Positions 1 through 64,000 of a stretch of 64,000 nt of DNA are shown piece by piece. Source of the stretch: Leclercia pneumoniae (lineage in GTDB: Bacteria; Pseudomonadota; Gammaproteobacteria; Enterobacterales; Enterobacteriaceae); NCBI RefSeq assembly GCF_017348915.1, contig NZ_CP071383.1, forward strand, positions 2,356,001-2,420,000. Reading direction: 5' to 3'. Position 1 is the stretch's first letter. Each line of letters starts with the position of its first letter. The notes under the pieces are model-generated. The model did not search any database. It had not been told where the DNA came from and saw only the letters and a program-made list of their open reading frames with translations. A program made the position numbers and the translations under genes.

Positions 1-1
1 T

Positions 2-3000
2 GGTTTAAAAAACGTCTGGGGCGATGTGCCCCGCGTTGTTGAGATGCAGTCAGAAGCCGGGGCGATCGCCGCGGTGCACGGGGCGTTACAGACGGGGGCG
101 CTCTCGACCTCGTTTACCTCTTCGCAGGGGCTGCTGTTGATGATCCCGACGCTTTACAAACTGGCCGGTCAGTTAACGCCGTTTGTACTGCACGTGGCGG
201 CCCGTACCGTTGCCACGCACGCCCTGTCGATCTTTGGCGACCACTCCGACGTTATGGCCGTACGCCAGACCGGCTGCGCCATGCTCTGCGCGGGCAGCGT
301 CCAGGAAGCGCAGGACTTTGCCCTGATCTCACACATTGCCACCCTGAAGAGCCGCGTGCCCTTTATTCACTTCTTTGATGGGTTCCGCACTTCGCATGAG
401 ATCAACAAAATTAAGTCGATTACGGACGACACCATCCGTAGCCTGTTGCCGCAGGCAGAGATCGATGCCCACCGGGCCCGGGCGCTGAATCCGGAACACC
501 CGGTGATTCGCGGTACATCGGCAAACCCGGATACTTATTTCCAGTCCCGGGAGGCCACCAACCCTTGGTACAACGCGGTGTACGACCACGTGGAGCAGGC
601 GATGAACGACTTTGCGGATGCCACCGGACGGGCGTACAAGCCCTTCGAGTATTACGGTCACCCGCAGGCGGAGCGCGTGATAGTGATCATGGGATCGGCC
701 ATCGGGACCTGTGAAGAGGTGGTAGATGAGTTGTTGACCCGTGGCGAAAAAGTGGGCGTGCTAAAAGTGCGTTTTTATCGCCCCTTCTCGGCCCGACACC
801 TGCTGGCCGCACTGCCCGAGAGCGCACGCGCCGTGGCGGTGCTGGACCGCACCAAAGAGCCCGGCGCGCAGGCGGAGCCGCTGCATCTGGATGTGATAAC
901 CGCGCTGGCGGAAGCCTTCAGCAGCGGCGAGCGCGAAACACTGCCGCGCGTAATTGGCGGGCGCTATGGCCTTTCATCTAAAGAGTTTGGCCCGGATTGC
1001 GTGCTGGCAATCTTTAACGAACTGCAGGCCAGCAAGCCGAAGCCGCGCTTTACCGTGGGGATCTACGACGACGTAACCCACCTCTCTCTGCCATTACCGG
1101 AAAACACCCTGCCCTCGCGTGCGAAGCTTGAAGCGCTGTTTTACGGTCTGGGCAGCGACGGGAGCGTGTCGGCCACCAAAAACAACATCAAAATCATTGG
1201 TAATTCCACACCCTGGTATGCCCAGGGCTATTTTGTCTATGACTCGAAAAAAGCAGGCGGGTTAACCGTCTCGCACCTGCGCGTCAGCGAGGAGCCGATT
1301 CGCTCTGCCTATCTGGTGTCGCAGGCCGATTTTGTTGGCTGCCACCAGCTGCAGTTTATCGACAAATATCAGATGGTAGAGCGCCTGAAACCGGGCGGCA
1401 TCTTCCTGCTGAATACCCCCTACAGCGCCGATGAGGTCTGGGGACGTCTGCCGCAGGACGTGCAGGCCATGCTGAACCAGAAAAAAGCGCGCTTCTTTGT
1501 GGTGAATGCCGCAAAAATTGCCCGCGAGTGCGGTCTGGCGGCGCGCATTAACACCGTGATGCAGATGGCGTTCTTCCACCTGACAAATATTCTGCCAGGC
1601 GACAGCGCCCTGATGGAACTGCAGGGGGCGATTGCCAAAAGTTACAGCAGCAAGGGTCAGGAGCTGGTGGAGCGCAACTGGCAAGCGCTGGCACTGGCCC
1701 GCGAATCGCTGGCAGAAGTGCCCTTGCAAGCGGTAAATGCCAGCAGTCCGCACCGTCCACCGGTGGTATCGGATGCGGCACCAGACTTTGTTAAAACCGT
1801 CACCGCCGCGATGCTGGCAGGTCTGGGTGATGCCCTGCCCGTCTCCGCGCTGCCGCCGGACGGCACCTGGCCGTTGGGCACCACCCGCTGGGAAAAACGC
1901 AATATCGCCGAAGCCATTCCGATCTGGAAAGAGGAGCTCTGTACGCAGTGCAACCACTGCGTCGCTGCCTGTCCGCATTCGGCCATCCGCGCTAAAGTGG
2001 TCTCGCCTGAGGAGATGGAAACGGCACCGGCCAGCCTCCATTCACTGGATGTGAAATCCCGCGACATGCGTGGACAGAAGTATGTGCTGCAAGTCGCGCC
2101 TGAAGATTGCACCGGCTGTAATCTCTGCGTTGAGGTGTGTCCGGCTAAAGATCGCCAGAACCCGGAGATCAAGGCCATCAATATGATGTCCCGGCTGGAG
2201 CACGTGGAGGAGGAGAAAACCAACTACGACTTCTTCCTTAACCTGCCGGAAATTGATCGCAACCAGCTTGAGCGGATCGATATTCGTACCTCGCAGCTTA
2301 TTACGCCGCTGTTTGAATACTCCGGCGCCTGCTCCGGCTGCGGTGAAACGCCCTATATTAAGCTGTTGACCCAGCTCTACGGCGACCGGATGCTCATCGC
2401 CAATGCCACCGGCTGCTCCTCTATTTATGGGGGTAATTTGCCCTCCACGCCGTACACTACCGATGCCAATGGCCGCGGGCCGGCCTGGGCGAACTCTCTC
2501 TTTGAGGATAATGCCGAGTTTGGTCTGGGCTTCCGCCTGTCCGTAGACCAGCACCGGGTGCGCGTTATGCGCCTGCTGGAACAGTTTGCGGATAACATCC
2601 CGGCTGATCTGAACGCGGCGCTGCACGCTGACGCGACGCCGGACGTTCGTCGTGAACAGGTTACTGCGCTGCGCAGTGCGCTTCAGGGCGTTGCGGGGGC
2701 TGAACAGCTCCTTACCGATGCCGACGCGCTGGTGGAAAAATCGATCTGGCTTATCGGCGGTGATGGCTGGGCTTACGACATCGGCTTTGGCGGGCTGGAT
2801 CACGTGCTCAGCCTGACGGAAAACGTGAACATTCTGGTGCTGGATACTCAGTGTTACTCCAATACCGGCGGTCAGGCATCGAAAGCGACGCCGCTGGGTG
2901 CAGTGACCAAATTTGGCGAGCATGGCAAGCGCAAAGCGCGCAAAGACCTGGGCGTCAGCATGATGATGTATGGTCATGTGTACGTGGCGCAAATTTCGCT

Positions 3001-3400
3001 GGGTGCCCAGCTTAACCAGACCGTGAAGGCGATTCAGGAGGCGGAAGCGTATCCAGGCCCGTCGCTGATTATCGCCTACAGCCCGTGCGAAGAGCATGGT
3101 TACGATCTGGCGCTGAGCCACGACCAGATGCGCCAGCTTACCGCAACCGGATTCTGGCCGCTGTATCGCTTTGATCCGCGTCGCGCCGATGAGGGTAAAC
3201 TGCCGCTGGCGCTGGATTCACGTCCCCCGTCCGACGCGCTGGCCGAGACGCTATTGCAGGAGCAACGCTTCCGTCGTCTTAACGCGCAGCAGCCGGAGGT
3301 GGCAGAGCAGCTCTGGAAAGACGCCGCCGCCGATCTGCAAAAACGCTATGATTTCCTGGCGCAGATGGCCGGTAAGGCGGAGAAAGCGCCGAGCGAGTAA
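2..3400 (+). CDS. nifJ: Pyruvate:flavodoxin/ferredoxin oxidoreductase, 5' end outside window
   Basis: Oxidises pyruvate with CoA to acetyl-CoA and CO2, passing electrons to flavodoxin or ferredoxin; a soluble thiamine-diphosphate and iron-sulfur enzyme. The frame is open from base 2 and the protein already reads KNVWGDVPRVVEMQSEAGA, so the first ~40 residues of the usual ~1174 lie upstream; the GTG at 26 is not a true start. Visible parts in order are the pyrimidine-binding domain, the domain II/III region, a two-cluster ferredoxin domain (CTQCNHCVAACP near base 1940 and CTGCNLCVEVCP near base 2110), a CSGCGETPY motif for the proximal cluster, and the ThDP site GGDGWAYDIGFGGLDH. Very close to E. 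coli YdbK. MicC ends 17 bases downstream on the other strand. Confidence 0.97.
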   Translation, partial: GLKNVWGDVPRVVEMQSEAGAIAAVHGALQTGALSTSFTSSQGLLLMIPTLYKLAGQLTPFVLHVAARTVATHALSIFGDHSDVMAVRQTGCAMLCAGSVQEAQDFALISHIATLKSRVPFIHFFDGFRTSHEINKIKSITDDTIRSLLPQAEIDAHRARALNPEHPVIRGTSANPDTYFQSREATNPWYNAVYDHVEQAMNDFADATGRAYKPFEYYGHPQAERVIVIMGSAIGTCEEVVDELLTRGEKVGVLKVRFYRPFSARHLLAALPESARAVAVLDRTKEPGAQAEPLHLDVITALAEAFSSGERETLPRVIGGRYGLSSKEFGPDCVLAIFNELQASKPKPRFTVGIYDDVTHLSLPLPENTLPSRAKLEALFYGLGSDGSVSATKNNIKIIGNSTPWYAQGYFVYDSKKAGGLTVSHLRVSEEPIRSAYLVSQADFVGCHQLQFIDKYQMVERLKPGGIFLLNTPYSADEVWGRLPQDVQAMLNQKKARFFVVNAAKIARECGLAARINTVMQMAFFHLTNILPGDSALMELQGAIAKSYSSKGQELVERNWQALALARESLAEVPLQAVNASSPHRPPVVSDAAPDFVKTVTAAMLAGLGDALPVSALPPDGTWPLGTTRWEKRNIAEAIPIWKEELCTQCNHCVAACPHSAIRAKVVSPEEMETAPASLHSLDVKSRDMRGQKYVLQVAPEDCTGCNLCVEVCPAKDRQNPEIKAINMMSRLEHVEEEKTNYDFFLNLPEIDRNQLERIDIRTSQLITPLFEYSGACSGCGETPYIKLLTQLYGDRMLIANATGCSSIYGGNLPSTPYTTDANGRGPAWANSLFEDNAEFGLGFRLSVDQHRVRVMRLLEQFADNIPADLNAALHADATPDVRREQVTALRSALQGVAGAEQLLTDADALVEKSIWLIGGDGWAYDIGFGGLDHVLSLTENVNILVLDTQCYSNTGGQASKATPLGAVTKFGEHGKRKARKDLGVSMMMYGHVYVAQISLGAQLNQTVKAIQEAEAYPGPSLIIAYSPCEEHGYDLALSHDQMRQLTATGFWPLYRFDPRRADEGKLPLALDSRPPSDALAETLLQEQRFRRLNAQQPEVAEQLWKDAAADLQKRYDFLAQMAGKAEKAPSE

Positions 3401-3417
3401 TCCCTATTTAGCGGTAT

Positions 3418-3524
3418 AAAAAAAGCCCGAAGATTTGTCTTCGGGCTGTTCCATTTGGAAAACAATAGGATTTAAAATTTTAAATCGTATTCTCAACGAA
3501 TTGAAATAACAACGGGCATATAAC
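3418..3524 (-). ncRNA. micC: MicC small regulatory RNA
   Basis: Hfq-dependent trans-acting RNA that represses outer-membrane porin mRNAs (ompC in E. coli, ompD in Salmonella) through its 5' end. On the minus strand the transcript would begin GUUAUAUGCC at 3524, the 5' seed of E. coli MicC as I recall it, and end in a perfect 10-bp hairpin (AGCCCGAAGA / TCTTCGGGCT, 3424-3447) followed by seven T. Length is ~107 nt against ~109 in E. coli. It sits between nifJ and ompN, antisense to both, as in E. coli. A -10-like TAGAAT lies 7 bases upstream (3532-3537). The middle differs strongly from E. coli, as expected outside seed and terminator. The hairpin has no U-tract in the + direction, so it serves MicC rather than nifJ. 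Confidence 0.87.
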
Positions 3525-3763
3525 GCAGCCTATTCTAATACAGTTAACGGAACAGGTATAATTCCCATTTTACATAGTTCCACTTAAATATATTCATGTA
3601 ACTTATCATTGTTTCCCCTGCATTATATCCTTGAGATTTTACTTACATAGTAACAATTATACTTTGTGACTCCGCAAGCGAGTGAATTAGCATGAGACAC
3701 CTTTCCAGCCGGGAAGGTTCAGCACGTATTAAATAATAAAATATAGCTTGAGGATCCGTCATC

Positions 3764-4873
3764 ATGAAAAGAAAAGTTTTGGCTTTGATCATCCCTGCCC
3801 TTTTAATGGCTAGCACAGCTCATGCGGCAGAAATATATAACAAAGATGGCAACAAATTAGATCTCTACGGCAAGGTTGATGGCCTGCACTATTTCTCTGA
3901 CGATAAAGGGGCTGACGGCGATCAAACTTATATCCGTCTGGGCTTTAAAGGCGAAACCCAGATTAACGATCTGATGACTGGCTACGGTCAGTGGGAATAT
4001 AACGTCCAGGCCAATAATACCGAAGGGTCTGAAAACCAGTCCTGGACGCGTCTGGCCTTTGCGGGCCTCAAGTTCGGCCAGTACGGCACCTTTGATTACG
4101 GTCGTAACTATGGCGTGCTGTACGACGTCGAGGCCTGGACCGATATGCTGCCAGAGTTCGGTGGCGACAGCTATTCCAAAGCAGATAATTTCATGACCAA
4201 CCGTGCCAATGGCGTGGCGACTTATCGCAATGCGGATCTGTTTGGCCTGGTTGAAGGCCTGAACGTAGCGCTGCAGTATCAGGGTAACAACGAAGATGAG
4301 GGCAACGGGAACGAAGGCACCAATAACGGTCGCGACATTCGTCATGAAAACGGGGACGGCTTCGGTATCTCCTCTACCTACGATTTCGGGATGGGTATCA
4401 GCGCCGGCGCGGCCTACACCACCTCTGACCGTACCAACGCGCAGATCAACCGTACTACGGCGGGCGGTGACAAAGCGGATGCCTGGACCGCCGGCCTGAA
4501 ATACGACGCCAACAACATTTACCTGGCGACCATGTACTCTGAAACCCGTAACATGACTCCGTATGGCAAATTTGAGGACGCGGTCGCCAATAAAACCCAG
4601 AACGTCGAAGTCACTGCCCAGTATCAGTTCGATTTCGGTCTGCGTCCGGTCGTCTCTTATCTGCAGTCAAAAGGGAAAGATTTGGGCCACGGCTGGGGCG
4701 ACCAGGATCTGGTGAAATATGCTGAAGTGGGTGCGGTTTACTACTTCAACAAAAATATGTCTACCTACGTTGATTATAAAATCAACCTGCTGGATGAAGA
4801 CAACGCCTTCTATGCCGCCAATGGCATAGGTACCGACGATATCGTCGCCACCGGTCTGGTTTATCAATTCTGA
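3764..4873 (+). CDS. ompN: Outer membrane porin OmpN
   Basis: General diffusion porin of the OmpC/OmpF family, a 16-strand beta barrel working as a trimer in the outer membrane. A Sec signal peptide ends at AHA-AE (about residue 21), followed by the enterobacterial porin opening [20 protein letters not shown]. The constriction-loop signature PEFGGDSY is present, and the protein ends with an aromatic residue (VYQF), the signal for barrel assembly. Length is 369 residues, usual for the family. Loop regions near residues 175-200 and 225-235 differ most from E. coli OmpN. The neighbours nifJ and micC favour ompN over ompC or ompF. The ATG is 7 bases after a GGATCC box (TTGAGGATCC). Confidence 0.95.
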
Positions 4874-4880
4874 TAACAGC

Positions 4881-4912
4881 CGCCCGCGTATCCTCGCGGG
4901 CGATTATTTTAT
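4881..4912 (+). terminator. Rho-independent terminator of ompN
   Basis: A perfect 8-bp inverted repeat, CGCCCGCG (4881-4888) and CGCGGGCG (4895-4902), has a 6-base loop and is followed by ATTATTTTA. It begins 8 bases after the ompN stop. Confidence 0.8.
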
Positions 4913-5061
4913 AGCAGCCCATCAGTTTTGCTTATTTCACACCCACCGTTCATAACCTTATATTTAGGCTTTACACGCAACCACTCTTTTTAGTTGCGTC
5001 AACCGGGGGAATTGAGCCAGGATTACTATCACCTCTGCCTCGAAGTAAAGGGGACCTTGCT

Positions 5062-5274
5062 ATGAATCATCACGCCGTCAAATCTTCACGCATCGCGTCT
5101 ATTGCTTACGATACATTTAGCGAAACGCTGGAGATTCGTTTTATCGATCGCAGCGCGTACCGTTATCAGCGCGTGCCGGTACGTATTTATAACGACTTTT
5201 TGAGCGTCGTCTCGAAAGGTCGCTTCTATGATGGCGTCGTAAAAGGGAAGTTTAAAGAGACGAAGCTTCGGTGA
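5062..5274 (+). CDS. KTSC-domain small protein
   Basis: A 70-residue protein that matches the KTSC domain pattern: near-N-terminal HAVKSSRIASIAYD, a central LEIRFIDRSAYRYQRVP strand region, and a C-terminal half with Y-x-x-F and S-x-GRFYDGVVKGKF. The domain is common in bacteria and phages. Its function is not established; some family members are linked to nucleic-acid or tRNA-synthetase proteins. No signal peptide or membrane segment. The ATG follows an AAAGGGGACC ribosome-binding region. It is not part of the E. coli K-12 ompN-ttcA interval as I know it, and no operon partner is visible, because the next gene is convergent 37 bases away. Confidence 0.8.
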   Translation: MNHHAVKSSRIASIAYDTFSETLEIRFIDRSAYRYQRVPVRIYNDFLSVVSKGRFYDGVVKGKFKETKLR

Positions 5275-5311
5275 ACGCACCTCCGCTGTGCGTCTGCCCT
5301 TAACCTCCAGG

Positions 5312-5734
5312 CTAATCCGCCAGCCTGCGGGCCGGGCGATAGGTGAGTATTCCTGCCAGCCCACCGCCGCCGTCGTTCGGATGTACGGTCCCTTCCGAAA
5401 CCTCCACTTCCGGGAAGTCGAACGGCGAAACATACTCAATGCAGGCCACGTTCACGCCATATTGATCGGGCCTTGAACGACGCTGATGGAAGGTGTAGAT
5501 GCCGCATACTGAACAAAAATAGTGCGCCGCCGTCCGCGTGTTAAATCGGTACTCTGTCAGTTTATCTTTGCCTTTCAGCACCGTCACGCCCGACAGCGGT
5601 GCCGAGACCACTACCGCGCCGCGCATACGGCAAAAGGAGCAGTTACAGCGGCGGATGGTGTTAAACCCATCCGACAGTTCAACCGTAAATTGCACCGCGC
5701 CGCAGTGGCACTGCGCTGACACTTTATTTGCCAT
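5312..5734 (-). CDS. GFA/CENP-V family zinc-binding protein
   Basis: A 140-residue member of the glutathione-dependent formaldehyde-activating (GFA) superfamily, small zinc proteins with a Mss4-like fold. The zinc and glutathione-site cysteines are all visible: CHCG near residue 9, CNCSFCRMRGA near 30-40, and CSVCGIYTFHQRR near 74-87. The C-terminal half (YGVNVACIE, FDFPEVEV) is typical. Most family members have no proven substrate, and GFA activity itself is doubtful for many of them, so only the family is called. It is convergent with the KTSC gene. The ATG at 5734 follows an AGGGGGATC ribosome-binding site. Confidence 0.85.
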   Translation of the reverse strand: MANKVSAQCHCGAVQFTVELSDGFNTIRRCNCSFCRMRGAVVVSAPLSGVTVLKGKDKLTEYRFNTRTAAHYFCSVCGIYTFHQRRSRPDQYGVNVACIEYVSPFDFPEVEVSEGTVHPNDGGGGLAGILTYRPARRLAD

Positions 5735-5939
5735 AAGATCCCCCTCGTTGAAACTCTGCTAAAAATGCGCACCCTGTTATGACAAGCCCCACCGGTACGG
5801 GTTAAGTGTAAGACGCGCTGGCGATTACTGCCCGCCTGCCGGGCATGACGTAACGCCTTCTTGTACTTTGGCTGGGCAAGGCATTGCCGCTCAGGTGCTT
5901 AATTTGCCGTAATTAATGGGCTGGGGGGCTAATGTGTGA
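5735..5939. other. Intergenic, upstream of GFA gene; promoter-like elements
   Basis: No credible open reading frame. A short GC-rich hairpin (GCCCG-CCTGC-CGGGC near 5840-5855) and a weak plus-strand promoter-like pair (TTGCCG 5904-5909, 17-18 bases, GCTAAT 5928-5933) lie ahead of the orphan terminator described next. Confidence 0.4.
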
Positions 5940-6109
5940 GGTTATACGTAAGGAAAGTCCTAATCACCAGGCCATACGCTTGTTGTTGGTGGCCAGGCTG
6001 CCAGGCTATTGATGACTCTGATGCGGAGAATGCCAACTCCGGGGAAACATCAATAAAAAGAGCGTTAAGACTGAGACTCCTGTAGCCCTCCTTGTGGGGG
6101 CTTTTTTTT
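5940..6109 (+). ncRNA. Candidate small RNA ending at an orphan terminator
   Basis: Inferred, not recognised. A strong intrinsic terminator at 6084-6109 points in the + direction. The only upstream plus-strand gene ends at 5274, with an opposite-strand gene between, so some unannotated RNA probably stops here. The 5' end is guessed from the weak promoter-like pair at 5904-5933. Features inside are a CGGAG/CTCCG hairpin (about 6022-6040), an A-rich single-stranded stretch before the terminator, and an eight-U tail, all common in Hfq-bound RNAs. A 14-codon open frame (6012-6056) has only a weak ribosome-binding site. It could instead be a leader or a decayed gene remnant. Confidence 0.4.
6084..6109 (+). 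terminator. Strong rho-independent terminator without an assigned gene
   Basis: AGCCCTC (6084-6090) pairs with GGGGGCT (6096-6102) around a 5-base loop, with one T-G pair, and is followed by an unbroken run of T to 6109. Confidence 0.85.
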
Positions 6110-6518
6110 ATCATGGTGCCCCTTAAAGCGCGTTTTTTAGCGCACCGCGATCACTTATTTTTACCCGCCAGGCGTGAGAGAAAATAGAGGCGATGCACGC
6201 TCTTTACCCTTTATGCGTTCCTGAAGCGTTTACAAATTTTGCTGCGCAGGAAGCAAGAGTGACGTTCTGCGCTAAAACATGCTGGCATTCGTCGCCGCAA
6301 TCCGTACCATACACGGCACACTTTCGCATGCTGGTGATGACCAGCAGGCGCTAACCCGTCTTTTATTGTTAATCGGATGGGGCACATTCATGCGCAGAGG
6401 GTGTACGAAATCTTTGCTTTCTTGAAGATGAGAGCAATAGCGAACAGGCGGTAATGCTGAAGACCAGACCGGCGCTTTACCCCACTGGTGCCCCATTTGA
6501 TATCTGAGTAACTTTTAA
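6110..6518. other. Intergenic region ahead of ttcA
   Basis: No gene is supported. Short frames on either strand lack a ribosome-binding site and do not resemble any family I know. It presumably holds the ttcA promoter, but I could not pick one with confidence. Confidence 0.5.
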
Positions 6519-7454
6519 ATGCAACAGAATCAAGATATTAGTAAAAAAGAACAGTACAACCTGAACAAGCTGCAAAAGCGTCTGCGTCGTAACGTCGGCG
6601 AAGCCATTGCGGATTACAACATGATTGAAGAAGGCGACCGCATCATGGTCTGCCTGTCAGGTGGTAAAGACAGTTATACCCTGCTGGAGATCCTGCGAAA
6701 CCTCCAGCAGAGCGCCCCGGTCAATTTCTCGCTGATTGCGGTCAACCTTGATCAGAAACAGCCGGGCTTCCCGGAGCATATCCTGCCGGAATATCTGGAC
6801 CAGCAGGGTGTGGAGTATAAGATTGTTGAAGAGAATACCTACGGCATTGTGAAAGAGAAGATCCCGGAAGGCAAAACCACCTGCTCGCTCTGCTCTCGCC
6901 TGCGTCGCGGTATTCTCTACCGTACTGCCACCGAGCTGGGTTGCACCAAGATTGCCCTCGGTCATCACCGCGACGACATCCTGCAAACCCTGTTCCTGAA
7001 TATGTTCTACGGTGGCAAGATGAAAGGCATGCCGCCAAAATTGATGAGCGATGACGGTAAGCACATTGTGATCCGCCCACTGGCCTACTGCCGCGAGAAA
7101 GATATCGAGCGCTTTGCCGAGGCTAAAGCCTTCCCAATTATTCCGTGTAATCTGTGCGGCTCGCAGCCTAATCTGCAACGCCAAGTGATTGCCGACATGC
7201 TGCGTGACTGGGACAAACGCTATCCAGGTCGCATTGAAACCATGTTCAGCGCCATGCAGAACGTGGTGCCGTCGCACCTTAGCGATATCAACCTGTTTGA
7301 CTTTAAAGGCATTAAGCACGGTTCGGAAGTGGTGAACGGCGGCGATCTGGCCTTTGACCGCGAAGATATTCCGATGCAGCCGGCCGGATGGCAGCCGGAA
7401 GAAGATGACGCACAGCTGGATGAGATGCGCCTGAACGTCATTGAAGTGAAATAA
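6519..7454 (+). CDS. ttcA: tRNA-cytidine(32) 2-sulfurtransferase
   Basis: Thiolates cytidine 32 of certain tRNAs using ATP and an iron-sulfur cluster. The PP-loop SGGKDS is at residues 47-52; the cluster/catalytic cysteine pair CSLC is at 122-125 and a second pair CNLC at about 210-213. Length is 311, the same as E. coli. The gene is intact; in E. coli K-12 it flanks the Rac prophage insertion, and no prophage is present here. The ATG at 6519 begins [20 protein letters not shown], the usual N terminus. Convergent with dbpA. Confidence 0.97.
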
Positions 7455-7460
7455 AAACAA

Positions 7461-7487
7461 CGCGTCTCAGACAAGCGCTGAGACGCG
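7461..7487. terminator. Bidirectional terminator between ttcA and dbpA
   Basis: A perfect 10-bp inverted repeat, CGCGTCTCAG (7461-7470) and CTGAGACGCG (7478-7487), lies between two convergent stop codons. The minus side continues into a T-rich stretch (TTGTTTTTA), and the plus side into ATTTCCCC. Confidence 0.75.
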
Positions 7488-7497
7488 ATTTCCCCGC

Positions 7498-8871
7498 TTA
7501 TTTCAGCAGGCGAACGCGGCAGGTTTTGCCTTTAATCTTTCCGTTTTGCAGCTGTTTCCAGGCTTTCTGCGCTACCGACTGACGTACTGCCACATAAACG
7601 TGAGCGGGATGGACAACGATTTTCCCGATATCGGCACCCTCCAGCCCAATGTCACCGGTTAACGCCCCCAGCACATCACCCGGACGCATCTTGGCTTTTT
7701 TCCCGCCATCAATGCACAGGGTGGCCATCTCCGCCGCCAGCGGCGTAATACTGACATTCGCCGGGGCTGTGACCCAGTTCAGTTTGATTTGCAGCATCTC
7801 CGCCAGGATGTTGGCGCGCTGCGCCTCTTCCGGCGCGCAGAAGCTGATGGCTAACCCGCTGTTCCCTGCACGCGCAGTACGTCCGATACGGTGGACATGG
7901 ACTTCGGGATCCCATGCGAGCTCGTAGTTCACCACGAGCTCCAGGGATTTGATGTCCAGGCCACGGGCCGCCACATCCGTCGCCACCAGCACGCGCGCGC
8001 TGCCGTTGGCAAAACGCACCAGAGTCTGGTCACGATCGCGTTGTTCTAAATCTCCATGCAGGGAGAGCGCGCTTTGGCCCGCCGCGGTCAGGGCGTCACA
8101 CACCGACTGGCAATCTTTTTTAGTATTACAAAACACCACGCAGGAGGCGGGTTTGTGAATGCTTAGCAGCTTCTGGAGCAGCGGGATTTTGCCCTGCTGC
8201 GTGGTATCAAAGAACTGCTGTTCGATCGCGGGTAACGCATCCACAGTGTCGATCTCGATCGCCAGTGGATTTTGCTGCACCCGGCCACTGATCGCCGCAA
8301 TGGCTTGTGGCCAGGTCGCCGAAAAGAGAAGGGTTTGTTTAGAGGCAGGGGCAAAACGGATCACTTCGTCGATGGCCTCGCTAAATCCCATGTCCAGCAT
8401 GCGGTCGGCTTCATCAAGCACCAATGTTTGCAGGGCCTCCAGCGACACCGTCCCTTTTTGCAGGTGATCTAACAGACGGCCCGGCGTGGCAACGATAATG
8501 TGCGGCGCATGTTGCAAGGAGTCGCGCTGGGCGCCGAACGGCTGACCGCCGCAGAGGGTTAAAATTTTGGTGTTAGGCAAGAAACGCGCCAGACGGCGCA
8601 GTTCGCCAGCCACCTGATCCGCCAGCTCCCGGGTCGGGCAAAGTACCAGCGACTGCGTCTGGAACAGCGAGGCATCAATGTGCTGTAACAGGCCAAGACC
8701 GAATGCAGCCGTTTTACCACTGCCGGTTTGCGCCTGCACGCGTACATCGCGTCCCTCAAGGATCGCCGGAAGCGCGGCAGCTTGTACAGGGGTCATCGTC
8801 AGGTAGCCCAACTCGTTGAGATTATCGAGTTGGGCAGCAGGCAGTACGTTCAGTGTAGAAAAGGCGGTCAC
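7498..8871 (-). CDS. dbpA: ATP-dependent RNA helicase DbpA
   Basis: DEAD-box helicase acting in 50S ribosomal subunit assembly, recruited to hairpin 92 of 23S rRNA by its C-terminal domain. Motifs in order: the Q motif at the N terminus, Walker A AQTGSGKT at 47-54, PTRELA, DEAD (LVLDEADRMLDMGF), SAT (LLFSATWP), and HRIGRTARAG. The C-terminal RNA-binding domain covers the last ~75 residues. The open frame extends upstream to 8961, but the GTG at 8871 gives 457 residues beginning TAFSTLNVLPAAQL, the E. coli length and start. A proline-rich small gene ends 28 bases upstream on the same strand and may share its transcript. Confidence 0.95.
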   Translation of the reverse strand: MTAFSTLNVLPAAQLDNLNELGYLTMTPVQAAALPAILEGRDVRVQAQTGSGKTAAFGLGLLQHIDASLFQTQSLVLCPTRELADQVAGELRRLARFLPNTKILTLCGGQPFGAQRDSLQHAPHIIVATPGRLLDHLQKGTVSLEALQTLVLDEADRMLDMGFSEAIDEVIRFAPASKQTLLFSATWPQAIAAISGRVQQNPLAIEIDTVDALPAIEQQFFDTTQQGKIPLLQKLLSIHKPASCVVFCNTKKDCQSVCDALTAAGQSALSLHGDLEQRDRDQTLVRFANGSARVLVATDVAARGLDIKSLELVVNYELAWDPEVHVHRIGRTARAGNSGLAISFCAPEEAQRANILAEMLQIKLNWVTAPANVSITPLAAEMATLCIDGGKKAKMRPGDVLGALTGDIGLEGADIGKIVVHPAHVYVAVRQSVAQKAWKQLQNGKIKGKTCRVRLLK

Positions 8872-8899
8872 AATTATTCTCGCGTTAAAAAAGTCACAG

Positions 8900-9082
8900 T
8901 CAGCAGGCGCGTATCCTCGCAGATCTGCCCTTACGATGCGACATTTTAATCGGAACTTCATCAGGGGGTGGATCCGGCATCGGTTGCGGACGCGGAATAG
9001 GTTCGGGCACAGGTACCGGGTCGGTAGGCACCGGGTCCGATTGTTGTGGCTGCCAGAGCAGCAGTGTTAACAGACAGGTCAT
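8900..9082 (-). CDS. Small proline-rich protein, unknown function
   Basis: A 60-residue frame whose start is supported by a strong ribosome-binding site, GGAGGGTAAA immediately before the ATG at 9082. The N terminus (MTCLLTLLLW) is a short hydrophobic stretch. It is followed by about 35 residues in which proline alternates with V, E, D and I (for example DPVPTDPVPVPEPIPRP), then a basic tail ending HRKGRSARIRAC. The pattern suggests a membrane-anchored or exported extended chain, but this is inference. I do not recognise it by name. It lies between FnrS and dbpA on the same strand and ends 28 bases before the dbpA start. Confidence 0.62.
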   Translation of the reverse strand: MTCLLTLLLWQPQQSDPVPTDPVPVPEPIPRPQPMPDPPPDEVPIKMSHRKGRSARIRAC

Positions 9083-9140
9083 TTTACCCTCCGGGCATTG
9101 GGAGTGACTCTTTTAGGGTAGACGCTGCTGTACGACAGGC

Positions 9141-9261
9141 AAAAAAAAGCCGACTAATTTAGTCGGCGTCGTACGAATCAATTGTGCTATGCAGTAATTC
9201 AAAAAAGGAAGTAAGACAATATGGAGCGCAACGCCCATCGCTTGACGTTGCATTCACCTGC
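9141..9261 (-). ncRNA. fnrS: FnrS anaerobic small RNA
   Basis: Hfq-binding RNA induced by FNR (and ArcA) without oxygen; in E. coli it represses mRNAs for aerobic functions such as sodB. The minus strand from 9261 reads GCAGGUGAAUGCAACGUCAA and is close to E. coli FnrS along its length. It ends in GCCGACTAAATTAGTCGGC (stem GCCGACTAA/TTAGTCGGC) followed by eight T. Length is ~121 nt. The location between zntB and dbpA is the same as in E. coli. A -10 CACTAT lies at 9269-9274, and an FNR site is centred about 42 bases upstream of the predicted start. Confidence 0.95.
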
Positions 9262-9296
9262 GAAACGAATAGTGCACCTTTACGACAGGCAGTTTC

Positions 9297-9310
9297 TTGA
9301 CCTCGCTCAA
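9297..9310 (-). promoter_or_regulatory. FNR binding site of fnrS
   Basis: Minus-strand TTGAGCGAGGTCAA fits the FNR consensus TTGAT-N4-ATCAA with one mismatch per half site. Its centre is about 42 bases upstream of the predicted fnrS start at 9261, the class II activation position. Confidence 0.85.
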
Positions 9311-9356
9311 GTAAAATGGCGTTTTAAGCTTTTCACAACCTGAGAAATGCGTAAAT

Positions 9357-10340
9357 TTACAGCCATTTACTGCGATGCAACCACCATGCAACACCGCCGA
9401 TTAAAACCACTAACATGATGCAAAACACTGAAAAACCGAAGCGGTATGCCCCTCCGGGAATACCGCCCAGATTGACGCCAAACAGGCCGGTTAAAAAGGT
9501 ACTGGGTAAAAAGACCATCGCCATCAGCGACATCGTGTAGGTGCGCCGGGATAGCGACTCCTGCATCACCTGCGCAATCTCATCGGACATCACCGCGGTT
9601 CGCGCGATGCAGGCGTCAATCTCATCCAGCCCGCGGCCAAGACGGTCAGCGATATCCTGCATCCGCCGGCGCTGATCGTCATTCATCCAGCTCAGGCGCT
9701 CACTCGCCAGCCGTGCATAGACATCGCGCTGCGGAGCCATATAGCGCCGCATCACAATCAGTTGTTTGCGCAGGAGCGCGAGGAAACCGCGCGGGGGAAT
9801 TTGCTGATCGAGCAGATTGTCTTCCAGATCGATAATTTTATCGTGCAGCTCTTCAATAAACTCGCTGGCGTGCTCGGTCAGGGCATCGCAGACATCCACC
9901 AGCCAGCCACCACAATCTTCCGGCCCGGTCCCCTCTTTCAGATCATTAATGACATCGTCCAGCGCCAGTACCTTGCGCTGACGCGTCGAGACAATGAGCC
10001 GCTCATCCATATACACGCGCATCGCTACCAGCTGATCGGGACGTTCATCGGTGCTGCCATTAATACACCGCAGGGTGATCAGGGTACCCTCACCCATTCG
10101 CGTAACGCGCGGGCGCAGACTTTCCCCAGCCAGCGCATCGCGCACATAGTTGGGGAGTAATGGGGTCGATGCCAGCCAGTCAGCACTCTCAGGTTGCGTG
10201 TAGTTCAGGTGAAGCCAGCAAGGGTGTTCACGATCGATGATATCGTCGTTTTCCAGCGGCCTTGCTGCCCCCTTTCCGTCAAGTATCCACGCAAATACCG
10301 CGTCAGGAACGTTAACTTCAGATCCTTTAATGCCTTCCAC
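9357..10340 (-). CDS. zntB: Zinc transport protein ZntB
   Basis: Inner-membrane pentameric transporter of the CorA metal-ion family that moves zinc (uptake in recent studies, efflux in earlier ones). A long cytoplasmic domain is followed by two C-terminal membrane segments ([19 protein letters not shown] and [20 protein letters not shown]). The loop motif is GVN in place of the CorA GMN, as usual in ZntB. The frame can start at an ATG at 10358, but the GTG at 10340 has GGAGG five bases ahead and gives 327 residues beginning [17 protein letters not shown], the E. coli length. Its 3' end lies 96 bases from the fnrS start. Confidence 0.95.
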
Positions 10341-10433
10341 AGCGCCTCCGCCTTTCATCTATCTTGTTGTCAGTCTAGCCACCCTGGCATGTTAAGCAAC
10401 AATTTACATGGGCATCGCGCTGAATTTGCTCAT

Positions 10434-10458
10434 AAAAAAGCCTGGCGAACCAGGCTTT
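10434..10458 (-). terminator. Terminator of the chemoreceptor gene
   Basis: AAAGCCTGG (10437-10445) and CCAGGCTTT (10450-10458) form a 9-bp stem with a CGAA loop. On the minus strand it runs into six T. It lies five bases past the chemoreceptor stop codon. Confidence 0.88.
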
Positions 10459-10462
10459 ATCT

Positions 10463-11605
10463 TTAGTAAGAGTGCCCCATTCGTGAGGCTAATCGTCGAC
10501 CATCCATGCCATAGTTTTCCGTATTCTCTTGCTCAAGACGGAAGTTACGCGTGCGGGCCTGCAGCTCAATCACCTGATTTTTTAATACCGCAGAGGAGCC
10601 AGAGAGTTCATCGACCATCGCCACGTTGCTCTGGGTCACGTTCTCCAGGTCGCTCAGCGCGAGGGTGATTTGCGCAATGCCCATCTCCTGTTCGCTGGTG
10701 GAGTTCGAAATCTCATTCATTAGCTGGCTCACCTGACCCGAGCCGCTCACGATATCGCGCATGTTCTTTTCTGCCTCCGACACCACCATCGCCCCCTGGT
10801 TGACGTTATGGCTGGTCACGTCGATGAGCGATTTAATGTTTTTGGCCGCTTCCGCACTGCGATGGGCCAGGCTACGTACCTCACCCGCCACGACCGAGAA
10901 GCCTTTACCGTGGTCGCCGGCGCGTGCGGCCTCTACGGCCGCGTTCAAGGCCAGAATATTGGTCTGGAAAGCGATACCGTCAATCATGGAGATAATTTCG
11001 GTCATCTGCTGAGCGCATTCGGTTATCGAATTCATATTATTCGCCACCTGCCCCATCAACTCGCCCCCCTTTTTCGCCTGCTGTGTGGCGGCATTCGCCC
11101 GCTCGCTGGCCAGACGGGTGTTGTCTGCCGTGTTACGTGTGGTGGCGGCCATCTGCTCCATACTGGCCGCCGTTTCTACCAGTGAGGCCGACTGCTGCTC
11201 TGTTTTGGCCGACAGCGCGGCGCTGCGTGCCGCCAGTTGATCCGACAGGCTCATCGCCGTTTGTGAAGAGGCACGAATTTCACTTACCAGCGTCGCGATA
11301 TTGCCGGATAGCGTGTTAATGCCCGGGATTAATCGCCCGGCGCAATTATTACCGAACTCAGGAATGATTACGCCCAGTTTGCCCGCGGTAACTTCTTCAA
11401 TACTTTTTTTCACAGTATTGATCGGCTTCACAAGAAATTGTGTCAAATAGGTGAATAACAGTAAAAAAGCGACGATGAAGAAAATGTTCAACGCGATCAG
11501 TAGAGTGAATTTACCGGGAGACACTGCAACCAGGAAATTGGATATTAAAAAGACGCCCACGAGATAAACAAGAACAAATGTTCTTACGCTAATGTTTTTA
11601 AGCAT
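10463..11605 (-). CDS. Methyl-accepting chemotaxis protein lacking a periplasmic sensor domain
   Basis: Chemoreceptor that would signal to CheA/CheW. From the ATG at 11605 it has 380 residues. Two membrane segments ([19 protein letters not shown] and the [17 protein letters not shown] region) are separated by only a few residues, followed by a HAMP-like linker ([17 protein letters not shown]) and a full signalling domain with the conserved tip [23 protein letters not shown]. No periplasmic ligand domain, no PAS domain, and no NWETF-type CheR tether (it ends RMGHSY). The frame stays open upstream to a TTG at 11815, adding 70 residues of poor quality; I prefer 11605 because [10 protein letters not shown] is a normal receptor start, though its ribosome-binding site is weak. 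Not at this locus in E. coli K-12. Confidence 0.85.
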
Positions 11606-12382
11606 AATAGAGTCCGCAATCGATATTTTTGTCGATATTGAGTTTATAGCACCCGCCTTTTTATTTTTCATCTCAAATTTAAGGTCTTGTTGCCTTTGGT
11701 GGTCATACCAGTTAATTTGCGTTAGGTAAGGATATAATCTGCCATTAATAAATACAAACCAGCAAAAACTCCAGTACGCATGCGCTCTATATACTATATC
11801 GTTATTTTTTAACAACGTAGTTTTTAATTGCGCTACGTCTCACTGATGAAAAGAATCAGGGTTGATTAAACCTAATTTAGTCACACTTAAGTATTATCGA
11901 GATGGCATGTTTCTTCAATACCGCTACAAATAATGATAAAGATTTTTCGCTGAATACCGATAACGTATAGACCCAGAAATAATATTTTGACCGAATGGTC
12001 AATTATTTGCCAGACTGTTTCGACTTCTGCAGGCCAGAGATGCAATAATTTATAAAACAGTGTTTTTATTCCGGTTCTCATCCACCACCCCGTTCTATCC
12101 TGGCTCCCTGTTATCATCTCGATGATTGACGACCCTGTACGGACCCAACGTTTTACCGCGAACGCGCGTTTGTTGATTAATTACGTGGCGATTGAGACCC
12201 GGTTTTCAGCTCCGCTCGTGGCGACAGCAAAACGTTAGCCGTCAGTAAAATAAATAAGAATCATGCGCGGGTCTCACAAAAAAATCATGCCTGATGGTAT
12301 GAAGTAGAGTATGTTGCAAAGAAACCCGTGCGTGTCGTTTCCGTTATGGTCCAGGCTGCGTGCCGATAAATGGGACTTAATT
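11606..12382. other. AT-rich intergenic region between divergent chemoreceptor and dgcM
   Basis: About 780 bases with visibly lower GC than its flanks. It must carry two divergent promoters. One perfect palindrome, TTGACC-GAAT-GGTCAA (11987-12002), could be an operator. A minus-strand frame at 11887-12117 (76 residues) lacks a good ribosome-binding site and is not called. I found no convincing sigma-28 promoter for the chemoreceptor. Confidence 0.5.
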
Positions 12383-13615
12383 ATGTCGCTACCTGAGTTT
12401 GATGCGCTTAATATTCTTAAAACGCCCGTCTGGTTGATCTCCGCGGAAACAGAAACCCTGCTTTTTGCCAATACGGTGGCGAAAGCGTTTATGCAGGGGG
12501 CAACGTTCGACGCGCTGCGTAAGGGGAATTACTGCGCCCATGCGCAAACGTCGCTGGCCATGTATGTTCCAGATTTAAAAGCGCAGCAGGAGATTGTTGA
12601 GGTCTGGACTATCCTGCATCGCGACGAACAAATCACCCTGAGCTGCCGGCTGTCGCTGACCTCCTTTGCCCCTTATGGCGAAGTGATTGTCTTCGAAGGT
12701 CTGCCTCCCCAGCCTGCGACGGGACTCAAAGCCACCCGCTCGGCCACCTATCAGCGCAAAAAACAGGGTTTTTACGCCCGCTTTTTCCTCACTAACAGCG
12801 CGCCGATGCTGCTGATCGATCCGGCCCGTGACGGCCAGATCGTAGATGCCAACGTCGCGGCCCTCACTTTCTACGGCTATAACCATGACGAGATGTGCAG
12901 CAAACACACTTGGGAGATCAACACCCTTGGCCGGAACATCTTGCCAGTCATGAACGAAATCGCCCGCTTGCCCGGCGGACATAAGCCGCTGAATTTTGTC
13001 CATCGCCTCGCAAACGGGACCACCCGCCACGTACAGACCTACGCCGGGCCAATTGAAATCTATGGCGATAAGTTGATGCTGTGCATCATTCACGATATTA
13101 CCGAGCAAAAAAGGCTGGAGCAGGAACTTGAGCACGCCGCCCTTCGCGATTCGCTCACGGGGCTGCTGAACCGCCGTCAGTTCTATAGTCTGACCGACAA
13201 AACAACCGCCGCTCAGCTGCCGCTCCAGCAGGAGTTCAGCCTGCTGCTGGTGGACACCGATCACTTCAAAGATATTAATGATATGTTCGGCCATCAAAAG
13301 GGGGATGAGGTATTAATTGCCCTTGCAAGGATGCTGGAGAGTTGTTGCCGCAAAGACGATTACGTCTTCCGCTGGGGGGGCGAAGAGTTTGTCCTGCTGC
13401 TCCCCCGCACTTCACTGGAAGCTGCTTTACAACTGGCAGAAACTCTTCGCGTCGCTATTGCTCACATCGCCCTTCCCGGCCTGCCGCGCTTTACTGTCAG
13501 TATTGGTGTCGCACGTCACAACCCGGACGAGAACATAGATGAACTTTTCAAACGGGTGGATGATGCGCTCTACCGCGCAAAAAACGATGGGCGTAACAAG
13601 GTGCTGGCCGCCTGA
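12383..13615 (+). CDS. dgcM: Diguanylate cyclase DgcM
   Basis: Makes cyclic di-GMP. In E. coli DgcM forms a local switch with the phosphodiesterase PdeR and the regulator MlrA that turns on csgD and curli. A PAS domain lies near residues 135-245 (LTNSAPMLLIDP... IIHDITEQKRLEQ), and the GGDEF domain follows (DSLTGLLNRRQF, then the active site GGEEF at 332-336). No RxxD inhibitory site is seen five residues before GGEEF. The frame opens at 12311, but the ATG at 12383 gives 410 residues, the E. coli length, beginning SLPEFDALNILKTPVW. PdeR is encoded in this window at 34501-36492. Confidence 0.94.
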   Translation: MSLPEFDALNILKTPVWLISAETETLLFANTVAKAFMQGATFDALRKGNYCAHAQTSLAMYVPDLKAQQEIVEVWTILHRDEQITLSCRLSLTSFAPYGEVIVFEGLPPQPATGLKATRSATYQRKKQGFYARFFLTNSAPMLLIDPARDGQIVDANVAALTFYGYNHDEMCSKHTWEINTLGRNILPVMNEIARLPGGHKPLNFVHRLANGTTRHVQTYAGPIEIYGDKLMLCIIHDITEQKRLEQELEHAALRDSLTGLLNRRQFYSLTDKTTAAQLPLQQEFSLLLVDTDHFKDINDMFGHQKGDEVLIALARMLESCCRKDDYVFRWGGEEFVLLLPRTSLEAALQLAETLRVAIAHIALPGLPRFTVSIGVARHNPDENIDELFKRVDDALYRAKNDGRNKVLAA

Positions 13616-13654
13616 AGGGGTAGCCCGGTTTCACGTCCCCCCTTCTGATTAGGC

Positions 13655-13683
13655 GCGGTTGCCTGACCTTCACAGGCAACCGC
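13655..13683. terminator. Hairpin between convergent dgcM and mppA
   Basis: A perfect 11-bp inverted repeat, GCGGTTGCCTG (13655-13665) and CAGGCAACCGC (13673-13683), lies between two stop codons. Neither side has a clear T-run, so termination is plausible but unproven. Confidence 0.55.
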
Positions 13684-13689
13684 TACGCA

Positions 13690-15306
13690 TCAGTGCTTCT
13701 CAATATACATCGTGCGGCTGTAGGCCACGTCTTCCGGGTTATTGATCGGGTAGCCCTTCACCCAGGGTTTGATCAAGCGGCCATTGGTGTATTGATAAAT
13801 CGGGGCCACTGGGGCTTTTTCGGCCAGAATTTTCTCTGCGGCGTTGTAATCCGCATTCCGCGCCTTCGCGGTGGTCTCCATGGATGCCTGGTTAATCACC
13901 TTGTCATACGCCGGGTCGTTGAAGCGTGAAATATTCCCCGTGTGGGTGGAGGTCAATAGCGAGAGGAAAGTCGACGGCTCGTTATAATCCCCTACCCACG
14001 AGGCGCGGATCACATCGAAGTTGCCGGTGTTACGACTGTCGATGTAGGTTTTCCACTCCTGGTTTTGCAGCTTCACATCCACGCCGAGGTTCTTCTTCCA
14101 CATCGACGCCACCGCGATGGCGATTTTCTGGTGGTTTTCAGAGGTGTTGTACAGCAGCGTCAGCTTCAAGGGGCGCTGAGGATTATAGCCTGCCGCCTGA
14201 AGCAGGGTTTTCGCCTGGGCGTTAAGCTCCTCTTGCGACATCTGCTCAAACGGCGACGGCTCCGGAGTAAAGCCCGCCGTCACATCCGGGGTGAAGTGCC
14301 AGGCCGGTTTTTCGCCCGTACCCAGGACTTTCTCGGCCATAATGCGTCGGTCGATGGTCATACTCAGCGCCAGACGCACCCGGGCGTCGGCGGTCGGCCC
14401 TTTCTGGGTATTAAAGGCGTAGTAATAGGTACCTAACTGAGGGGGCGTATAGACCTGCCCTGGAATATCTTTCAGTAACTTTTGATAGAGGTTTTTCGGG
14501 AAAGATTCTGTAATGTCGATATCGTTCGCCAGGTAGCGTTTGGTGGCGGAAGACTCCTGATTGATCGGCACAAAGGTCACCTTCTTCAGTACCGTTTTGC
14601 CATTGTCCCAGTAATGCGTATTGGGCTCGACCACCAGCTTCTCGTTCACCACCCGATCTTTCAGCACGAACGCGCCGTTTCCTACCAGCGCACCAGGGCG
14701 GGTCCACTCTTTACCGCTTTCGATGTTGGCTTTTTGTACCGGATAGAAGGCGAAACTGGCGGTAAGGTTAGCAAACCACGGCAAGGGTTTATCCAGTTGC
14801 ACGCGCAGGGTGTGGTTATCTACCGCCGTCACGCCGAGCTTGTCTGGCGTGGCTTTCCCGTCAATGATCGCCTGGGCATTGGTCACGCCTGCCAGCGCAG
14901 CAAACCACGCAAAAGGCGACGTGGTTTTCGGATCAACCAGACGCTGCCAGCTGTAAACAAAATCTTGTGCCGTGACCGGGGTACCGTCTGACCACCGGGC
15001 ATTATCGCGCAGGGTGAAGGTCCAGACCCGGTTGTCATTGCTCTGCCAGCGGGTAGCAACACCCGGTACCAGCTCGCCTTTCTCGTTCTGGTTTACCAGG
15101 CCTTCAAACAGATCGCGTATAACCTGAATTTCAGGCAGCCCCACGGCTTTGGCGGGATCGAGTGAAGCGGGTTCATCTTTAATATGGCGAACCAGCTCCT
15201 GTCTCGGCGCCAGCTGCGTGCCGGAAGGAATATCCGCCGCAAAGGACCAGGATGACAGGCCGCACAGCAACAGGGCAGAAGTAAGCAGCGAAACAGGATG
15301 CTTCAT
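13690..15306 (-). CDS. mppA: Periplasmic murein tripeptide-binding protein MppA
   Basis: Binds L-Ala-D-Glu-meso-diaminopimelate released from murein and delivers it to the Opp permease for recycling. It has the family-5 solute-binding fold with the signature region near residues 60-100 (DEPASLDPAKAVGLPEIQV). A signal peptide ends near SSWSFA-ADIP. The frame opens at 15375, but the ATG at 15306 follows a GAGAGG site and gives 538 residues beginning MKHPVSLLTSALLL, matching E. coli (537). OppA is the closest alternative; the sequence and the mpaA neighbour support MppA. In E. coli ynaI follows mppA; here dgcM does. Confidence 0.95.
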   Translation of the reverse strand: MKHPVSLLTSALLLCGLSSWSFAADIPSGTQLAPRQELVRHIKDEPASLDPAKAVGLPEIQVIRDLFEGLVNQNEKGELVPGVATRWQSNDNRVWTFTLRDNARWSDGTPVTAQDFVYSWQRLVDPKTTSPFAWFAALAGVTNAQAIIDGKATPDKLGVTAVDNHTLRVQLDKPLPWFANLTASFAFYPVQKANIESGKEWTRPGALVGNGAFVLKDRVVNEKLVVEPNTHYWDNGKTVLKKVTFVPINQESSATKRYLANDIDITESFPKNLYQKLLKDIPGQVYTPPQLGTYYYAFNTQKGPTADARVRLALSMTIDRRIMAEKVLGTGEKPAWHFTPDVTAGFTPEPSPFEQMSQEELNAQAKTLLQAAGYNPQRPLKLTLLYNTSENHQKIAIAVASMWKKNLGVDVKLQNQEWKTYIDSRNTGNFDVIRASWVGDYNEPSTFLSLLTSTHTGNISRFNDPAYDKVINQASMETTAKARNADYNAAEKILAEKAPVAPIYQYTNGRLIKPWVKGYPINNPEDVAYSRTMYIEKH

Positions 15307-15491
15307 GAGATCCTCTCTGGAATAGTGGCTAACAAGCAGATGGCTAATTATTTGTTTCAGAACAGTGAAATGCAAATAACTTACGCCGGAAACATGATAT
15401 GCGCCAGTTTTCCCGGGCTGGCGAAACTATTTGATTAAGCGGATGTTTTGCACAACACTGCCAGTAAGCACCATTATCATCAGGATCCCCT

Positions 15492-16205
15492 ATGACCCTT
15501 ACTCGCCCCCGAACAGAACGTGGCGCTTTTCCTCCCGGCACCGAACATTATGGTCGCTCACTGCTTGGCGCGCCGCTTATCTGGTTTCCCGCGCCCAATG
15601 CCGATCGTGAAAGTGGCCTTATCATCGCCGGCACCCATGGCGATGAAAATTCCTCGATTGTCACCCTCTCCTGCGCGCTACGCACTCTGGCGCCCGAACA
15701 GCGTCGGCATCACGTGGTGTTGACGGTTAATCCGGATGGGTGTCAGTTGGGGCTGCGCGCCAACGCGCGCGGGGTGGATTTAAATCGCAACTTCCCGGCA
15801 GCAAACTGGCGCGCAGGCGAGACGGTTTATCGCTGGAACAGCGCGGCAGAAGAGCGGGATGTGGTGCTGCTAACCGGCGAAAAGCCAGGTTCAGAGCCCG
15901 AAACCCAGGGGTTGTGCAAGTTGATTCACAAGCTGCACCCGGCATGGGTGGTCTCGTTTCACGATCCGCTCGCCTGTATAGAGGACCCCGGCCATACGGC
16001 GCTGGGACGCTGGCTGGCAGAGGCTTTCTCCCTGCCACTGGTCACCAGCGTCGGCTATGAAACGCCAGGCTCGTTTGGTAGCTGGTGTGCGGACCTGGGT
16101 CTGCACTGCATCACCGCAGAGTTCCCCCCCATCTCCTCTGACGAAGCCAGCGAGAAGTATCTGAAAGCGATGGTGGGCCTGCTGCGCTGGGAAGCTCAAA
16201 GATAG
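15492..16205 (+). CDS. mpaA: Murein tripeptide amidase A
   Basis: Cytoplasmic zinc carboxypeptidase-like amidase that cuts the gamma-D-Glu-diaminopimelate bond of the recycled murein tripeptide. The zinc motif H-x-x-E is visible in GTHGDENSS (His49, Glu52), the third ligand is probably the histidine in SFHDP, and the substrate-binding LGLRANARGVDLNRNFPAANW segment is conserved. Length is 237 residues, slightly shorter at the C terminus than the 242 of E. coli. No signal peptide. It is convergent with ycjG and overlaps its 3' end by 10 bases. With mppA (uptake) and ycjG (next enzymatic step) it forms a recycling cluster. Confidence 0.95.
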   Translation: MTLTRPRTERGAFPPGTEHYGRSLLGAPLIWFPAPNADRESGLIIAGTHGDENSSIVTLSCALRTLAPEQRRHHVVLTVNPDGCQLGLRANARGVDLNRNFPAANWRAGETVYRWNSAAEERDVVLLTGEKPGSEPETQGLCKLIHKLHPAWVVSFHDPLACIEDPGHTALGRWLAEAFSLPLVTSVGYETPGSFGSWCADLGLHCITAEFPPISSDEASEKYLKAMVGLLRWEAQR

Positions 16206-17161
16206 AGGGTACCGGCGCGAAACTGCAGGGCGGGTGAGACATCGACCGCCAGCCACGTGGGGCCATCCAGGTCGGCGAAGCTGACCTCTGGCACCAGCGG
16301 CAGCGCGGCGCCGATGGCTCTGGAGGTGCAGAGCATGCAGCCCAGCATCAGGGCGAACCCCTGCTCCTGCGCCTCATTAGCTAACGCCAGCGCCTCGGTC
16401 AGCCCACCCGTTTTATCGAGTTTTATATTGACCATCTCATAGCGCCCTTTCAGCTCACTCAGGCTTGCACGCGTGTGGCAGCTCTCATCGGCACAGATAG
16501 GCAGCGGATGAATAAAGTTCGCCAGCGCCGCATCTTCCCCCGCGGGGAGAGGCTGTTCAAGCATCGCCACCCCGAGGTCTGCCAGCAGCTGGCAGCGCGC
16601 CGCCAGCCCTTCAACGTGCCAGGATTCATTAGCATCGACAATCAGCGTAGCCTCTGGTGCTGCCGCACGGATCGCAATCATCCGTTCGCTTATCAGGCGA
16701 TCGTCCAGTTTGACCTTCAACAATCTTGCTCCGGCCGCGCAGAGCGCCTGGGCGCTGGCGGCCATCTGCTCGGGCTCGCCAATGACCACTGTCTGGGCCG
16801 TTATGAGGCTTTGGGGGAGCGTGGCACCCGCCAGATGCGCCAGAGGCATCTCCTGCTGACGGGCGGCAAGATCCCAGAGTGCGCAGTCTACGGCATTGCG
16901 AGCCGCCCCGGGGGGCAGAGCAGCCTGCAGCGCTTCGCGCGTCATACCCTGCTCGATTTCTGGCCCCAGGGCCATAATTTGCGCCATCACAGAGGCTGGC
17001 GTTTCGCCGTAGCGCGGATAAGGCGTACACTCCCCCACACCTTTAATGCCCTCCTCCTCGATTTCAACGACCACGACGCAGGCTTCGCTGCGGGCACCCC
17101 GGGAGATGACAAAGGGTGAATGCAGAGGCCAGGCTTCTTCGTAAACCTTGAGGGTTTTCAT
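16196..17161 (-). CDS. ycjG: L-Ala-D/L-Glu epimerase
   Basis: Epimerises L-Ala-D-Glu to L-Ala-L-Glu so the dipeptide from murein recycling can be degraded; enolase superfamily, muconate-lactonising subgroup. The catalytic K-x-K is at 149-151 (LLKVKLD). Metal-ligand segments DANES, EQPLP and ADESCH follow in order, and the second catalytic lysine is in NIKLDKTGG. A GTG at 17164 directly precedes the ATG at 17161; the AGGAG site is better spaced for the ATG, which gives 321 residues as in E. coli. Divergent from tpx. Confidence 0.95.
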   Translation of the reverse strand: MKTLKVYEEAWPLHSPFVISRGARSEACVVVVEIEEEGIKGVGECTPYPRYGETPASVMAQIMALGPEIEQGMTREALQAALPPGAARNAVDCALWDLAARQQEMPLAHLAGATLPQSLITAQTVVIGEPEQMAASAQALCAAGARLLKVKLDDRLISERMIAIRAAAPEATLIVDANESWHVEGLAARCQLLADLGVAMLEQPLPAGEDAALANFIHPLPICADESCHTRASLSELKGRYEMVNIKLDKTGGLTEALALANEAQEQGFALMLGCMLCTSRAIGAALPLVPEVSFADLDGPTWLAVDVSPALQFRAGTLYL

Positions 17162-17266
17162 CACTCGCTCCTGTAATGCGACTTATCGTAAATAGGGTTT
17201 GCCGTGTTATTCGCTGTTGTCATACACTAGCGGCGACGTTAACTATATGTAAACAGGAAGATATCC

Positions 17267-17773
17267 ATGTCACAACTCGTTCATTTCCAGGGCAACCCGG
17301 TTGCTGTTGCTGGTGCCATTCCGCAGGCGGGTAGCAAGGCACAGGCTTTTACTCTCGTAGCAAAAGACCTGTCCGACGTCGCGTTGAGCCAGTTTGCTGG
17401 CAAACGTAAAGTCCTGAACATTTTCCCAAGCATCGACACTGGCGTGTGTGCCGCATCAGTGCGTAAATTCAACCAACTGGCCACTGAAATGGACAACACC
17501 GTGGTGCTGTGCATTTCCGCCGATCTGCCGTTTGCCCAGTCTCGCTTCTGCGGCGCAGAAGGTCTGAGCAACGTCATCACCTTGTCTACGCTGCGTAACG
17601 CAGATTTCCTGCAGAACTATGGCGTGGGCATTGCCGAAGGCGCGCTGAAAGGCCTGGCCGCACGTGCTGTTCTGGTCATTGATGAAAACGACAATGTCGT
17701 CTTCAGCCAGCTGGTGGATGAAATTACCACCGAGCCAGATTACACGGCTGCGCTGGAAAGCCTGAAAGCCTAA
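17267..17773 (+). CDS. tpx: Thiol peroxidase (atypical 2-Cys peroxiredoxin)
   Basis: Reduces hydrogen peroxide and preferably alkyl hydroperoxides, recycled by thioredoxin. The peroxidatic Cys61 lies in [12 protein letters not shown] and the resolving Cys95 in SRFCGAEG, spaced as in the Tpx family. 168 residues, as in E. coli. The ATG follows an AGGAAG site. Transcribed alone between ycjG and tyrR, ending in a clear terminator. Confidence 0.97.
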
Positions 17774-17792
17774 GCGCTACGGCAAAATAAGA

Positions 17793-17816
17793 AAGCCTCC
17801 GCAAGGAGGCTTTTTT
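17793..17816. terminator. Terminator between tpx and tyrR
   Basis: AAGCCTCC (17793-17800) and GGAGGCTT (17805-17812) form an 8-bp stem with a GCAA loop, followed by six T on the + strand. The tyrR stop begins two bases later, so it may also stop tyrR transcription, though the minus-side T-run is weaker. Confidence 0.9.
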
Positions 17817-17817
17817 G

Positions 17818-19359
17818 TTACTCGTCACCTTTTTTCTGGCTCAGTCCATACTCGCGCAGCTTATTGGCGATTGCGGTATGCGACACGCCCAGACGCTTCG
17901 CCAGCTTACGGGTGCTGGGGTAATCGCGATAAAGCTGGGTGAGTACCGAGCGTTCAAAACGGCTGGTGATATCATCCAGCGAACCTTCCATCGCCTCTTC
18001 ACCCACTGACACCGTACCGGCGTCATAGTCCGGCAGCAGAATGTCCTGTGGGCGGAGCTCATAACCTTCCAGCTGACTGAGGGCCCGGTAGATCGCGTTT
18101 TTTAACTGCCGCACATTGCCCGGCCAGCCGTAGCGCGTCAGCACGTTACTCAGATCGGACGAAAATTTAGGACGCGGAATACCTTGCTCATCGGCAAAGC
18201 GAGCGACAAAGAGTTCCGTTAACGGCATGATGTCCTGCGGGCAATCACGCAGCGGTGGAATATTCAGGGTCAGCACGTTCAGACGATAGTAGAGATCTTC
18301 CCGGAACAGCCCTTTTTGTACCAGCTCCACCAGGTTTTTTTGGGTCGCGCAGATGACGCGCACATCCACGTGAACCTCGTGATCTTCCCCCACCCGGCGG
18401 AACGTACCGTCATTAAGGAAACGTAGCAGTTTGGCCTGCATGCGCGGCGACATTTCGCCAATCTCATCCAACAGGACCGAGCCGCCGTTGGCCTGCTCGA
18501 AGAACCCTTTTATCCCCTCCGGCGCGTGGCCGAACAGCTCACTCTCGACCGCATCTTCCGGAATCGAAGCGCAGTTAAGCGCAAGATAGGGTTTTGCCGC
18601 GCGCGGGCTGGCCAGGTGGACAGCATGCGCCAGCAGATCTTTACCGGTGCCGGTATCGCCGGTGATCAGCAGCGGCGCGGTGAGGTTTGCCAGCTTACGG
18701 GCCTGGTCAACGACGTGACGCATCTTCGCGCTGACAGCGATGATCTGATTGAACGCACTCATATCCTGGCTGCTGAGGTCCTGCAGCTGACGTCCCATTC
18801 GCACCGTAGAGCGCAGCATAATCACCGCCCCGGTTAGCACGCTGACGTCATTTTCACCCTTCAGGTAAAACGGCGTAATCTCCATCAGGAAGTTTTGCCC
18901 GTGGATCACCACGTGTTCGCTGTGGGTGGACTGCGGGTTGCTCTCCAGCCAGCGCTGGAAATTAAAACCGGGGATCAGCTGGGGTGCCGTATGGTTACGC
19001 AATTTGTCTGCGTCAAGACCGAAAAGCTGACAGCCTGCCTGGTTGGCACGCTCGATTTTGCTTTTCATATCAAGGGATAAAAACGGTTCCGGCATCGCCT
19101 GCAACAGGGCGTTCAGCGCCAGATGTTCGCGTTCGGAAGGCATCCACGGCACCGTGCGCACATCCGTAACGCCAGCGATACGGCGGATTTCAGCCATCAA
19201 ACTGCTGAATGTATCGAATTCGATTTCGGCGAAATTGAGGTAAATCTTCCCGATGGGATCGATCTCAATGCCGCGCAGATCAATGCTACGCAAAACAAGG
19301 AGATCAAGTAACTCGCGAGTCAGGCCGAGACGGTCCTTACAAAAAACTTCCAGACGCAT
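17818..19359 (-). CDS. tyrR: Transcriptional regulator TyrR
   Basis: Controls aromatic amino-acid biosynthesis and transport genes in response to Tyr, Phe and Trp; it binds TyrR boxes as dimer or hexamer. Order of parts: N-terminal ACT domain (MRLEVFCKDRLGLTRELLDL), PAS domain (about 80-190), a central AAA+ domain with Walker A GDTGTGKD near 235 and LLDEIGEMSP, and a C-terminal helix-turn-helix (RKLAKRLGVSHTAIANKLREYGL). The GAFTGA sigma-54 contact loop is absent, the known difference from other bacterial enhancer-binding proteins. 513 residues, as in E. coli. A TyrR box lies 69-86 bases upstream of its start. Confidence 0.97.
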   Translation of the reverse strand: MRLEVFCKDRLGLTRELLDLLVLRSIDLRGIEIDPIGKIYLNFAEIEFDTFSSLMAEIRRIAGVTDVRTVPWMPSEREHLALNALLQAMPEPFLSLDMKSKIERANQAGCQLFGLDADKLRNHTAPQLIPGFNFQRWLESNPQSTHSEHVVIHGQNFLMEITPFYLKGENDVSVLTGAVIMLRSTVRMGRQLQDLSSQDMSAFNQIIAVSAKMRHVVDQARKLANLTAPLLITGDTGTGKDLLAHAVHLASPRAAKPYLALNCASIPEDAVESELFGHAPEGIKGFFEQANGGSVLLDEIGEMSPRMQAKLLRFLNDGTFRRVGEDHEVHVDVRVICATQKNLVELVQKGLFREDLYYRLNVLTLNIPPLRDCPQDIMPLTELFVARFADEQGIPRPKFSSDLSNVLTRYGWPGNVRQLKNAIYRALSQLEGYELRPQDILLPDYDAGTVSVGEEAMEGSLDDITSRFERSVLTQLYRDYPSTRKLAKRLGVSHTAIANKLREYGLSQKKGDE

Positions 19360-19427
19360 GGGAAAATCACTCTATAAGCCAGTAACCTACAAATGATAAG
19401 CCAGATATCGCTATTCAGGAAGATGGC

Positions 19428-19445
19428 TGTCAACAAATATTGACA
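19428..19445 (-). promoter_or_regulatory. TyrR box upstream of tyrR (autoregulation)
   Basis: TGTCAA-CAAATA-TTGACA is an 18-bp palindrome that fits the TyrR box TGTAAA-N6-TTTACA, with the invariant outer G and C in place. It lies between ycjF and tyrR, 69 bases before the tyrR ATG; E. coli tyrR is autorepressed from such a box. The same sequence extends to a 9-bp stem (19425-19448) and could also form a hairpin after ycjF. Confidence 0.75.
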
Positions 19446-19462
19446 GCCTGCGGAAATAACAC

Positions 19463-20527
19463 TCAGTCCGCCTGGGACTGCGGCTTTTTATTCAACGTCT
19501 CTTTCAACTGGCCGATCAATTCGCGGCGGAAATCACCGAGCCGCGGTTTGTCCCCCTCGATCCACGGCAGCGGACGGCAGAGCTCCATGGCTTTGATCCC
19601 CAGACGTGCGGTCAGTAAACCAGCCCCGATACCCTGGGCGGCGCGGGTCGAGAGACGCGCGGCCAGATCCTGAGACATCCAGTCCATACCCACCTCACGT
19701 ACCAGTTCAGTGGCGCCGGCAAACGCGATGTTGAGCAGTACCAGGCGAAACAGTCGCAGCCGACTGTAGTACCCCAGCTCAATGCCGTAGAGGGTGGCGA
19801 TGCGGTTGATCAGCCGTAAATTACGCCAGGCAATAAAGGCCATATCCACCAGCGCCAGCGGACTGACGGCAATCATAAGCGTGGACTCAGCGGCCGAGCG
19901 GCTGATTTCACGTCGCGCCTGCGAGTCGAGTACCGGCTGTACCAGGTGTGCGTACAGTGAAACCACTTCCCGGTCATTCTGCGTTTCGTGAATCGCGGCG
20001 TACCAGCGCTGCAACGCTGGATGAGAGTGATCCATCCCCGCCTGTTGCGCTAATTTTTCACAGAATGCACGCCCTTTGCCCGTGGCATGGCTGTGTAGCA
20101 AATCGCGGGCTTCGTCGCGCTCGTGCGCACGCTGACGCAGGCGCCAGAGTCGACGCCATTCGGTGGCCAGCGATCCGACCCCTGCGCCAATAATCAGGGC
20201 GCCCGCCGCGCAACCTCCCAGTGCCACCCAGTCTTGCGTCTGCCAGGCGTGCATCGTCCACTGAACGCCCTGGCCCACCACGCTTATACCAAACAGCGCC
20301 AGCCCGGCGGTGACCATTTTGCGCCACAGGCTGCGTTTAGGCCGCAGGGCCTGCTCCACAACCGCTTCCGCCTGGCCCTCTTCTTCAGCGAGCAGCGTTT
20401 CTGTTAACGCCGGTGCGAAGTTGTCCGCCTGGGGGCCGTTAAAGGTCTGCGCAGAGCGAAACGCTTCGGTGCGGTCCGGCTCCAGCGGTCCGGAGAAATC
20501 AATACGGGGTTTGAGCGGTTCCGTCAT
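19463..20527 (-). CDS. ycjF: YcjF, DUF697 inner-membrane protein
   Basis: 354-residue protein of the UPF0283/DUF697 family; function unknown, but a member of the phage-shock regulon with YcjX. The N-terminal ~65 residues are hydrophilic and acidic. Two membrane segments lie at about residues 75-95 ([17 protein letters not shown]) and 100-122 ([21 protein letters not shown]), and a third hydrophobic stretch ([18 protein letters not shown]) lies near 255-275. The ATG at 20527 is inside the original reading frame end of ycjX (see the finding on the lost T), suggesting translational coupling. Last gene of the pspABCD-ycjXF run. Confidence 0.93.
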
Positions 20528-20543
20528 CGCAATTTATCTCCAA

Positions 20544-21920
20544 TTAAAACTCCAGTGCAGCATCCAGGCGTATATGCGGTAGCGGTTGATCGACATTCAT
20601 CGTCTGAGGACGGAATGCTTCAAACTGAAAACCCTGATTTTGCCAGAACGCCTGGCCTGGCAAGCGAGCGGGCACCTCCCCGGGATAGACCGTAAGCGGT
20701 TCGCCATCGCTCAGACGATGCCCGCGCAGCGCCGGGATTTTCTCACCGTTTACGTCAATCAGCCCACTCTGCGTAGCCTGAACCGACGCCAGCCCCAGAC
20801 AATCCATGCTGATCCCCTCGAAGGCGGCGTTCTGCCAGGCATCCTGCACCAGCTGTTGCAGGAGTGAGACCATATTGGCGTGCTGATCTACCGTCACGTG
20901 ATCGGCTTTGGTGGCGGCAAACAGCAGTTTATCAATGACCGGGGAGAACAAGCGCCGAAACAGCGTTCGCTGGCCGTAGTGGAAACTTTGCATGAGCTGG
21001 GTGAGCGCCAGACGCATATCGTTGAAAGCTTGCGGGCCGCTGTTAAGGGGTTGCAGGCAATCAACCAACACGATCTGACGGTCGAAGCGCAAAAAGTGGT
21101 TGGTGTAAAAGCCCTTGACCACTTTGTCGCAATAATAGTTAAAACGCTCGCGCAGCATGCCGGCGTTGGTCTGTTTATCGGCCTGCGCCAGCTTAGATTC
21201 GCCGTAGGTCTCCACATCCGGCCAGGGGAAGAACTGCAGCGCGGGTGCACCCGCCATATCCCCGGGCAGCACGAAGCGGCCCGGCTGGATAAAGTGCAGC
21301 CCCTCTTTTTTGCACTGATGCAGATAGTCGGTCCAGGCTTCAGCGATAGCGGCCAGACGGTTTTCATCAGCCGGAGCCAGCGGATCCAGCCCTTCACAGA
21401 GGCTGCGCCATTTGGCTGACCACTCGGCCCTGTGACCCTGTAACAAACCGGTCATCTGCCGGGACCAGCTCAGGTAATCCTGCGTCAGCATGGGCAGGTC
21501 CAGCAGCCATTCGCCGGGGTAATCTACGATTTCAAGATAGAGCGTAGACGTCTCTTTGAAGTGGCGCAGTAGTGAGTCATTGGAGCGAAAACGAAGCGCC
21601 AGGCGGATTTCGCTAACCCCACGGGTCGGCGTCGGCCAGGTGGGAGGCGTACCGTACAGCTGCGCCAGCCCTTCATCATAGGTAAAACGGGGGATACCGA
21701 AATCGCGCTGGGGCACGCGTTTTACGCCTAACAGACGCTCTTCGCGCACGGCGCTCAGAAGCGGCAGACGCGCCCCCGCATGAAGATTGAGCAGTTGGTT
21801 GACCATCGCCGTGATAAAGGCGGTTTTGCCGCTGCGGCTCAGTCCAGTGACCGCCAGGCGCAAATGCCGGTCAACCCCGCGGTTGACCAACGAGTTGAGT
21901 TCATTTTTAAATCGCTTCAT
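20544..21920 (-). CDS. ycjX: YcjX, DUF463 P-loop protein with shortened C terminus
   Basis: Cytoplasmic P-loop GTPase-like protein of the phage-shock regulon, exact role unknown. Walker A is GLSRSGKT at residues 26-33; EIVDYPGEWLLD and ATKADHV are the other nucleotide-site motifs. The frame opens at 22019, but the ATG at 21920 has AGGA upstream and gives the usual start MKRFKNELNSLVNRGVDRHL. It ends LDAALEF at 458 residues, seven short of E. coli. In the next frame the DNA still encodes LIGDKLR and a TGA overlapping the ycjF ATG; one extra T in the TTTT run at about 20545-20548 would restore it. Either a real one-base deletion or a sequencing error. Confidence 0.93.
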   Translation of the reverse strand: MKRFKNELNSLVNRGVDRHLRLAVTGLSRSGKTAFITAMVNQLLNLHAGARLPLLSAVREERLLGVKRVPQRDFGIPRFTYDEGLAQLYGTPPTWPTPTRGVSEIRLALRFRSNDSLLRHFKETSTLYLEIVDYPGEWLLDLPMLTQDYLSWSRQMTGLLQGHRAEWSAKWRSLCEGLDPLAPADENRLAAIAEAWTDYLHQCKKEGLHFIQPGRFVLPGDMAGAPALQFFPWPDVETYGESKLAQADKQTNAGMLRERFNYYCDKVVKGFYTNHFLRFDRQIVLVDCLQPLNSGPQAFNDMRLALTQLMQSFHYGQRTLFRRLFSPVIDKLLFAATKADHVTVDQHANMVSLLQQLVQDAWQNAAFEGISMDCLGLASVQATQSGLIDVNGEKIPALRGHRLSDGEPLTVYPGEVPARLPGQAFWQNQGFQFEAFRPQTMNVDQPLPHIRLDAALEF

Positions 21921-21986
21921 CGCCATCCTGTATCGTCTGAAGGAATTATTGTTCTTAAATATATGACATGGGGTTAACAAGAAGGG

Positions 21987-22006
21987 AATAAAAGCCCCCG
22001 AAGGGC
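21987..22006 (-). terminator. Weak terminator between pspD and ycjX
   Basis: On the minus strand GCCC (22006-22003) and GGGC (21997-21994) enclose TTCGG and run into TTTTATT. A second perfect hairpin, GGCACATC/GATGTGCC, lies just upstream at 22010-22028. The short stem suggests partial read-through into ycjXF. Confidence 0.55.
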
Positions 22007-22029
22007 AATGGCACATCATCGATGTGCCG

Positions 22030-22248
22030 TTATTTCAGTTTGCCGGAAAGGCGAGTCGCCAGTTTTTTCAGTAAGGGTTCGAGGGCCACCGCCAGCAACA
22101 GTCGGACGGGTTTACGTGCGACCGACTTGATCGCCCAGCCCGCAACCCCTGCCGGGCCGTAGCGCAATGCGGTGAGTAGTACCAGCTTCCCTGCGATTTT
22201 GAGGCCTGGTTTAACACTCTGCCCGGCCTTGTGCCAGCGTTGATTCAT
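22030..22248 (-). CDS. pspD: Phage shock protein D
   Basis: 72-residue peripheral inner-membrane protein of the psp operon with no defined biochemical role. It has a basic N terminus and a hydrophobic central stretch ([21 protein letters not shown]), then an amphipathic helix ([18 protein letters not shown]). Close to E. coli PspD through the first 50 residues. It follows pspC by 14 bases. Confidence 0.93.
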
Positions 22249-22262
22249 CTCTGTTCTCTCAG

Positions 22263-22622
22263 TTATAGCTGACGAAAACGGCTTCGCAGCGTAAAGGTAT
22301 CGGAGGTGACATACCGTTCCATTTCGCGCAGGCGCTGTTCGCCTGACGCCAGTTCGGCATCCACCGCATCCAGTAATTCAGAACTTGTAGGGACGTTTTC
22401 CCCCTCCATCGCTCCCTCCGGCATCGGATCCAGCACGAAGGACAAAATGATATAGGCCACTAACGTAATAAAGGCCAGGCCAAAGAAGATGGAGAGCACA
22501 GTCACTACGCGCACCAGCTTAACCGGGACATCCAGGTAATGCGCAAGACCCGCACACACCCCACGAACCATCCCCTGCTGAGGAATACGCCACAATTTTT
22601 TATTCAGATTCAATCCGGCCAT
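22263..22622 (-). CDS. pspC: Phage shock protein C
   Basis: Inner-membrane sensor that, with PspB, draws PspA away from PspF under envelope stress. The PspC domain ([30 protein letters not shown]) is followed by a membrane segment ([23 protein letters not shown]) and a cytoplasmic C terminus with a leucine-zipper-like helix. The ATG at 22622 overlaps the pspB stop (TAATG) and gives 119 residues as in E. coli; an in-frame ATG five codons upstream lies within pspB and is less likely. Confidence 0.95.
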
Positions 22623-22846
22623 TAACGATCCCTCCACTGTGGATGTTCCGCATCCAGGATGGCTTCCAGCGCCTGGATACGCTCACGCATTTTTTTCGCA
22701 TCGAGGGTTAGCTGACTCAGTCGCTGCTGCTCGCTTTGGGATAATTCGCTACGTGAAGAGCGGTTGCTGTAGTGAAGCCACAGCCAAATCGGCAAAACAA
22801 ACAGCACGAAAATGGTCAGTGGAATGGCAAGAAAAAGCGCGCTCAT
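22622..22846 (-). CDS. pspB: Phage shock protein B
   Basis: 74-residue inner-membrane partner of PspC. One N-terminal membrane segment (LFLAIPLTIFVLFVLPIWLWL) is followed by a charged coiled-coil helix (LSQLTLDAKKMRERIQALEAIL). Same length as E. coli PspB. The stop overlaps the pspC start by one base. Confidence 0.96.
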   Translation of the reverse strand: MSALFLAIPLTIFVLFVLPIWLWLHYSNRSSRSELSQSEQQRLSQLTLDAKKMRERIQALEAILDAEHPQWRDR

Positions 22847-22903
22847 GTCTACTCCTTGTCTTACGATGAGTGGCGGTGCCGCCTGTGGGCACCGCTAACG
22901 TTA

Positions 22904-23572
22904 TTATTGGTTATCGACTTTCATTTTGGCTTTCAGCGCAGCCAGTTGCTCACTGATTTCATCATCCGCTTTCAGTTCTGCAAACTCTTGATCCAGGGAC
23001 TTCTGTTTGCCAAAGCTGTGGCTTTCGGCCTCGGCTTCCATTTGATCAATGCGACGTTCGAAAGATTCAAAACGCGCCATCGCTTCATCCAGTTTTCCGC
23101 TGTCGAGTTGACGACGCACATCGCGGGAAGAGTTGGCCGCCTGATGACGCAGCGCCAGCGCCTGTTGACGGGCACGGGTTTCGCTCAGCTTGTTCTCCAG
23201 CTCAGCGATCTCTTTTTTCATGCGCACCAGGGTTTCATCAACCAGGGTCACTTCATGCTCAAGCGTCGCGACGATATCGGTCAGCTTCTGTTTTTCGATC
23301 AGTGCGGAGCGGGCCAGATCGTCTTTCTCTTTACGCAACGCCAGCTCGGCCTTCACTTGCCACTCGCTCTGCTGTGCGGTCGCTTGCTCAATGCGGCGAG
23401 TTAACTGTTTCTTTTCTGCCAGCGCACGCGCAGAGGTGGAGCGCACTTCTACCAGCGTGTCTTCCATCTCCTGAATCATCAGACGCACCAGCTTTTGCGG
23501 ATCTTCCGCTTTTTCGAGCAGTGAGTTGATGTTGGCGTTCACGATGTCGGCAAAACGAGAAAAAATACCCAT
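22904..23572 (-). CDS. pspA: Phage shock protein A
   Basis: Dual-role protein. It inhibits the activator PspF in unstressed cells and, when released, forms ESCRT-III-like assemblies on the inner membrane that preserve proton-motive force. 222 residues, almost entirely coiled coil, opening with the amphipathic helix [20 protein letters not shown] that binds membranes. The usual [19 protein letters not shown] segment follows. First gene of the operon behind a sigma-54 promoter; pspF is divergent. Confidence 0.97.
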
Positions 23573-23622
23573 AATTCAATCCTCACAATGTAGTAATCGG
23601 GCGATGCCCTGCTGAATGACTA

Positions 23623-23639
23623 ATACAAATAGCGTGCCA
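23623..23639 (-). promoter_or_regulatory. Sigma-54 promoter of the psp operon
   Basis: The minus strand reads TGGCACGCTATTTGTAT, an excellent match to TGGCAC-N5-TTGCAT with the -24 GG and a -12 element TTGTAT as in E. coli pspA. It lies about 50 bases before the pspA ATG. The ~100 bases beyond it, up to pspF, presumably hold the IHF site and PspF activating sequences; I did not pin these down. Confidence 0.92.
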
Positions 23640-23738
23640 TTTTTATATCTTATTGATTTTCAACATTGTGATTGCTTTTTGGTCAGTTACATCCTACTCT
23701 CGCTTAGTGAATCACACCACTAAATGGTTAATTTCATC

Positions 23739-24713
23739 ATGGCTGAATTTAAAGACACGCTGTTGGGAGAAGCCAACAGTTTTCTCGAGGTACTTGAGCA
23801 GGTCTCGCGGCTGGCCCCTCTCAATAAACCGGTACTGATTATTGGCGAACGCGGGACCGGTAAAGAGCTGATTGCCAACCGCCTGCACTACCTTTCCGGG
23901 CGCTGGGATGGCCCCTTTATCTCGCTGAACTGCGCCGCGTTGAATGAGAACTTACTTGATACAGAACTGTTTGGGCATGAGGCTGGCGCCTTTACCGGCG
24001 CGCAAAAACGTCACCCCGGTCGCTTTGAACGTGCCGATGGTGGCACCCTGTTTCTTGACGAGCTGGCCACTGCGCCGATGCTGGTGCAGGAGAAACTGTT
24101 GCGCGTGATTGAATATGGCGAGCTGGAGCGTGTGGGTGGTAGCCAGCCCTTGCAGGTAAACGTGCGACTGGTTTGCGCCACAAACGCCGACCTGCCGGAG
24201 ATGGTGGCACAAGAAAAATTCCGCGCCGACCTGCTGGACAGGCTGGCGTTTGATGTCGTGCTACTCCCGCCGCTGCGCGAACGACGCAGCGATATCATGC
24301 TGATGGCCGATCAGTTTGCCATCCAGATGTGTCGCGAGCTTGGCCTGCCCCTCTTTCCCGGCTTCAGCGAGCGCGCCCGCGAAACCCTGATGGGATACCG
24401 CTGGCCAGGCAACATTCGTGAGCTGAAAAACGTGGTGGAACGTTCGGTTTACCGCCACGGCACCAGCGAGACCGAACTGGACGATATCATTCTCGATCCC
24501 TTCTTACGTACGCAGCGGCACGAGAAGGAGCCCGTTCAGCCCAGCGATCACGCTCTGCCGCTTGATTTACGCCAGTTTCAGCTTGATCAGGAAAAGCAAC
24601 TGCTTGAGCAGAGCCTGAACGAGGCAAAATATAACCAGAAACGCGCCGCTGAACTGCTGGGCCTGACCTACCATCAATTAAGGGCATTGCTCAAAAAGCA
24701 TCAAATGCGCTGA
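23739..24713 (+). CDS. pspF: psp operon transcriptional activator PspF
   Basis: Sigma-54 enhancer-binding ATPase without a receiver domain; PspA keeps it inactive. Walker A GERGTGKE is at 36-43, the sigma-54 contact loop GAFTGA at 83-88, Walker B at GGTLFLDELAT, and a Fis-type helix-turn-helix at the C terminus (NQKRAAELLGLTYHQLRALLKKH). The frame begins at an ATG at 23724, but the ATG at 23739 gives 324 residues beginning MAEFKDTLLGEANSF, as in E. coli. Divergent from pspA, so its leader overlaps its own binding region (autoregulation in E. coli). Confidence 0.95.
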   Translation: MAEFKDTLLGEANSFLEVLEQVSRLAPLNKPVLIIGERGTGKELIANRLHYLSGRWDGPFISLNCAALNENLLDTELFGHEAGAFTGAQKRHPGRFERADGGTLFLDELATAPMLVQEKLLRVIEYGELERVGGSQPLQVNVRLVCATNADLPEMVAQEKFRADLLDRLAFDVVLLPPLRERRSDIMLMADQFAIQMCRELGLPLFPGFSERARETLMGYRWPGNIRELKNVVERSVYRHGTSETELDDIILDPFLRTQRHEKEPVQPSDHALPLDLRQFQLDQEKQLLEQSLNEAKYNQKRAAELLGLTYHQLRALLKKHQMR

Positions 24714-24801
24714 CATTATCAGCACTTACCCGCAGACATTTTTACCTGGCAGGCGTAAGTGCGATACACTTTGCAGATTGAATCTAAAAACCCTAAATAT
24801 T

Positions 24802-26442
24802 ATGCGTCTGGTTTTCTCGTCCCTGATTGCACTCGGCCTGTTCAGCAGCCAGGCATTCGCCGTCCCCTCCCCTGCGGATCGCACTGATATTCGCGAAAGC
24901 GGCTTTGTCTACTGCGTAAGTGGCCAGGTCAATACCTTCAATCCGCAGAAAGCGAGTAGCGGGCTGATCGTTGATACGCTCGCCGCTCAGCTCTACGATC
25001 GCCTGCTGGACGTCGATCCCTATACCTACCGGTTAGTGCCTGAACTGGCTGAAAGCTGGCAGGTGCTGGATAACGGCGCGACTTACCGTTTCCGTCTGCG
25101 CGACGACGTTGATTTCCAGACTACGCCGTGGTTTAAACCGACCCGCAAACTCAACGCGGACGACGTGGTCTTTACATTCCAGCGGATCTTTAATCGCCAG
25201 CATCCCTGGCACTATATTAACGGTGAGGCTTTCCCGTACTTCGACAGCCTGCAGTTCGCTGACACCGTTAAGGATGTGCGAAAAATCGATGCCCATACGG
25301 TAGAGTTTTCACTCTCCCGACCAGATGCCTCTTTCCTCTGGCATCTGGCGACGCACTACGCCTCGGTGATGTCTGCTGAATATGCCACCGTTCTGGCACA
25401 GCGCGATCAGCAGGAGTTGCTGGACCGCCAGCCCGTGGGAACCGGCCCCTTCCAGTTGGAGGAGTATCGCGCTGGCCAGTATATCCGCCTGCAGCGACAT
25501 GCCCACTTCTGGCGTGGGACACCACTGATGCCTCAGGTGGTAGTCGATTTGGGTTCCGGCGGTACGGGGCGACTTTCAAAATTGCTGACCGGTGAGTGTG
25601 ATGTTCTGGCCTGGCCGGCCGCCAGCCAGTTAACGATTCTGCGTGATGATCCGCGCCTGCGCCTGACTCTGCGCCCCGGCATGAACATTGCCTACCTGGC
25701 CTTCAATACCAACAAACCGCCGTTGAATAACCCGGCGGTGCGTCATGCCCTGGCGCTGGCTATCAATAATCAGCGTTTAATGCAGTCTATCTATTATGGT
25801 ACCGCTGAAACGGCGGCATCGATCTTACCGCGCGCCTCGTGGGCTTATGATAATGAGGCTAAAATTACGGAGTACAATCCGGCTAAATCGCGCGAGCAGT
25901 TAAAAGCGCTGGGTGCCGAGAATCTCACCCTGCAGCTGTGGGTCCCCACCAGCTCGCAGGCCTGGAACCCCAGCCCGCTGAAAACCGCCGAATTGTTGCA
26001 GGCGGATCTGGCGCAGGTGGGGGTGAAAGTGGTGATTGTGCCGGTCGAAGGGCGTTTCCAGGAGGCGCGCCTGATGGATATGAATCATGACCTCACGCTC
26101 ACGGGCTGGGCGACGGACAGTAATGATCCGGACAGCTTTTTCCGCCCGCTCATGAGCTGCGCGGCGATCGATTCGCAAACCAACTACGCGCACTGGTGTA
26201 ATCGGGAATTCGACGCTGTGCTGCAGAAAGCGTTGGCCACCCAGCAACTTGCGGCGCGCATTGATGCCTACGATGAAGCCCAGAGTATTCTGGCGAAAGA
26301 ACTGCCGGTGTTACCGCTGGCCTCTTCCCTGCGTCTGCAGGCTTACCGCTACGATATGAAAGGCCTGGTACTCAGTCCGTTTGGCAATGCGTCCTTTGCG
26401 GGCGTCTCTCGTGAGAAACCGGAAGAGGTGAAAAAACCGTGA
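24802..26442 (+). CDS. sapA: Periplasmic peptide-binding protein SapA
   Basis: Solute-binding component of the Sap ABC system, linked to antimicrobial-peptide resistance in several bacteria and to putrescine export for SapBCDF in E. coli. A signal peptide ends near SSQAFA-VPS, followed by a family-5 binding domain ([25 protein letters not shown]). The frame opens at a TTG at 24778; the ATG at 24802 fits the usual [20 protein letters not shown] start and gives 546 residues (547 in E. coli). It overlaps sapB by four bases. First gene of sapABCDF; puu genes and ymjA, which precede it in E. coli, are absent. Confidence 0.95.
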
Positions 26443-27404
26443 TTATTTTTACCTTACGCCGGCTGGTATTGCTGCTTATTACCCTCTTCTTCCTGACCTT
26501 TATTGGCTTCAGCCTGAGCTATTTCACCCCTCATGCGCCGCTGCAGGGGGCATCGTTATGGAATGCCTGGGTATTCTGGTTTGACGGCTTATTGCACTGG
26601 GACTTTGGCGTCTCCAGCATTAATGGTCAGCCCATTTCCGAGCAGTTAAAAGAGGTCTTCCCGGCGACCATGGAGCTCTGTATCCTCGCTTTCGGTTTTG
26701 CGCTGATGGTTGGTATTCCCGTGGGGATGCTGGCCGGGATCACCCGCAATAAGTGGCAGGATAAGCTGATAAGCGCCTTCGCACTGCTGGGCTTCTCAGT
26801 GCCGGTCTTCTGGCTGGCTCTGTTGCTGACGCTGTTCTTCTCGCTGACTCTCGGCTGGCTGCCGGTATCAGGGCGCTTCGACCTGCTCTATAACGTGAAA
26901 ACCGTCACCGGTTTTGCCATCATCGACGCCTGGTTATCTGACTCCCCGTGGCGCCACGAGATGATCGTCAGCGCCGTGAGTCATATGGTTTTACCAGTGC
27001 TGACCCTTGCCGTGGCCCCCACCACGGAGGTGATTCGCCTGATGCGTATCAGTACCATTGATGTGTTTGATCAGAACTACGTCAAAGCCGCCGCGACGCG
27101 CGGACTATCGCGCCTGACGATTCTGCGCCGCCATGTGCTGCATAATGCGCTGCCGCCGGTAATACCGCGTCTGGGCTTACAGTTTTCGACCATGTTAACG
27201 CTGGCGATGATCACCGAAATGGTCTTTAGCTGGCCGGGTCTGGGTCGCTGGCTGATTAACGCTATCCGCCAGCAAGATTACGCCGCCATTTCTGCGGGCG
27301 TGATGGTAATAGGTGCACTGGTGATCATTGTGAACGTGATCTCCGATATTTTGGGCGCTATGGCTAACCCACTGAAACATAAGGAATGGTATGCCTTACG
27401 ATAG
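26439..27404 (+). CDS. sapB: Sap ABC transporter permease SapB
   Basis: 321-residue inner-membrane permease of the DppB/OppB class. The N-terminal membrane segment is followed by the usual set of five to six segments, and the EAA loop lies in [29 protein letters not shown] near residues 205-235. It starts at a GTG overlapping the sapA stop (GTGA) and ends inside sapC by 14 bases, so the genes are tightly coupled. Confidence 0.96.
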
Positions 27405-28281
27405 CGTTTACAGCGAAAAACGCACCCCCGGTGCGCTACGCACCGCGTGGCGTAAATTCTACGGGGATACGCCGGCAATGGTCGGCCTTTACGGCTGTGG
27501 TGGCCTGCTGCTGCTCTGTCTGTTAGGCGGCTGGTTTGCACCTTATGGTATTGATCAGCAGTTCCTCGGTTATCAGTTGTTGCCTCCGTCCTGGTCGCGC
27601 TATGGCGAGGTCTCATTCTTTCTGGGGACCGACGATCTGGGGCGCGATCTCCTGAGCCGTTTGTTAAGCGGCGCGGCCCCTACCGTGGGCGGTGCGCTTA
27701 TTGTCACGCTTGCCGCCACACTGTGCGGTCTGGCGCTGGGCATTCTGGCCGGGGCGACGCATGGCCTGCGCTCGGCGGTGATGAACCATATTCTCGACAC
27801 CCTGCTGTCGATTCCGTCACTGCTGCTGGCCATTATCGTGGTGGCCTTTTTCGGGCCTCATTTGAGCCACGCCATGTTTGCCGTCTGGCTGGCGCTGCTG
27901 CCGCGTATGGTGCGCTCGGTCTACAGCCTGGTACATGACGAACTGGAGAAAGAGTATGTTGTGGCGGCGCGTCTTGATGGCGCCACCACCCTGAACATTT
28001 TATGGTTCGCCGTGCTGCCCAACATCGCCTCGGGGATGGTGACAGAGATCACCCGCGCCCTGTCGATGGCGATTCTGGATATCGCGGCCCTCGGCTTTCT
28101 TGATCTTGGCGCACAGCTCCCTTCACCTGAATGGGGCGCGATGCTCGGCGACGCGCTGGAGCTTATTTACGTGGCGCCCTGGACGGTGATGCTGCCCGGC
28201 GCGGCGATTATGGTTAGCGTACTGCTGGTCAACCTACTGGGCGACGGCATTCGCCGTGCGATTGATGCGGGGGTGGAGTAA
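27391..28281 (+). CDS. sapC: Sap ABC transporter permease SapC
   Basis: 296-residue partner permease of the DppC/OppC class. A cytoplasmic N terminus is followed by a first membrane segment ([21 protein letters not shown]), the [18 protein letters not shown] motif that marks OppC-type permeases, and an EAA loop ([26 protein letters not shown]). The stop overlaps the sapD ATG by one base. Confidence 0.96.
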
Positions 28282-29273
28282 TGCCATTACTGGATATTCG
28301 CAATTTAACGATCGAATTCAAGACCAGCGAAGGCTGGGTCAAAGCCGTCGATCGGGTCAGCATTACCCTGAGCGAAGGCGAGATTCGCGGACTGGTAGGA
28401 GAATCCGGTTCGGGTAAAAGCCTTATTGCCAAAGCCATCTGCGGCGTGGCAAAAGACAACTGGCGGGTCACGGCCGACCGTATGCGCTTCGATGATATAG
28501 ACCTGCTGCGCCTTTCCGCACGCGAGCGGCGTAAGCTGGTGGGCCATAACGTATCGATGATCTTCCAGGAGCCGCAATCCTGTCTCGATCCGTCTGAACG
28601 AGTGGGTAAACAGCTGATGCAGAACATCCCCGGCTGGACCTATAAAGGTCGCTGGTGGCAGCGTTTTGGCTGGCGCAAGCGCCGTGCCATTGAGTTACTG
28701 CACCGGGTCGGGATAAAAGATCATAAAGATGCCATGCGCAGTTTTCCTTACGAGCTGACTGACGGCGAATGTCAGAAGGTAATGATTGCCATCGCGCTGG
28801 CGAACCAGCCACGTCTGCTGATTGCCGATGAACCCACCAACGCGATGGAGCCCACCACGCAGGCGCAGATTTTCCGCCTGCTGTCGCGGCTGAATCAAAA
28901 TAACAACACCACCATTTTGCTGATCAGCCATGATCTGCAAATGCTGAGTAAATGGGCAGATAAAATTGACGTGATGTACTGCGGCCAGACGGTAGAAACC
29001 GCATTCAGTGAAGATCTGGTGACCACACCGCATCACCCTTATACGCAGGCGCTGATCCGCGCGATTCCCGATTTTGGTAGTGCGATGCCGCATAAAAGCC
29101 GGCTTAATACCCTGCCCGGCGCCATCCCTCTGCTGGAACATTTACCCATTGGCTGTCGCCTTGGGCCGCGCTGCCCCTATGCTCAGCGTAAATGTATTGA
29201 GACGCCGCGCCTGGCCGGGGCCAAAAACCACCTGTTCGCCTGCCATTTCCCGCTGAACATGGAGAGAGAGTGA
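28281..29273 (+). CDS. sapD: Sap ABC transporter ATPase SapD
   Basis: One of two nucleotide-binding subunits. In E. coli SapD also supports Trk potassium uptake (TrkE). Walker A is GESGSGKS at 40-47, Walker [16 protein letters not shown], and the switch histidine is in LLISHDL. The ABC signature reads LTDGE instead of LSGGQ, known for SapD. A C-terminal oligopeptide-transporter extension carries a cysteine set ([15 protein letters not shown] ... ACHF) like the iron-sulfur motif of Dpp/Opp ATPases. 330 residues, as in E. coli. Confidence 0.96.
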
Positions 29274-29274
29274 C

Positions 29275-30081
29275 ATGGTCGACACACTGCTGGAAGTGCG
29301 CAATCTCAGTAAAACCTTTCGCTATCGCACCGGTTTATTCCACCGCCAGAACGTTGAGGCAGTCAAGCCGCTGAGTTTCGCGCTGCGTGAAAAGCAGACG
29401 CTGGCGATTATTGGGGAGAACGGTTCGGGTAAATCGACGCTGGCAAAAATGTTGGCCGGAATGATTGAACCCACCGACGGTGAGATCCTGATTGACGATC
29501 ATCTGCTGAAGTTTGGCGACTACTCTTTCCGTAGCCAGCGCATCCGCATGATTTTTCAGGATCCGTCGACCTCGCTCAACCCGCGCCAGCGCATTTCGCA
29601 AATTCTGGATTTTCCGCTACGTCTGAATACCAATCTCAGTGCCGAAGCGCGGCGCAAGCAAATTATCGACACCCTGCGTATGGTGGGTCTGTTACCGGAT
29701 CATGTGAGCTATTATCCACACATGCTGGCACCGGGGCAGAAACAGCGTCTGGGCCTCGCCCGCGCCCTGATCCTCCGCCCGAAGGTGATCGTTGCCGATG
29801 AAGCATTGGCCTCGCTGGATATGTCGATGCGTTCCCAACTGATTAATCTGATGCTGGAGTTACAGGAGAAACAGGGGATCGCCTATATTTATGTGACCCA
29901 ACATCTGGGCATGATGAAACATATCAGCGATCAGGTACTGGTGATGCACGAGGGCACCGTGGTTGAGCGTGGTAGCACGGCGTCGGTGCTTGCTTCTCCG
30001 CTGCATGACCTGACAAAACGGTTGATAGCCGGGCATTTTGGCGAAGCTTTAACCGCCGATGCGTGGCGAAAAGACAGGTGA
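29275..30081 (+). CDS. sapF: Sap ABC transporter ATPase SapF
   Basis: Second ATPase of the Sap system. Walker A is GENGSGKS at 47-54, the Q-loop lies in IFQDPSTSLNPRQR, the ABC signature is LAPGQKQR, Walker B is VIVADEALASLDMS, and the switch region is VTQHLGM. 268 residues, as in E. coli. The ATG follows GGAGAGAGAG one base after the sapD stop. No strong terminator follows; fabI starts 125 bases later. The E. coli gene ycjD between sapF and fabI is absent. Confidence 0.96.
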   Translation: MVDTLLEVRNLSKTFRYRTGLFHRQNVEAVKPLSFALREKQTLAIIGENGSGKSTLAKMLAGMIEPTDGEILIDDHLLKFGDYSFRSQRIRMIFQDPSTSLNPRQRISQILDFPLRLNTNLSAEARRKQIIDTLRMVGLLPDHVSYYPHMLAPGQKQRLGLARALILRPKVIVADEALASLDMSMRSQLINLMLELQEKQGIAYIYVTQHLGMMKHISDQVLVMHEGTVVERGSTASVLASPLHDLTKRLIAGHFGEALTADAWRKDR

Positions 30082-30206
30082 TTCCTCCCTGTTTGAGTGG
30101 TCGGATTAACTAACTTCGCGACACATGCTATTATCGCCGCGTTTTAACGACGGTCGCCCACAAATGATGACGATCGCCACAACAATGAATATAAGGATTA
30201 AGAGCT

Positions 30207-30995
30207 ATGGGTTTTCTTTCCGGTAAGCGCATTCTGGTCACTGGCGTTGCCAGCAAACTGTCCATCGCATACGGTATCGCACAGGCTATGCACCGTGAAG
30301 GCGCTGAGCTGGCGTTCACCTACCAGAACGAGAAGCTGAAAGGCCGTGTGGAAGAGTTTGCCGCGCAGCTGGGGTCCAGCATCGTTCTGGAATGTGACGT
30401 TGCTCAAGATGAAAGCATCGATGGCATGTTCGCTGAGCTGGCAAAAGCATGGCCGAAATTTGACGGCTTCGTGCACTCTATCGGTTTCGCACCGGGCGAT
30501 CAGCTGGACGGCGACTACGTCAATGCCGTAACCCGTGAAGGCTTTAAAATCGCACACGACATCAGCTCCTACAGCTTCGTGGCGATGGCGAAATCCTGCC
30601 GCACTATGCTGAATCCAGGCGCTGCCCTGCTGACCCTCTCTTATCTGGGCGCAGAGCGTGCAATCCCTAACTACAACGTTATGGGTCTGGCTAAAGCCTC
30701 TCTGGAAGCGAACGTACGCTACATGGCGAACGCAATGGGTCCTGAAGGCGTGCGTGTTAACGGCATCTCTGCGGGTCCAATCCGTACGCTGGCTGCCTCC
30801 GGTATCAAAGATTTCCGTAAAATGCTGGCGCACTGCGAAGCGGTTACCCCGATTCGTCGTACCGTTACCATTGAAGACGTGGGTAACTCTGCGGCCTTCC
30901 TCTGCTCTGACCTCTCTGCAGGTATCTCCGGCGAAGTGGTTCACGTTGATGGCGGTTTCAACATCGCAGCAATGAACGAGCTGGAAATCAAATAA
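30207..30995 (+). CDS. fabI: Enoyl-[acyl-carrier-protein] reductase (NADH)
   Basis: Catalyses the last reduction of each fatty-acid elongation cycle; target of triclosan and of isoniazid-like inhibitors. Short-chain dehydrogenase fold with the FabI-type pair Tyr156 and Lys163 (YNVMGLAK) and Gly93 in HSIGFAPG, the residue whose change gives triclosan resistance, here wild type. 262 residues, as in E. coli. Codon use looks highly biased (strongly expressed). The ATG follows AAGGATTAAGAGCT. Confidence 0.98.
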
Positions 30996-31007
30996 GCTTG
31001 TCCTGTT

Positions 31008-31031
31008 ACCCGGCGGCGCACGCTGCCGGGT
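31008..31031 (+). terminator. Hairpin after fabI
   Basis: ACCCGGCGGC and GCTGCCGGGT form a 10-bp stem with one G-T pair and a GCAC loop, 13 bases past the fabI stop. The following sequence is pyrimidine-rich (GCTTCCCTCCCTTCTCCC) rather than a clean T-run, so efficiency is uncertain. Confidence 0.6.
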
Positions 31032-31165
31032 GCTTCCCTCCCTTCTCCCTCGCATCACCCCGACCTTATATACCGTTCTGCTATTTGTTATCACTTAACA
31101 ATATTTTTCCCTCCGTATGGGTTACGCCAGGATATTGATCGCCATTTTGAGATCAAGGAACGCCC

Positions 31166-32155
31166 ATGGAACAACGCCGTCTTTCTGGTAAAGGCCACTG
31201 GTATCACGAAACCCAGTCTAATCACTGTCCGGCTGATGTTCTGCCCCTGGTGCCTGAAGCCGCTTACGTCGACGACCGTTTTTTGCTCGATTTAGCCCTT
31301 TCTGAAGAGACCCTGTCCGCGCATGAAGGCTGGCTGGCGCCTGCGCGGGAGCTCTGTAGCTTGCTGTTCCCTCTGCGGGTACCGGTATCGCGATTACGAA
31401 CCCTGAGCGCATATGACCGCCTGAGCACCGCCCTGACGGTCGCTCAGGTCTGTGGCGTGCAACGTTTATGCAATCACTACGCAGCCCTTCTCGCCCCACT
31501 CCCCGGCCCGGACTCCTCGCGTGAAAGTAACCGCCGCCTTGCCGAGATTACCCAGTACGCCCGCCAGCTTGCCAGCTCGCCCGATGTCATCGACACCAAA
31601 GCCCAGCAGCAACTGGATGAAGTGGGTTTAACCACCTATGACGTGATAGTGATTAACCAGATTATCGGCTTTGTTGGCTTCCAGGCGCGCGTCGTCGCTG
31701 CGTTTCAGGCGATGCTGGGCCACCCGGTACGCTGGTTGCCAGGCCACCCTGGTTCGTCGCAACCGCTGATTGAGGAGGCGCAGCTGAGCGACTGGCAGGC
31801 GATTCTGCCGGTGGTGGCGCTTCCCGACGCCAGCGCACAACAGCTGGAGTCCCTGGCCCGCTGGCAAAACCAGCCCGCGTTACAACACCTGGCACCGGTG
31901 CTATGCCATGAGCCGGCGCTGCTGGAACGCACCGGTCAGATCCTGACAAGCGGAGTAGAGACCGTATCGACCTGCCCCGCCGCAGTCACCGCAGTCGAAC
32001 TGCTGAGCTGCTCGCCAGACCGCTTTAGCGCTGCGCAATTCGCCCCGCTTATCCGGGAGGACGTTACCGCAACCCGGGCGATCAACCTGCTCGCCTGGAG
32101 CGCATTTTGTGGCTGGCTAAACCGCCTGAAGATCGCGCTACGTAAGGTCGAATAA
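31166..32155 (+). CDS. yciW: YciW, CMD/AhpD-like protein linked to sulfur metabolism
   Basis: 329-residue homolog of E. coli YciW, a putative oxidoreductase related to carboxymuconolactone decarboxylase/AhpD folds and reported under CysB control with a role in cystine and thiol metabolism. The best-conserved block is the all-helical region at about residues 85-190 (LSTALTVAQVCGVQRLCNHY ... INQIIGFVGFQARVVAAFQA). The catalytic CxxC of AhpD is not present. The C-terminal ~120 residues resemble E. coli less. The ATG follows AAGGAACGCCC. cysB is in this window at 47324-48298. Confidence 0.88.
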   Translation: MEQRRLSGKGHWYHETQSNHCPADVLPLVPEAAYVDDRFLLDLALSEETLSAHEGWLAPARELCSLLFPLRVPVSRLRTLSAYDRLSTALTVAQVCGVQRLCNHYAALLAPLPGPDSSRESNRRLAEITQYARQLASSPDVIDTKAQQQLDEVGLTTYDVIVINQIIGFVGFQARVVAAFQAMLGHPVRWLPGHPGSSQPLIEEAQLSDWQAILPVVALPDASAQQLESLARWQNQPALQHLAPVLCHEPALLERTGQILTSGVETVSTCPAAVTAVELLSCSPDRFSAAQFAPLIREDVTATRAINLLAWSAFCGWLNRLKIALRKVE

Positions 32156-32242
32156 CCCTTCTTTTTACCGAAAGAGCGCTTGCTGAAGACCTAAGAATCG
32201 CGTAAAACTGTCAGCCGCTCATTGGCTACGAAAATAGACACT

Positions 32243-34177
32243 ATGCTTCAGGACAACCCGCTGCTTGCGCAGCTAAAACAGCAGCTTCATTCTCAGACGC
32301 CCCGCACTGAAGGGGTTGTAAAAGCCACGGAAAAAGGCTTTGGCTTCCTCGAAGTCGATGCGCAGAAAAGCTACTTCATCCCGCCTCCGCAGATGAAGAA
32401 AGTGATGCACGGCGACCGTATCGTCGCTGTGATTCATACCGAAAAGGAACGCGAATCCGCCGAGCCGGAAGAGTTGATCGAGCCGTTCCTGACCCGTTTC
32501 GTTGGTAAGGTTCAGAGAAAAGACGACCGTCTTTCTATTACGCCGGACCATCCCCTGTTAAAAGATGCCATTCAGTGCCGTGCCGCACGGGGCGTTGAAC
32601 ACGATTTCAAAGAAGGCGACTGGGCCGTTGCTGAAATGCGCCGCCATCCGCTGAAAGGCGATCGCTCCTTCTATGCTGAACTGACCCACTTTATCACCTT
32701 CGGCGACGACCACTTCGTGCCATGGTGGGTAACCCTGGCGCGCCATAATCTTGAAAAAGAGGCGCCAAACGGCGTGGCGACGGAGATGCTGGATGAAGGT
32801 CTGGAGCGTCAGGATCTGACTGCCCTGAACTTTGTCACCATTGATAGCGCCAGCACCGAAGATATGGACGATGCGCTGTACGTCGAAGAGCGTGCCGATG
32901 GCAAACTGGCGCTGACGGTGGCTATCGCCGACCCTACCGCCTGGGTTGCCGAGGGGAGCAAGCTGGATGACGCGGCCAAAATCCGTGCGTTCACCAACTA
33001 TCTGCCGGGCTTTAATATCCCAATGTTGCCGCGTGAACTCTCTGATGACCTGTGCTCTCTGCGCGCCATGGAAGTTCGCCCGGTGCTGGCTTGTCGTATG
33101 ACCATCGCGACGGATGGCACCATCGAAGATGACATCACCTTCTTCGCGGCAACCATCGAATCGAAAGCGAAGCTGGTGTATGACAACGTCTCAGACTGGC
33201 TGGAAAATAGCGGTAGCTGGCAGCCTGAAAACGACGCCATTGCCGACCAGATTCGTCTGCTGCACCGCGTATGCCAACGCCGTAGCGAATGGCGTCAGAC
33301 TCATGCGCTGGTCTTTAAAGATCGACCAGACTATCGCTTTATTCTGGGCGATAAAGGCGAAGTGCTGGATATCGTGGCAGAACCGCGCCGCATTGCTAAC
33401 CGTATCGTTGAAGAGTCAATGATTGCGGCCAACATCTGTGCAGCCCGCGTATTGCGCGACAAACTTGGTTTTGGCATCTACAACGTCCATACCGGTTTCG
33501 ACCCGGCCAACACCGAAGCGCTGGCGGCTCTGCTCAAAACCCACGATGTGCATGTTGATCCGCAAGAGGTGCTAACCCTCGAAGGTTTCTGCAAATTGCG
33601 TCGTGAGCTGGATGCCCAGCCGACCGGCTTCCTCGACAGCCGTATTCGTCGCTTCCAGTCATTCGCGGAAATCAGCACCGAGCCCGGTCCCCACTTTGGC
33701 CTTGGCCTGGAAGCCTACGCGACCTGGACCTCACCTATTCGTAAGTATGGCGACATGGTGAACCATCGTCTGCTGAAGGCTATCATCAAAGGCGAAACCA
33801 TTGCCCGTCCCGGCGATGAGACCACCCTGCAGATGGCCGAGCGCCGCCGCCTGAACCGCATGGCCGAGCGCGATGTCGGTGACTGGCTGTATGCCCGCTT
33901 CCTCAACGATAAAGCCGGAACGGAGACGCGTTTCCCGGCCGAAATTATCGATGTCAGCCGTGGCGGCATGCGCGTACGTCTGGTGGACAATGGTGCGGTG
34001 GCGTTTATCCCTGCACCATTCCTGCACGCCGTTCGCGACGAGTTGGTCTGTAGCCAGGAAAATGGCACAGTGCAGATCAAAGGCGAAACGGTGTATAAGG
34101 TCACCGAAGTGATCGATGTCACCATTGCGGAAGTCCGTATGGAAACCCGCAGCATTATCGCCCGCCCTGCGGTCTAA
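32243..34177 (+). CDS. rnb: Exoribonuclease II
   Basis: Processive 3'-to-5' hydrolytic RNase. N-terminal cold-shock-type RNA-binding domains are followed by the RNB catalytic domain with the metal-binding aspartates in [12 protein letters not shown] (about residues 201-210), and a C-terminal S1 domain (about 560-644). The frame opens at a TTG at 32222; the ATG at 32243 gives 644 residues ([15 protein letters not shown]), as in E. coli. Ends in a strong terminator. Confidence 0.97.
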
Positions 34178-34187
34178 TAACCTGCTG

Positions 34188-34228
34188 AAATGTCGGCTGC
34201 ACCTCTTTCAGGGCAGCCGACATTTTTT
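34188..34228 (+). terminator. Rho-independent terminator of rnb
   Basis: A perfect 13-bp inverted repeat, AAATGTCGGCTGC (34188-34200) and GCAGCCGACATTT (34213-34225), is followed by more T to 34228. Among the strongest terminators in the window. Confidence 0.95.
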
Positions 34229-34500
34229 ATTCTGCGTTAAACCTCGCATTCATCACTTTTCCTCGCTCTTTTCCCCCACAATCCGCCAAAAGCGATCACA
34301 ATTATCTATAGCTTCGGTGCGGTAGCATCACGATATTGTAGAATTTTCATTCACTTTTACCCCTTTTCATTATTCTCGTTCTAATATAAGAAAACAGGGA
34401 AAAAACAATAATTTCATCTCGTGAATACCTTTCGGAACTGGTGGTGTACGCGAATGAAAATGCGCATTGTGAGCGCTATTAAGCGGGCCCGGGAGAGAAC
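34229..34500. other. Leader region of pdeR (rpfR)
   Basis: AT-rich intergenic sequence that must hold the pdeR promoter. No palindrome stands out, and the ribosome-binding site GGGAGAG precedes the ATG by 5 bases. Confidence 0.5.
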
Positions 34501-36492
34501 ATGATTGACGATCTGGAGCAAAATTTGCTGTTTCGTTATATGGGCACCCTCAGTCCCTGGTGGCGCCTGACAGCCGACAGTAACGCGCTCCATCTTGCTG
34601 CCAGCGAGAGTTCCGATACCACGCAGGTGGTCGCCCTGACGGATGAACAGGCCGACAGCATTCGCGAGATGACCGTTATTACCTCCAGCATTACCATGAC
34701 ACTTTCGCTCTATGGCACCGACGTCCCGGTGCATCTGGTTGGCCGTAAAATCAATAAAAAAGAGTGGGCTGGCACCGCCTCTGCCTGGAATGACACCCCT
34801 TCCGTTGCGCGGGATCTGGCCCAGGGGCTCTCTTTTGCCGAGCAGGTGGTTTCTGAAGCCAACTCCGTGATTGTCATTCTCGACCGACACGGCAATATTC
34901 AGCGTTTCAATCGTCTGAGCGAAGAGTATACCGGCCTGAAAGAGCAGGAAGTCATCGGCCAGAACGTCTTTAAACTCTTTATGAGTCGCAGCGAAGCGGC
35001 TGCCTCCCGGCGTAATATCAGCGGTTTTTTTCGTAACGGCAGCTCCTATGAGGTGGAACGCTGGATCAAGACCCGCAAAGGTCAGCGCCTGTTTCTCTTT
35101 CGTAATAAATTCGTCCATAGCGGTAGCGGAAAAAATGAGATCTTCTTGATCTGCTCAGGCACGGATATTACGGAGGAGCGCCGCGCCCAGGAACGACTGC
35201 GCGTGCTGGCGAATACCGATACCATTACGGGCCTGCCTAACCGAAACGCCATCCATGAAATGATCAGCGATGCTATTGCGCAGCGCGGAGAGGGTCAGGT
35301 GGGCGTGGTCTATCTCGACCTGGATAATTTCAAAAAGGTGAACGATGCCTACGGGCACATGTTTGGCGATCAGCTCCTACAGGCCGTCGCGCTGGCGATT
35401 TTGAGCTGCCTTGAAGAGGGGCAGGTTCTTGCGCGCCTGGGTGGGGATGAGTTTATTGTTCTGGCGACTGACACCTCCCAAAGCTCGCTGGAGGCGATGG
35501 CCTCACGCATTTTAACCCGCCTGCGGCAGCCCTTTCGCATCGGTCTCATCGAAGTCTACACGGGTTGCTCACTGGGTATTTCCCTTGCGCCTCAGCACGG
35601 CACCGATCGCGAGAGCGTGATCCGTAACGCCGATACAGCGATGTACACCGCCAAAGAGAGTGGCCGCGGTAAATTTACGGTCTTCTCACCAGAGATGAAT
35701 CAGCGCGTATTTGAGTACCTGTGGCTGGATACCAACCTGCGTAAAGCGCTCGATAATGACCAGTTAGTGATCCACTACCAGCCCAAGATTACCTGGCGCG
35801 GAGAAGTCCGGAGCCTGGAGGCGCTGGTGCGTTGGCAATCGCCCGAACGCGGGCTGATCCCTCCCATGGAGTTTATCTCCTACGCGGAAGAGTCCGGGCT
35901 CATTGTGCCTCTCGGGCGCTGGGTGATGCTCGATGTGGTGCGCCAGGTGGCCAAGTGGCGTGATAAGGGAATCAACTTACGGGTGGCGGTTAACGTCTCA
36001 GCGCGGCAGCTCGCGGATCAGACCATTTTCAGCGATCTGAAACAGGCCCTGAAAGATTTGAATTTCGAATACTGTCCGATTGATGTAGAACTCACCGAAA
36101 GTTGCCTGATTGAGAATGAAGAGCTGGCGTTGTCAGTGATCCAACAATTCAGCAAGCTGGGATCGCAAATTCATCTGGATGACTTTGGTACTGGATACTC
36201 ATCCCTCTCTCAGCTGGCGCGTTTTCCCATTGACGCTATCAAGCTCGACCAGGCCTTTGTGCGGGATATTCATAAACAGTCCGTCTCTCAATCGCTGGTG
36301 CGTGCCATTGTGGCCGTGGCGCAGGCCCTGAATCTGCAGGTGATCGCTGAAGGGGTGGAGAGTGCGAAAGAAGACGCCTTTCTGACAAAGAATGGCGTCA
36401 ATGAACGACAGGGATTTCATTTTGCTAAACCTATGCCCGCGACTGCCTTCGAGCGTTGGTTTAAACGCTACCAGTCACGCAATGCCCGCTAG
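34501..36492 (+). CDS. pdeR: RpfR/PdeR: FI-PAS-GGDEF-EAL cyclic-di-GMP phosphodiesterase and DSF receptor
   Basis: Ortholog of E. coli PdeR (YciR, Gmr) and of Cronobacter/Burkholderia RpfR. Parts: N-terminal region ~1-95, which in RpfR is the RpfF-interacting FI domain; a PAS domain ~110-225, which in RpfR binds DSF-type fatty acids; GGDEF ~235-400 with LGGDEF (motif at 314-318); and EAL ~405-655 with SLEALVRW (440-442) and DDFGTGYSS. Both catalytic motifs are intact. 663 residues (661 in E. coli). In E. coli it blocks DgcM and MlrA to restrain csgD. Its stop overlaps the stop of convergent rpfF (CTAG), which makes the RpfR role likely here. Confidence 0.95.
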
Positions 36493-37358
36493 CTCGCTTT
36501 ACGCAATCCGGAAGCGGTGTGACGATCCTGCAGCTGAACCAGCCGTTCCATATAGGCGATATCTTTCGGTTGCAGGCAGAATGCGGCATCTACCCAGTCC
36601 TCAGTGATATCCATCAGTTCGCTACGGGGTAACTGCATCACGCGCTGCCGGGCCCGCAACATCGCCCGAACACCATTCATTTTGGGCTGCAGGGTATCAA
36701 TAAAGGTCCGTGTCGCCACATAGCCTTGCCCCGGCTCAAAAAGCACGTCCACCAGTCCATGCTGCTGGTACCACTCCGCCGTGTGTGATTCCCCTTTGTA
36801 AATCAGCTCTTCGGCCAGTTTCATGCCGGAACGACGCGCAACCAGCGAGTAGCCGCCCATCCCCGGAAAGAGGTTGAAGGCGATCTCCGGGAACCCTAAG
36901 CGCACATCTCGCTGGGCCAGCAGAAAGTGATGGGCCAGCGCCGCCTCAAAGCCTCCACCCAGCGCGCTCCCTTCGACCATCGAGAGGGAAATCGCCCCGG
37001 TATCAAAGCCCCTTGAGGCCGCATGGACACAATCCACGCAGGCGCGAGCGTAAGCGCGTAAGGCTTCGCGTCGGCCATGCTGGATACACTCCACGAAGAA
37101 ACGTAAATCACCTCCTGCATTGTACATATCCGGTACCAGCGAGCCGGTCACCCAAAAGTCGACGATAAAGCCCGATTGCCGCACCAGCCATGACATATTC
37201 ATGATCTCTTCGATCAGCGCATGATTAAAACAGGGTCGCGGCTGAGCGCGCAGCATCATCCAGACGGTACGTCTCTCCTCCTCGTAATATCCCGCCAACT
37301 GCGTGAATCGTTCCGTATCAGTAAAGAGTTTACAGGTCACCTGATTGATAATAGTCAT
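36489..37358 (-). CDS. rpfF: RpfF-type DSF-family signal synthase (crotonase fold)
   Basis: Enoyl-CoA hydratase/thioesterase-like enzyme that makes cis-2-unsaturated fatty-acid signals from acyl-ACP. 289 residues with the crotonase oxyanion-hole region ([18 protein letters not shown]). The two glutamates required in Xanthomonas RpfF (141 and 161) appear as Glu138 in [11 protein letters not shown] and Glu158 in [14 protein letters not shown], with the same 20-residue spacing. The N-terminal [16 protein letters not shown] block is typical of RpfF and unlike fatty-acid-oxidation hydratases. Absent from E. coli K-12. Convergent with rpfR (pdeR), sharing overlapping stop codons; paired rpfF-rpfR genes are known from Cronobacter and Burkholderia. 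Which signal it makes cannot be read from sequence. Confidence 0.9.
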
Positions 37359-37550
37359 AGTCTATTTCCTCTTGGAAAAAAGCGCGTTGCGCGCAGAGTT
37401 AGACTAATCCACTGCTAAAGTACCCATCATGTTGAGCGTTAAAAATATCACTATCATTTATGTCATTTGGTGAGAACACATTTTCCCTTCTCTTTTGCCC
37501 TCATTTTCTGCATCATTGAATTTATTCACTTTTCATTTAAGGATGAGATT

Positions 37551-37733
37551 ATGTCTGATATCAATGCACTGAAAGTGGCTCAACGTATTGATACCGTGCT
37601 GGATATCCTGGTCGCAGGCGATTATCACTCTGCTATTCGTAATCTCGAGATTTTAAAAAGCGAATTACTGACCCAGGCGGGGAGCGAACCCGCTTCCGAT
37701 GCCCCTCAGCCGAAAGCGCCATGGGAGGTGTGA
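37551..37733 (+). CDS. yciZ: YciZ, UPF0509 small protein
   Basis: 60-residue protein, function unknown, close to E. coli YciZ in its helical core ([25 protein letters not shown]) and in the PKAPWEV C terminus. No membrane segment. The frame is open upstream to 37467, but the ATG at 37551 follows AAGGATGAGATT and gives the conserved start [14 protein letters not shown]. Upstream lies the rpfF start, divergent. Confidence 0.9.
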
Positions 37734-37821
37734 GGTATTCACGACCTCATGCGTGCTCCTTAGTGAGTTATCTCTGTTTTAACCATTAACCAACGGTGCT
37801 TACCGTTTTGATATGGATGCT

Positions 37822-38574
37822 ATGAATTCCCGACAACAACAAATTCTGCAGATGGTGATCGACAGAGGGCGCGTCAGCGTCGTCGAGCTGGCGAAAACAA
37901 CCGGCGTGTCGGAAGTGACCATCCGCCAGGATCTCAACCTGCTTGAAAAAATGAGTTATCTGCGTCGCGCGCACGGCTACGCGGTTCCGCTCGACAGTGA
38001 AGATGTTGAAACGCGGATGATGAATAACTATGCCCTGAAGCGTGAACTGGCGGAGTTTGCCGCCTCACTGGTGAACAACGGCGAAACGGTCTTCATTGAG
38101 AATGGCAGTAGCAATGCCCTGCTCGCCCGGACGCTGGCAGAGCAGAAAGAGGTGACTATCGTCACCGTCAGCAGCTATATCGCCCATCTGCTTAAGGAGA
38201 CGCGCTGCGAAGTGATCCTGCTGGGCGGTATCTATCAGAAGAAGAGCGAAAGCATGGTTGGCCCGCTGACGCGGCAATATGTTCAGCAGGTGCATTTCAG
38301 TAAAGCCTTTATCGGCATCGATGGCTGGCAGCCTGAGACCGGCTTTACCGGGCGTGACATGATGCGTTCCGATGTCGTCAACGCGGTGCTGGAGAAAGGC
38401 GGCGAAGCGGTCGTACTGACCGATAGCTCCAAGTTTGGTGCTGTTCACCCTTATATGATGGGCCCCATCTCGCGCTTCAGCCGGGTCATTACGGATAACG
38501 GCCTTAAAGCGGAGCATCAGCAGCAATTAGAACGTGACGGACTCATCGTCGATATCGTAAAAAAACCTGAATGA
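37822..38574 (+). CDS. yciT: DeoR-family transcriptional regulator YciT
   Basis: 250-residue repressor-type protein: a DeoR helix-turn-helix at residues 1-57 ([27 protein letters not shown]) and a DeoR C-terminal sugar-phosphate-sensing domain ([39 protein letters not shown]). In E. coli YciT affects osmotic response; the ligand is unknown. An ATG three codons upstream (37813) lacks a ribosome-binding site; the ATG at 37822 has GGA at proper spacing and matches E. coli MNSRQQ. It precedes osmB on the same strand. Confidence 0.93.
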
Positions 38575-38585
38575 CCTCCCTCCTC

Positions 38586-38607
38586 TTCGCCCGATTATTC
38601 GGGCGAA
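38586..38607 (+). terminator. Hairpin after yciT
   Basis: TTCGCCCGA (38586-38594) and TCGGGCGAA (38599-38607) form a 9-bp stem with a TTAT loop; only TTATCCCC follows, so it is a weak terminator. Confidence 0.6.
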
Positions 38608-38790
38608 TTATCCCCTCGCGTTGTATGAGACTATTCCGACCATTTCTTTAAGACTATTTACCTGTCTGCTGAATGATTAAGACGTAAAATTAATGTTAGC
38701 GATATAACAGGAAGTAACTATCACCTGCGTGATTTTGTAACGCCTGCGCGACAAGGTTTCATGGATAACGGCAACTGAGTATGTAAATAA

Positions 38791-38800
38791 GCTATACTTA
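38791..38800 (+). promoter_or_regulatory. Sigma-S-type promoter of osmB
   Basis: GCTATACTTA matches the sigma-S -10 consensus (C at -13, CTATACT core). It lies about 45 bases before the osmB ATG, in the position of E. coli osmB P2. Confidence 0.8.
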
Positions 38801-38845
38801 GATTGATTATGTGTTCCATGAATCAATAATTCAGGAGAACGTATT

Positions 38846-39064
38846 ATGTCTTTACTTACCAGCAAGAAATTAACTGCCGCCGTGGTGGCAGTGACTCTGG
38901 CAATGTCTTTGAGCGCATGTTCCAACTGGTCCAAACGCGATCGTAACACCGCTATCGGCGCGGGTGCTGGTGCTATCGGTGGTTCAGTCCTGACCGATGG
39001 CAGCACGCTGGGTACCTTAGGTGGTGCAGCAGTCGGCGGTATTATCGGCCACCAGGTAGATTAA
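38846..39064 (+). CDS. osmB: Osmotically inducible lipoprotein B
   Basis: 72-residue outer-membrane lipoprotein induced by high osmolarity and stationary phase; role uncertain. A lipoprotein signal peptide has the lipobox LSAC with the lipidated Cys25, and the next residue is Ser, so sorting to the outer membrane is expected. The rest is a glycine-zipper domain (AIGAGAGAIGGSVLTDGSTLGTLGGAAVGGIIG). The start follows TCAGGAGAACGTATT. Confidence 0.96.
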   Translation: MSLLTSKKLTAAVVAVTLAMSLSACSNWSKRDRNTAIGAGAGAIGGSVLTDGSTLGTLGGAAVGGIIGHQVD

Positions 39065-39098
39065 TTAAGTTAGTCAGCTTCACGCTATTGAATTTAAT

Positions 39099-39127
39099 GC
39101 CACGGCCAATGCCGTGGCTTATTTTTT
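39099..39127 (+). terminator. Rho-independent terminator of osmB
   Basis: GCCACGGC (39099-39106) and GCCGTGGC (39111-39118) with a CAAT loop are followed by TTATTTTTT. Confidence 0.92.
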
Positions 39128-39133
39128 CCTTTT

Positions 39134-39460
39134 TTAACCACCTGCCAGTTTGACTTTCATCCCTTTGGCTTCCAGCAGCGATTTAATAAGATCGCGTTTA
39201 TCCCCCTGGATTTCTATTACGCCATCTTTTACTGCGCCGCCGCAGCCACATTTCTTTTTTAATTCCGCGGCTATCTGCACCAGCGTAGCATCGTCGGCAT
39301 CAATACCGGTAACCAGACATACGCCCTTCCCTTTCCGCCCGCTGGTCTGGCGCTGAATACGCACAATACCGTCCCCTTTCGGTCGTTCTGGGGAAGATTT
39401 GGGTTCATCGATACGCCCGGTTTCAGTTGAGTAGACCAGACGACTGTTTGTATCGCGCAT
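39134..39460 (-). CDS. yciH: YciH, SUI1/eIF1-domain protein
   Basis: 108-residue homolog of eukaryotic initiation factor 1, proposed to affect start-codon and initiator discrimination or to act in stress translation. The SUI1 domain fills residues 30-108 (IVRIQRQTSGRKGKGVCLVTG ... CGCGGAVKDGVIEIQGD). Same length as E. coli. Its ATG overlaps the pyrF stop (TAATG), so it is translated with pyrF. Confidence 0.95.
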   Translation of the reverse strand: MRDTNSRLVYSTETGRIDEPKSSPERPKGDGIVRIQRQTSGRKGKGVCLVTGIDADDATLVQIAAELKKKCGCGGAVKDGVIEIQGDKRDLIKSLLEAKGMKVKLAGG

Positions 39461-40197
39461 TACGCCCCCTTATTCAGTGATGCGTTGATGGCACGCAGGG
39501 TTTGCGCCGGATCGGCAGACTGGGTCACCGGACGCCCAATAACCATATAGTCTACGCCGGCAGTCTGCGCCTGTTCCGGCGTCATGATACGACGCTGATC
39601 GCCCGCATCGCTGCCCACCGGACGAATCCCTGGCGTCACCAGCTTGAAGGACTGACCCAGCTCGCTCTTAAAGCGAACCGCTTCCTGAGCGGAACAGACC
39701 ACGCCATCGAGGCCAGAATTTTGGGTCAGGCGTGCCAGACGTTCTGCGTGCTCCGCTGGCGTGAGCGTAATGCCCAGCTCGAGCAAGTCGCTGGCTTCCA
39801 TGCTGGTGAGCACGGTAACCGCAATTAAGAGCGGGGCATCGTTGCCAAACGGTATCAGCGCTTCGCGCGCTGCTGTCATCATTCGTGCACCGCCGGAGGC
39901 GTGAACGTTTACCATCCATACACCCAGATCTGCAGCTGCCGCTACGGCATGCGCGGTGGTGTTAGGAATGTCGTGAAATTTAAGGTCGAGGAAGATTTCA
40001 AACCCGCGCTGCTGCAGGTCACGGACGATTTGCGGCCCGAACAGCGTAAACATCTCTTTACCCACTTTCAGACGGCAGTCGCGTGGGTCGATGCGATCAA
40101 CAAAAGCCAAAGCGTTATCACGATTGTTGTAATCAAGGGCGACAACAACAGGAGAGGATGTAACTACGCGGGAAGATGATGAAGCTAAAGACGTCAT
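39460..40197 (-). CDS. pyrF: Orotidine 5'-phosphate decarboxylase
   Basis: Decarboxylates OMP to UMP, the last step of de novo pyrimidine synthesis. The active-site segment [12 protein letters not shown] carries the Asp-Lys-x-x-Asp charged array, and the phosphate-binding loop lies in [17 protein letters not shown] and [13 protein letters not shown]. 245 residues, as in E. coli. Followed by translationally coupled yciH; lapB ends-to-start distance upstream is 187 bases. Confidence 0.97.
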
Positions 40198-40384
40198 GAC
40201 CTGGCCTTCTCGTCGATGGGCGCCGCACCGGCGCGGGATAGATAAACGGCGAGCATTCTACCTGTGAGTGCTAAAAATTAACAGAAAGCATTTAAATCCT
40301 GTCAGGCTACAGGCCGCACGGAGTCAAAGGGCCGCAGATGAATCACCAATAGTATGTTGTAACTAAAGTGAGATTTTTTAAAAA

Positions 40385-41554
40385 TTATTGCCCATCCAGC
40401 CCGCGAATCGGCTTAATGGTATTCCATGCCCGGCACGACGGACAGTGCCAGTAAAGGGTATAGGCCGTAAAACCACACTTCTGACAGCGAAAACGCGGCT
40501 TGCTGCGTACCTGTTGACCCACCATGTCGCGCAGCACCATCAGACTCTCTTTGGCGCGCCCCTCTTCGGCATCATGAAGGTGATAGTCCATCAGTTTATG
40601 AAATACGCGCATGGTTGGATGGCGCTGTAGCTGACGGTTTATATAGAGCTGCGCAGTGTCGCTACCTTCATGCTGTTCGATGACATCTGCCAGCATCAGC
40701 TCGGCGCTGGCCCCGGTGTTCTCTTCCACGCAGCGGCGCAGGAAAGCGACCCACTCCTCGGGTTTGCCCAACTGCTGATAGCAGGTTTGCAGCATCTCTA
40801 AGGTTTCGCTAACTAACTCTTTATCTTGATCAATGACGCGCAGCAAGCTCTCCACGGCTTTGTTATATTCGCCTTTGGCCATAAACACCCGGCCGAGCAT
40901 GATGGAGATACGCGCGCTATTACGATCCGCCGCGGCGCCTTTTTTCAGCAACGCAATAGCGCGATCCATGTCCTCGCTGCCCATCTGCTGCAGCGCAAGC
41001 TCGCAGTAGAAATGGGCAATTTCGCCGCGCTGTTTATCTTTACCCAATTTCACCAGCCGTTCAGCCACCTCAATCGCTTTTTGCCAGTCACTGGTGGCCT
41101 GGTAAATTTGCAATAACTGCTGCAGGGTGCTGATACGGAAATCGGTTTCGTCCACCAGTTGGTTGAACATATCTTCCGCGCGGTCATAAAGCCCGGCGGC
41201 CATGTAGTCACGACCAAGCTGTTGAACGGCAAGCAGGCGCTGGTCGTAGGTTAACGACGCGCTCTCCATTAAGGTCTGGTGAATACGAATTGCACGGTCA
41301 ACTTCTCCGCGGGAGCGGAAGAGGTTACCGAGGGTGAGGTGAGCCTCAACGGTGCCGGTATCTTCTTTCAACATCTCAAGGAACAGGTCTACCGCTTTAT
41401 CCTGTTGATTGCTCAGCAGGAAGTTAACCCCTGCCACATAGTCACGTGACAGGCGGTTGGCTTCATCCTGTTTTGTCTGTTGCGCACTTCTGCGGCCCAT
41501 ATACCAGCCATAGGCTGCGGCGACAGGCAAAAGCAGAAACAACAACTCCAGCAT
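40385..41554 (-). CDS. lapB: Lipopolysaccharide assembly protein B
   Basis: Inner-membrane adaptor that presents LpxC to the FtsH protease and so limits LPS synthesis. One N-terminal membrane anchor (MLELLFLLLPVAAAYGWYMG) is followed by about nine TPR repeats on the cytoplasmic side (for example VEAHLTLGNLFRSRGEVDRA) and a C-terminal rubredoxin-type metal site with Cys357, 360, 371 and 374. 389 residues, as in E. coli YciM. It starts six bases after lapA. Confidence 0.97.
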   Translation of the reverse strand: MLELLFLLLPVAAAYGWYMGRRSAQQTKQDEANRLSRDYVAGVNFLLSNQQDKAVDLFLEMLKEDTGTVEAHLTLGNLFRSRGEVDRAIRIHQTLMESASLTYDQRLLAVQQLGRDYMAAGLYDRAEDMFNQLVDETDFRISTLQQLLQIYQATSDWQKAIEVAERLVKLGKDKQRGEIAHFYCELALQQMGSEDMDRAIALLKKGAAADRNSARISIMLGRVFMAKGEYNKAVESLLRVIDQDKELVSETLEMLQTCYQQLGKPEEWVAFLRRCVEENTGASAELMLADVIEQHEGSDTAQLYINRQLQRHPTMRVFHKLMDYHLHDAEEGRAKESLMVLRDMVGQQVRSKPRFRCQKCGFTAYTLYWHCPSCRAWNTIKPIRGLDGQ

Positions 41555-41560
41555 CTTCGA

Positions 41561-41869
41561 TTATTCCTTCGCGACCGGCACACCTGAAGTTACCGGAACG
41601 TCGGCCGTGGGCGCGATCTGATATTCAAGACGTTTAATTTTTCGTTCAGCACGGGCCAACGAGACGCGTACTTTAAGCCAGAACAGCCCGCAAATTAGCC
41701 AGCCGATCGCAAAGCCTGCTGCAAAAAGCACCGCCAGCAGACTTGAAATTCGATACTCGCCCTGCGCCAGCAGATAATTGAAAGTTACCTGTTGATCGTT
41801 TTGCGAACCTAATGTGACGGAAATGACAAAAATCGCCAATACCAGTAAGAAAATGAGTAAATATTTCAC
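41561..41869 (-). CDS. lapA: Lipopolysaccharide assembly protein A
   Basis: 102-residue inner-membrane protein with two membrane segments (LLIFLLVLAIFVISVTLGS near the N terminus and SSLLAVLFAAGFAIGWLICGLF) and a basic cytoplasmic tail; DUF1049. Acts with LapB in LPS assembly and LpxC control. First gene of lapA-lapB. Confidence 0.95.
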   Translation of the reverse strand: MKYLLIFLLVLAIFVISVTLGSQNDQQVTFNYLLAQGEYRISSLLAVLFAAGFAIGWLICGLFWLKVRVSLARAERKIKRLEYQIAPTADVPVTSGVPVAKE

Positions 41870-42020
41870 ATTACTTCCCGTTATGTGGTTTGAGCGAATA
41901 AAGTGTGTTCAACATACCGCAATCAGCCTTATAACCTATCATTTTAAGGGCTGACGCGAAACGGAAAAAGTCGCGCGCCAGATTAGGATCTGCGGGTTAA
42001 ATCGCGATTTTCAACCGCGG

Positions 42021-42785
42021 TCAGCTTTCCGCGTCCCGGGTGGCGATTTCTCGCTCTTCTTCTTTCGGCGGCATCAGCGGTCCACAGACTCGCTCAGCAA
42101 TCCAGGTGGCAAGCGTCACCAGCAGCCATGATATAAGCGTAGCGACGATCAGATCGACCGGCCAGTGCATTCCCAGGAGCAGACGGCTGCCCATCACCCC
42201 CGTGGCCCAGGCCAGCAGAACGACGATGGTGATGGTGCGCCGGCGTGGCCATAACAGCCCAACGCCCAGCAACGCCCAACTGGCGGCAAACATGGTGTGG
42301 CCCGAAGGAAAGGCAAAACCCGTCTCTTTTTGCCAGTGCTTGCGTAAGAATTTCGGAATATCCGTCTGCTCGGCCAACTGCTCTTTCACCAGTTCACCGC
42401 GCGCCTTACGCTTTAAATTGTAGAAGTCGTTTACCGGCACCTGGTGCTCTTTTTCGAGCCAGACTACATAAGGACGCGGTTCTTGCGCACGTTCTTTAAC
42501 CCAGGATTTCACCCCCTGCCCCACGGCAATCGATCCCCCGAGAATGGCAAACAGCATGATGGCGGCACGTAGACGAAAGCGCAGACACCATAAGAACCAG
42601 AGGCAGAGTAGCGTATGGGTAATAATGCCCCAGGGTTGGGTGACGGTTTCGGTTACCCAGAACAGGGTTTTCAACCAGGCGCTGCTGCCTCCTGGCTGCC
42701 ACTGCCAGCCGGAGATCCAGACGGCGGCGGGCATAATGAGCAATATCCCTGCTCCTACCGCCGTACGGCGGGCAATTGAAAGCAT
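42021..42785 (-). CDS. pgpB: Phosphatidylglycerophosphatase B / undecaprenyl-diphosphate phosphatase
   Basis: Inner-membrane PAP2 phosphatase acting on phosphatidylglycerophosphate, diacylglycerol pyrophosphate and C55-PP. The three PAP2 motifs are present: KERAQEPRP (about 97-105), FPSGHTMFAASW, and GSRLLLGMHWPVDL. About six membrane segments. The frame opens at 42815, but the ATG at 42785 follows AGGAGTCGAC and gives 254 residues beginning MLSIARRTAVGAG, as in E. coli. Divergent from ribA. Confidence 0.95.
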   Translation of the reverse strand: MLSIARRTAVGAGILLIMPAAVWISGWQWQPGGSSAWLKTLFWVTETVTQPWGIITHTLLCLWFLWCLRFRLRAAIMLFAILGGSIAVGQGVKSWVKERAQEPRPYVVWLEKEHQVPVNDFYNLKRKARGELVKEQLAEQTDIPKFLRKHWQKETGFAFPSGHTMFAASWALLGVGLLWPRRRTITIVVLLAWATGVMGSRLLLGMHWPVDLIVATLISWLLVTLATWIAERVCGPLMPPKEEEREIATRDAES

Positions 42786-42961
42786 GTCGACTCCTTTTAT
42801 CGGTAAGCCCAACAATCATAACCGAAAATTCATCGACAGGTAAAAATGTCGGATTGTGCGTTTAACGTTCGTATAGCGGGCGTGGATTAGGTGAACCTGC
42901 GCAGCTTGTGGCAAAATAAGCAGATAAAGAGAGCCGAACAGGCACATTTCTGGAGAATCAC

Positions 42962-43552
42962 ATGCAGCTTAAACGTGTGGCAGAAGCCAAACTGCCTACC
43001 CCCTGGGGCGATTTCCTGATGGTGGGTTTCGAAGAACTGGCAACCGGGCAGGATCATGTTGCGTTAGTCTACGGAGACATTTCCGGTCAGACGCCGGTAC
43101 TGGCACGCGTGCACTCTGAATGTCTGACGGGCGACGCGTTGTTTAGCCTGCGTTGTGACTGCGGGTTCCAGCTCGAAGCTGCCCTCTCGCATATTGCTGA
43201 AGAGGGGCGCGGTATACTGATGTATCACCGCCAGGAAGGACGTAACATTGGCCTGCTGAATAAAATACGGGCCTATGCACTGCAGGATCAGGGTTACGAT
43301 ACCGTCGAAGCGAACCATCAACTGGGCTTCGCGGCCGATGAGCGTGATTTTACGCTGTGCGCGGATATGTTTAAGCTGCTGGGCGTAGACGAAGTGCGTC
43401 TGTTGACCAACAACCCACGTAAGGTCGAAATTCTGAGCGAAGCGGGCATCAATATCGTGGAGCGCGTACCGCTGATCGTCGGACGTAACCCGAAAAACGC
43501 CCATTATCTGGATACGAAAGCCGCCAAGATGGGCCATCTCCTCGGCGAATAA
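42962..43552 (+). CDS. ribA: GTP cyclohydrolase II
   Basis: Converts GTP to the first riboflavin intermediate, formate and pyrophosphate. Zinc ligands Cys54, Cys65 and Cys67 are in [18 protein letters not shown]; the GTP-binding and catalytic region includes [18 protein letters not shown]. 196 residues, as in E. coli. The ATG follows TCTGGAGAATCAC. Confidence 0.97.
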
Positions 43553-43566
43553 ACGCGATAAAAATG

Positions 43567-43598
43567 AATGCCCGGCCATCGCTGCCGGGCATTTTTTT
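43567..43598. terminator. Terminator between ribA and acnA
   Basis: AATGCCCGGC (43567-43576) and GCCGGGCATT (43584-43593) form a 10-bp stem followed by a T-run to 43598. The convergent acnA stop is three bases further, so it may act both ways. Confidence 0.93.
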
Positions 43599-43601
43599 GC
43601 G

Positions 43602-46277
43602 TTAGTTAAGCATGTTTCGAATGACGTAATGCAGGATGCCGTCGTTCTGGTAGTAGGTTAACTCGGTTGCGGTATCAATACGGCAGCGGCATTCCAGCAC
43701 TTCCGTTTTGCCGTCGGCACGCGTCAGCGTAACTGGCACGGTCGCACCCGGTTTCAGATTTTGAAGATCGCGAATATCGATCTTCTCCTCACCCGTCAGC
43801 CCCAGCGTTTTCCGTGATTCGCCCTGCGGGAACTCCAGCGGCAAGATGCCCATCCCAATCAGGTTTGAACGGTGGATACGCTCGAACGACTCGGCAATCA
43901 CCACCCGCACGCCTAACAGACGTGGCCCTTTCGCCGCCCAGTCACGGCTGGAGCCAGAGCCATACTCTTTCCCGGCGATAACCGCCAGCGGCGTGCCTTC
44001 CTGCTGATAGGCCATGGCCGCATCGTAGATCGACACCACCTCGCTGCCCGGCAGGTGACGGGTCATGCCCCCCTCTACGCCCGGAACCATCTCATTACGA
44101 ATGCGAATATTAGCAAAGGTACCGCGCATCATCACTTCGTGGTTACCCCTGCGTGAACCGTAGGAGTTAAAATCACGACGCTCTACACCGCGGCTTTGCA
44201 GGTAACGTCCTGCCGGGCTGTCGGCCTTAATGCTGCCCGCTGGGGAGATATGGTCCGTGGTCACCGAGTCCCCCAGCATTGCCAGGATCCGTGCCCCGTG
44301 GATATCCTCCAGCGGTTTTGGCTCGGTACCCATATCGTCAAAGAATGGGGAGAGACGAATATAGGTTGAGTCGCTCTGCCAGCTATAAGTATCTGAGCGT
44401 GCCACTTCGATATTTTTCCACTCGGGCGTGCCTTCAAAGACTTCGGCATACTCTTTGCGGAACATATCGGTTGAGACCTGCTCAACCGCGCGAGATATCT
44501 CCTGCGCCGATGGCCAGATATCTTTCAGGTAGACCGGGTCGCCTTTGCGGTCATGCCCCAGCGGATCGGTTGCCAGGTTGATATTCATGTTCCCCGCCAG
44601 CGCGTAAGCCACCACCAGCGGCGGCGAAGCCAGCCAGTTCGTTTTTATCAGGGGATGAATACGACCTTCAAAGTTACGATTGCCCGACAGCACCGCACCA
44701 ACGGTGAGGTCACCCTGCTTAATCGCCTGTTCGATAGGCTCCGGCAGCGGCCCCGAGTTGCCGATACAGGTCGTACAACCGTATCCCACCAGGTTAAAGC
44801 CCAGCTCATCGAGGTATGGGGTAAGTCGGGCCTGCGCCAGGTAATCTGATACCACTTTCGAACCCGGTGCCAGCGAGGCTTTGACCCAAGGCTGACGCTT
44901 CAGGCCCAGCGTGACGGCTTTTTTCGCCAGCAGCCCGGCGGCCATCAGCACGCTGGGGTTGGAGGTATTGGTACAGGAGGTGATCGCCGCGATAGCCACC
45001 GCGCCGTCCGGCAGCTGGTAGGCGTGGCCGTTCATGGAATAATCGACGGGACGGCGATCTTTCTGCGCCGTATTGACCTCAAGCTCGGTGCTGGCGGCAA
45101 AGGCTTTCGGTACATCCCCCAGGGCAACACGATCCTGAGGGCGTTTTGGTCCGGCCAGGCTCGCCTCTACGCTGCCCATGTCCAGCGCCAGCGTACTGGT
45201 GAAGACGGGCTCATCTCCCGCATTACGCCACATACCTTGCGCCTTGGCATAGGCTTCTACCAGTGCCACCTGCTCCTCGCTGCGGCCACTCAGACGCATA
45301 TAGTCGAGGGTGACGCCATCGATAGGGAAGAAGCCGCAGGTTGCGCCATATTCTGGCGCCATATTGGCGATGGTGGCGCGGTCCGCCAGCGGAAGAGAAT
45401 CCAGTCCGTCCCCGTAAAATTCGACGAATTTGCCCACTACCCCGTGCTTACGCAGCATCTGGGTGACGGTCAATACAAGGTCAGTGGCGGTGATGCCCTC
45501 ACTGAGTTTGCCGGTCAGTTTGAAACCGACCACATCAGGAATAAGCATTGATACCGGTTGACCAAGCATCGCCGCTTCGGCTTCGATACCGCCGACGCCC
45601 CACCCCAATACCCCAAGGCCGTTGATCATGGTGGTATGCGAGTCCGTGCCAACCAGCGTGTCCGGATAGGCCACCCACTCTTTATCCTGAAGTTCGCTCC
45701 AGACCGCTCTGCCCAGATATTCAAGGTTCACCTGATGGCAAATCCCCGTTCCGGGCGGTACGACACTGAAGCGGCTAAATGCCTGTTGTCCCCACTTCAG
45801 GAAGACGTAGCGCTCGTGGTTGCGCTCCATTTCCAGACGCACGTTCTCTTCAAAGGCATCGTCGTCACCAAAGTGGTCAACGGTAACGGAGTGGTCGATA
45901 ACAAGGTCAACGGGGGAGAGAGGATTCACTTTTGCGGTATCACCGCCCAGGCGTTTAACGGCTTCACGCATGGCGGCCAGGTCAACAACAGCAGGCACGC
46001 CCGTAAAGTCCTGCATTAAAACCCTGGCGGGGCGGTAGGCGATCTCCCGGTCAGCATGGGCGGTTTTCAACCAGCCGGCGAGCGCGCGAATATCTTCAAG
46101 CGTGACGGAAGTTTCGTCCTGCCAGCGCAGCAGGTTTTCCAGCAACACTTTTAACGACTTGGGTAGACGCGCAATATCCCCAAGTTCCCTGGCAGCCAGC
46201 GGCAGACTGTAGTAATGGTAAGTTTTATTCTCAGCCTGCAATGTGTCCTTACTGGCTTCGCGTAGGGTTAACGACAT
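43602..46277 (-). CDS. acnA: Aconitate hydratase A
   Basis: Isomerises citrate and isocitrate; the stationary-phase and oxidative-stress aconitase, whose apo form binds mRNA. Cluster cysteines lie in [10 protein letters not shown] and [10 protein letters not shown]; substrate residues lie in [15 protein letters not shown] and [16 protein letters not shown]. The frame opens at 46451, but the ATG at 46277 follows the strong site AAGGAGGAGC and gives 891 residues beginning [13 protein letters not shown], as in E. coli. A terminator upstream separates it from ymiA-yciX-ymiC, so it has its own promoter in 46278-46417. Confidence 0.97.
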
Positions 46278-46417
46278 AAGCTCCTCCTTAATTACAGGGA
46301 TTGCGATGTCCTGACAGTTATCAGGGCTGTAATTAAAGATAACACAAAGAGAACGTAACGTTTTGATAACAACCCAAATTGATAAATTAGCGGGATAAAT
46401 CTGAATAAAGACGCATA

Positions 46418-46445
46418 AAAAACCCCGCACACAGGCGGGGTTTTT
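46418..46445 (-). terminator. Terminator after ymiC
   Basis: AAAAACCCCGC (46418-46428) and GCGGGGTTTTT (46435-46445) are a perfect 11-bp repeat with an ACACAG loop and a T-run on either strand. By position it ends the ymiA-yciX-ymiC transcript ahead of acnA. Confidence 0.9.
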
Positions 46446-46451
46446 AAGCAA

Positions 46452-46550
46452 TCAGTTGATTGTCATCCAGATTAGCTGGCACCAGAAAAGGATCGACAGT
46501 GAAAACGCGCCCATCCAGGACCAGTATTTGATACTGCGCATATTATTCAT
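46452..46550 (-). CDS. ymiC: YmiC-like small membrane protein
   Basis: A 32-residue protein (MNNMRSIKYWSWMGAFSLSI, then a hydrophobic stretch ending WMTIN) that is essentially one membrane segment after a short basic start. The position between yciX and acnA matches the E. coli small membrane protein gene ymiC, but I compare from memory, so the name is provisional. A second ATG directly upstream (46553) is equally possible; the ribosome-binding site is weak for both. A terminator starts seven bases after the stop, which supports it as the last gene of the transcript. Confidence 0.6.
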   Translation of the reverse strand: MNNMRSIKYWSWMGAFSLSILFWCQLIWMTIN

Positions 46551-46683
46551 CATTGCGACACCAGTCATATATTTATTCGTAAGGGTTGAGGTTTTACTCA
46601 GTAATATTGCTGATGTGTATTTATTAATGAGTACAAAAGCGCGGCGAGTAATTGGACAATTACGCGGAGCGGCAAAAACTAAA

Positions 46684-46854
46684 TTATTGTTTTTTCGGTT
46701 CGTCTTCTGCGAACGCGTCAATAAAAGCTTTCTGCTGCGGCGACAGCTTCCAAGAAGCCGGCACGTTAGCCTTTTCAGGTTTACGCGTGTCGCGCGCTGT
46801 GTCACGGTGCTGACACATTAGCTTGATGGTTTCAAACCGCTCCTGAACAGCCAT
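46684..46854 (-). CDS. yciX: YciX-like small protein
   Basis: 56-residue hydrophilic protein beginning MAVQERFETIKLMCQHRDTA and ending AFIDAFAEDEPKKQ; no membrane segment and no known domain. The ATG at 46854 lies two bases after the ymiA stop, so coupling is likely; the longer frame to 46899 runs into ymiA and is rejected. The name is given by position in the cysB-ymiA-yciX-acnA order of E. coli; I could not confirm similarity by alignment. Confidence 0.65.
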   Translation of the reverse strand: MAVQERFETIKLMCQHRDTARDTRKPEKANVPASWKLSPQQKAFIDAFAEDEPKKQ

Positions 46855-46856
46855 AG

Positions 46857-46985
46857 TTAACCCCAAAAGTGCCAGACGAGGAGCGCAACGACCACCCAAA
46901 ACAGTGCTGAGCCAAGGAATACGGCCAGCCAGGCTTTACGCTTGAGCTGCGGGTCCCTTTGCGGTTCTTCACTTCCTGATGGCAT
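46857..46985 (-). CDS. ymiA: YmiA small membrane protein
   Basis: 42-residue protein with a hydrophilic start (MPSGSEEPQRDPQLKRKAW) and one C-terminal membrane segment (the LAVFLGSALFWVVVALLVW stretch) ending HFWG. Very similar to the YmiA protein encoded between cysB and acnA in E. coli. The ATG at 46985 has AGAGG six bases ahead; an in-frame ATG 11 codons upstream lacks one. First gene of a three-gene transcript of tiny proteins. Confidence 0.82.
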   Translation of the reverse strand: MPSGSEEPQRDPQLKRKAWLAVFLGSALFWVVVALLVWHFWG

Positions 46986-47287
46986 TGCTATCCTCTTGCA
47001 ATCGATTTCGCTTATCATTTCGATACCAAACAATCGGCATAAGTAATCATGGTTGAGATAAATCCTAAAAGAACTTTAGACGAAAATCCAGTGAATTTAC
47101 GAATCCTAAGCCATTAAATAGTTAATCTTTTGACCGGAAATAAATAATTGAAACGAAGAATTTGCGAAGCGGGATAATATTTTCTACTTTTGTCGCAAAT
47201 TTGCGACAGTTTAGTCTGGCGAAGGGAGAAATTGGGCGGGTTAAACGAAGATGATGATAATTCTAATTTAGGTTAAGCCATTAAAGA
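46986..47287. other. AT-rich intergenic region between cysB terminator and ymiA
   Basis: No coding frame supported. It must hold the ymiA promoter and contains one perfect 18-bp palindrome (described separately). Local base composition is clearly richer in A and T than the flanking genes. Confidence 0.55.
47191..47208. repeat. Perfect 18-bp palindrome upstream of ymiA
   Basis: TGTCGCAAATTTGCGACA is fully self-complementary without spacer. It lies 206 bases upstream of the ymiA ATG and 80 bases past the cysB terminator. Both the length and the absence of a T-run fit a dimeric repressor site better than a terminator. It does not match the TrpR, TyrR, FNR or LexA consensus. Confidence 0.6.
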
Positions 47288-47316
47288 CGGTATCTTTCCG
47301 CAGGGGAAAGATACCG
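47288..47316 (-). terminator. Terminator of cysB
   Basis: CGGTATCTTTCC (47288-47299) and GGAAAGATACCG (47305-47316) form a perfect 12-bp stem eight bases after the cysB stop; the minus strand continues TCTTTAATGG, a modest T-run. Confidence 0.75.
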
Positions 47317-47323
47317 GATGTGA

Positions 47324-48313
<990 letters not shown>

Positions 48314-48432
48314 TTAACGCACACGGGCAATCGCTTAAGACGATTTGATAATAAGAAAGGGGTTAACTATAACCACTATATCATTTATATCATCACTGTA
48401 TAGTACGGAACTAAAAATAATAAGAATGTAAT

Positions 48433-48460
48433 AAAAAAGGGCCGGAGATCCGGCCCTTTT
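48433..48460 (-). terminator. Terminator of topA
   Basis: AAAAGGGCCGG (48435-48445) and CCGGCCCTTTT (48450-48460) with a four-base loop; on the minus strand the T-run continues to 48433. It lies 25 bases after the topA stop. Confidence 0.92.
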
Positions 48461-48485
48461 ACAGGTAAGTTACGGTATGTAAAGG

Positions 48486-51083
48486 TTATTTCTTACCTTC
48501 AACCCATTTACCGTCAACGAAGAATGCAGACCAGCCAGTGGCTTTGCCCTCTTTTTCCGCTGCAACATACTGCTGTTTCGTTTTACGGCTAAAGCGGACC
48601 ACGGTCTTGTTCCCTTCTGGATCCTGCTGCGGCGCATCAGCCAGATAACGCAGTTTTTCCGGCAAGCGGTCGCGGAAGCGGTACAGCTCTTCCACTAATG
48701 GCGCGCGGGTTTCGCGAGATTTCGGGAAGGTGTTAGCCGCCAGGAAGACCCCTGCAGCACCGTCGCGCAGTACAAAGTAAGCGTCCGATTTTTCGCATGG
48801 CAGTTCAGGCAGCGGAACCGGATCTTCTTTCGGCGGCGCCACTTCACCGTTACGCAGAATCTTACGCGTATTTTTACACTCGTCGTTTGTACAAGCCATG
48901 TATTTGCCAAAACGCCCCATTTTCAGGTGCATTTCAGAACCACATTTTTCGCACTCTACAATCGGGCCGTCATAGCCTTTGATACGGAACTCGCCCTCTT
49001 CGATCTCGTATCCATCGCAGGTTGGGTTATTACCACAAACGTGCAATTTGCGTTTCGGATCGATCAGGTAGCTGTCCATCGCCGTGCCACATTTCTGGCA
49101 ACGACGTTTGGCGCGCAACGCGTTGGTCTCTGCGTCATCACCTTCCAGTACGTTAAGAACTTCGTTCTCTGGCACCAGGTTAATGGTGGTTTTGCAACGC
49201 TCTTTCGGCGTCAGCGCGTAACCGGAGCAGCCCAGGAAGACACCGGTGGTCGCAGTACGGATACCCATTTTGCGGCCACAGGTCGGGCAATCGATGCTGG
49301 TCAGCACCATCTGGTTCGGCTGCATGCCGCCCTCTTCCGGCGCCTTTTCCGCTTTATCCAGCTGAAGGGTGAAGTCGCTGAAGAAGCTATCGAGCACCTT
49401 CTTCCATTCCGCCTGATGGTTCGCCACCTGATCGAGACGATCTTCCATCTGGGCGGTAAAGTCGTAGTTCATTAGCTCGCGGAAGTTGTCTTCCAGACGG
49501 TCGGTGACAATTTCTCCCATCTTCTCGGCGTAGAAACGACGACTCTCAACGCGTACATAGCCGCGGTCCTGGATGGTGGAGATGATTGACGCGTAAGTCG
49601 ACGGACGACCAATACCGCGTTTTTCTAACTCTTTAACCAGTGACGCTTCGCTAAAACGTGCCGGCGGCTTAGTAAAGTGCTGAGCCGGGGTTAATTCAAC
49701 CAGCGAGAGTGTGTCGCCCTTATTCACTGCCGGCAGGGTGCGGTCTTCATCACCTTTACGCAGCGCAGGCATCACTTTAGTCCAGCCGTCGAAGCGCAGA
49801 ATGCGTCCGCGCGCTTTCAGGCGGAAATCACCCGCAGCAACGGTCAAGGTTGTGGAGTCGTACTGGGCCGGGTTCATCTGGCAGGCAACAAACTGACGCC
49901 AGATCAGTTGATAAAGTTTCTGCGCGTCCGCTTCCATATCTTTCAGCGATTCAGCGGAGACGGCTACATCAGAAGGACGAATCGCTTCGTGCGCTTCCTG
50001 AGAGTTTTCTTTGCTCGCATACTGGTTCGCACTCTCCGGCAGATATTTCTTACCGAAGTTATCGCTGATGTAATCCCGCACCATGCTCACAGCATCCTGA
50101 CTGAGGTTCGTCGAGTCAGTACGCATATAGGTGATGTAGCCTGCTTCATACAGACGCTGCGCCATCATCATGGTTTTCTTCACGCCGAAGCCCAGACGGG
50201 TACTTGCCGCCTGCTGCAGGGTGGAGGTGATAAATGGTGCGCCAGGCTTGCTGGAGGTCGGTTTGTCTTCACGCTCCACCACGTCGTAACGTGCTTTTTC
50301 CAGCAGCGCCACGGCAGCCATGGTCTGGTCGCGGTTTTCCGGACGAAACGGCTTGTCGTTCTGATGCGTGACTTCCAGCGGCAGTTCATCGCCAGCCGGG
50401 GTAGTAACGTTGGCATTGATATCCCAGAACTCTTCCGGGACGAATGCTTTAATCTCACGCTCGCGCTCTACGACCAGGCGTACCGCTACTGACTGAACAC
50501 GTCCGGCGGACAGCCCACGGGCAATTTTTTTCCACAGCAGCGGAGAGACCATGTAACCCACAACGCGGTCCATAAAACGACGAGCCTGTTGCGCATTTAC
50601 ACGATCGATATTCAGTTCGCCCGGCTTTTCAAACGCCTGACGAATCGCATTCTTGGTAATTTCGTTAAATACGACACGGCTATAGCGTGTCTCGTCGCCA
50701 CCGATGATCTCCCGCAGGTGCCATGCAATGGCCTCCCCTTCGCGGTCAAGGTCGGTTGCGAGATAGATGTGGTCTGCTTTTTCAGCCAGCTGTTTCAGCT
50801 CGTTGACAACTTTCTCTTTTCCTGGCAGCACTTCATATTGTGCCTGCCAGTCATGCCAGGGATCGACCCCCATGCGGTTGACGAGCGCACTACGTTCATC
50901 CTTTTTAGGCTTTTTAGCCCCTTTGGTGGAGGTAGAGTCTGCGCTCTTTTTACTGGCTGAGCCACTGGTCGGCAAATCGCGGATATGACCGACGCTGGAC
51001 TTAACCACGTAGTCACTACCCAGATACTTATTGATCGTTTTGGCTTTTGCCGGGGACTCAACGATAACGAGAGCTTTACCCAT
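48486..51083 (-). CDS. topA: DNA topoisomerase I
   Basis: Relaxes negative supercoils by single-strand passage. The Toprim domain at the N terminus ([20 protein letters not shown]) is followed by catalytic Tyr319 in [12 protein letters not shown] and C-terminal zinc-ribbon repeats with four-cysteine sets ([29 protein letters not shown]). 865 residues, as in E. coli. The ATG at 51083 follows AAAGGTGATT. Two codons upstream only an ATT precedes it, so the start is clear. Confidence 0.98.
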
Positions 51084-51481
51084 AATCACCTTTACCTAAT
51101 TTGTTTCTTCCAGGAATACGTCGCACGTAATTTCACCTTCCACTGGCGACGAGCCATTTATATTGCGACATCCCCGGTGGATATCAACCCCCTGCGGTTT
51201 CCGGACGACAACGCGTCTTTCTCCAGGCGGTTGAGTTAACGGGCTTTTTCTCGCATCAACGTGACTGCACGACGAAGTTTAGGTCGAATGTCAAGCAAAT
51301 CTATTGCCAGAATGACGAAAGCGCACACTCTACCTGATATAATTCGTTACGCAACTTTATTAGCATGCAAAAGCAAATCTCGCCAGCGGGGTCAGCAGGA
51401 TAAACCCACTGCTAAAACAGGGAAAATTTGCCCACTTCATCGCTGCGGCGTAGACTATTGTCACTGTTTAAGGAGTGGATT
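51084..51481. other. Divergent promoter region of topA and yciN
   Basis: 398 bases without a supported gene. Short plus-strand frames here have no ribosome-binding site. It must contain the topA promoters (several, supercoiling-sensitive, in E. coli) and the yciN promoter; a -10-like TATAAT occurs at 51339-51344 on the + strand. Confidence 0.5.
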
Positions 51482-51733
51482 ATGCAGCAAACGACCCAAC
51501 CTGTTGACCGAGCCACGTTGCTCGCAGAAGCAAATAAACTGATTCGTGAACATGAAGACACCCTGGCCGGCATTGAAGCCACGGGCGTCGAGCAGCGCAA
51601 CGGCGTGCTGGTGTTCAGCGGTGAGTATTTCCTTGATGAGCAAGGGCTTCCAACCCCAAAAAGCACCGCGGTGTTTAATATGTTTAAATACCTGGCGCAT
51701 ACGCTCTCGGAAAAGTATCACCTTGTTGATTAA
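51482..51733 (+). CDS. yciN: YciN family protein
   Basis: 83-residue conserved protein of unknown function, near-identical to E. coli YciN in [20 protein letters not shown] and the C terminus LSEKYHLVD. No membrane segment or known motif. The frame extends upstream to 51428, but the ATG at 51482 follows TTAAGGAGTGGATT and gives the family length. Confidence 0.94.
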
Positions 51734-51734
51734 A

Positions 51735-51762
51735 AAAACGCGAGGCCTTGGCCTCGCGTTTT
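51735..51762. terminator. Bidirectional terminator between yciN and sohB
   Basis: AAAACGCGAGGCC (51735-51747) and GGCCTCGCGTTTT (51750-51762) are perfectly complementary, with A-runs before and T-runs after, between two convergent stop codons. Confidence 0.92.
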
Positions 51763-51764
51763 AG

Positions 51765-52811
51765 TTACAGCAGCGGTTTTTGACCGCGCTGAAGCCAGCG
51801 TAGCAGAAGGCGATCGGCGCTCTCAGCCGCGCTGTTGGTGAAGCGGTCAGTCAGGCGTTTACGCTGGACAAACCGTACCCCTACCAGTTCATGGTTTTCC
51901 ATCAGGCCCAGCAGCAGATCGTCGCTGGTCCCCACTTCGTCAACCAGCCCTTTCTCCTGCGCCTGGACACCGTACCAGTGCTCACCGGTTGCAACCTGAT
52001 CAATATCCAGTGACGGACGCATCTGCTTAACGAAATCTTTAAACAGATGATGAGTTTCATTAAGATCTTCGCGAAACTTCTGCCGCCCCTCTTCGGTGTT
52101 TTCACCTAACAGCGTCAGGGTGCGTTTGTACTGCCCCGCCGTGTGCAACTCGATATCAATATCTTTGCTTTTCAGAAAGCGGTTGAAGTTAGGGATCTGC
52201 GCTACCACGCCAATCGACCCGATAATCGAGAATGGCGCCGCGACAATTTTGTCCGCCACGCAGGCCATCATGTAGCCGCCGCTTGCCGCGACTTTGTCGA
52301 CCGCGATCGTCAGAGGGATCTGCTTGTCACGTAAGCGCTGCAGCTGCGAGGCTGCCAGGCCATAACCGTGCACCACCCCACCAGGGCTTTCGAGTCGTAC
52401 CACCACTTTATCTTGCGGTTTGGCAACGGCAATAACAGCGGTTACCTCTTCACGCAGGGAAGCCACCTCATGCGCATCCATACTCCCTTTAAAATCCAGC
52501 ACATAGACGCGCGGTTTTGTCGGCTCGTCTCGCTGCTCCTGTTTAGCCTTCGCTTTAGCGGCTTTGGCTTCCTGCTTGTGTTTCTTCTTCTGGGCTTTAT
52601 GCCACAGCTTTTGCTGATGTTTGTCGAGCAGGGAGACCGACATATCTTCCTGCATTTCGCTGTACTGCTCGCTCAAACGGGTAATACGTAACTCGCCGCG
52701 CTGACGCTTGCGCTGCGTCAGGTTAACAATGAGAACTGCGATTATCGCAATGGCAATCACCACCGTTGCGATTTTCGCCAGAAATAAACCATATTCAGAG
52801 AGTAATTCCAC
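51765..52811 (-). CDS. sohB: SohB, signal peptide peptidase A (S49) family protease
   Basis: Inner-membrane serine protease of the SppA family; in E. coli extra copies suppress loss of DegP. An N-terminal membrane anchor (about residues 8-28) is followed by a charged linker rich in K and A (QKKKHKQEAKAAKAKAKQEQ) and the S49 domain with VVRLESPGGVVHG, the catalytic serine region in DKVAASGGYMMACVAD and the following lysine in ADKIVA. The frame opens at 52856; the GTG at 52811 has AAGGTGG ahead and gives 348 residues starting ELLSEYGLFLAK, close to E. coli (349). Confidence 0.95.
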   Translation of the reverse strand: MELLSEYGLFLAKIATVVIAIAIIAVLIVNLTQRKRQRGELRITRLSEQYSEMQEDMSVSLLDKHQQKLWHKAQKKKHKQEAKAAKAKAKQEQRDEPTKPRVYVLDFKGSMDAHEVASLREEVTAVIAVAKPQDKVVVRLESPGGVVHGYGLAASQLQRLRDKQIPLTIAVDKVAASGGYMMACVADKIVAAPFSIIGSIGVVAQIPNFNRFLKSKDIDIELHTAGQYKRTLTLLGENTEEGRQKFREDLNETHHLFKDFVKQMRPSLDIDQVATGEHWYGVQAQEKGLVDEVGTSDDLLLGLMENHELVGVRFVQRKRLTDRFTNSAAESADRLLLRWLQRGQKPLL

Positions 52812-53058
52812 GCGTCCACCTTGATTTAACCACTTGTTTTCGCACCCAGTGTACAACAGCCATGGCCGGGCGTCTCGCTTGTGAAGTTACCCTTGCGATC
52901 GCGCTTCCGGAATGGTTAAACCGCCGCGAAATGTTTGCAAATTGTTAATTTCACTACCAAGTCTCCGGTAGACTGATTGAAATCACACGCGCTTTCGGGC
53001 ATAAACCCGAAAAGCGTAGAGAGCAGACGCAGAAAACATGCGTGCCAGAGGAGTTACC

Positions 53059-53820
53059 GTGCACTATCAACCGAAAAAAGATCTACTGCAAAACCGTATT
53101 ATTTTGGTCACCGGCGCCAGCGACGGCATTGGCCTTGAAGCAGCCTTGACCTATGCCCGCCACGGCGCCAGCGTGATCCTGCTGGGCCGTAACGAAGAGA
53201 AATTACGCGCTGCGGCCGACGATGTCGCCCAGGTGAGCCCGCATCCGGTGCGCTGGTATACACTGGATCTCCTGACCTGCACCCCTGAGAGCTGTCAGGC
53301 CCTGGCGCAGCGCATTGCCGCCCACTACCCTCGCCTCGACGGGGTGCTGCATAACGCCGGTTTACTGGGGGAAGTGCGCCCGATGGATGAACAGGATCCG
53401 GTGTTGTGGGAGCAAGTGATGCAGGTCAACGTCAACGGTACTTTTTTCCTGACTCAGGCATTGCTTCCTTTATTACTGAAGTCAGACTCTGGCTCGCTGG
53501 TCTTTACCTCTTCCAGCGTTGGCCGTCAGGGGCGTGCCAACTGGGGCGCTTATGCCGTCTCGAAATTCGCTACTGAGGGGATGATGCAGGTTCTGGCAGA
53601 AGAATATCAGAGCCGTCATCTGCGCGTGAACTGTATTAACCCAGGAGGTACGCGTACCAAAATGCGTGCCAGCGCATTCCCGACGGAAGATCCGGACAAA
53701 CTCAAAACACCTGCCGACATTATGCCGCTCTATTTATGGCTGATGGGCGATGATAGCCGCCGGAAAACCGGTATGACTTTTGATGCCCAACCGGGCCGTA
53801 AACCAGGGATTTCCCAATGA
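53059..53820 (+). CDS. yciK: YciK, short-chain dehydrogenase/reductase
   Basis: Cytoplasmic SDR oxidoreductase of unknown substrate. The NAD(P)-binding TGASDGIG motif is near residue 20, the NAG motif in LHNAGLLG, the catalytic Ser in TSSSVGRQG, and the Tyr/Lys pair in YAVSK. The frame opens at 53038, but the GTG at 53059 has AGGAG five bases upstream and gives 253 residues starting HYQPKKDLL (252 in E. coli). It overlaps btuR by four bases (ATGA), so they form an operon. Confidence 0.94.
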   Translation: MHYQPKKDLLQNRIILVTGASDGIGLEAALTYARHGASVILLGRNEEKLRAAADDVAQVSPHPVRWYTLDLLTCTPESCQALAQRIAAHYPRLDGVLHNAGLLGEVRPMDEQDPVLWEQVMQVNVNGTFFLTQALLPLLLKSDSGSLVFTSSSVGRQGRANWGAYAVSKFATEGMMQVLAEEYQSRHLRVNCINPGGTRTKMRASAFPTEDPDKLKTPADIMPLYLWLMGDDSRRKTGMTFDAQPGRKPGISQ

Positions 53821-54407
53821 GTGATGATCGTCATCAGCAGCGCCAGCAGCGGTTAAAAGAACAGGTCGACGCCCGCGTTGCCGCCGCTCAGGACGAGCGT
53901 GGAATTATTATTGTCTTTACGGGCAATGGTAAGGGTAAAACTACCGCCGCGTTTGGCACCGCCACTCGCGCGGTCGGTCACGGTCAAAAGGTCGGCGTAA
54001 TCCAGTTTATTAAAGGCGAATGGCCAAACGGCGAGCGTAATCTGTTGGAACCGCATGGGGTAGAGTTTCAGGTGATGGCAACCGGGTTTACCTGGGACAC
54101 GCAAAACCGGGAGACTGACACCGCCGCCTGCCTGGCAGTCTGGCAGCATGCCGAGCGGATGCTGGCTGATCCCAGCCTGAACATGGTGCTCCTGGATGAG
54201 ATTACCTATATGGTGGCCTACGACTATCTGCCGCTTGAAAGGGTCATCACCGCGCTGCAAAACCGGCCAGCTCATCAGACGGTGATCGTGACCGGGCGTG
54301 GTTGTCACAGAGATATTCTGGAGATAGCAGATACCGTTAGTGAGCTACGTCCGGTCAAACATGCGTTTGATGCCGGGGTGAAAGCGCAAATCGGTATCGA
54401 CTATTAA
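53817..54407 (+). CDS. btuR: Cob(I)yrinic acid a,c-diamide / cobalamin adenosyltransferase
   Basis: Transfers the adenosyl group of ATP to the corrinoid cobalt; CobA/BtuR type. The P-loop GNGKGKTT is at residues 36-43; the FIKGEWPNGER and DEITYMVAYDYL blocks are family hallmarks. 196 residues, as in E. coli. The start overlaps the yciK stop. Followed by a strong terminator. Confidence 0.96.
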   Translation: MSDDRHQQRQQRLKEQVDARVAAAQDERGIIIVFTGNGKGKTTAAFGTATRAVGHGQKVGVIQFIKGEWPNGERNLLEPHGVEFQVMATGFTWDTQNRETDTAACLAVWQHAERMLADPSLNMVLLDEITYMVAYDYLPLERVITALQNRPAHQTVIVTGRGCHRDILEIADTVSELRPVKHAFDAGVKAQIGIDY

Positions 54408-54411
54408 GAAA

Positions 54412-54440
54412 AAACCCGGCAATGCCGGGTTTGATTTTTT
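54412..54440. terminator. Bidirectional terminator between btuR and rluB
   Basis: AAACCCGGC (54412-54420) and GCCGGGTTT (54424-54432) with an AAT loop; GATTTTTT follows on the + strand and TTTTTTC on the minus strand. It overlaps the end of rluB. Confidence 0.92.
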
Positions 54441-55314
54441 AACCGTTATTGTTACGGCTGCCTGAGCGGCGACCGGTGCTCACCTGGCTGTGGCGCTTCA
54501 CCGCACGGCGGATCTGGTTCGCCTTCATGCGACGGCGATCTTTCTCAACCGCCACCTTGGAGGTGGTTTCTGGCGTCAGCCCCACCAGCTCGCGCAGGTA
54601 GTTCGTCTGGGTTAAATCCAGCTCGGTGTAACCACCGCGAGGCAAACCTTTCGGCAGGAGGATGTCGCCGTAGCGCACGCGAATCAGGCGGCTGACCTGC
54701 ACGCCCACGGCTTCCCACAGACGGCGCACTTCACGGTTACGGCCTTCGGTCAGGGTCACGTTGTACCACTGGTTGATGCCTTCACCGCCGGTGAATTTGA
54801 TGGTTTTAAATGCTGCCGGACCATCTTCAAGCTGCACACCGCGCGACAGGTCGCGCACTTTATTGTCGTCGACTTCACCAAACACGCGTACCGCGTATTC
54901 ACGCTCAACTTCACGACTTGGGTGCATCAGACGGTTGGCCAGTTCACCATCGGTAGTGAACAGCAGCAGCCCGCAGGTGTTAACGTCCAGACGGCCCACG
55001 GCAATCCAGCGCGCACCGCGCAATTTCGGCAGGCGATCGAAGACGGTAGGACGCCCTTCAGGATCGTTACGGGTACAGAGTTCGCCTTCTGGCTTATAGT
55101 AAGCCAGCACGCGGCAGATCTGCTCCGCCGACTCTTTTACCGAGATCAGATGTCCGTCGATACGGATCTTCAGTCCCGGTACGATCTCAACGCGATCGCC
55201 CAGCGTAGCGATTTTGCCGTCTACACTGACGCGACCTGCTTCAATAATGGTTTCGATTTCACGGCGTGAACCGTGGCCAGCACGCGCCAGCACTTTCTGT
55301 AATTTCTCGCTCAT
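54439..55314 (-). CDS. rluB: 23S rRNA pseudouridine(2605) synthase
   Basis: Makes pseudouridine at position 2605 of 23S rRNA; RsuA family. An N-terminal S4 RNA-binding domain ([20 protein letters not shown]) is followed by the synthase domain with the catalytic Asp in [20 protein letters not shown] basic C-terminal tail ([20 protein letters not shown]) is present. The frame opens at 55377; the ATG at 55314 follows AAGGAAGCTCA and gives 291 residues, as in E. coli. Confidence 0.96.
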
Positions 55315-55416
55315 TGAGCTTCCTTCAGGTGTCGCCTTCACAGGCGTCGAACAGGATTCATTATAGCGGGATAACACCGCAATAATGATGGCCGCGTAGT
55401 ATAGCGGCTTACATCA

Positions 55417-56037
55417 TTACAAGAAAGGCTTAACGTCACCCACACCTTCACGGATAACAGTTGGCCCTTCGTCGGTTAAATCGATCACCGTTGTCGGCTG
55501 TTGACCCAGGTAACCGCCGTGAATAATCAAATCCACCACTTTCTCCAGACGGTCTTTGATCTCTTCCGGGTCTGACTCGGTAAATTCGCTGCCCGGTAGC
55601 ATCAGGGATGTCGAGAGCATCGGCTCGCCCAGTGTTTCAAGCAACGCCTGTGCAATGGGGTTCGACGGCACACGCATACCGATTGTTTTACGCTTCTCTT
55701 GCAGAAGACGACGGGGTACCTCTTTAGTCCCTTTCAGGATAAAGGTGTAGTTGCCCGGGGTGTTATTTTTAATCAGGCGAAACGCCACGTTGTCCACATA
55801 GGAGTAGGTGGAGAGCTCCGAGAGATCGCGACACATCAGGGTAAAATTGTGCCCGTCCGGCAGCTGGCGAATGCGGCAAATACGCTCCATCGCCCCTTTG
55901 TCTTCGATCTTGCAGCCCAGCGCGTAACCGGAGTCCGTGGGATAGACGATAACGCCGCCCTTACGCACAATCTCCACCGCCTGGTTAATCAACCGCGCCT
56001 GCGGGTTATCCGGATGGATATAGAAAAATTGACTCAT
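55417..56037 (-). CDS. yciO: YciO, Sua5/YciO/YrdC family protein
   Basis: 206-residue paralog of the threonylcarbamoyl-AMP synthase TsaC. The nucleotide- and RNA-binding core is visible (GGVIVYPTDSGYALGC, HNFTLMCRDLSELS, IGMRVPSNP). Whether it acts on tRNA is not settled. The start overlaps the stop of rnm (ATGA), so the two are co-translated. Confidence 0.94.
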   Translation of the reverse strand: MSQFFYIHPDNPQARLINQAVEIVRKGGVIVYPTDSGYALGCKIEDKGAMERICRIRQLPDGHNFTLMCRDLSELSTYSYVDNVAFRLIKNNTPGNYTFILKGTKEVPRRLLQEKRKTIGMRVPSNPIAQALLETLGEPMLSTSLMLPGSEFTESDPEEIKDRLEKVVDLIIHGGYLGQQPTTVIDLTDEGPTVIREGVGDVKPFL

Positions 56038-56915
56038 ACTTCCCTCTCTTTATTTGGCTCGGGCTGTTCCCAGAGCTGCCACACCGGCTCGACGCCCGCG
56101 GGTAACCACAGCTTGCGGCCCAGCTCTATCCACGGACAAGGCTGATGAAAATCGGAGCCTTGCGAGGCCAGTAAACCGAACTGTTGGGCATAAGTTGCAA
56201 GTTGTGTACGCTCATTGGGGGCTTGCTGGCACTGTGCGACTTCCATCGCATCGCCGCCCTGTTTCGCGAACCAGGCCAGCAGCCTTTTCAGCCACTTGGC
56301 GGAGAGGTTATACCGTGCCGGATGGGCCAGTACCGCCTTACCGCCAGAATGATGAATGACATCAATAGCTTGTTCTATTGTACACCACTGCGGAGGAACG
56401 TATCCGGTTTTCCCCCGCGCCAGGTATTTTTTGAAAACATCGGCGATGTTATTGGCCTTCCCCGCTTCCACCAGAAAACGGGCGAAATGACCCCGGGTTA
56501 CAGCCCCGCCTCCCGCCAGCCGAAGCGCCCCTTCCAGGGCGCCCGGAATGTGTGCTTTTTCCAGACGTTCGGCAATCAACGCAGCCCGCTGGTTACGACG
56601 GTTTTTTTGCTCGTCCAGAAATTCGCACATCAGCGGGTTCTCAATGTCGATATTCAGACCAACAATGTGAATCTCATGATTTTCCCAGAGAGTGGAGATC
56701 TCCACGCCTGAGATTAAGGTTAACGGCAGTTGGCTGCGGGTAATTTCCGCCCGTGCTGCCGGGATCGCCTCGGTGGTATCGTGATCGGTTATTGCCAGGG
56801 TGCCTACGCGCATCTCATGGGCGCGATGAACTAACTCTTCGGGCGTAAGCAGGCCGTCTGAGGCCTTTGTGTGGCTATGTAAATCGTAGATCACTGCATA
56901 ATTCGTGTCGCTCAA
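56034..56915 (-). CDS. rnm: PHP-domain 5'-3' exoribonuclease Rnm (YciV)
   Basis: Metal-dependent 5'-3' exonuclease that matures 5' ends of rRNAs and degrades short oligonucleotides and 3',5'-bisphosphonucleotides. PHP metal-binding motifs in order: DLHSHTKASDG, TDHDT, EISTLWENHEIHIVG, LAHPARYNL, SQGSDFHQP. The frame can be read back to 57002. The TTG at 56915 has GGGAG four bases ahead and gives 293 residues beginning SDTNYAVIYDLHSH, the E. coli length; an ATG at 56939 is the alternative. Divergent from trp, whose promoter lies 77 bases away. Confidence 0.9.
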   Translation of the reverse strand: MSDTNYAVIYDLHSHTKASDGLLTPEELVHRAHEMRVGTLAITDHDTTEAIPAARAEITRSQLPLTLISGVEISTLWENHEIHIVGLNIDIENPLMCEFLDEQKNRRNQRAALIAERLEKAHIPGALEGALRLAGGGAVTRGHFARFLVEAGKANNIADVFKKYLARGKTGYVPPQWCTIEQAIDVIHHSGGKAVLAHPARYNLSAKWLKRLLAWFAKQGGDAMEVAQCQQAPNERTQLATYAQQFGLLASQGSDFHQPCPWIELGRKLWLPAGVEPVWQLWEQPEPNKEREV

Positions 56916-56991
56916 AGCGGCTCCCGTCACTATTTTCATCTCTTTGCGCTCACTATGATAACGGTATGCCGTGAATAACTGAAATCGGGGG

Positions 56992-57026
56992 TTGACATTC
57001 AACCATCGAACTAGTTAACTAGTACG
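56992..57026 (+). promoter_or_regulatory. trp promoter and TrpR operator
   Basis: The -35 TTGACA (56992-56997) and -10 TTAACT (57015-57020) are 17 bases apart. The operator CGAACTAGTTAACTAGTACG (57007-57026) overlaps the -10 and is identical to the E. coli trp operator as I know it. Transcription should start at about 57028. Confidence 0.96.
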
Positions 57027-57053
57027 CAAGTTCACTTTTTAAGGTATCTGCAA

Positions 57054-57098
57054 ATGACCCTCTCTTTCTCTCAGCATGGTTGGTGGCGCACTTCCTGA
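57054..57098 (+). CDS. trpL: trp operon leader peptide
   Basis: 14-residue attenuation peptide MTLSFSQHGWWRTS with tandem Trp codons (TGGTGG) at codons 10-11. The last six residues, HGWWRTS less the first, match E. coli (GWWRTS) and the first eight differ. A modest AAGGTATCTG ribosome-binding site precedes the ATG. Stalling at the Trp codons decides between anti-terminator and terminator folds downstream. Confidence 0.93.
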   Translation: MTLSFSQHGWWRTS

Positions 57099-57144
57099 AT
57101 TTACGGGCAGTGTCAGACGTTTGCGTCGCGCATACAGATACCAG

Positions 57145-57169
57145 GCCCGCCACAGAGCGGGCTTTTTAT
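57145..57169 (+). terminator. trp attenuator (3:4 terminator hairpin)
   Basis: GCCCGC (57145-57150) and GCGGGC (57157-57162) form the terminator stem with a CACAGA loop, followed by TTTTTATT. The upstream ACGGGCAGTG (from 57104) can pair with the GCCCGC strand as the 2:3 anti-terminator. Confidence 0.93.
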
Positions 57170-57193
57170 TGAACAGAATATGAGAACACACTA

Positions 57194-58756
57194 ATGCAAA
57201 CAGCCAAACCAACCCTCGAACTGCTTACCCGGGACGCAGCCTATCGCCATAACCCAACGGCCCTGTTTCATCACCTCTGCGGCGCCCGCGCGGCCACCCT
57301 GCTGCTGGAATCCGCCGATATCGACAGCAAAGATGATCTAAAGAGTTTGCTGCTGGTAGACAGCGCTTTGCGGATCACCTCCATGGGTGACGTTGTCACT
57401 ATCCAGGCGTTATCGGCTAACGGCGCGGCATTGTTACCTTTACTGGATAGCGTCCTGCCCGCTGGCATTGAAAATGAACAACGCCCGGACGCCCGCGTTC
57501 TGCACTTCCCGCCGGTAAGCCAGCTGCTGGATGAAGATGCCCGGCTCTGCTCATTATCGGTCTTTGATGCCTTCCGCCTGTTGCAAAACCTGGTCAATGT
57601 GCCGGAAGACGAGCGTGAAGCGATGTTCTTTGGCGGGCTGTTTGCCTATGACCTGGTCGCCGGTTTTGAAAATCTGCCTGACGTTGAACAGGGAAATCGC
57701 TGCCCGGATTACTGCTTCTACCTGGCAGAAACCTTACTGGTGATCGACCACCAGAAGAAAAGCACCCGTATTCAGGCCAGCCTTTTTACTCCCCTGACGG
57801 ATGAGAAAGAGCGCCTCGAGCAACGTATCGCCCAGTTACAGCAGCAGATGACGGAAGAGCCTGCTTCTCTGCCGGTGCAACGCGTTGAGCAGATGCGCTG
57901 CGAATACAGTCAGACCGACGACGAATTTGGCGTGGTCGTACGCCAGATGCAGAAAGCGATCCGCGCAGGCGAAATTTTCCAGGTGGTGCCATCCCGTCGC
58001 TTCTCGCTGCCGTGCCCTTCTCCGCTGGCAGCCTATGATGTGCTGAAGAAGAGCAACCCGAGCCCGTACATGTTCTTCATGCAGGACAACGACTTCACAT
58101 TGTTCGGCGCCTCGCCGGAAAGCTCCCTGAAATATGACGCCACCAGCCGTCAGATTGAAATCTATCCGATCGCCGGGACTCGCCCGCGGGGTCGTCGTGC
58201 GGACGGCACGCTTGATCGCGACCTGGACAGCCGTATTGAGCTGGAGATGCGTACCGATCAAAAAGAGATGTCTGAACATTTGATGCTGGTTGATCTGGCG
58301 CGTAACGACCTGGCGCGTATCTGCACGCCGGGCAGTCGCTACGTGGCGGATTTGACCAAGGTCGACCGTTACTCTTTCGTGATGCACCTGGTCTCCCGCG
58401 TGGTTGGCGAGCTGCGGAGCGATCTGGACGTGCTGCACGCCTATCGGGCCTGCATGAACATGGGCACCCTGAGCGGCGCGCCAAAAGTCCGCGCCATGCA
58501 GCTTATCGCTCAGGCAGAGGGACGACGCCGCGGTAGCTATGGCGGCGCGGTAGGTTACTTCACGGCCCATGGCGATCTGGATACCTGCATCGTCATCCGC
58601 TCCGCTTACGTTGAAGATGGTATCGCTACCGTTCAGGCTGGCGCTGGCATCGTTCTTGATTCCGTACCGCAGTCTGAAGCCGACGAAACCCGCAATAAAG
58701 CCCGCGCCGTACTGCGCGCGATTGCCACCGCACATCACGCACAGGAGATTTTCTGA
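57194..58756 (+). CDS. trpE: Anthranilate synthase component I
   Basis: Uses chorismate and ammonia (from TrpD) to make anthranilate; feedback-inhibited by tryptophan. The inhibitor-site motif [11 protein letters not shown] with Ser40 is wild type. The C-terminal chorismate-binding domain has [16 protein letters not shown] and [15 protein letters not shown]. 520 residues, as in E. coli. The stop overlaps the trpD ATG by one base (TGATG). Confidence 0.98.
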
Positions 58757-60351
58757 TGGCTGACATTCTGCTGCTCGATAATATCGACTCCTTTACTTAC
58801 AACCTGGCGGATCAGCTGCGTGCCAACGGCCACAATGTGGTGATCTACCGTAATCACGTCCCGGCTCAGACCTTAATTGAGCGCCTGGCCACCATGCAGA
58901 ACCCGGTGCTGATGCTCTCTCCGGGCCCGGGTGCGCCAAGCGAAGCAGGCTGTATGCCAGAACTGCTGACCCGTATGCGCGGTAAACTACCGATTATCGG
59001 TATCTGCCTCGGCCATCAGGCGATTGTGGAAGCCTACGGCGGCTACGTCGGCCAGGCGGGTGAAATTCTGCACGGCAAGGCATCCAGTATTGAACACGAC
59101 GGCCAGGCGATGTTTGCCGGGCTGATGAACCCGCTGCCGGTGGCGCGTTACCACTCGCTGGTGGGCAGCAACATTCCGGGGGGTCTGACCATTAACGCCC
59201 ATTTCGAGGGAATGGTGATGGCTGTACGTCATGACGCCGACCGCGTCTGCGGCCTGCAGTTTCACCCGGAATCCATTCTGACCTCACAGGGGGCTCGGCT
59301 GCTGGAGCAGACGCTGAACTGGGCGCTGCAAAAACTGGAGCAGACGAATACCCTGCAACCTGTTCTGGAAAAACTGTACCAGGCGCAGACCCTGAGCCAA
59401 CAAGAGAGCCACCAGCTATTCTCCGCCGTGGTACGCGGTGAGCTGAAACCCGAGCAACTGGCAGCCGCCCTAGTGAGCATGAAAGTCCGTGGTGAAAGCC
59501 CGCAGGAGATCGCTGGCGCAGCAACCGCTCTGCTGGAAAACGCTGCGCCGTTCCCGCGTCCGGATTATCGCTTTGCCGACATCGTGGGTACCGGCGGCGA
59601 CGGCAGTAACAGCATCAATATCTCCACCGCCAGCGCCTTTGTGGCTGCCGCCTGTGGTATCAAGGTGGCTAAACACGGTAACCGTAGCGTCTCCAGCCGT
59701 TCCGGCTCATCCGATCTGCTGGCCGCATTTGGCATTAACCTCGACATGAATGCTGAAAAGTCTCGCGCTGCGCTGGACGAACTGGGGGTCTGCTTCCTGT
59801 TCGCGCCGAAGTACCACACCGGTTTCCGCCATGCTATGCCGGTGCGTCAGCAGCTGAAGACCCGTACCCTGTTTAACGTGCTGGGGCCGCTGATTAACCC
59901 GGCACACCCTCCGCTGGCGCTGATTGGCGTTTACAGCCCTGAACTGGTACTGCCCATAGCTGAAACACTGCGCATGCTGGGATATCAGCGTGCAGCCGTG
60001 GTTCACAGCGGCGGCATGGACGAAGTGTCACTGCATGCCCCTACCCTGGTGGCAGAACTGAACGATGGCGAAATCAAGAGCTATCAGCTTGAGGCGAGCG
60101 ATTTTGGCTTAACGCCTTACCATCAGGAGGCGCTGGCAGGCGGTACCCCGGAAGAAAACCGTGACATTCTCACCCGCCTGTTACAAGGTAAAGGTGAAGC
60201 CGCTCATGAGGCTGCCGTCGCCGCCAATGTCGCCATGCTGATGCGCCTGCACGGCGAGGAGGATCTTAAGGCGAATGCGCAAAAAGTTATCGACGTGTTG
60301 CGCTCTGGCGCAGCATACGACCGTGTGACCGCACTTGCGGCAAGAGGGTAA
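58756..60351 (+). CDS. trpD: Anthranilate synthase glutamine amidotransferase / anthranilate phosphoribosyltransferase fusion
   Basis: Bifunctional TrpG-TrpD protein. The amidotransferase part (about 1-195) has the catalytic Cys84 in [15 protein letters not shown] and the His/Glu in [10 protein letters not shown]. The phosphoribosyltransferase part (about 200-531) has [18 protein letters not shown] and [17 protein letters not shown]. The fusion and its 531 residues are typical of enterobacteria. It ends three bases before trpC. Confidence 0.98.
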
Positions 60352-60354
60352 TTC

Positions 60355-61713
60355 ATGCAGACCGTTTTAGCGAAAATCGTTGCCGATAAGGCTATCTGGG
60401 TAGAAGCCCGTAAGGCGCAGCAGCCACTCGCCAGCTTTCAGAACGAGGTGGTTCCCAGCAGCCGTCGATTCTACGAAGCCCTGCAGGGCGCACGGACGGC
60501 ATTTATCCTGGAGTGCAAAAAAGCCTCCCCGTCCAAAGGGGTGATCCGCGACGACTTCGACCCGGCCACCATCGCCGGAATTTATAAACACCATGCGTCG
60601 GCGATTTCTGTTCTGACGGATGAGAAGTATTTCCAGGGCAGCTTTGATTTTCTGCCTGTCGTCAGCGGTATCGCGCCGCAGCCGATTTTGTGCAAAGACT
60701 TTATCATCGATCCTTATCAGATCTGGCTGGCGCGTTTCTATCAGGCCGACGCCTGCCTGTTGATGCTCTCGGTGCTGGATGACGAGCAGTATCGTCAACT
60801 GGCGGCCGTCGCCCACAGCCTTAACATGGGCGTGCTGACGGAAGTGAGTAATGAAGAGGAGCTGGAGCGCGCCATTGCGCTGGAGGCCAAAGTGGTGGGG
60901 ATTAATAATCGCGATTTGCGCGATCTCTCCATCGACCTCAACCGTACTCGCGAGCTCGCGCCGCGCCTGGGTGCCGGGGTAACGGTCATCAGCGAATCGG
61001 GGATCAATACCTATGCCCAGGTGCGTGAGCTGAGCCACTTTGCCAACGGTTTTCTGATTGGCTCCGCCATGATGGAGCAGGTCGACCTGAGCGCCGCCGT
61101 GCGCCGGGTGCTGTTAGGTGAGAATAAGGTTTGCGGACTGACGCGCCCGGAAGATGCCGCCGCGGCGTATGCTGCTGGCGCGATCTATGGCGGGCTCATT
61201 TTCGTCTCCTCCTCCCCGCGGGCGGTAGATATCGCGCGCGCCCGTGACGTCATGGCCGCCGTGCCGCTGCGCTATGTTGGCGTATTCCGCGATGCCGCTA
61301 TTGCCGACGTTGCCGCAACAGCCAGAGCGCTGAACCTGACCGCCGTTCAACTGCACGGCAGTGAAGATCAAGCCTATATAGACGCGCTGCGCGAATCGCT
61401 GCCCGAACAGGTCGACATCTGGAAAGCGCTGAGCGTGAGTGATGTTCTGCCCGTACGTAACCTGCAACACGTGACTAAATATGTGCTGGATAACGGCCAG
61501 GGCGGTACCGGGCAACGTTTCGACTGGTCACTGCTAACCGGCGAGAAGCTCGACAATGTTCTTCTCGCGGGGGGTTTAGGTCCGGATAACTGTGTAGAGG
61601 CCGCTAAAGCGGGCTGTGCAGGACTCGATTTCAATTCAGGCGTCGAATCGCAGCCTGGCATTAAAGATGCCAGCAAACTGGCTTCGGTGTTTAAAACGCT
61701 GCGTTCATATTAA
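60355..61713 (+). CDS. trpC: Indole-3-glycerol phosphate synthase / phosphoribosylanthranilate isomerase fusion
   Basis: Bifunctional TrpC-TrpF protein, each half a TIM barrel. The synthase half (about 1-255) has [20 protein letters not shown] and the VGINNRDL and ISESGI blocks. The isomerase half (about 256-452) starts [18 protein letters not shown] and ends with [11 protein letters not shown] and GLDFNSGVE. 452 residues, as in enterobacteria. Confidence 0.97.
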
Positions 61714-61723
61714 GGAAGAGAAG

Positions 61724-62917
61724 ATGACAACATTACTTAACCCCTATTTTGGTGAGTTCGGTGGCATGTATGTGCCACAGATCCTGATGCCCGCGCTGCG
61801 CCAGCTGGAAGAAGCCTTTGTCAGCGCGCAAAAAGATCCTGCGTTTCAGGCCGAATTTACCGACCTGCTGAAAAACTACGCCGGACGCCCGACCGCGCTG
61901 ACCAAATGCCGCAACCTCACGGAAGGGACGAAGACGACCCTCTACCTGAAGCGTGAAGATCTACTCCACGGCGGCGCGCACAAAACCAACCAGGTGCTGG
62001 GACAGGCGCTGCTGGCAAAACGGATGGGCAAAACCGAGATTATCGCTGAAACCGGTGCCGGTCAGCACGGCGTTGCCTCTGCCCTTGCCAGCGCCCTGCT
62101 CGGCCTGAAATGCCGCATCTATATGGGGGCTAAAGATGTGGAGCGCCAGTCACCGAACGTCTTCCGGATGCGTTTAATGGGTGCGGAGGTGATTCCGGTA
62201 CATAGCGGCTCCGCAACCCTGAAAGATGCCTGTAATGAAGCGCTGCGCGACTGGTCTGGCAGCTACGACACCGCCCACTACATGCTGGGCACGGCGGCGG
62301 GCCCTCACCCGTTCCCGACCATTGTGCGCGAATTCCAGCGCATGATTGGCGAAGAGACCAAAGCGCAGATCCTCGAAAAAGAGGGGCGTTTGCCGGATGC
62401 GGTCATCGCCTGCGTTGGCGGTGGATCTAACGCCATCGGCATGTTCGCCGACTTTATTGATGAAACCAGCGTCGGACTGATTGGCGTTGAACCGGCCGGG
62501 CACGGTATTGAAACCGGCGAGCACGGTGCGCCGCTGAAGCATGGCCGCGTGGGGATTTATTTCGGTATGAAGGCGCCGATGATGCAGACTGAGGAGGGGC
62601 AGATCGAAGAGTCCTATTCAATCTCTGCCGGGCTGGATTTCCCGTCCGTGGGGCCGCAGCACGCGTTCCTGAACAGTACCGGTCGTGCGGATTACGTCTC
62701 TATTACCGATGACGAAGCGCTGGAAGCTTTCAAAACGCTCTGTCGCAGCGAAGGTATTATCCCGGCACTGGAGTCCTCGCACGCGCTGGCCCATGCCCTG
62801 AAAATGATTAAGGAAAACCCGGAAAAAGAGCAGCTGCTGGTGGTTAACCTTTCCGGTCGCGGTGATAAAGATATCTTCACCGTTCACGATATTTTGAAAG
62901 CACGAGGGGAAATGTGA
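61724..62917 (+). CDS. trpB: Tryptophan synthase beta subunit
   Basis: PLP enzyme that joins indole and serine; works as an alpha2-beta2 complex with TrpA. The PLP lysine is Lys87 in [10 protein letters not shown] and the phosphate cup is GGGSNAIG. The frame opens inside trpC at 61616; the ATG at 61724 follows AAGGAAGAGAAG and gives 397 residues as in E. coli. The stop overlaps the trpA start (TGATG). Confidence 0.98.
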
Positions 62918-63723
62918 TGGAACGTTACGATAACGTATTTGCTGAGCTCAAAGCACGCAAGGAAGGCGCATTTGTTCCCTTTGTGACCCTGGGCGATCCG
63001 TCGCCTGAACACTCTTTAAAAATTATCGACACGCTGATTGAGGCCGGTGCCGATGCGCTGGAGCTGGGGATCCCCTTCTCCGATCCGCTGGCTGATGGCC
63101 CGACCATCCAGAACGCGACTCTGCGCGCCTTTGCCGCCGGTGTCACCCCGACCCAATGTTTTGAAATATTGGCCACCGTTCGTCAGAAATACCCGACCAT
63201 TCCGATTGGCCTGCTGATGTATGCCAACCTGGTCTTTAGTCGCGGGATTGATGCGTTTTATGCCGAATGCGCTCGCGTGGGTGTGGACTCGGTACTGGTG
63301 GCAGACGTGCCGGTGGAGGAGTCTGCGCCGTTCCGTCAGGCGGCGATGCGTCATAACGTGGCGCCGATTTTTATCTGCCCGCCTAATGCCGACGACGAAC
63401 TGCTGCGCCAGATTGCCTCTTATGGCCGCGGTTATACCTATCTGCTCTCTCGTGCAGGGGTAACCGGCGCAGAGAATAAAGCCTCGCTCCCTCTGCATCA
63501 CCTGGTCGCAAAACTGGCCGAATATCATGCGGCACCGCCGCTGCAGGGCTTTGGCATCTCTTCACCGGACCAGGTTAAAGCGGCCATCGAGGCGAAGGCC
63601 GCAGGGGCGATCTCCGGCTCGGCGATTGTCAAAATCATCGAGAACAACCTCAACAGCCCTGACCAGATGCTTCGCGAGCTGAAAACCTTTGTTAGCAGCA
63701 TGAAAGCAGCAACACGAGGCTGA
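62917..63723 (+). CDS. trpA: Tryptophan synthase alpha subunit
   Basis: Cleaves indole-3-glycerol phosphate and channels indole to TrpB. Catalytic Glu49 ([15 protein letters not shown]) and Asp60 are present; the phosphate site lies in GFGIS and [10 protein letters not shown]. 268 residues. The codon before the ATG is an in-frame GTG (62914), but the ATG at 62917, overlapping the trpB stop, fits E. coli. Confidence 0.98.
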
Positions 63724-63732
63724 TAACCTATT

Positions 63733-63757
63733 CGCCGTCTGAAATTTTCAGGCGGCG
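63733..63757 (+). terminator. Hairpin terminator after trpA
   Basis: CGCCGTCTGAAA (63733-63744) pairs with TTTCAGGCGGCG (63746-63757), 12 bp with one T-G pair, ten bases after the trpA stop. Only TTTCGC follows, so it may need Rho downstream, as in the two-part E. coli trp terminator. Confidence 0.8.
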
Positions 63758-63883
63758 TTTCGCATAAATTGATCCCGTCGAGCTTTACGGCTTTTTTCTC
63801 TTTTCAAACGCCATTCCCGGCGTATCATCCCCTCTTCTTTTACGGCTAACGCCCCTAATCCTTCTGAGTTCAGAGGTTTATCC

Positions 63884-64000
63884 ATGTCATGGCATGACTT
63901 CAAACAGGCTTATCTTATTAAGTTCTGGTCACCTGTCCCTGCGGTTATCGCAGCGGGCATTCTCTCTACCTATTATTTCGGCATCACCGGCACCTTCTGG
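63884..64000 (+). CDS. yedE: YedE/FdhT family selenium-metabolism membrane protein, 3' end outside window
   Basis: Only the first 39 codons are in the window: MSWHDFKQAYLIKFWSPVPA, then VIAAGILSTYYFGITGTFW. This closely matches the N terminus of E. coli YedE, an inner-membrane protein of the YeeE/YedE family proposed to serve selenium (or sulfur-compound) transport for selenoprotein synthesis. The first membrane segment begins at about residue 17. The ATG follows AGAGGTTTATCC. In E. coli yedE is near 43 min, far from trp, so its place here is a difference in gene order. Confidence 0.85.
   Translation, partial: MSWHDFKQAYLIKFWSPVPAVIAAGILSTYYFGITGTFW

Follow-up and report, generated by a model that had tools for sequence, protein, structure and literature searches.

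The RpfF/RpfR system for signalling by fatty acids of the DSF family has been studied most closely in Cronobacter and Burkholderia, where RpfR has been shown in print to be the receptor, as the original prediction for the locus described here had stated. In Cronobacter turicensis, mutants of rpfF and of rpfR had 3-4 fold higher c-di-GMP, and biofilm, csgA and bcsA were also up (PMC4698668). In a bioassay of the same species DSF was undetectable in the wild type and could be detected only with plasmid rpfF (PMC4698668), so that a quorum role at natural levels is unproven even in the closest tested species. Structures of RpfR and of the complex of its FI (RpfF-interaction) domain with RpfF have been published, and FI binds and inhibits RpfF (PMC6361424). 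In E. coli, PdeR is known to inhibit DgcM and MlrA, and thereby CsgD (PMC5052742). Enterobacter has already been listed among the carriers of rpfF and rpfR (PMC4698668, PMC6361424).

The gene pair of the current study was found in Leclercia pneumoniae, within a window of 64,000 nucleotides (contig NZ_CP071383.1, positions 2,356,001 to 2,420,000). It is an ordinary member of this described system, and the novel element is a comparative test of how the receptor evolves after rpfF has been lost. A DSF synthase and its receptor were supported by the phylogeny, by the residues and domain structure, and by synteny and the phyletic pattern, in line with the candidate fatty-acid signalling pair that had been proposed, and we put the probability that it is a vertically inherited signalling pair of the DSF type at about 0.85.

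Both ORFs were uninterrupted and convergent, as predicted, and their two TAG stop codons overlap by 4 bp in a shared CTAG (table 1). The gene order rnb-rpfR-rpfF-yciZ-yciT matches that of E. coli K-12 apart from rpfF, which K-12 lacks. Among paired loci, which are not all independent, the convergent order was found in 105 of 105 and the identical 4-bp stop overlap in 61 of 105. A scan of the region for consensus promoters and terminators returned no more matches than were found in shuffled sequence.

Table 1. Features of the rpfR-rpfF locus, its neighbours and the dgcM ortholog (window coordinates).
Feature	Position	Strand	Evidence
dgcM ortholog, diguanylate cyclase partner of PdeR in E. coli	12395..13612 (G000:C1:2368395-2369612)	+	67% identity to K-12 DgcM over 406 aa, E 4.5e-188
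rnb (RNase II), conserved neighbour upstream	32222..34177	+	NCBIfam PRK05054, 1175 bits; synteny
rpfR (pdeR, yciR, gmr), DSF receptor / c-di-GMP phosphodiesterase, FI-PAS-GGDEF-EAL, 663 aa	34501..36492	+	ORF; NCBIfam PRK10060; Pfam; PDB 6dga, 6dgg
FI domain, residues 1-95	34501..34785	+	phmmer to 6dga/6dgn, E 2.2e-34
PAS domain, residues 115-224	34843..35172	+	phmmer to RpfR PAS 6dgg/6dgj, E 5.3e-63
GGDEF domain, residues 237-390, GGDEF motif at 314	35209..35670	+	Pfam PF00990, 156.1 bits; motif
EAL phosphodiesterase domain, residues 412-645, EAL at 440, DDFGTG at 560, AEGVE at 616	35734..36435	+	Pfam PF00563, 227.5 bits; motifs
CTAG common to both convergent stop codons, 4-bp overlap	36489..36492		sequence
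rpfF, DSF synthase (crotonase-fold dehydratase/thioesterase), 289 aa	36489..37358	-	NCBIfam PRK08788; PDB 6dgn; tree
E158 catalytic glutamate codon	36885..36887	-	alignment with two RpfF-family PDB sequences; 108/108 invariant
E138 catalytic glutamate codon	36945..36947	-	alignment with two RpfF-family PDB sequences; 108/108 invariant
yciZ, 60 aa, conserved neighbour past rpfF	37551..37733	+	synteny
yciT, conserved neighbour	37813..38574	+	NCBIfam YciT, 505.6 bits; synteny

The best PDB match of the window RpfF was B. cenocepacia RpfF (6dgn, E 2.6e-121; 5fus likewise about 1e-121), with 62% identity. The two catalytic glutamates, which had been predicted at positions 138 and 158, align with both glutamates of that enzyme and of the more distant homolog 7zq7, and the phenylalanines of the substrate tunnel, F44 and F88, also align with B. 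cenocepacia RpfF. All four residues were invariant in the 108 RpfR-linked RpfF proteins collected. We take E138 and E158 to be the counterparts of E141 and E161 in Xanthomonas RpfF.

The family models were less specific. RpfF scored 408 bits against NCBIfam PRK08788 (cut-off 177), and Pfam assigned generic ECH domains only. Against the equivalog model SgnlFctrSynRpfF (NF053515) it reached 182 bits, well short of the cut-off of 550, but the proven B. cenocepacia RpfF falls short likewise (188 bits), so that the shortfall is a gap in a model that does not cover the RpfR-linked subfamily, and PRK08788 is the applicable family. NCBIfam NF006452 names this subfamily just crotonase/enoyl-CoA hydratase; with such a generic name, and with NF053515 blind to the BDSF synthase of B. 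cenocepacia, the pair can easily go unnoticed in genome annotations.

A tree was made from 24 RpfR-linked RpfFs, 29 RpfF-like proteins from across the class, 7zq7 and five crotonases of the same genome; this and the other trees were the result of quick searches. The RpfR-linked RpfFs formed a single clade with a support of 100, which included the crystallised BDSF synthase of B. cenocepacia, and the five crotonases and the class-wide RpfF-like groups fell outside it. A position among ordinary enoyl-CoA hydratases, the finding that would have spoken against the original prediction, was thus not what the tree gave.

The receptor scored 1297.9 bits against NCBIfam PRK10060 (cut-off 782), and its domains follow each other in the order FI, PAS, GGDEF, EAL, as in the known RpfR receptor. 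The GGDEF and EAL motifs were located as expected, and the other EAL catalytic motifs were also present. Five ligand-contacting residues were chosen beforehand from the published structure, with their roles taken from PMC6361424, and all five (S169, N172, Y183, R187 and N202) are present in the PAS domain of the window RpfR.

In a survey of 295 genomes sampled across the family, rpfF was found in 70 and rpfR in 100; all 70 genomes with RpfF also carried RpfR, and 30 had RpfR alone. No rpfF was detected in 5,426 complete E. coli genomes, of which 5,372 had the pdeR locus, which bears out the claim that E. coli K-12 keeps the receptor gene only. With a tree of the rnb protein, an independent marker, as the species tree, nine changes of rpfF state were required, and the solitary receptors formed nine groups in the RpfR tree; RpfF has been lost about nine times. 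Solitary loci retain the order rnb-rpfR-yciZ-yciT. In one of them (L147, from genome G239 of the window's own genus) both ends of rpfF were still readable around a large internal deletion, and the remnant (58 bp) had 91% identity (E 1.7e-18). Fragments of rpfF were also kept in L149 and L176. Gain of rpfF in the paired lineages was considered and rejected in favour of loss because the same convergent site is shared by distant genera, the RpfF tree tracks the broad groups, and solitary loci contain remnants.

Some loci in relatives depart from these simple states. In L176, from a genome (G028) with a completeness of 49% and yet a size of 5.1 Mb, the rpfF fragment lies beside rnb, rpfR and yciT in frame-shifted pieces, which reflects poor assembly or else widespread gene decay. 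In E. coli K-12 the small-protein gene ymiD (L204, 648-776) has the position and orientation of the lost rpfF and overlaps the 3' end of pdeR; nothing resembling rpfF was detected in this region. Two loci of Siccibacter colletis have an in-frame stop at codon 309 of rpfR next to an intact rpfF, possibly a reverse case in which the synthase is retained and the receptor truncated, or a sequencing error.

In Atlantibacter subterranea (L138, 5001-5870, and L200 in genome G264) an additional, solitary rpfF that shares 78% identity with that of the window lies far from rpfR in a genome that also has a normal pair. By ORF reading, it adjoins a trimeric autotransporter-like gene, a gene for an OmpA-like lipoprotein and two LuxR-type regulators. 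A Pluralibacter locus has a 1.1-kb gap between rpfF and rpfR with two short ORFs (101 and 104 aa), whose products have starts like double-glycine leaders and glycine-rich cores, and resemble class II microcins. In seven Buttiauxella loci a LysR-type regulator and a carboxymuconolactone-decarboxylase-like gene lie between rpfR and rpfF, an insert of 1.43-1.51 kb that leaves both genes unbroken.

Paired and solitary receptors from about 130 relatives were compared by summed branch length relative to EAL, on a fixed topology and with bootstrap intervals. In solitary lineages FI evolved 2.38 times faster than in paired ones (95% 1.73-3.13) and PAS 2.64 times faster (95% 1.83-3.78), against just 1.47 times (1.0-2.1) for GGDEF. 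Positions invariant in paired receptors were altered in solitary ones in 15.1% of cells for FI, 4.1% for PAS, 1.0% for GGDEF and 0.6% for EAL; when a whole paired clade was held out instead, no comparable gradient from FI to EAL was seen. Codon models of the largest solitary clade and matched paired sets gave an omega of 0.155 versus 0.083-0.086 for FI and 0.042 versus 0.026-0.028 for PAS, with EAL equal. The contrast was weaker in direct dN/dS than in branch lengths, two small solitary sets were noisy, and in a Nei-Gojobori analysis the solitary clades gave too few unsaturated pairs to judge FI. These results indicate that selection on FI and PAS is relaxed, not absent, after the loss of rpfF.

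The four carboxylate-binding residues S169, N172, Y183 and R187 were invariant in 101 of 101 paired receptors, and at least one of them was altered in 15 of 27 solitary receptors (the other 12 were intact). The substitutions were S169A in five receptors, N172Y/H/K in seven, Y183W in one and R187L in two; N202 was unchanged in every receptor compared. R187L was seen in five E. coli strains, K-12 among them, in which VELWI replaces the VERWI of the window RpfR. Fitch counts placed two S169 changes on paired branches, although the pocket is unaltered in every paired sequence, because early solitary lineages carry A169. In FI, the residues D26, S27 and A29 were selected post hoc; one or more of them had changed in 24 of the 26 solitary rows of the rnb tree, and all three were intact in each of its 46 paired rows. 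Positions 26-29 were placed at the first beta hairpin by sequence reading. Among seven independent pairs on supported branches, the pocket differed as expected in about 4.7 and never in the opposite direction, a borderline result (median p 0.06), and the post hoc FI set did so in 5.9, again never oppositely (p 0.03). The amount of change also followed the age of the loss, with none as yet in L147 (the newest), one FI change in L149 and more in older losses.

These results suggest that in species that have lost rpfF the receptor's sensing parts tend to be eroded later, which argues that rpfF and rpfR really do operate as a functional unit. The R187L change in the K-12 pocket, together with the drifted FI, makes it probable that E. 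coli PdeR has ceased to act as a DSF receptor. The expectation that the PdeR ortholog probably has its original partner in the window genome was supported, but the picture of E. coli PdeR as an intact receptor that merely lacks its signal was not. On balance we lean towards a wider reading, in which RpfR, a quorum receptor, becomes PdeR, the c-di-GMP 'trigger' phosphodiesterase, through repeated loss of the synthase: FI and PAS would decay, GGDEF and EAL would stay, E. coli PdeR, with its R187L, would have begun as a DSF receptor and since been rewired to control curli from within the cell, and the pocket and FI residues would indicate which enterobacterial receptors still listen.

The faster evolution of FI and PAS could also represent adaptation to new ligands or partners, such as saturated dodecanoate or more binding of DgcM, instead of relaxation. 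Purifying selection on both domains persists after the loss (omega well below 1), N202 was never altered, C12:0 has been proposed as the E. coli ligand by Waldron et al., and DgcM is bound by PdeR domains, all of which would suit such an adaptation. However, in independent lineages the substitutions have hit four different pocket residues with differing outcomes (S to A; N to Y, H or K; Y to W; R to L), the scatter expected when constraint is lost, and the newest loss, with its visible rpfF remnant, is still unaltered. We therefore consider adaptation a possible but rather doubtful cause, and relaxation after the loss of rpfF is the reading preferred here.

By comparison with its homologs, RpfF would make a cis-2 fatty acid, which would bind in the RpfR PAS pocket, switch on the EAL phosphodiesterase and lower c-di-GMP, and the N-terminal FI would bind RpfF at the mouth of its substrate tunnel and restrain it. 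The faster change of FI in lineages without rpfF would fit such an interface. Besides dgcM, the window genome has MlrA (80%) and CsgD (87%), and dgcM is a probable downstream part of the circuit. Lower c-di-GMP would most likely act through the PdeR-DgcM-MlrA switch on CsgD, in which case the signal would keep curli and cellulose low. Since dgcM, mlrA and csgD are all present and csgA is up in the C. turicensis mutants, this path from DSF through RpfR to CsgD is the best guess for the output.

The acid may serve as a population-density signal. A different view accepts the pair as genuine and the biochemistry as described but has the product act inside the producing cell, RpfF being a restrained acyl-ACP thioesterase/dehydratase and the fatty acid an internal cue to lipid state, not a shared signal. 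The undetectable extracellular DSF of wild-type C. turicensis is consistent with such a cue, as are the promiscuity of RpfF for acyl-ACP and the proposal that FI limits wasteful cleavage. However, B. cenocepacia accumulates BDSF extracellularly, and addition of BDSF or DSF partly restored the rpfF mutant of C. turicensis; a purely internal role seems unlikely to us, and a signalling pair remains the preferred interpretation.

That RpfF is an ordinary beta-oxidation enoyl-CoA hydratase adjoining pdeR by chance would suit the generic Pfam and NCBIfam names, but is highly improbable in view of its grouping with the proven BDSF synthase and apart from the genome's own FadB/FadJ-type and other crotonases, of its never occurring without rpfR in the genomes surveyed, and of the decay of FI and PAS in the neighbouring receptor upon its loss.

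The comparison links two literatures with scarce cross-citation, one on DSF quorum sensing by RpfR in Burkholderia and Cronobacter and one on the PdeR-DgcM-MlrA-CsgD curli switch of E. coli; in the literature searched, six papers name both 'PdeR' and 'RpfF', five of these dealing with Xanthomonas. Should the comparative result hold up, it would partly explain the fate of ligand sensing in the PdeR of E. coli, and would provide a sequence test for enterobacteria that still use fatty-acid signalling.

Among known systems, RpfF/RpfR of C. turicensis (PMC4698668; PDB 6dga, 6dgg, 6dgj) is the nearest that has been tested genetically. It has the same two genes, the four-domain receptor and the same pocket residues and numbering, and no functional difference from the window pair was found in the sequence. 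The BDSF system of B. cenocepacia (PMC6361424; PDB 5fus, 6dgn) shares with the window both glutamates, the two tunnel phenylalanines and the FI-PAS-GGDEF-EAL receptor, but differs in output: its effect on biofilm is reported to run opposite to that of the Cronobacter system (PMC4698668). The trigger phosphodiesterase PdeR (YciR, Gmr) of E. coli (PMC5052742, PMC5635695) lies at the same locus, rnb-pdeR-yciZ-yciT, is about 80% identical with the same GGDEF-EAL, and coexists with DgcM, MlrA and CsgD as in the window genome; it differs in having no detectable rpfF, in R187L in the PAS pocket and in an FI altered at positions invariant in paired receptors. The Xanthomonas-type RpfF that works with RpfC/RpfG belongs to the same superfamily, and the window RpfF shares about 40% identity with 7zq7, the more distant homolog. 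In Xanthomonas a hybrid histidine kinase that has an HD-GYP partner serves as the receptor (PMC4698668), whereas that of the window is of the RpfR type, PAS-GGDEF-EAL.
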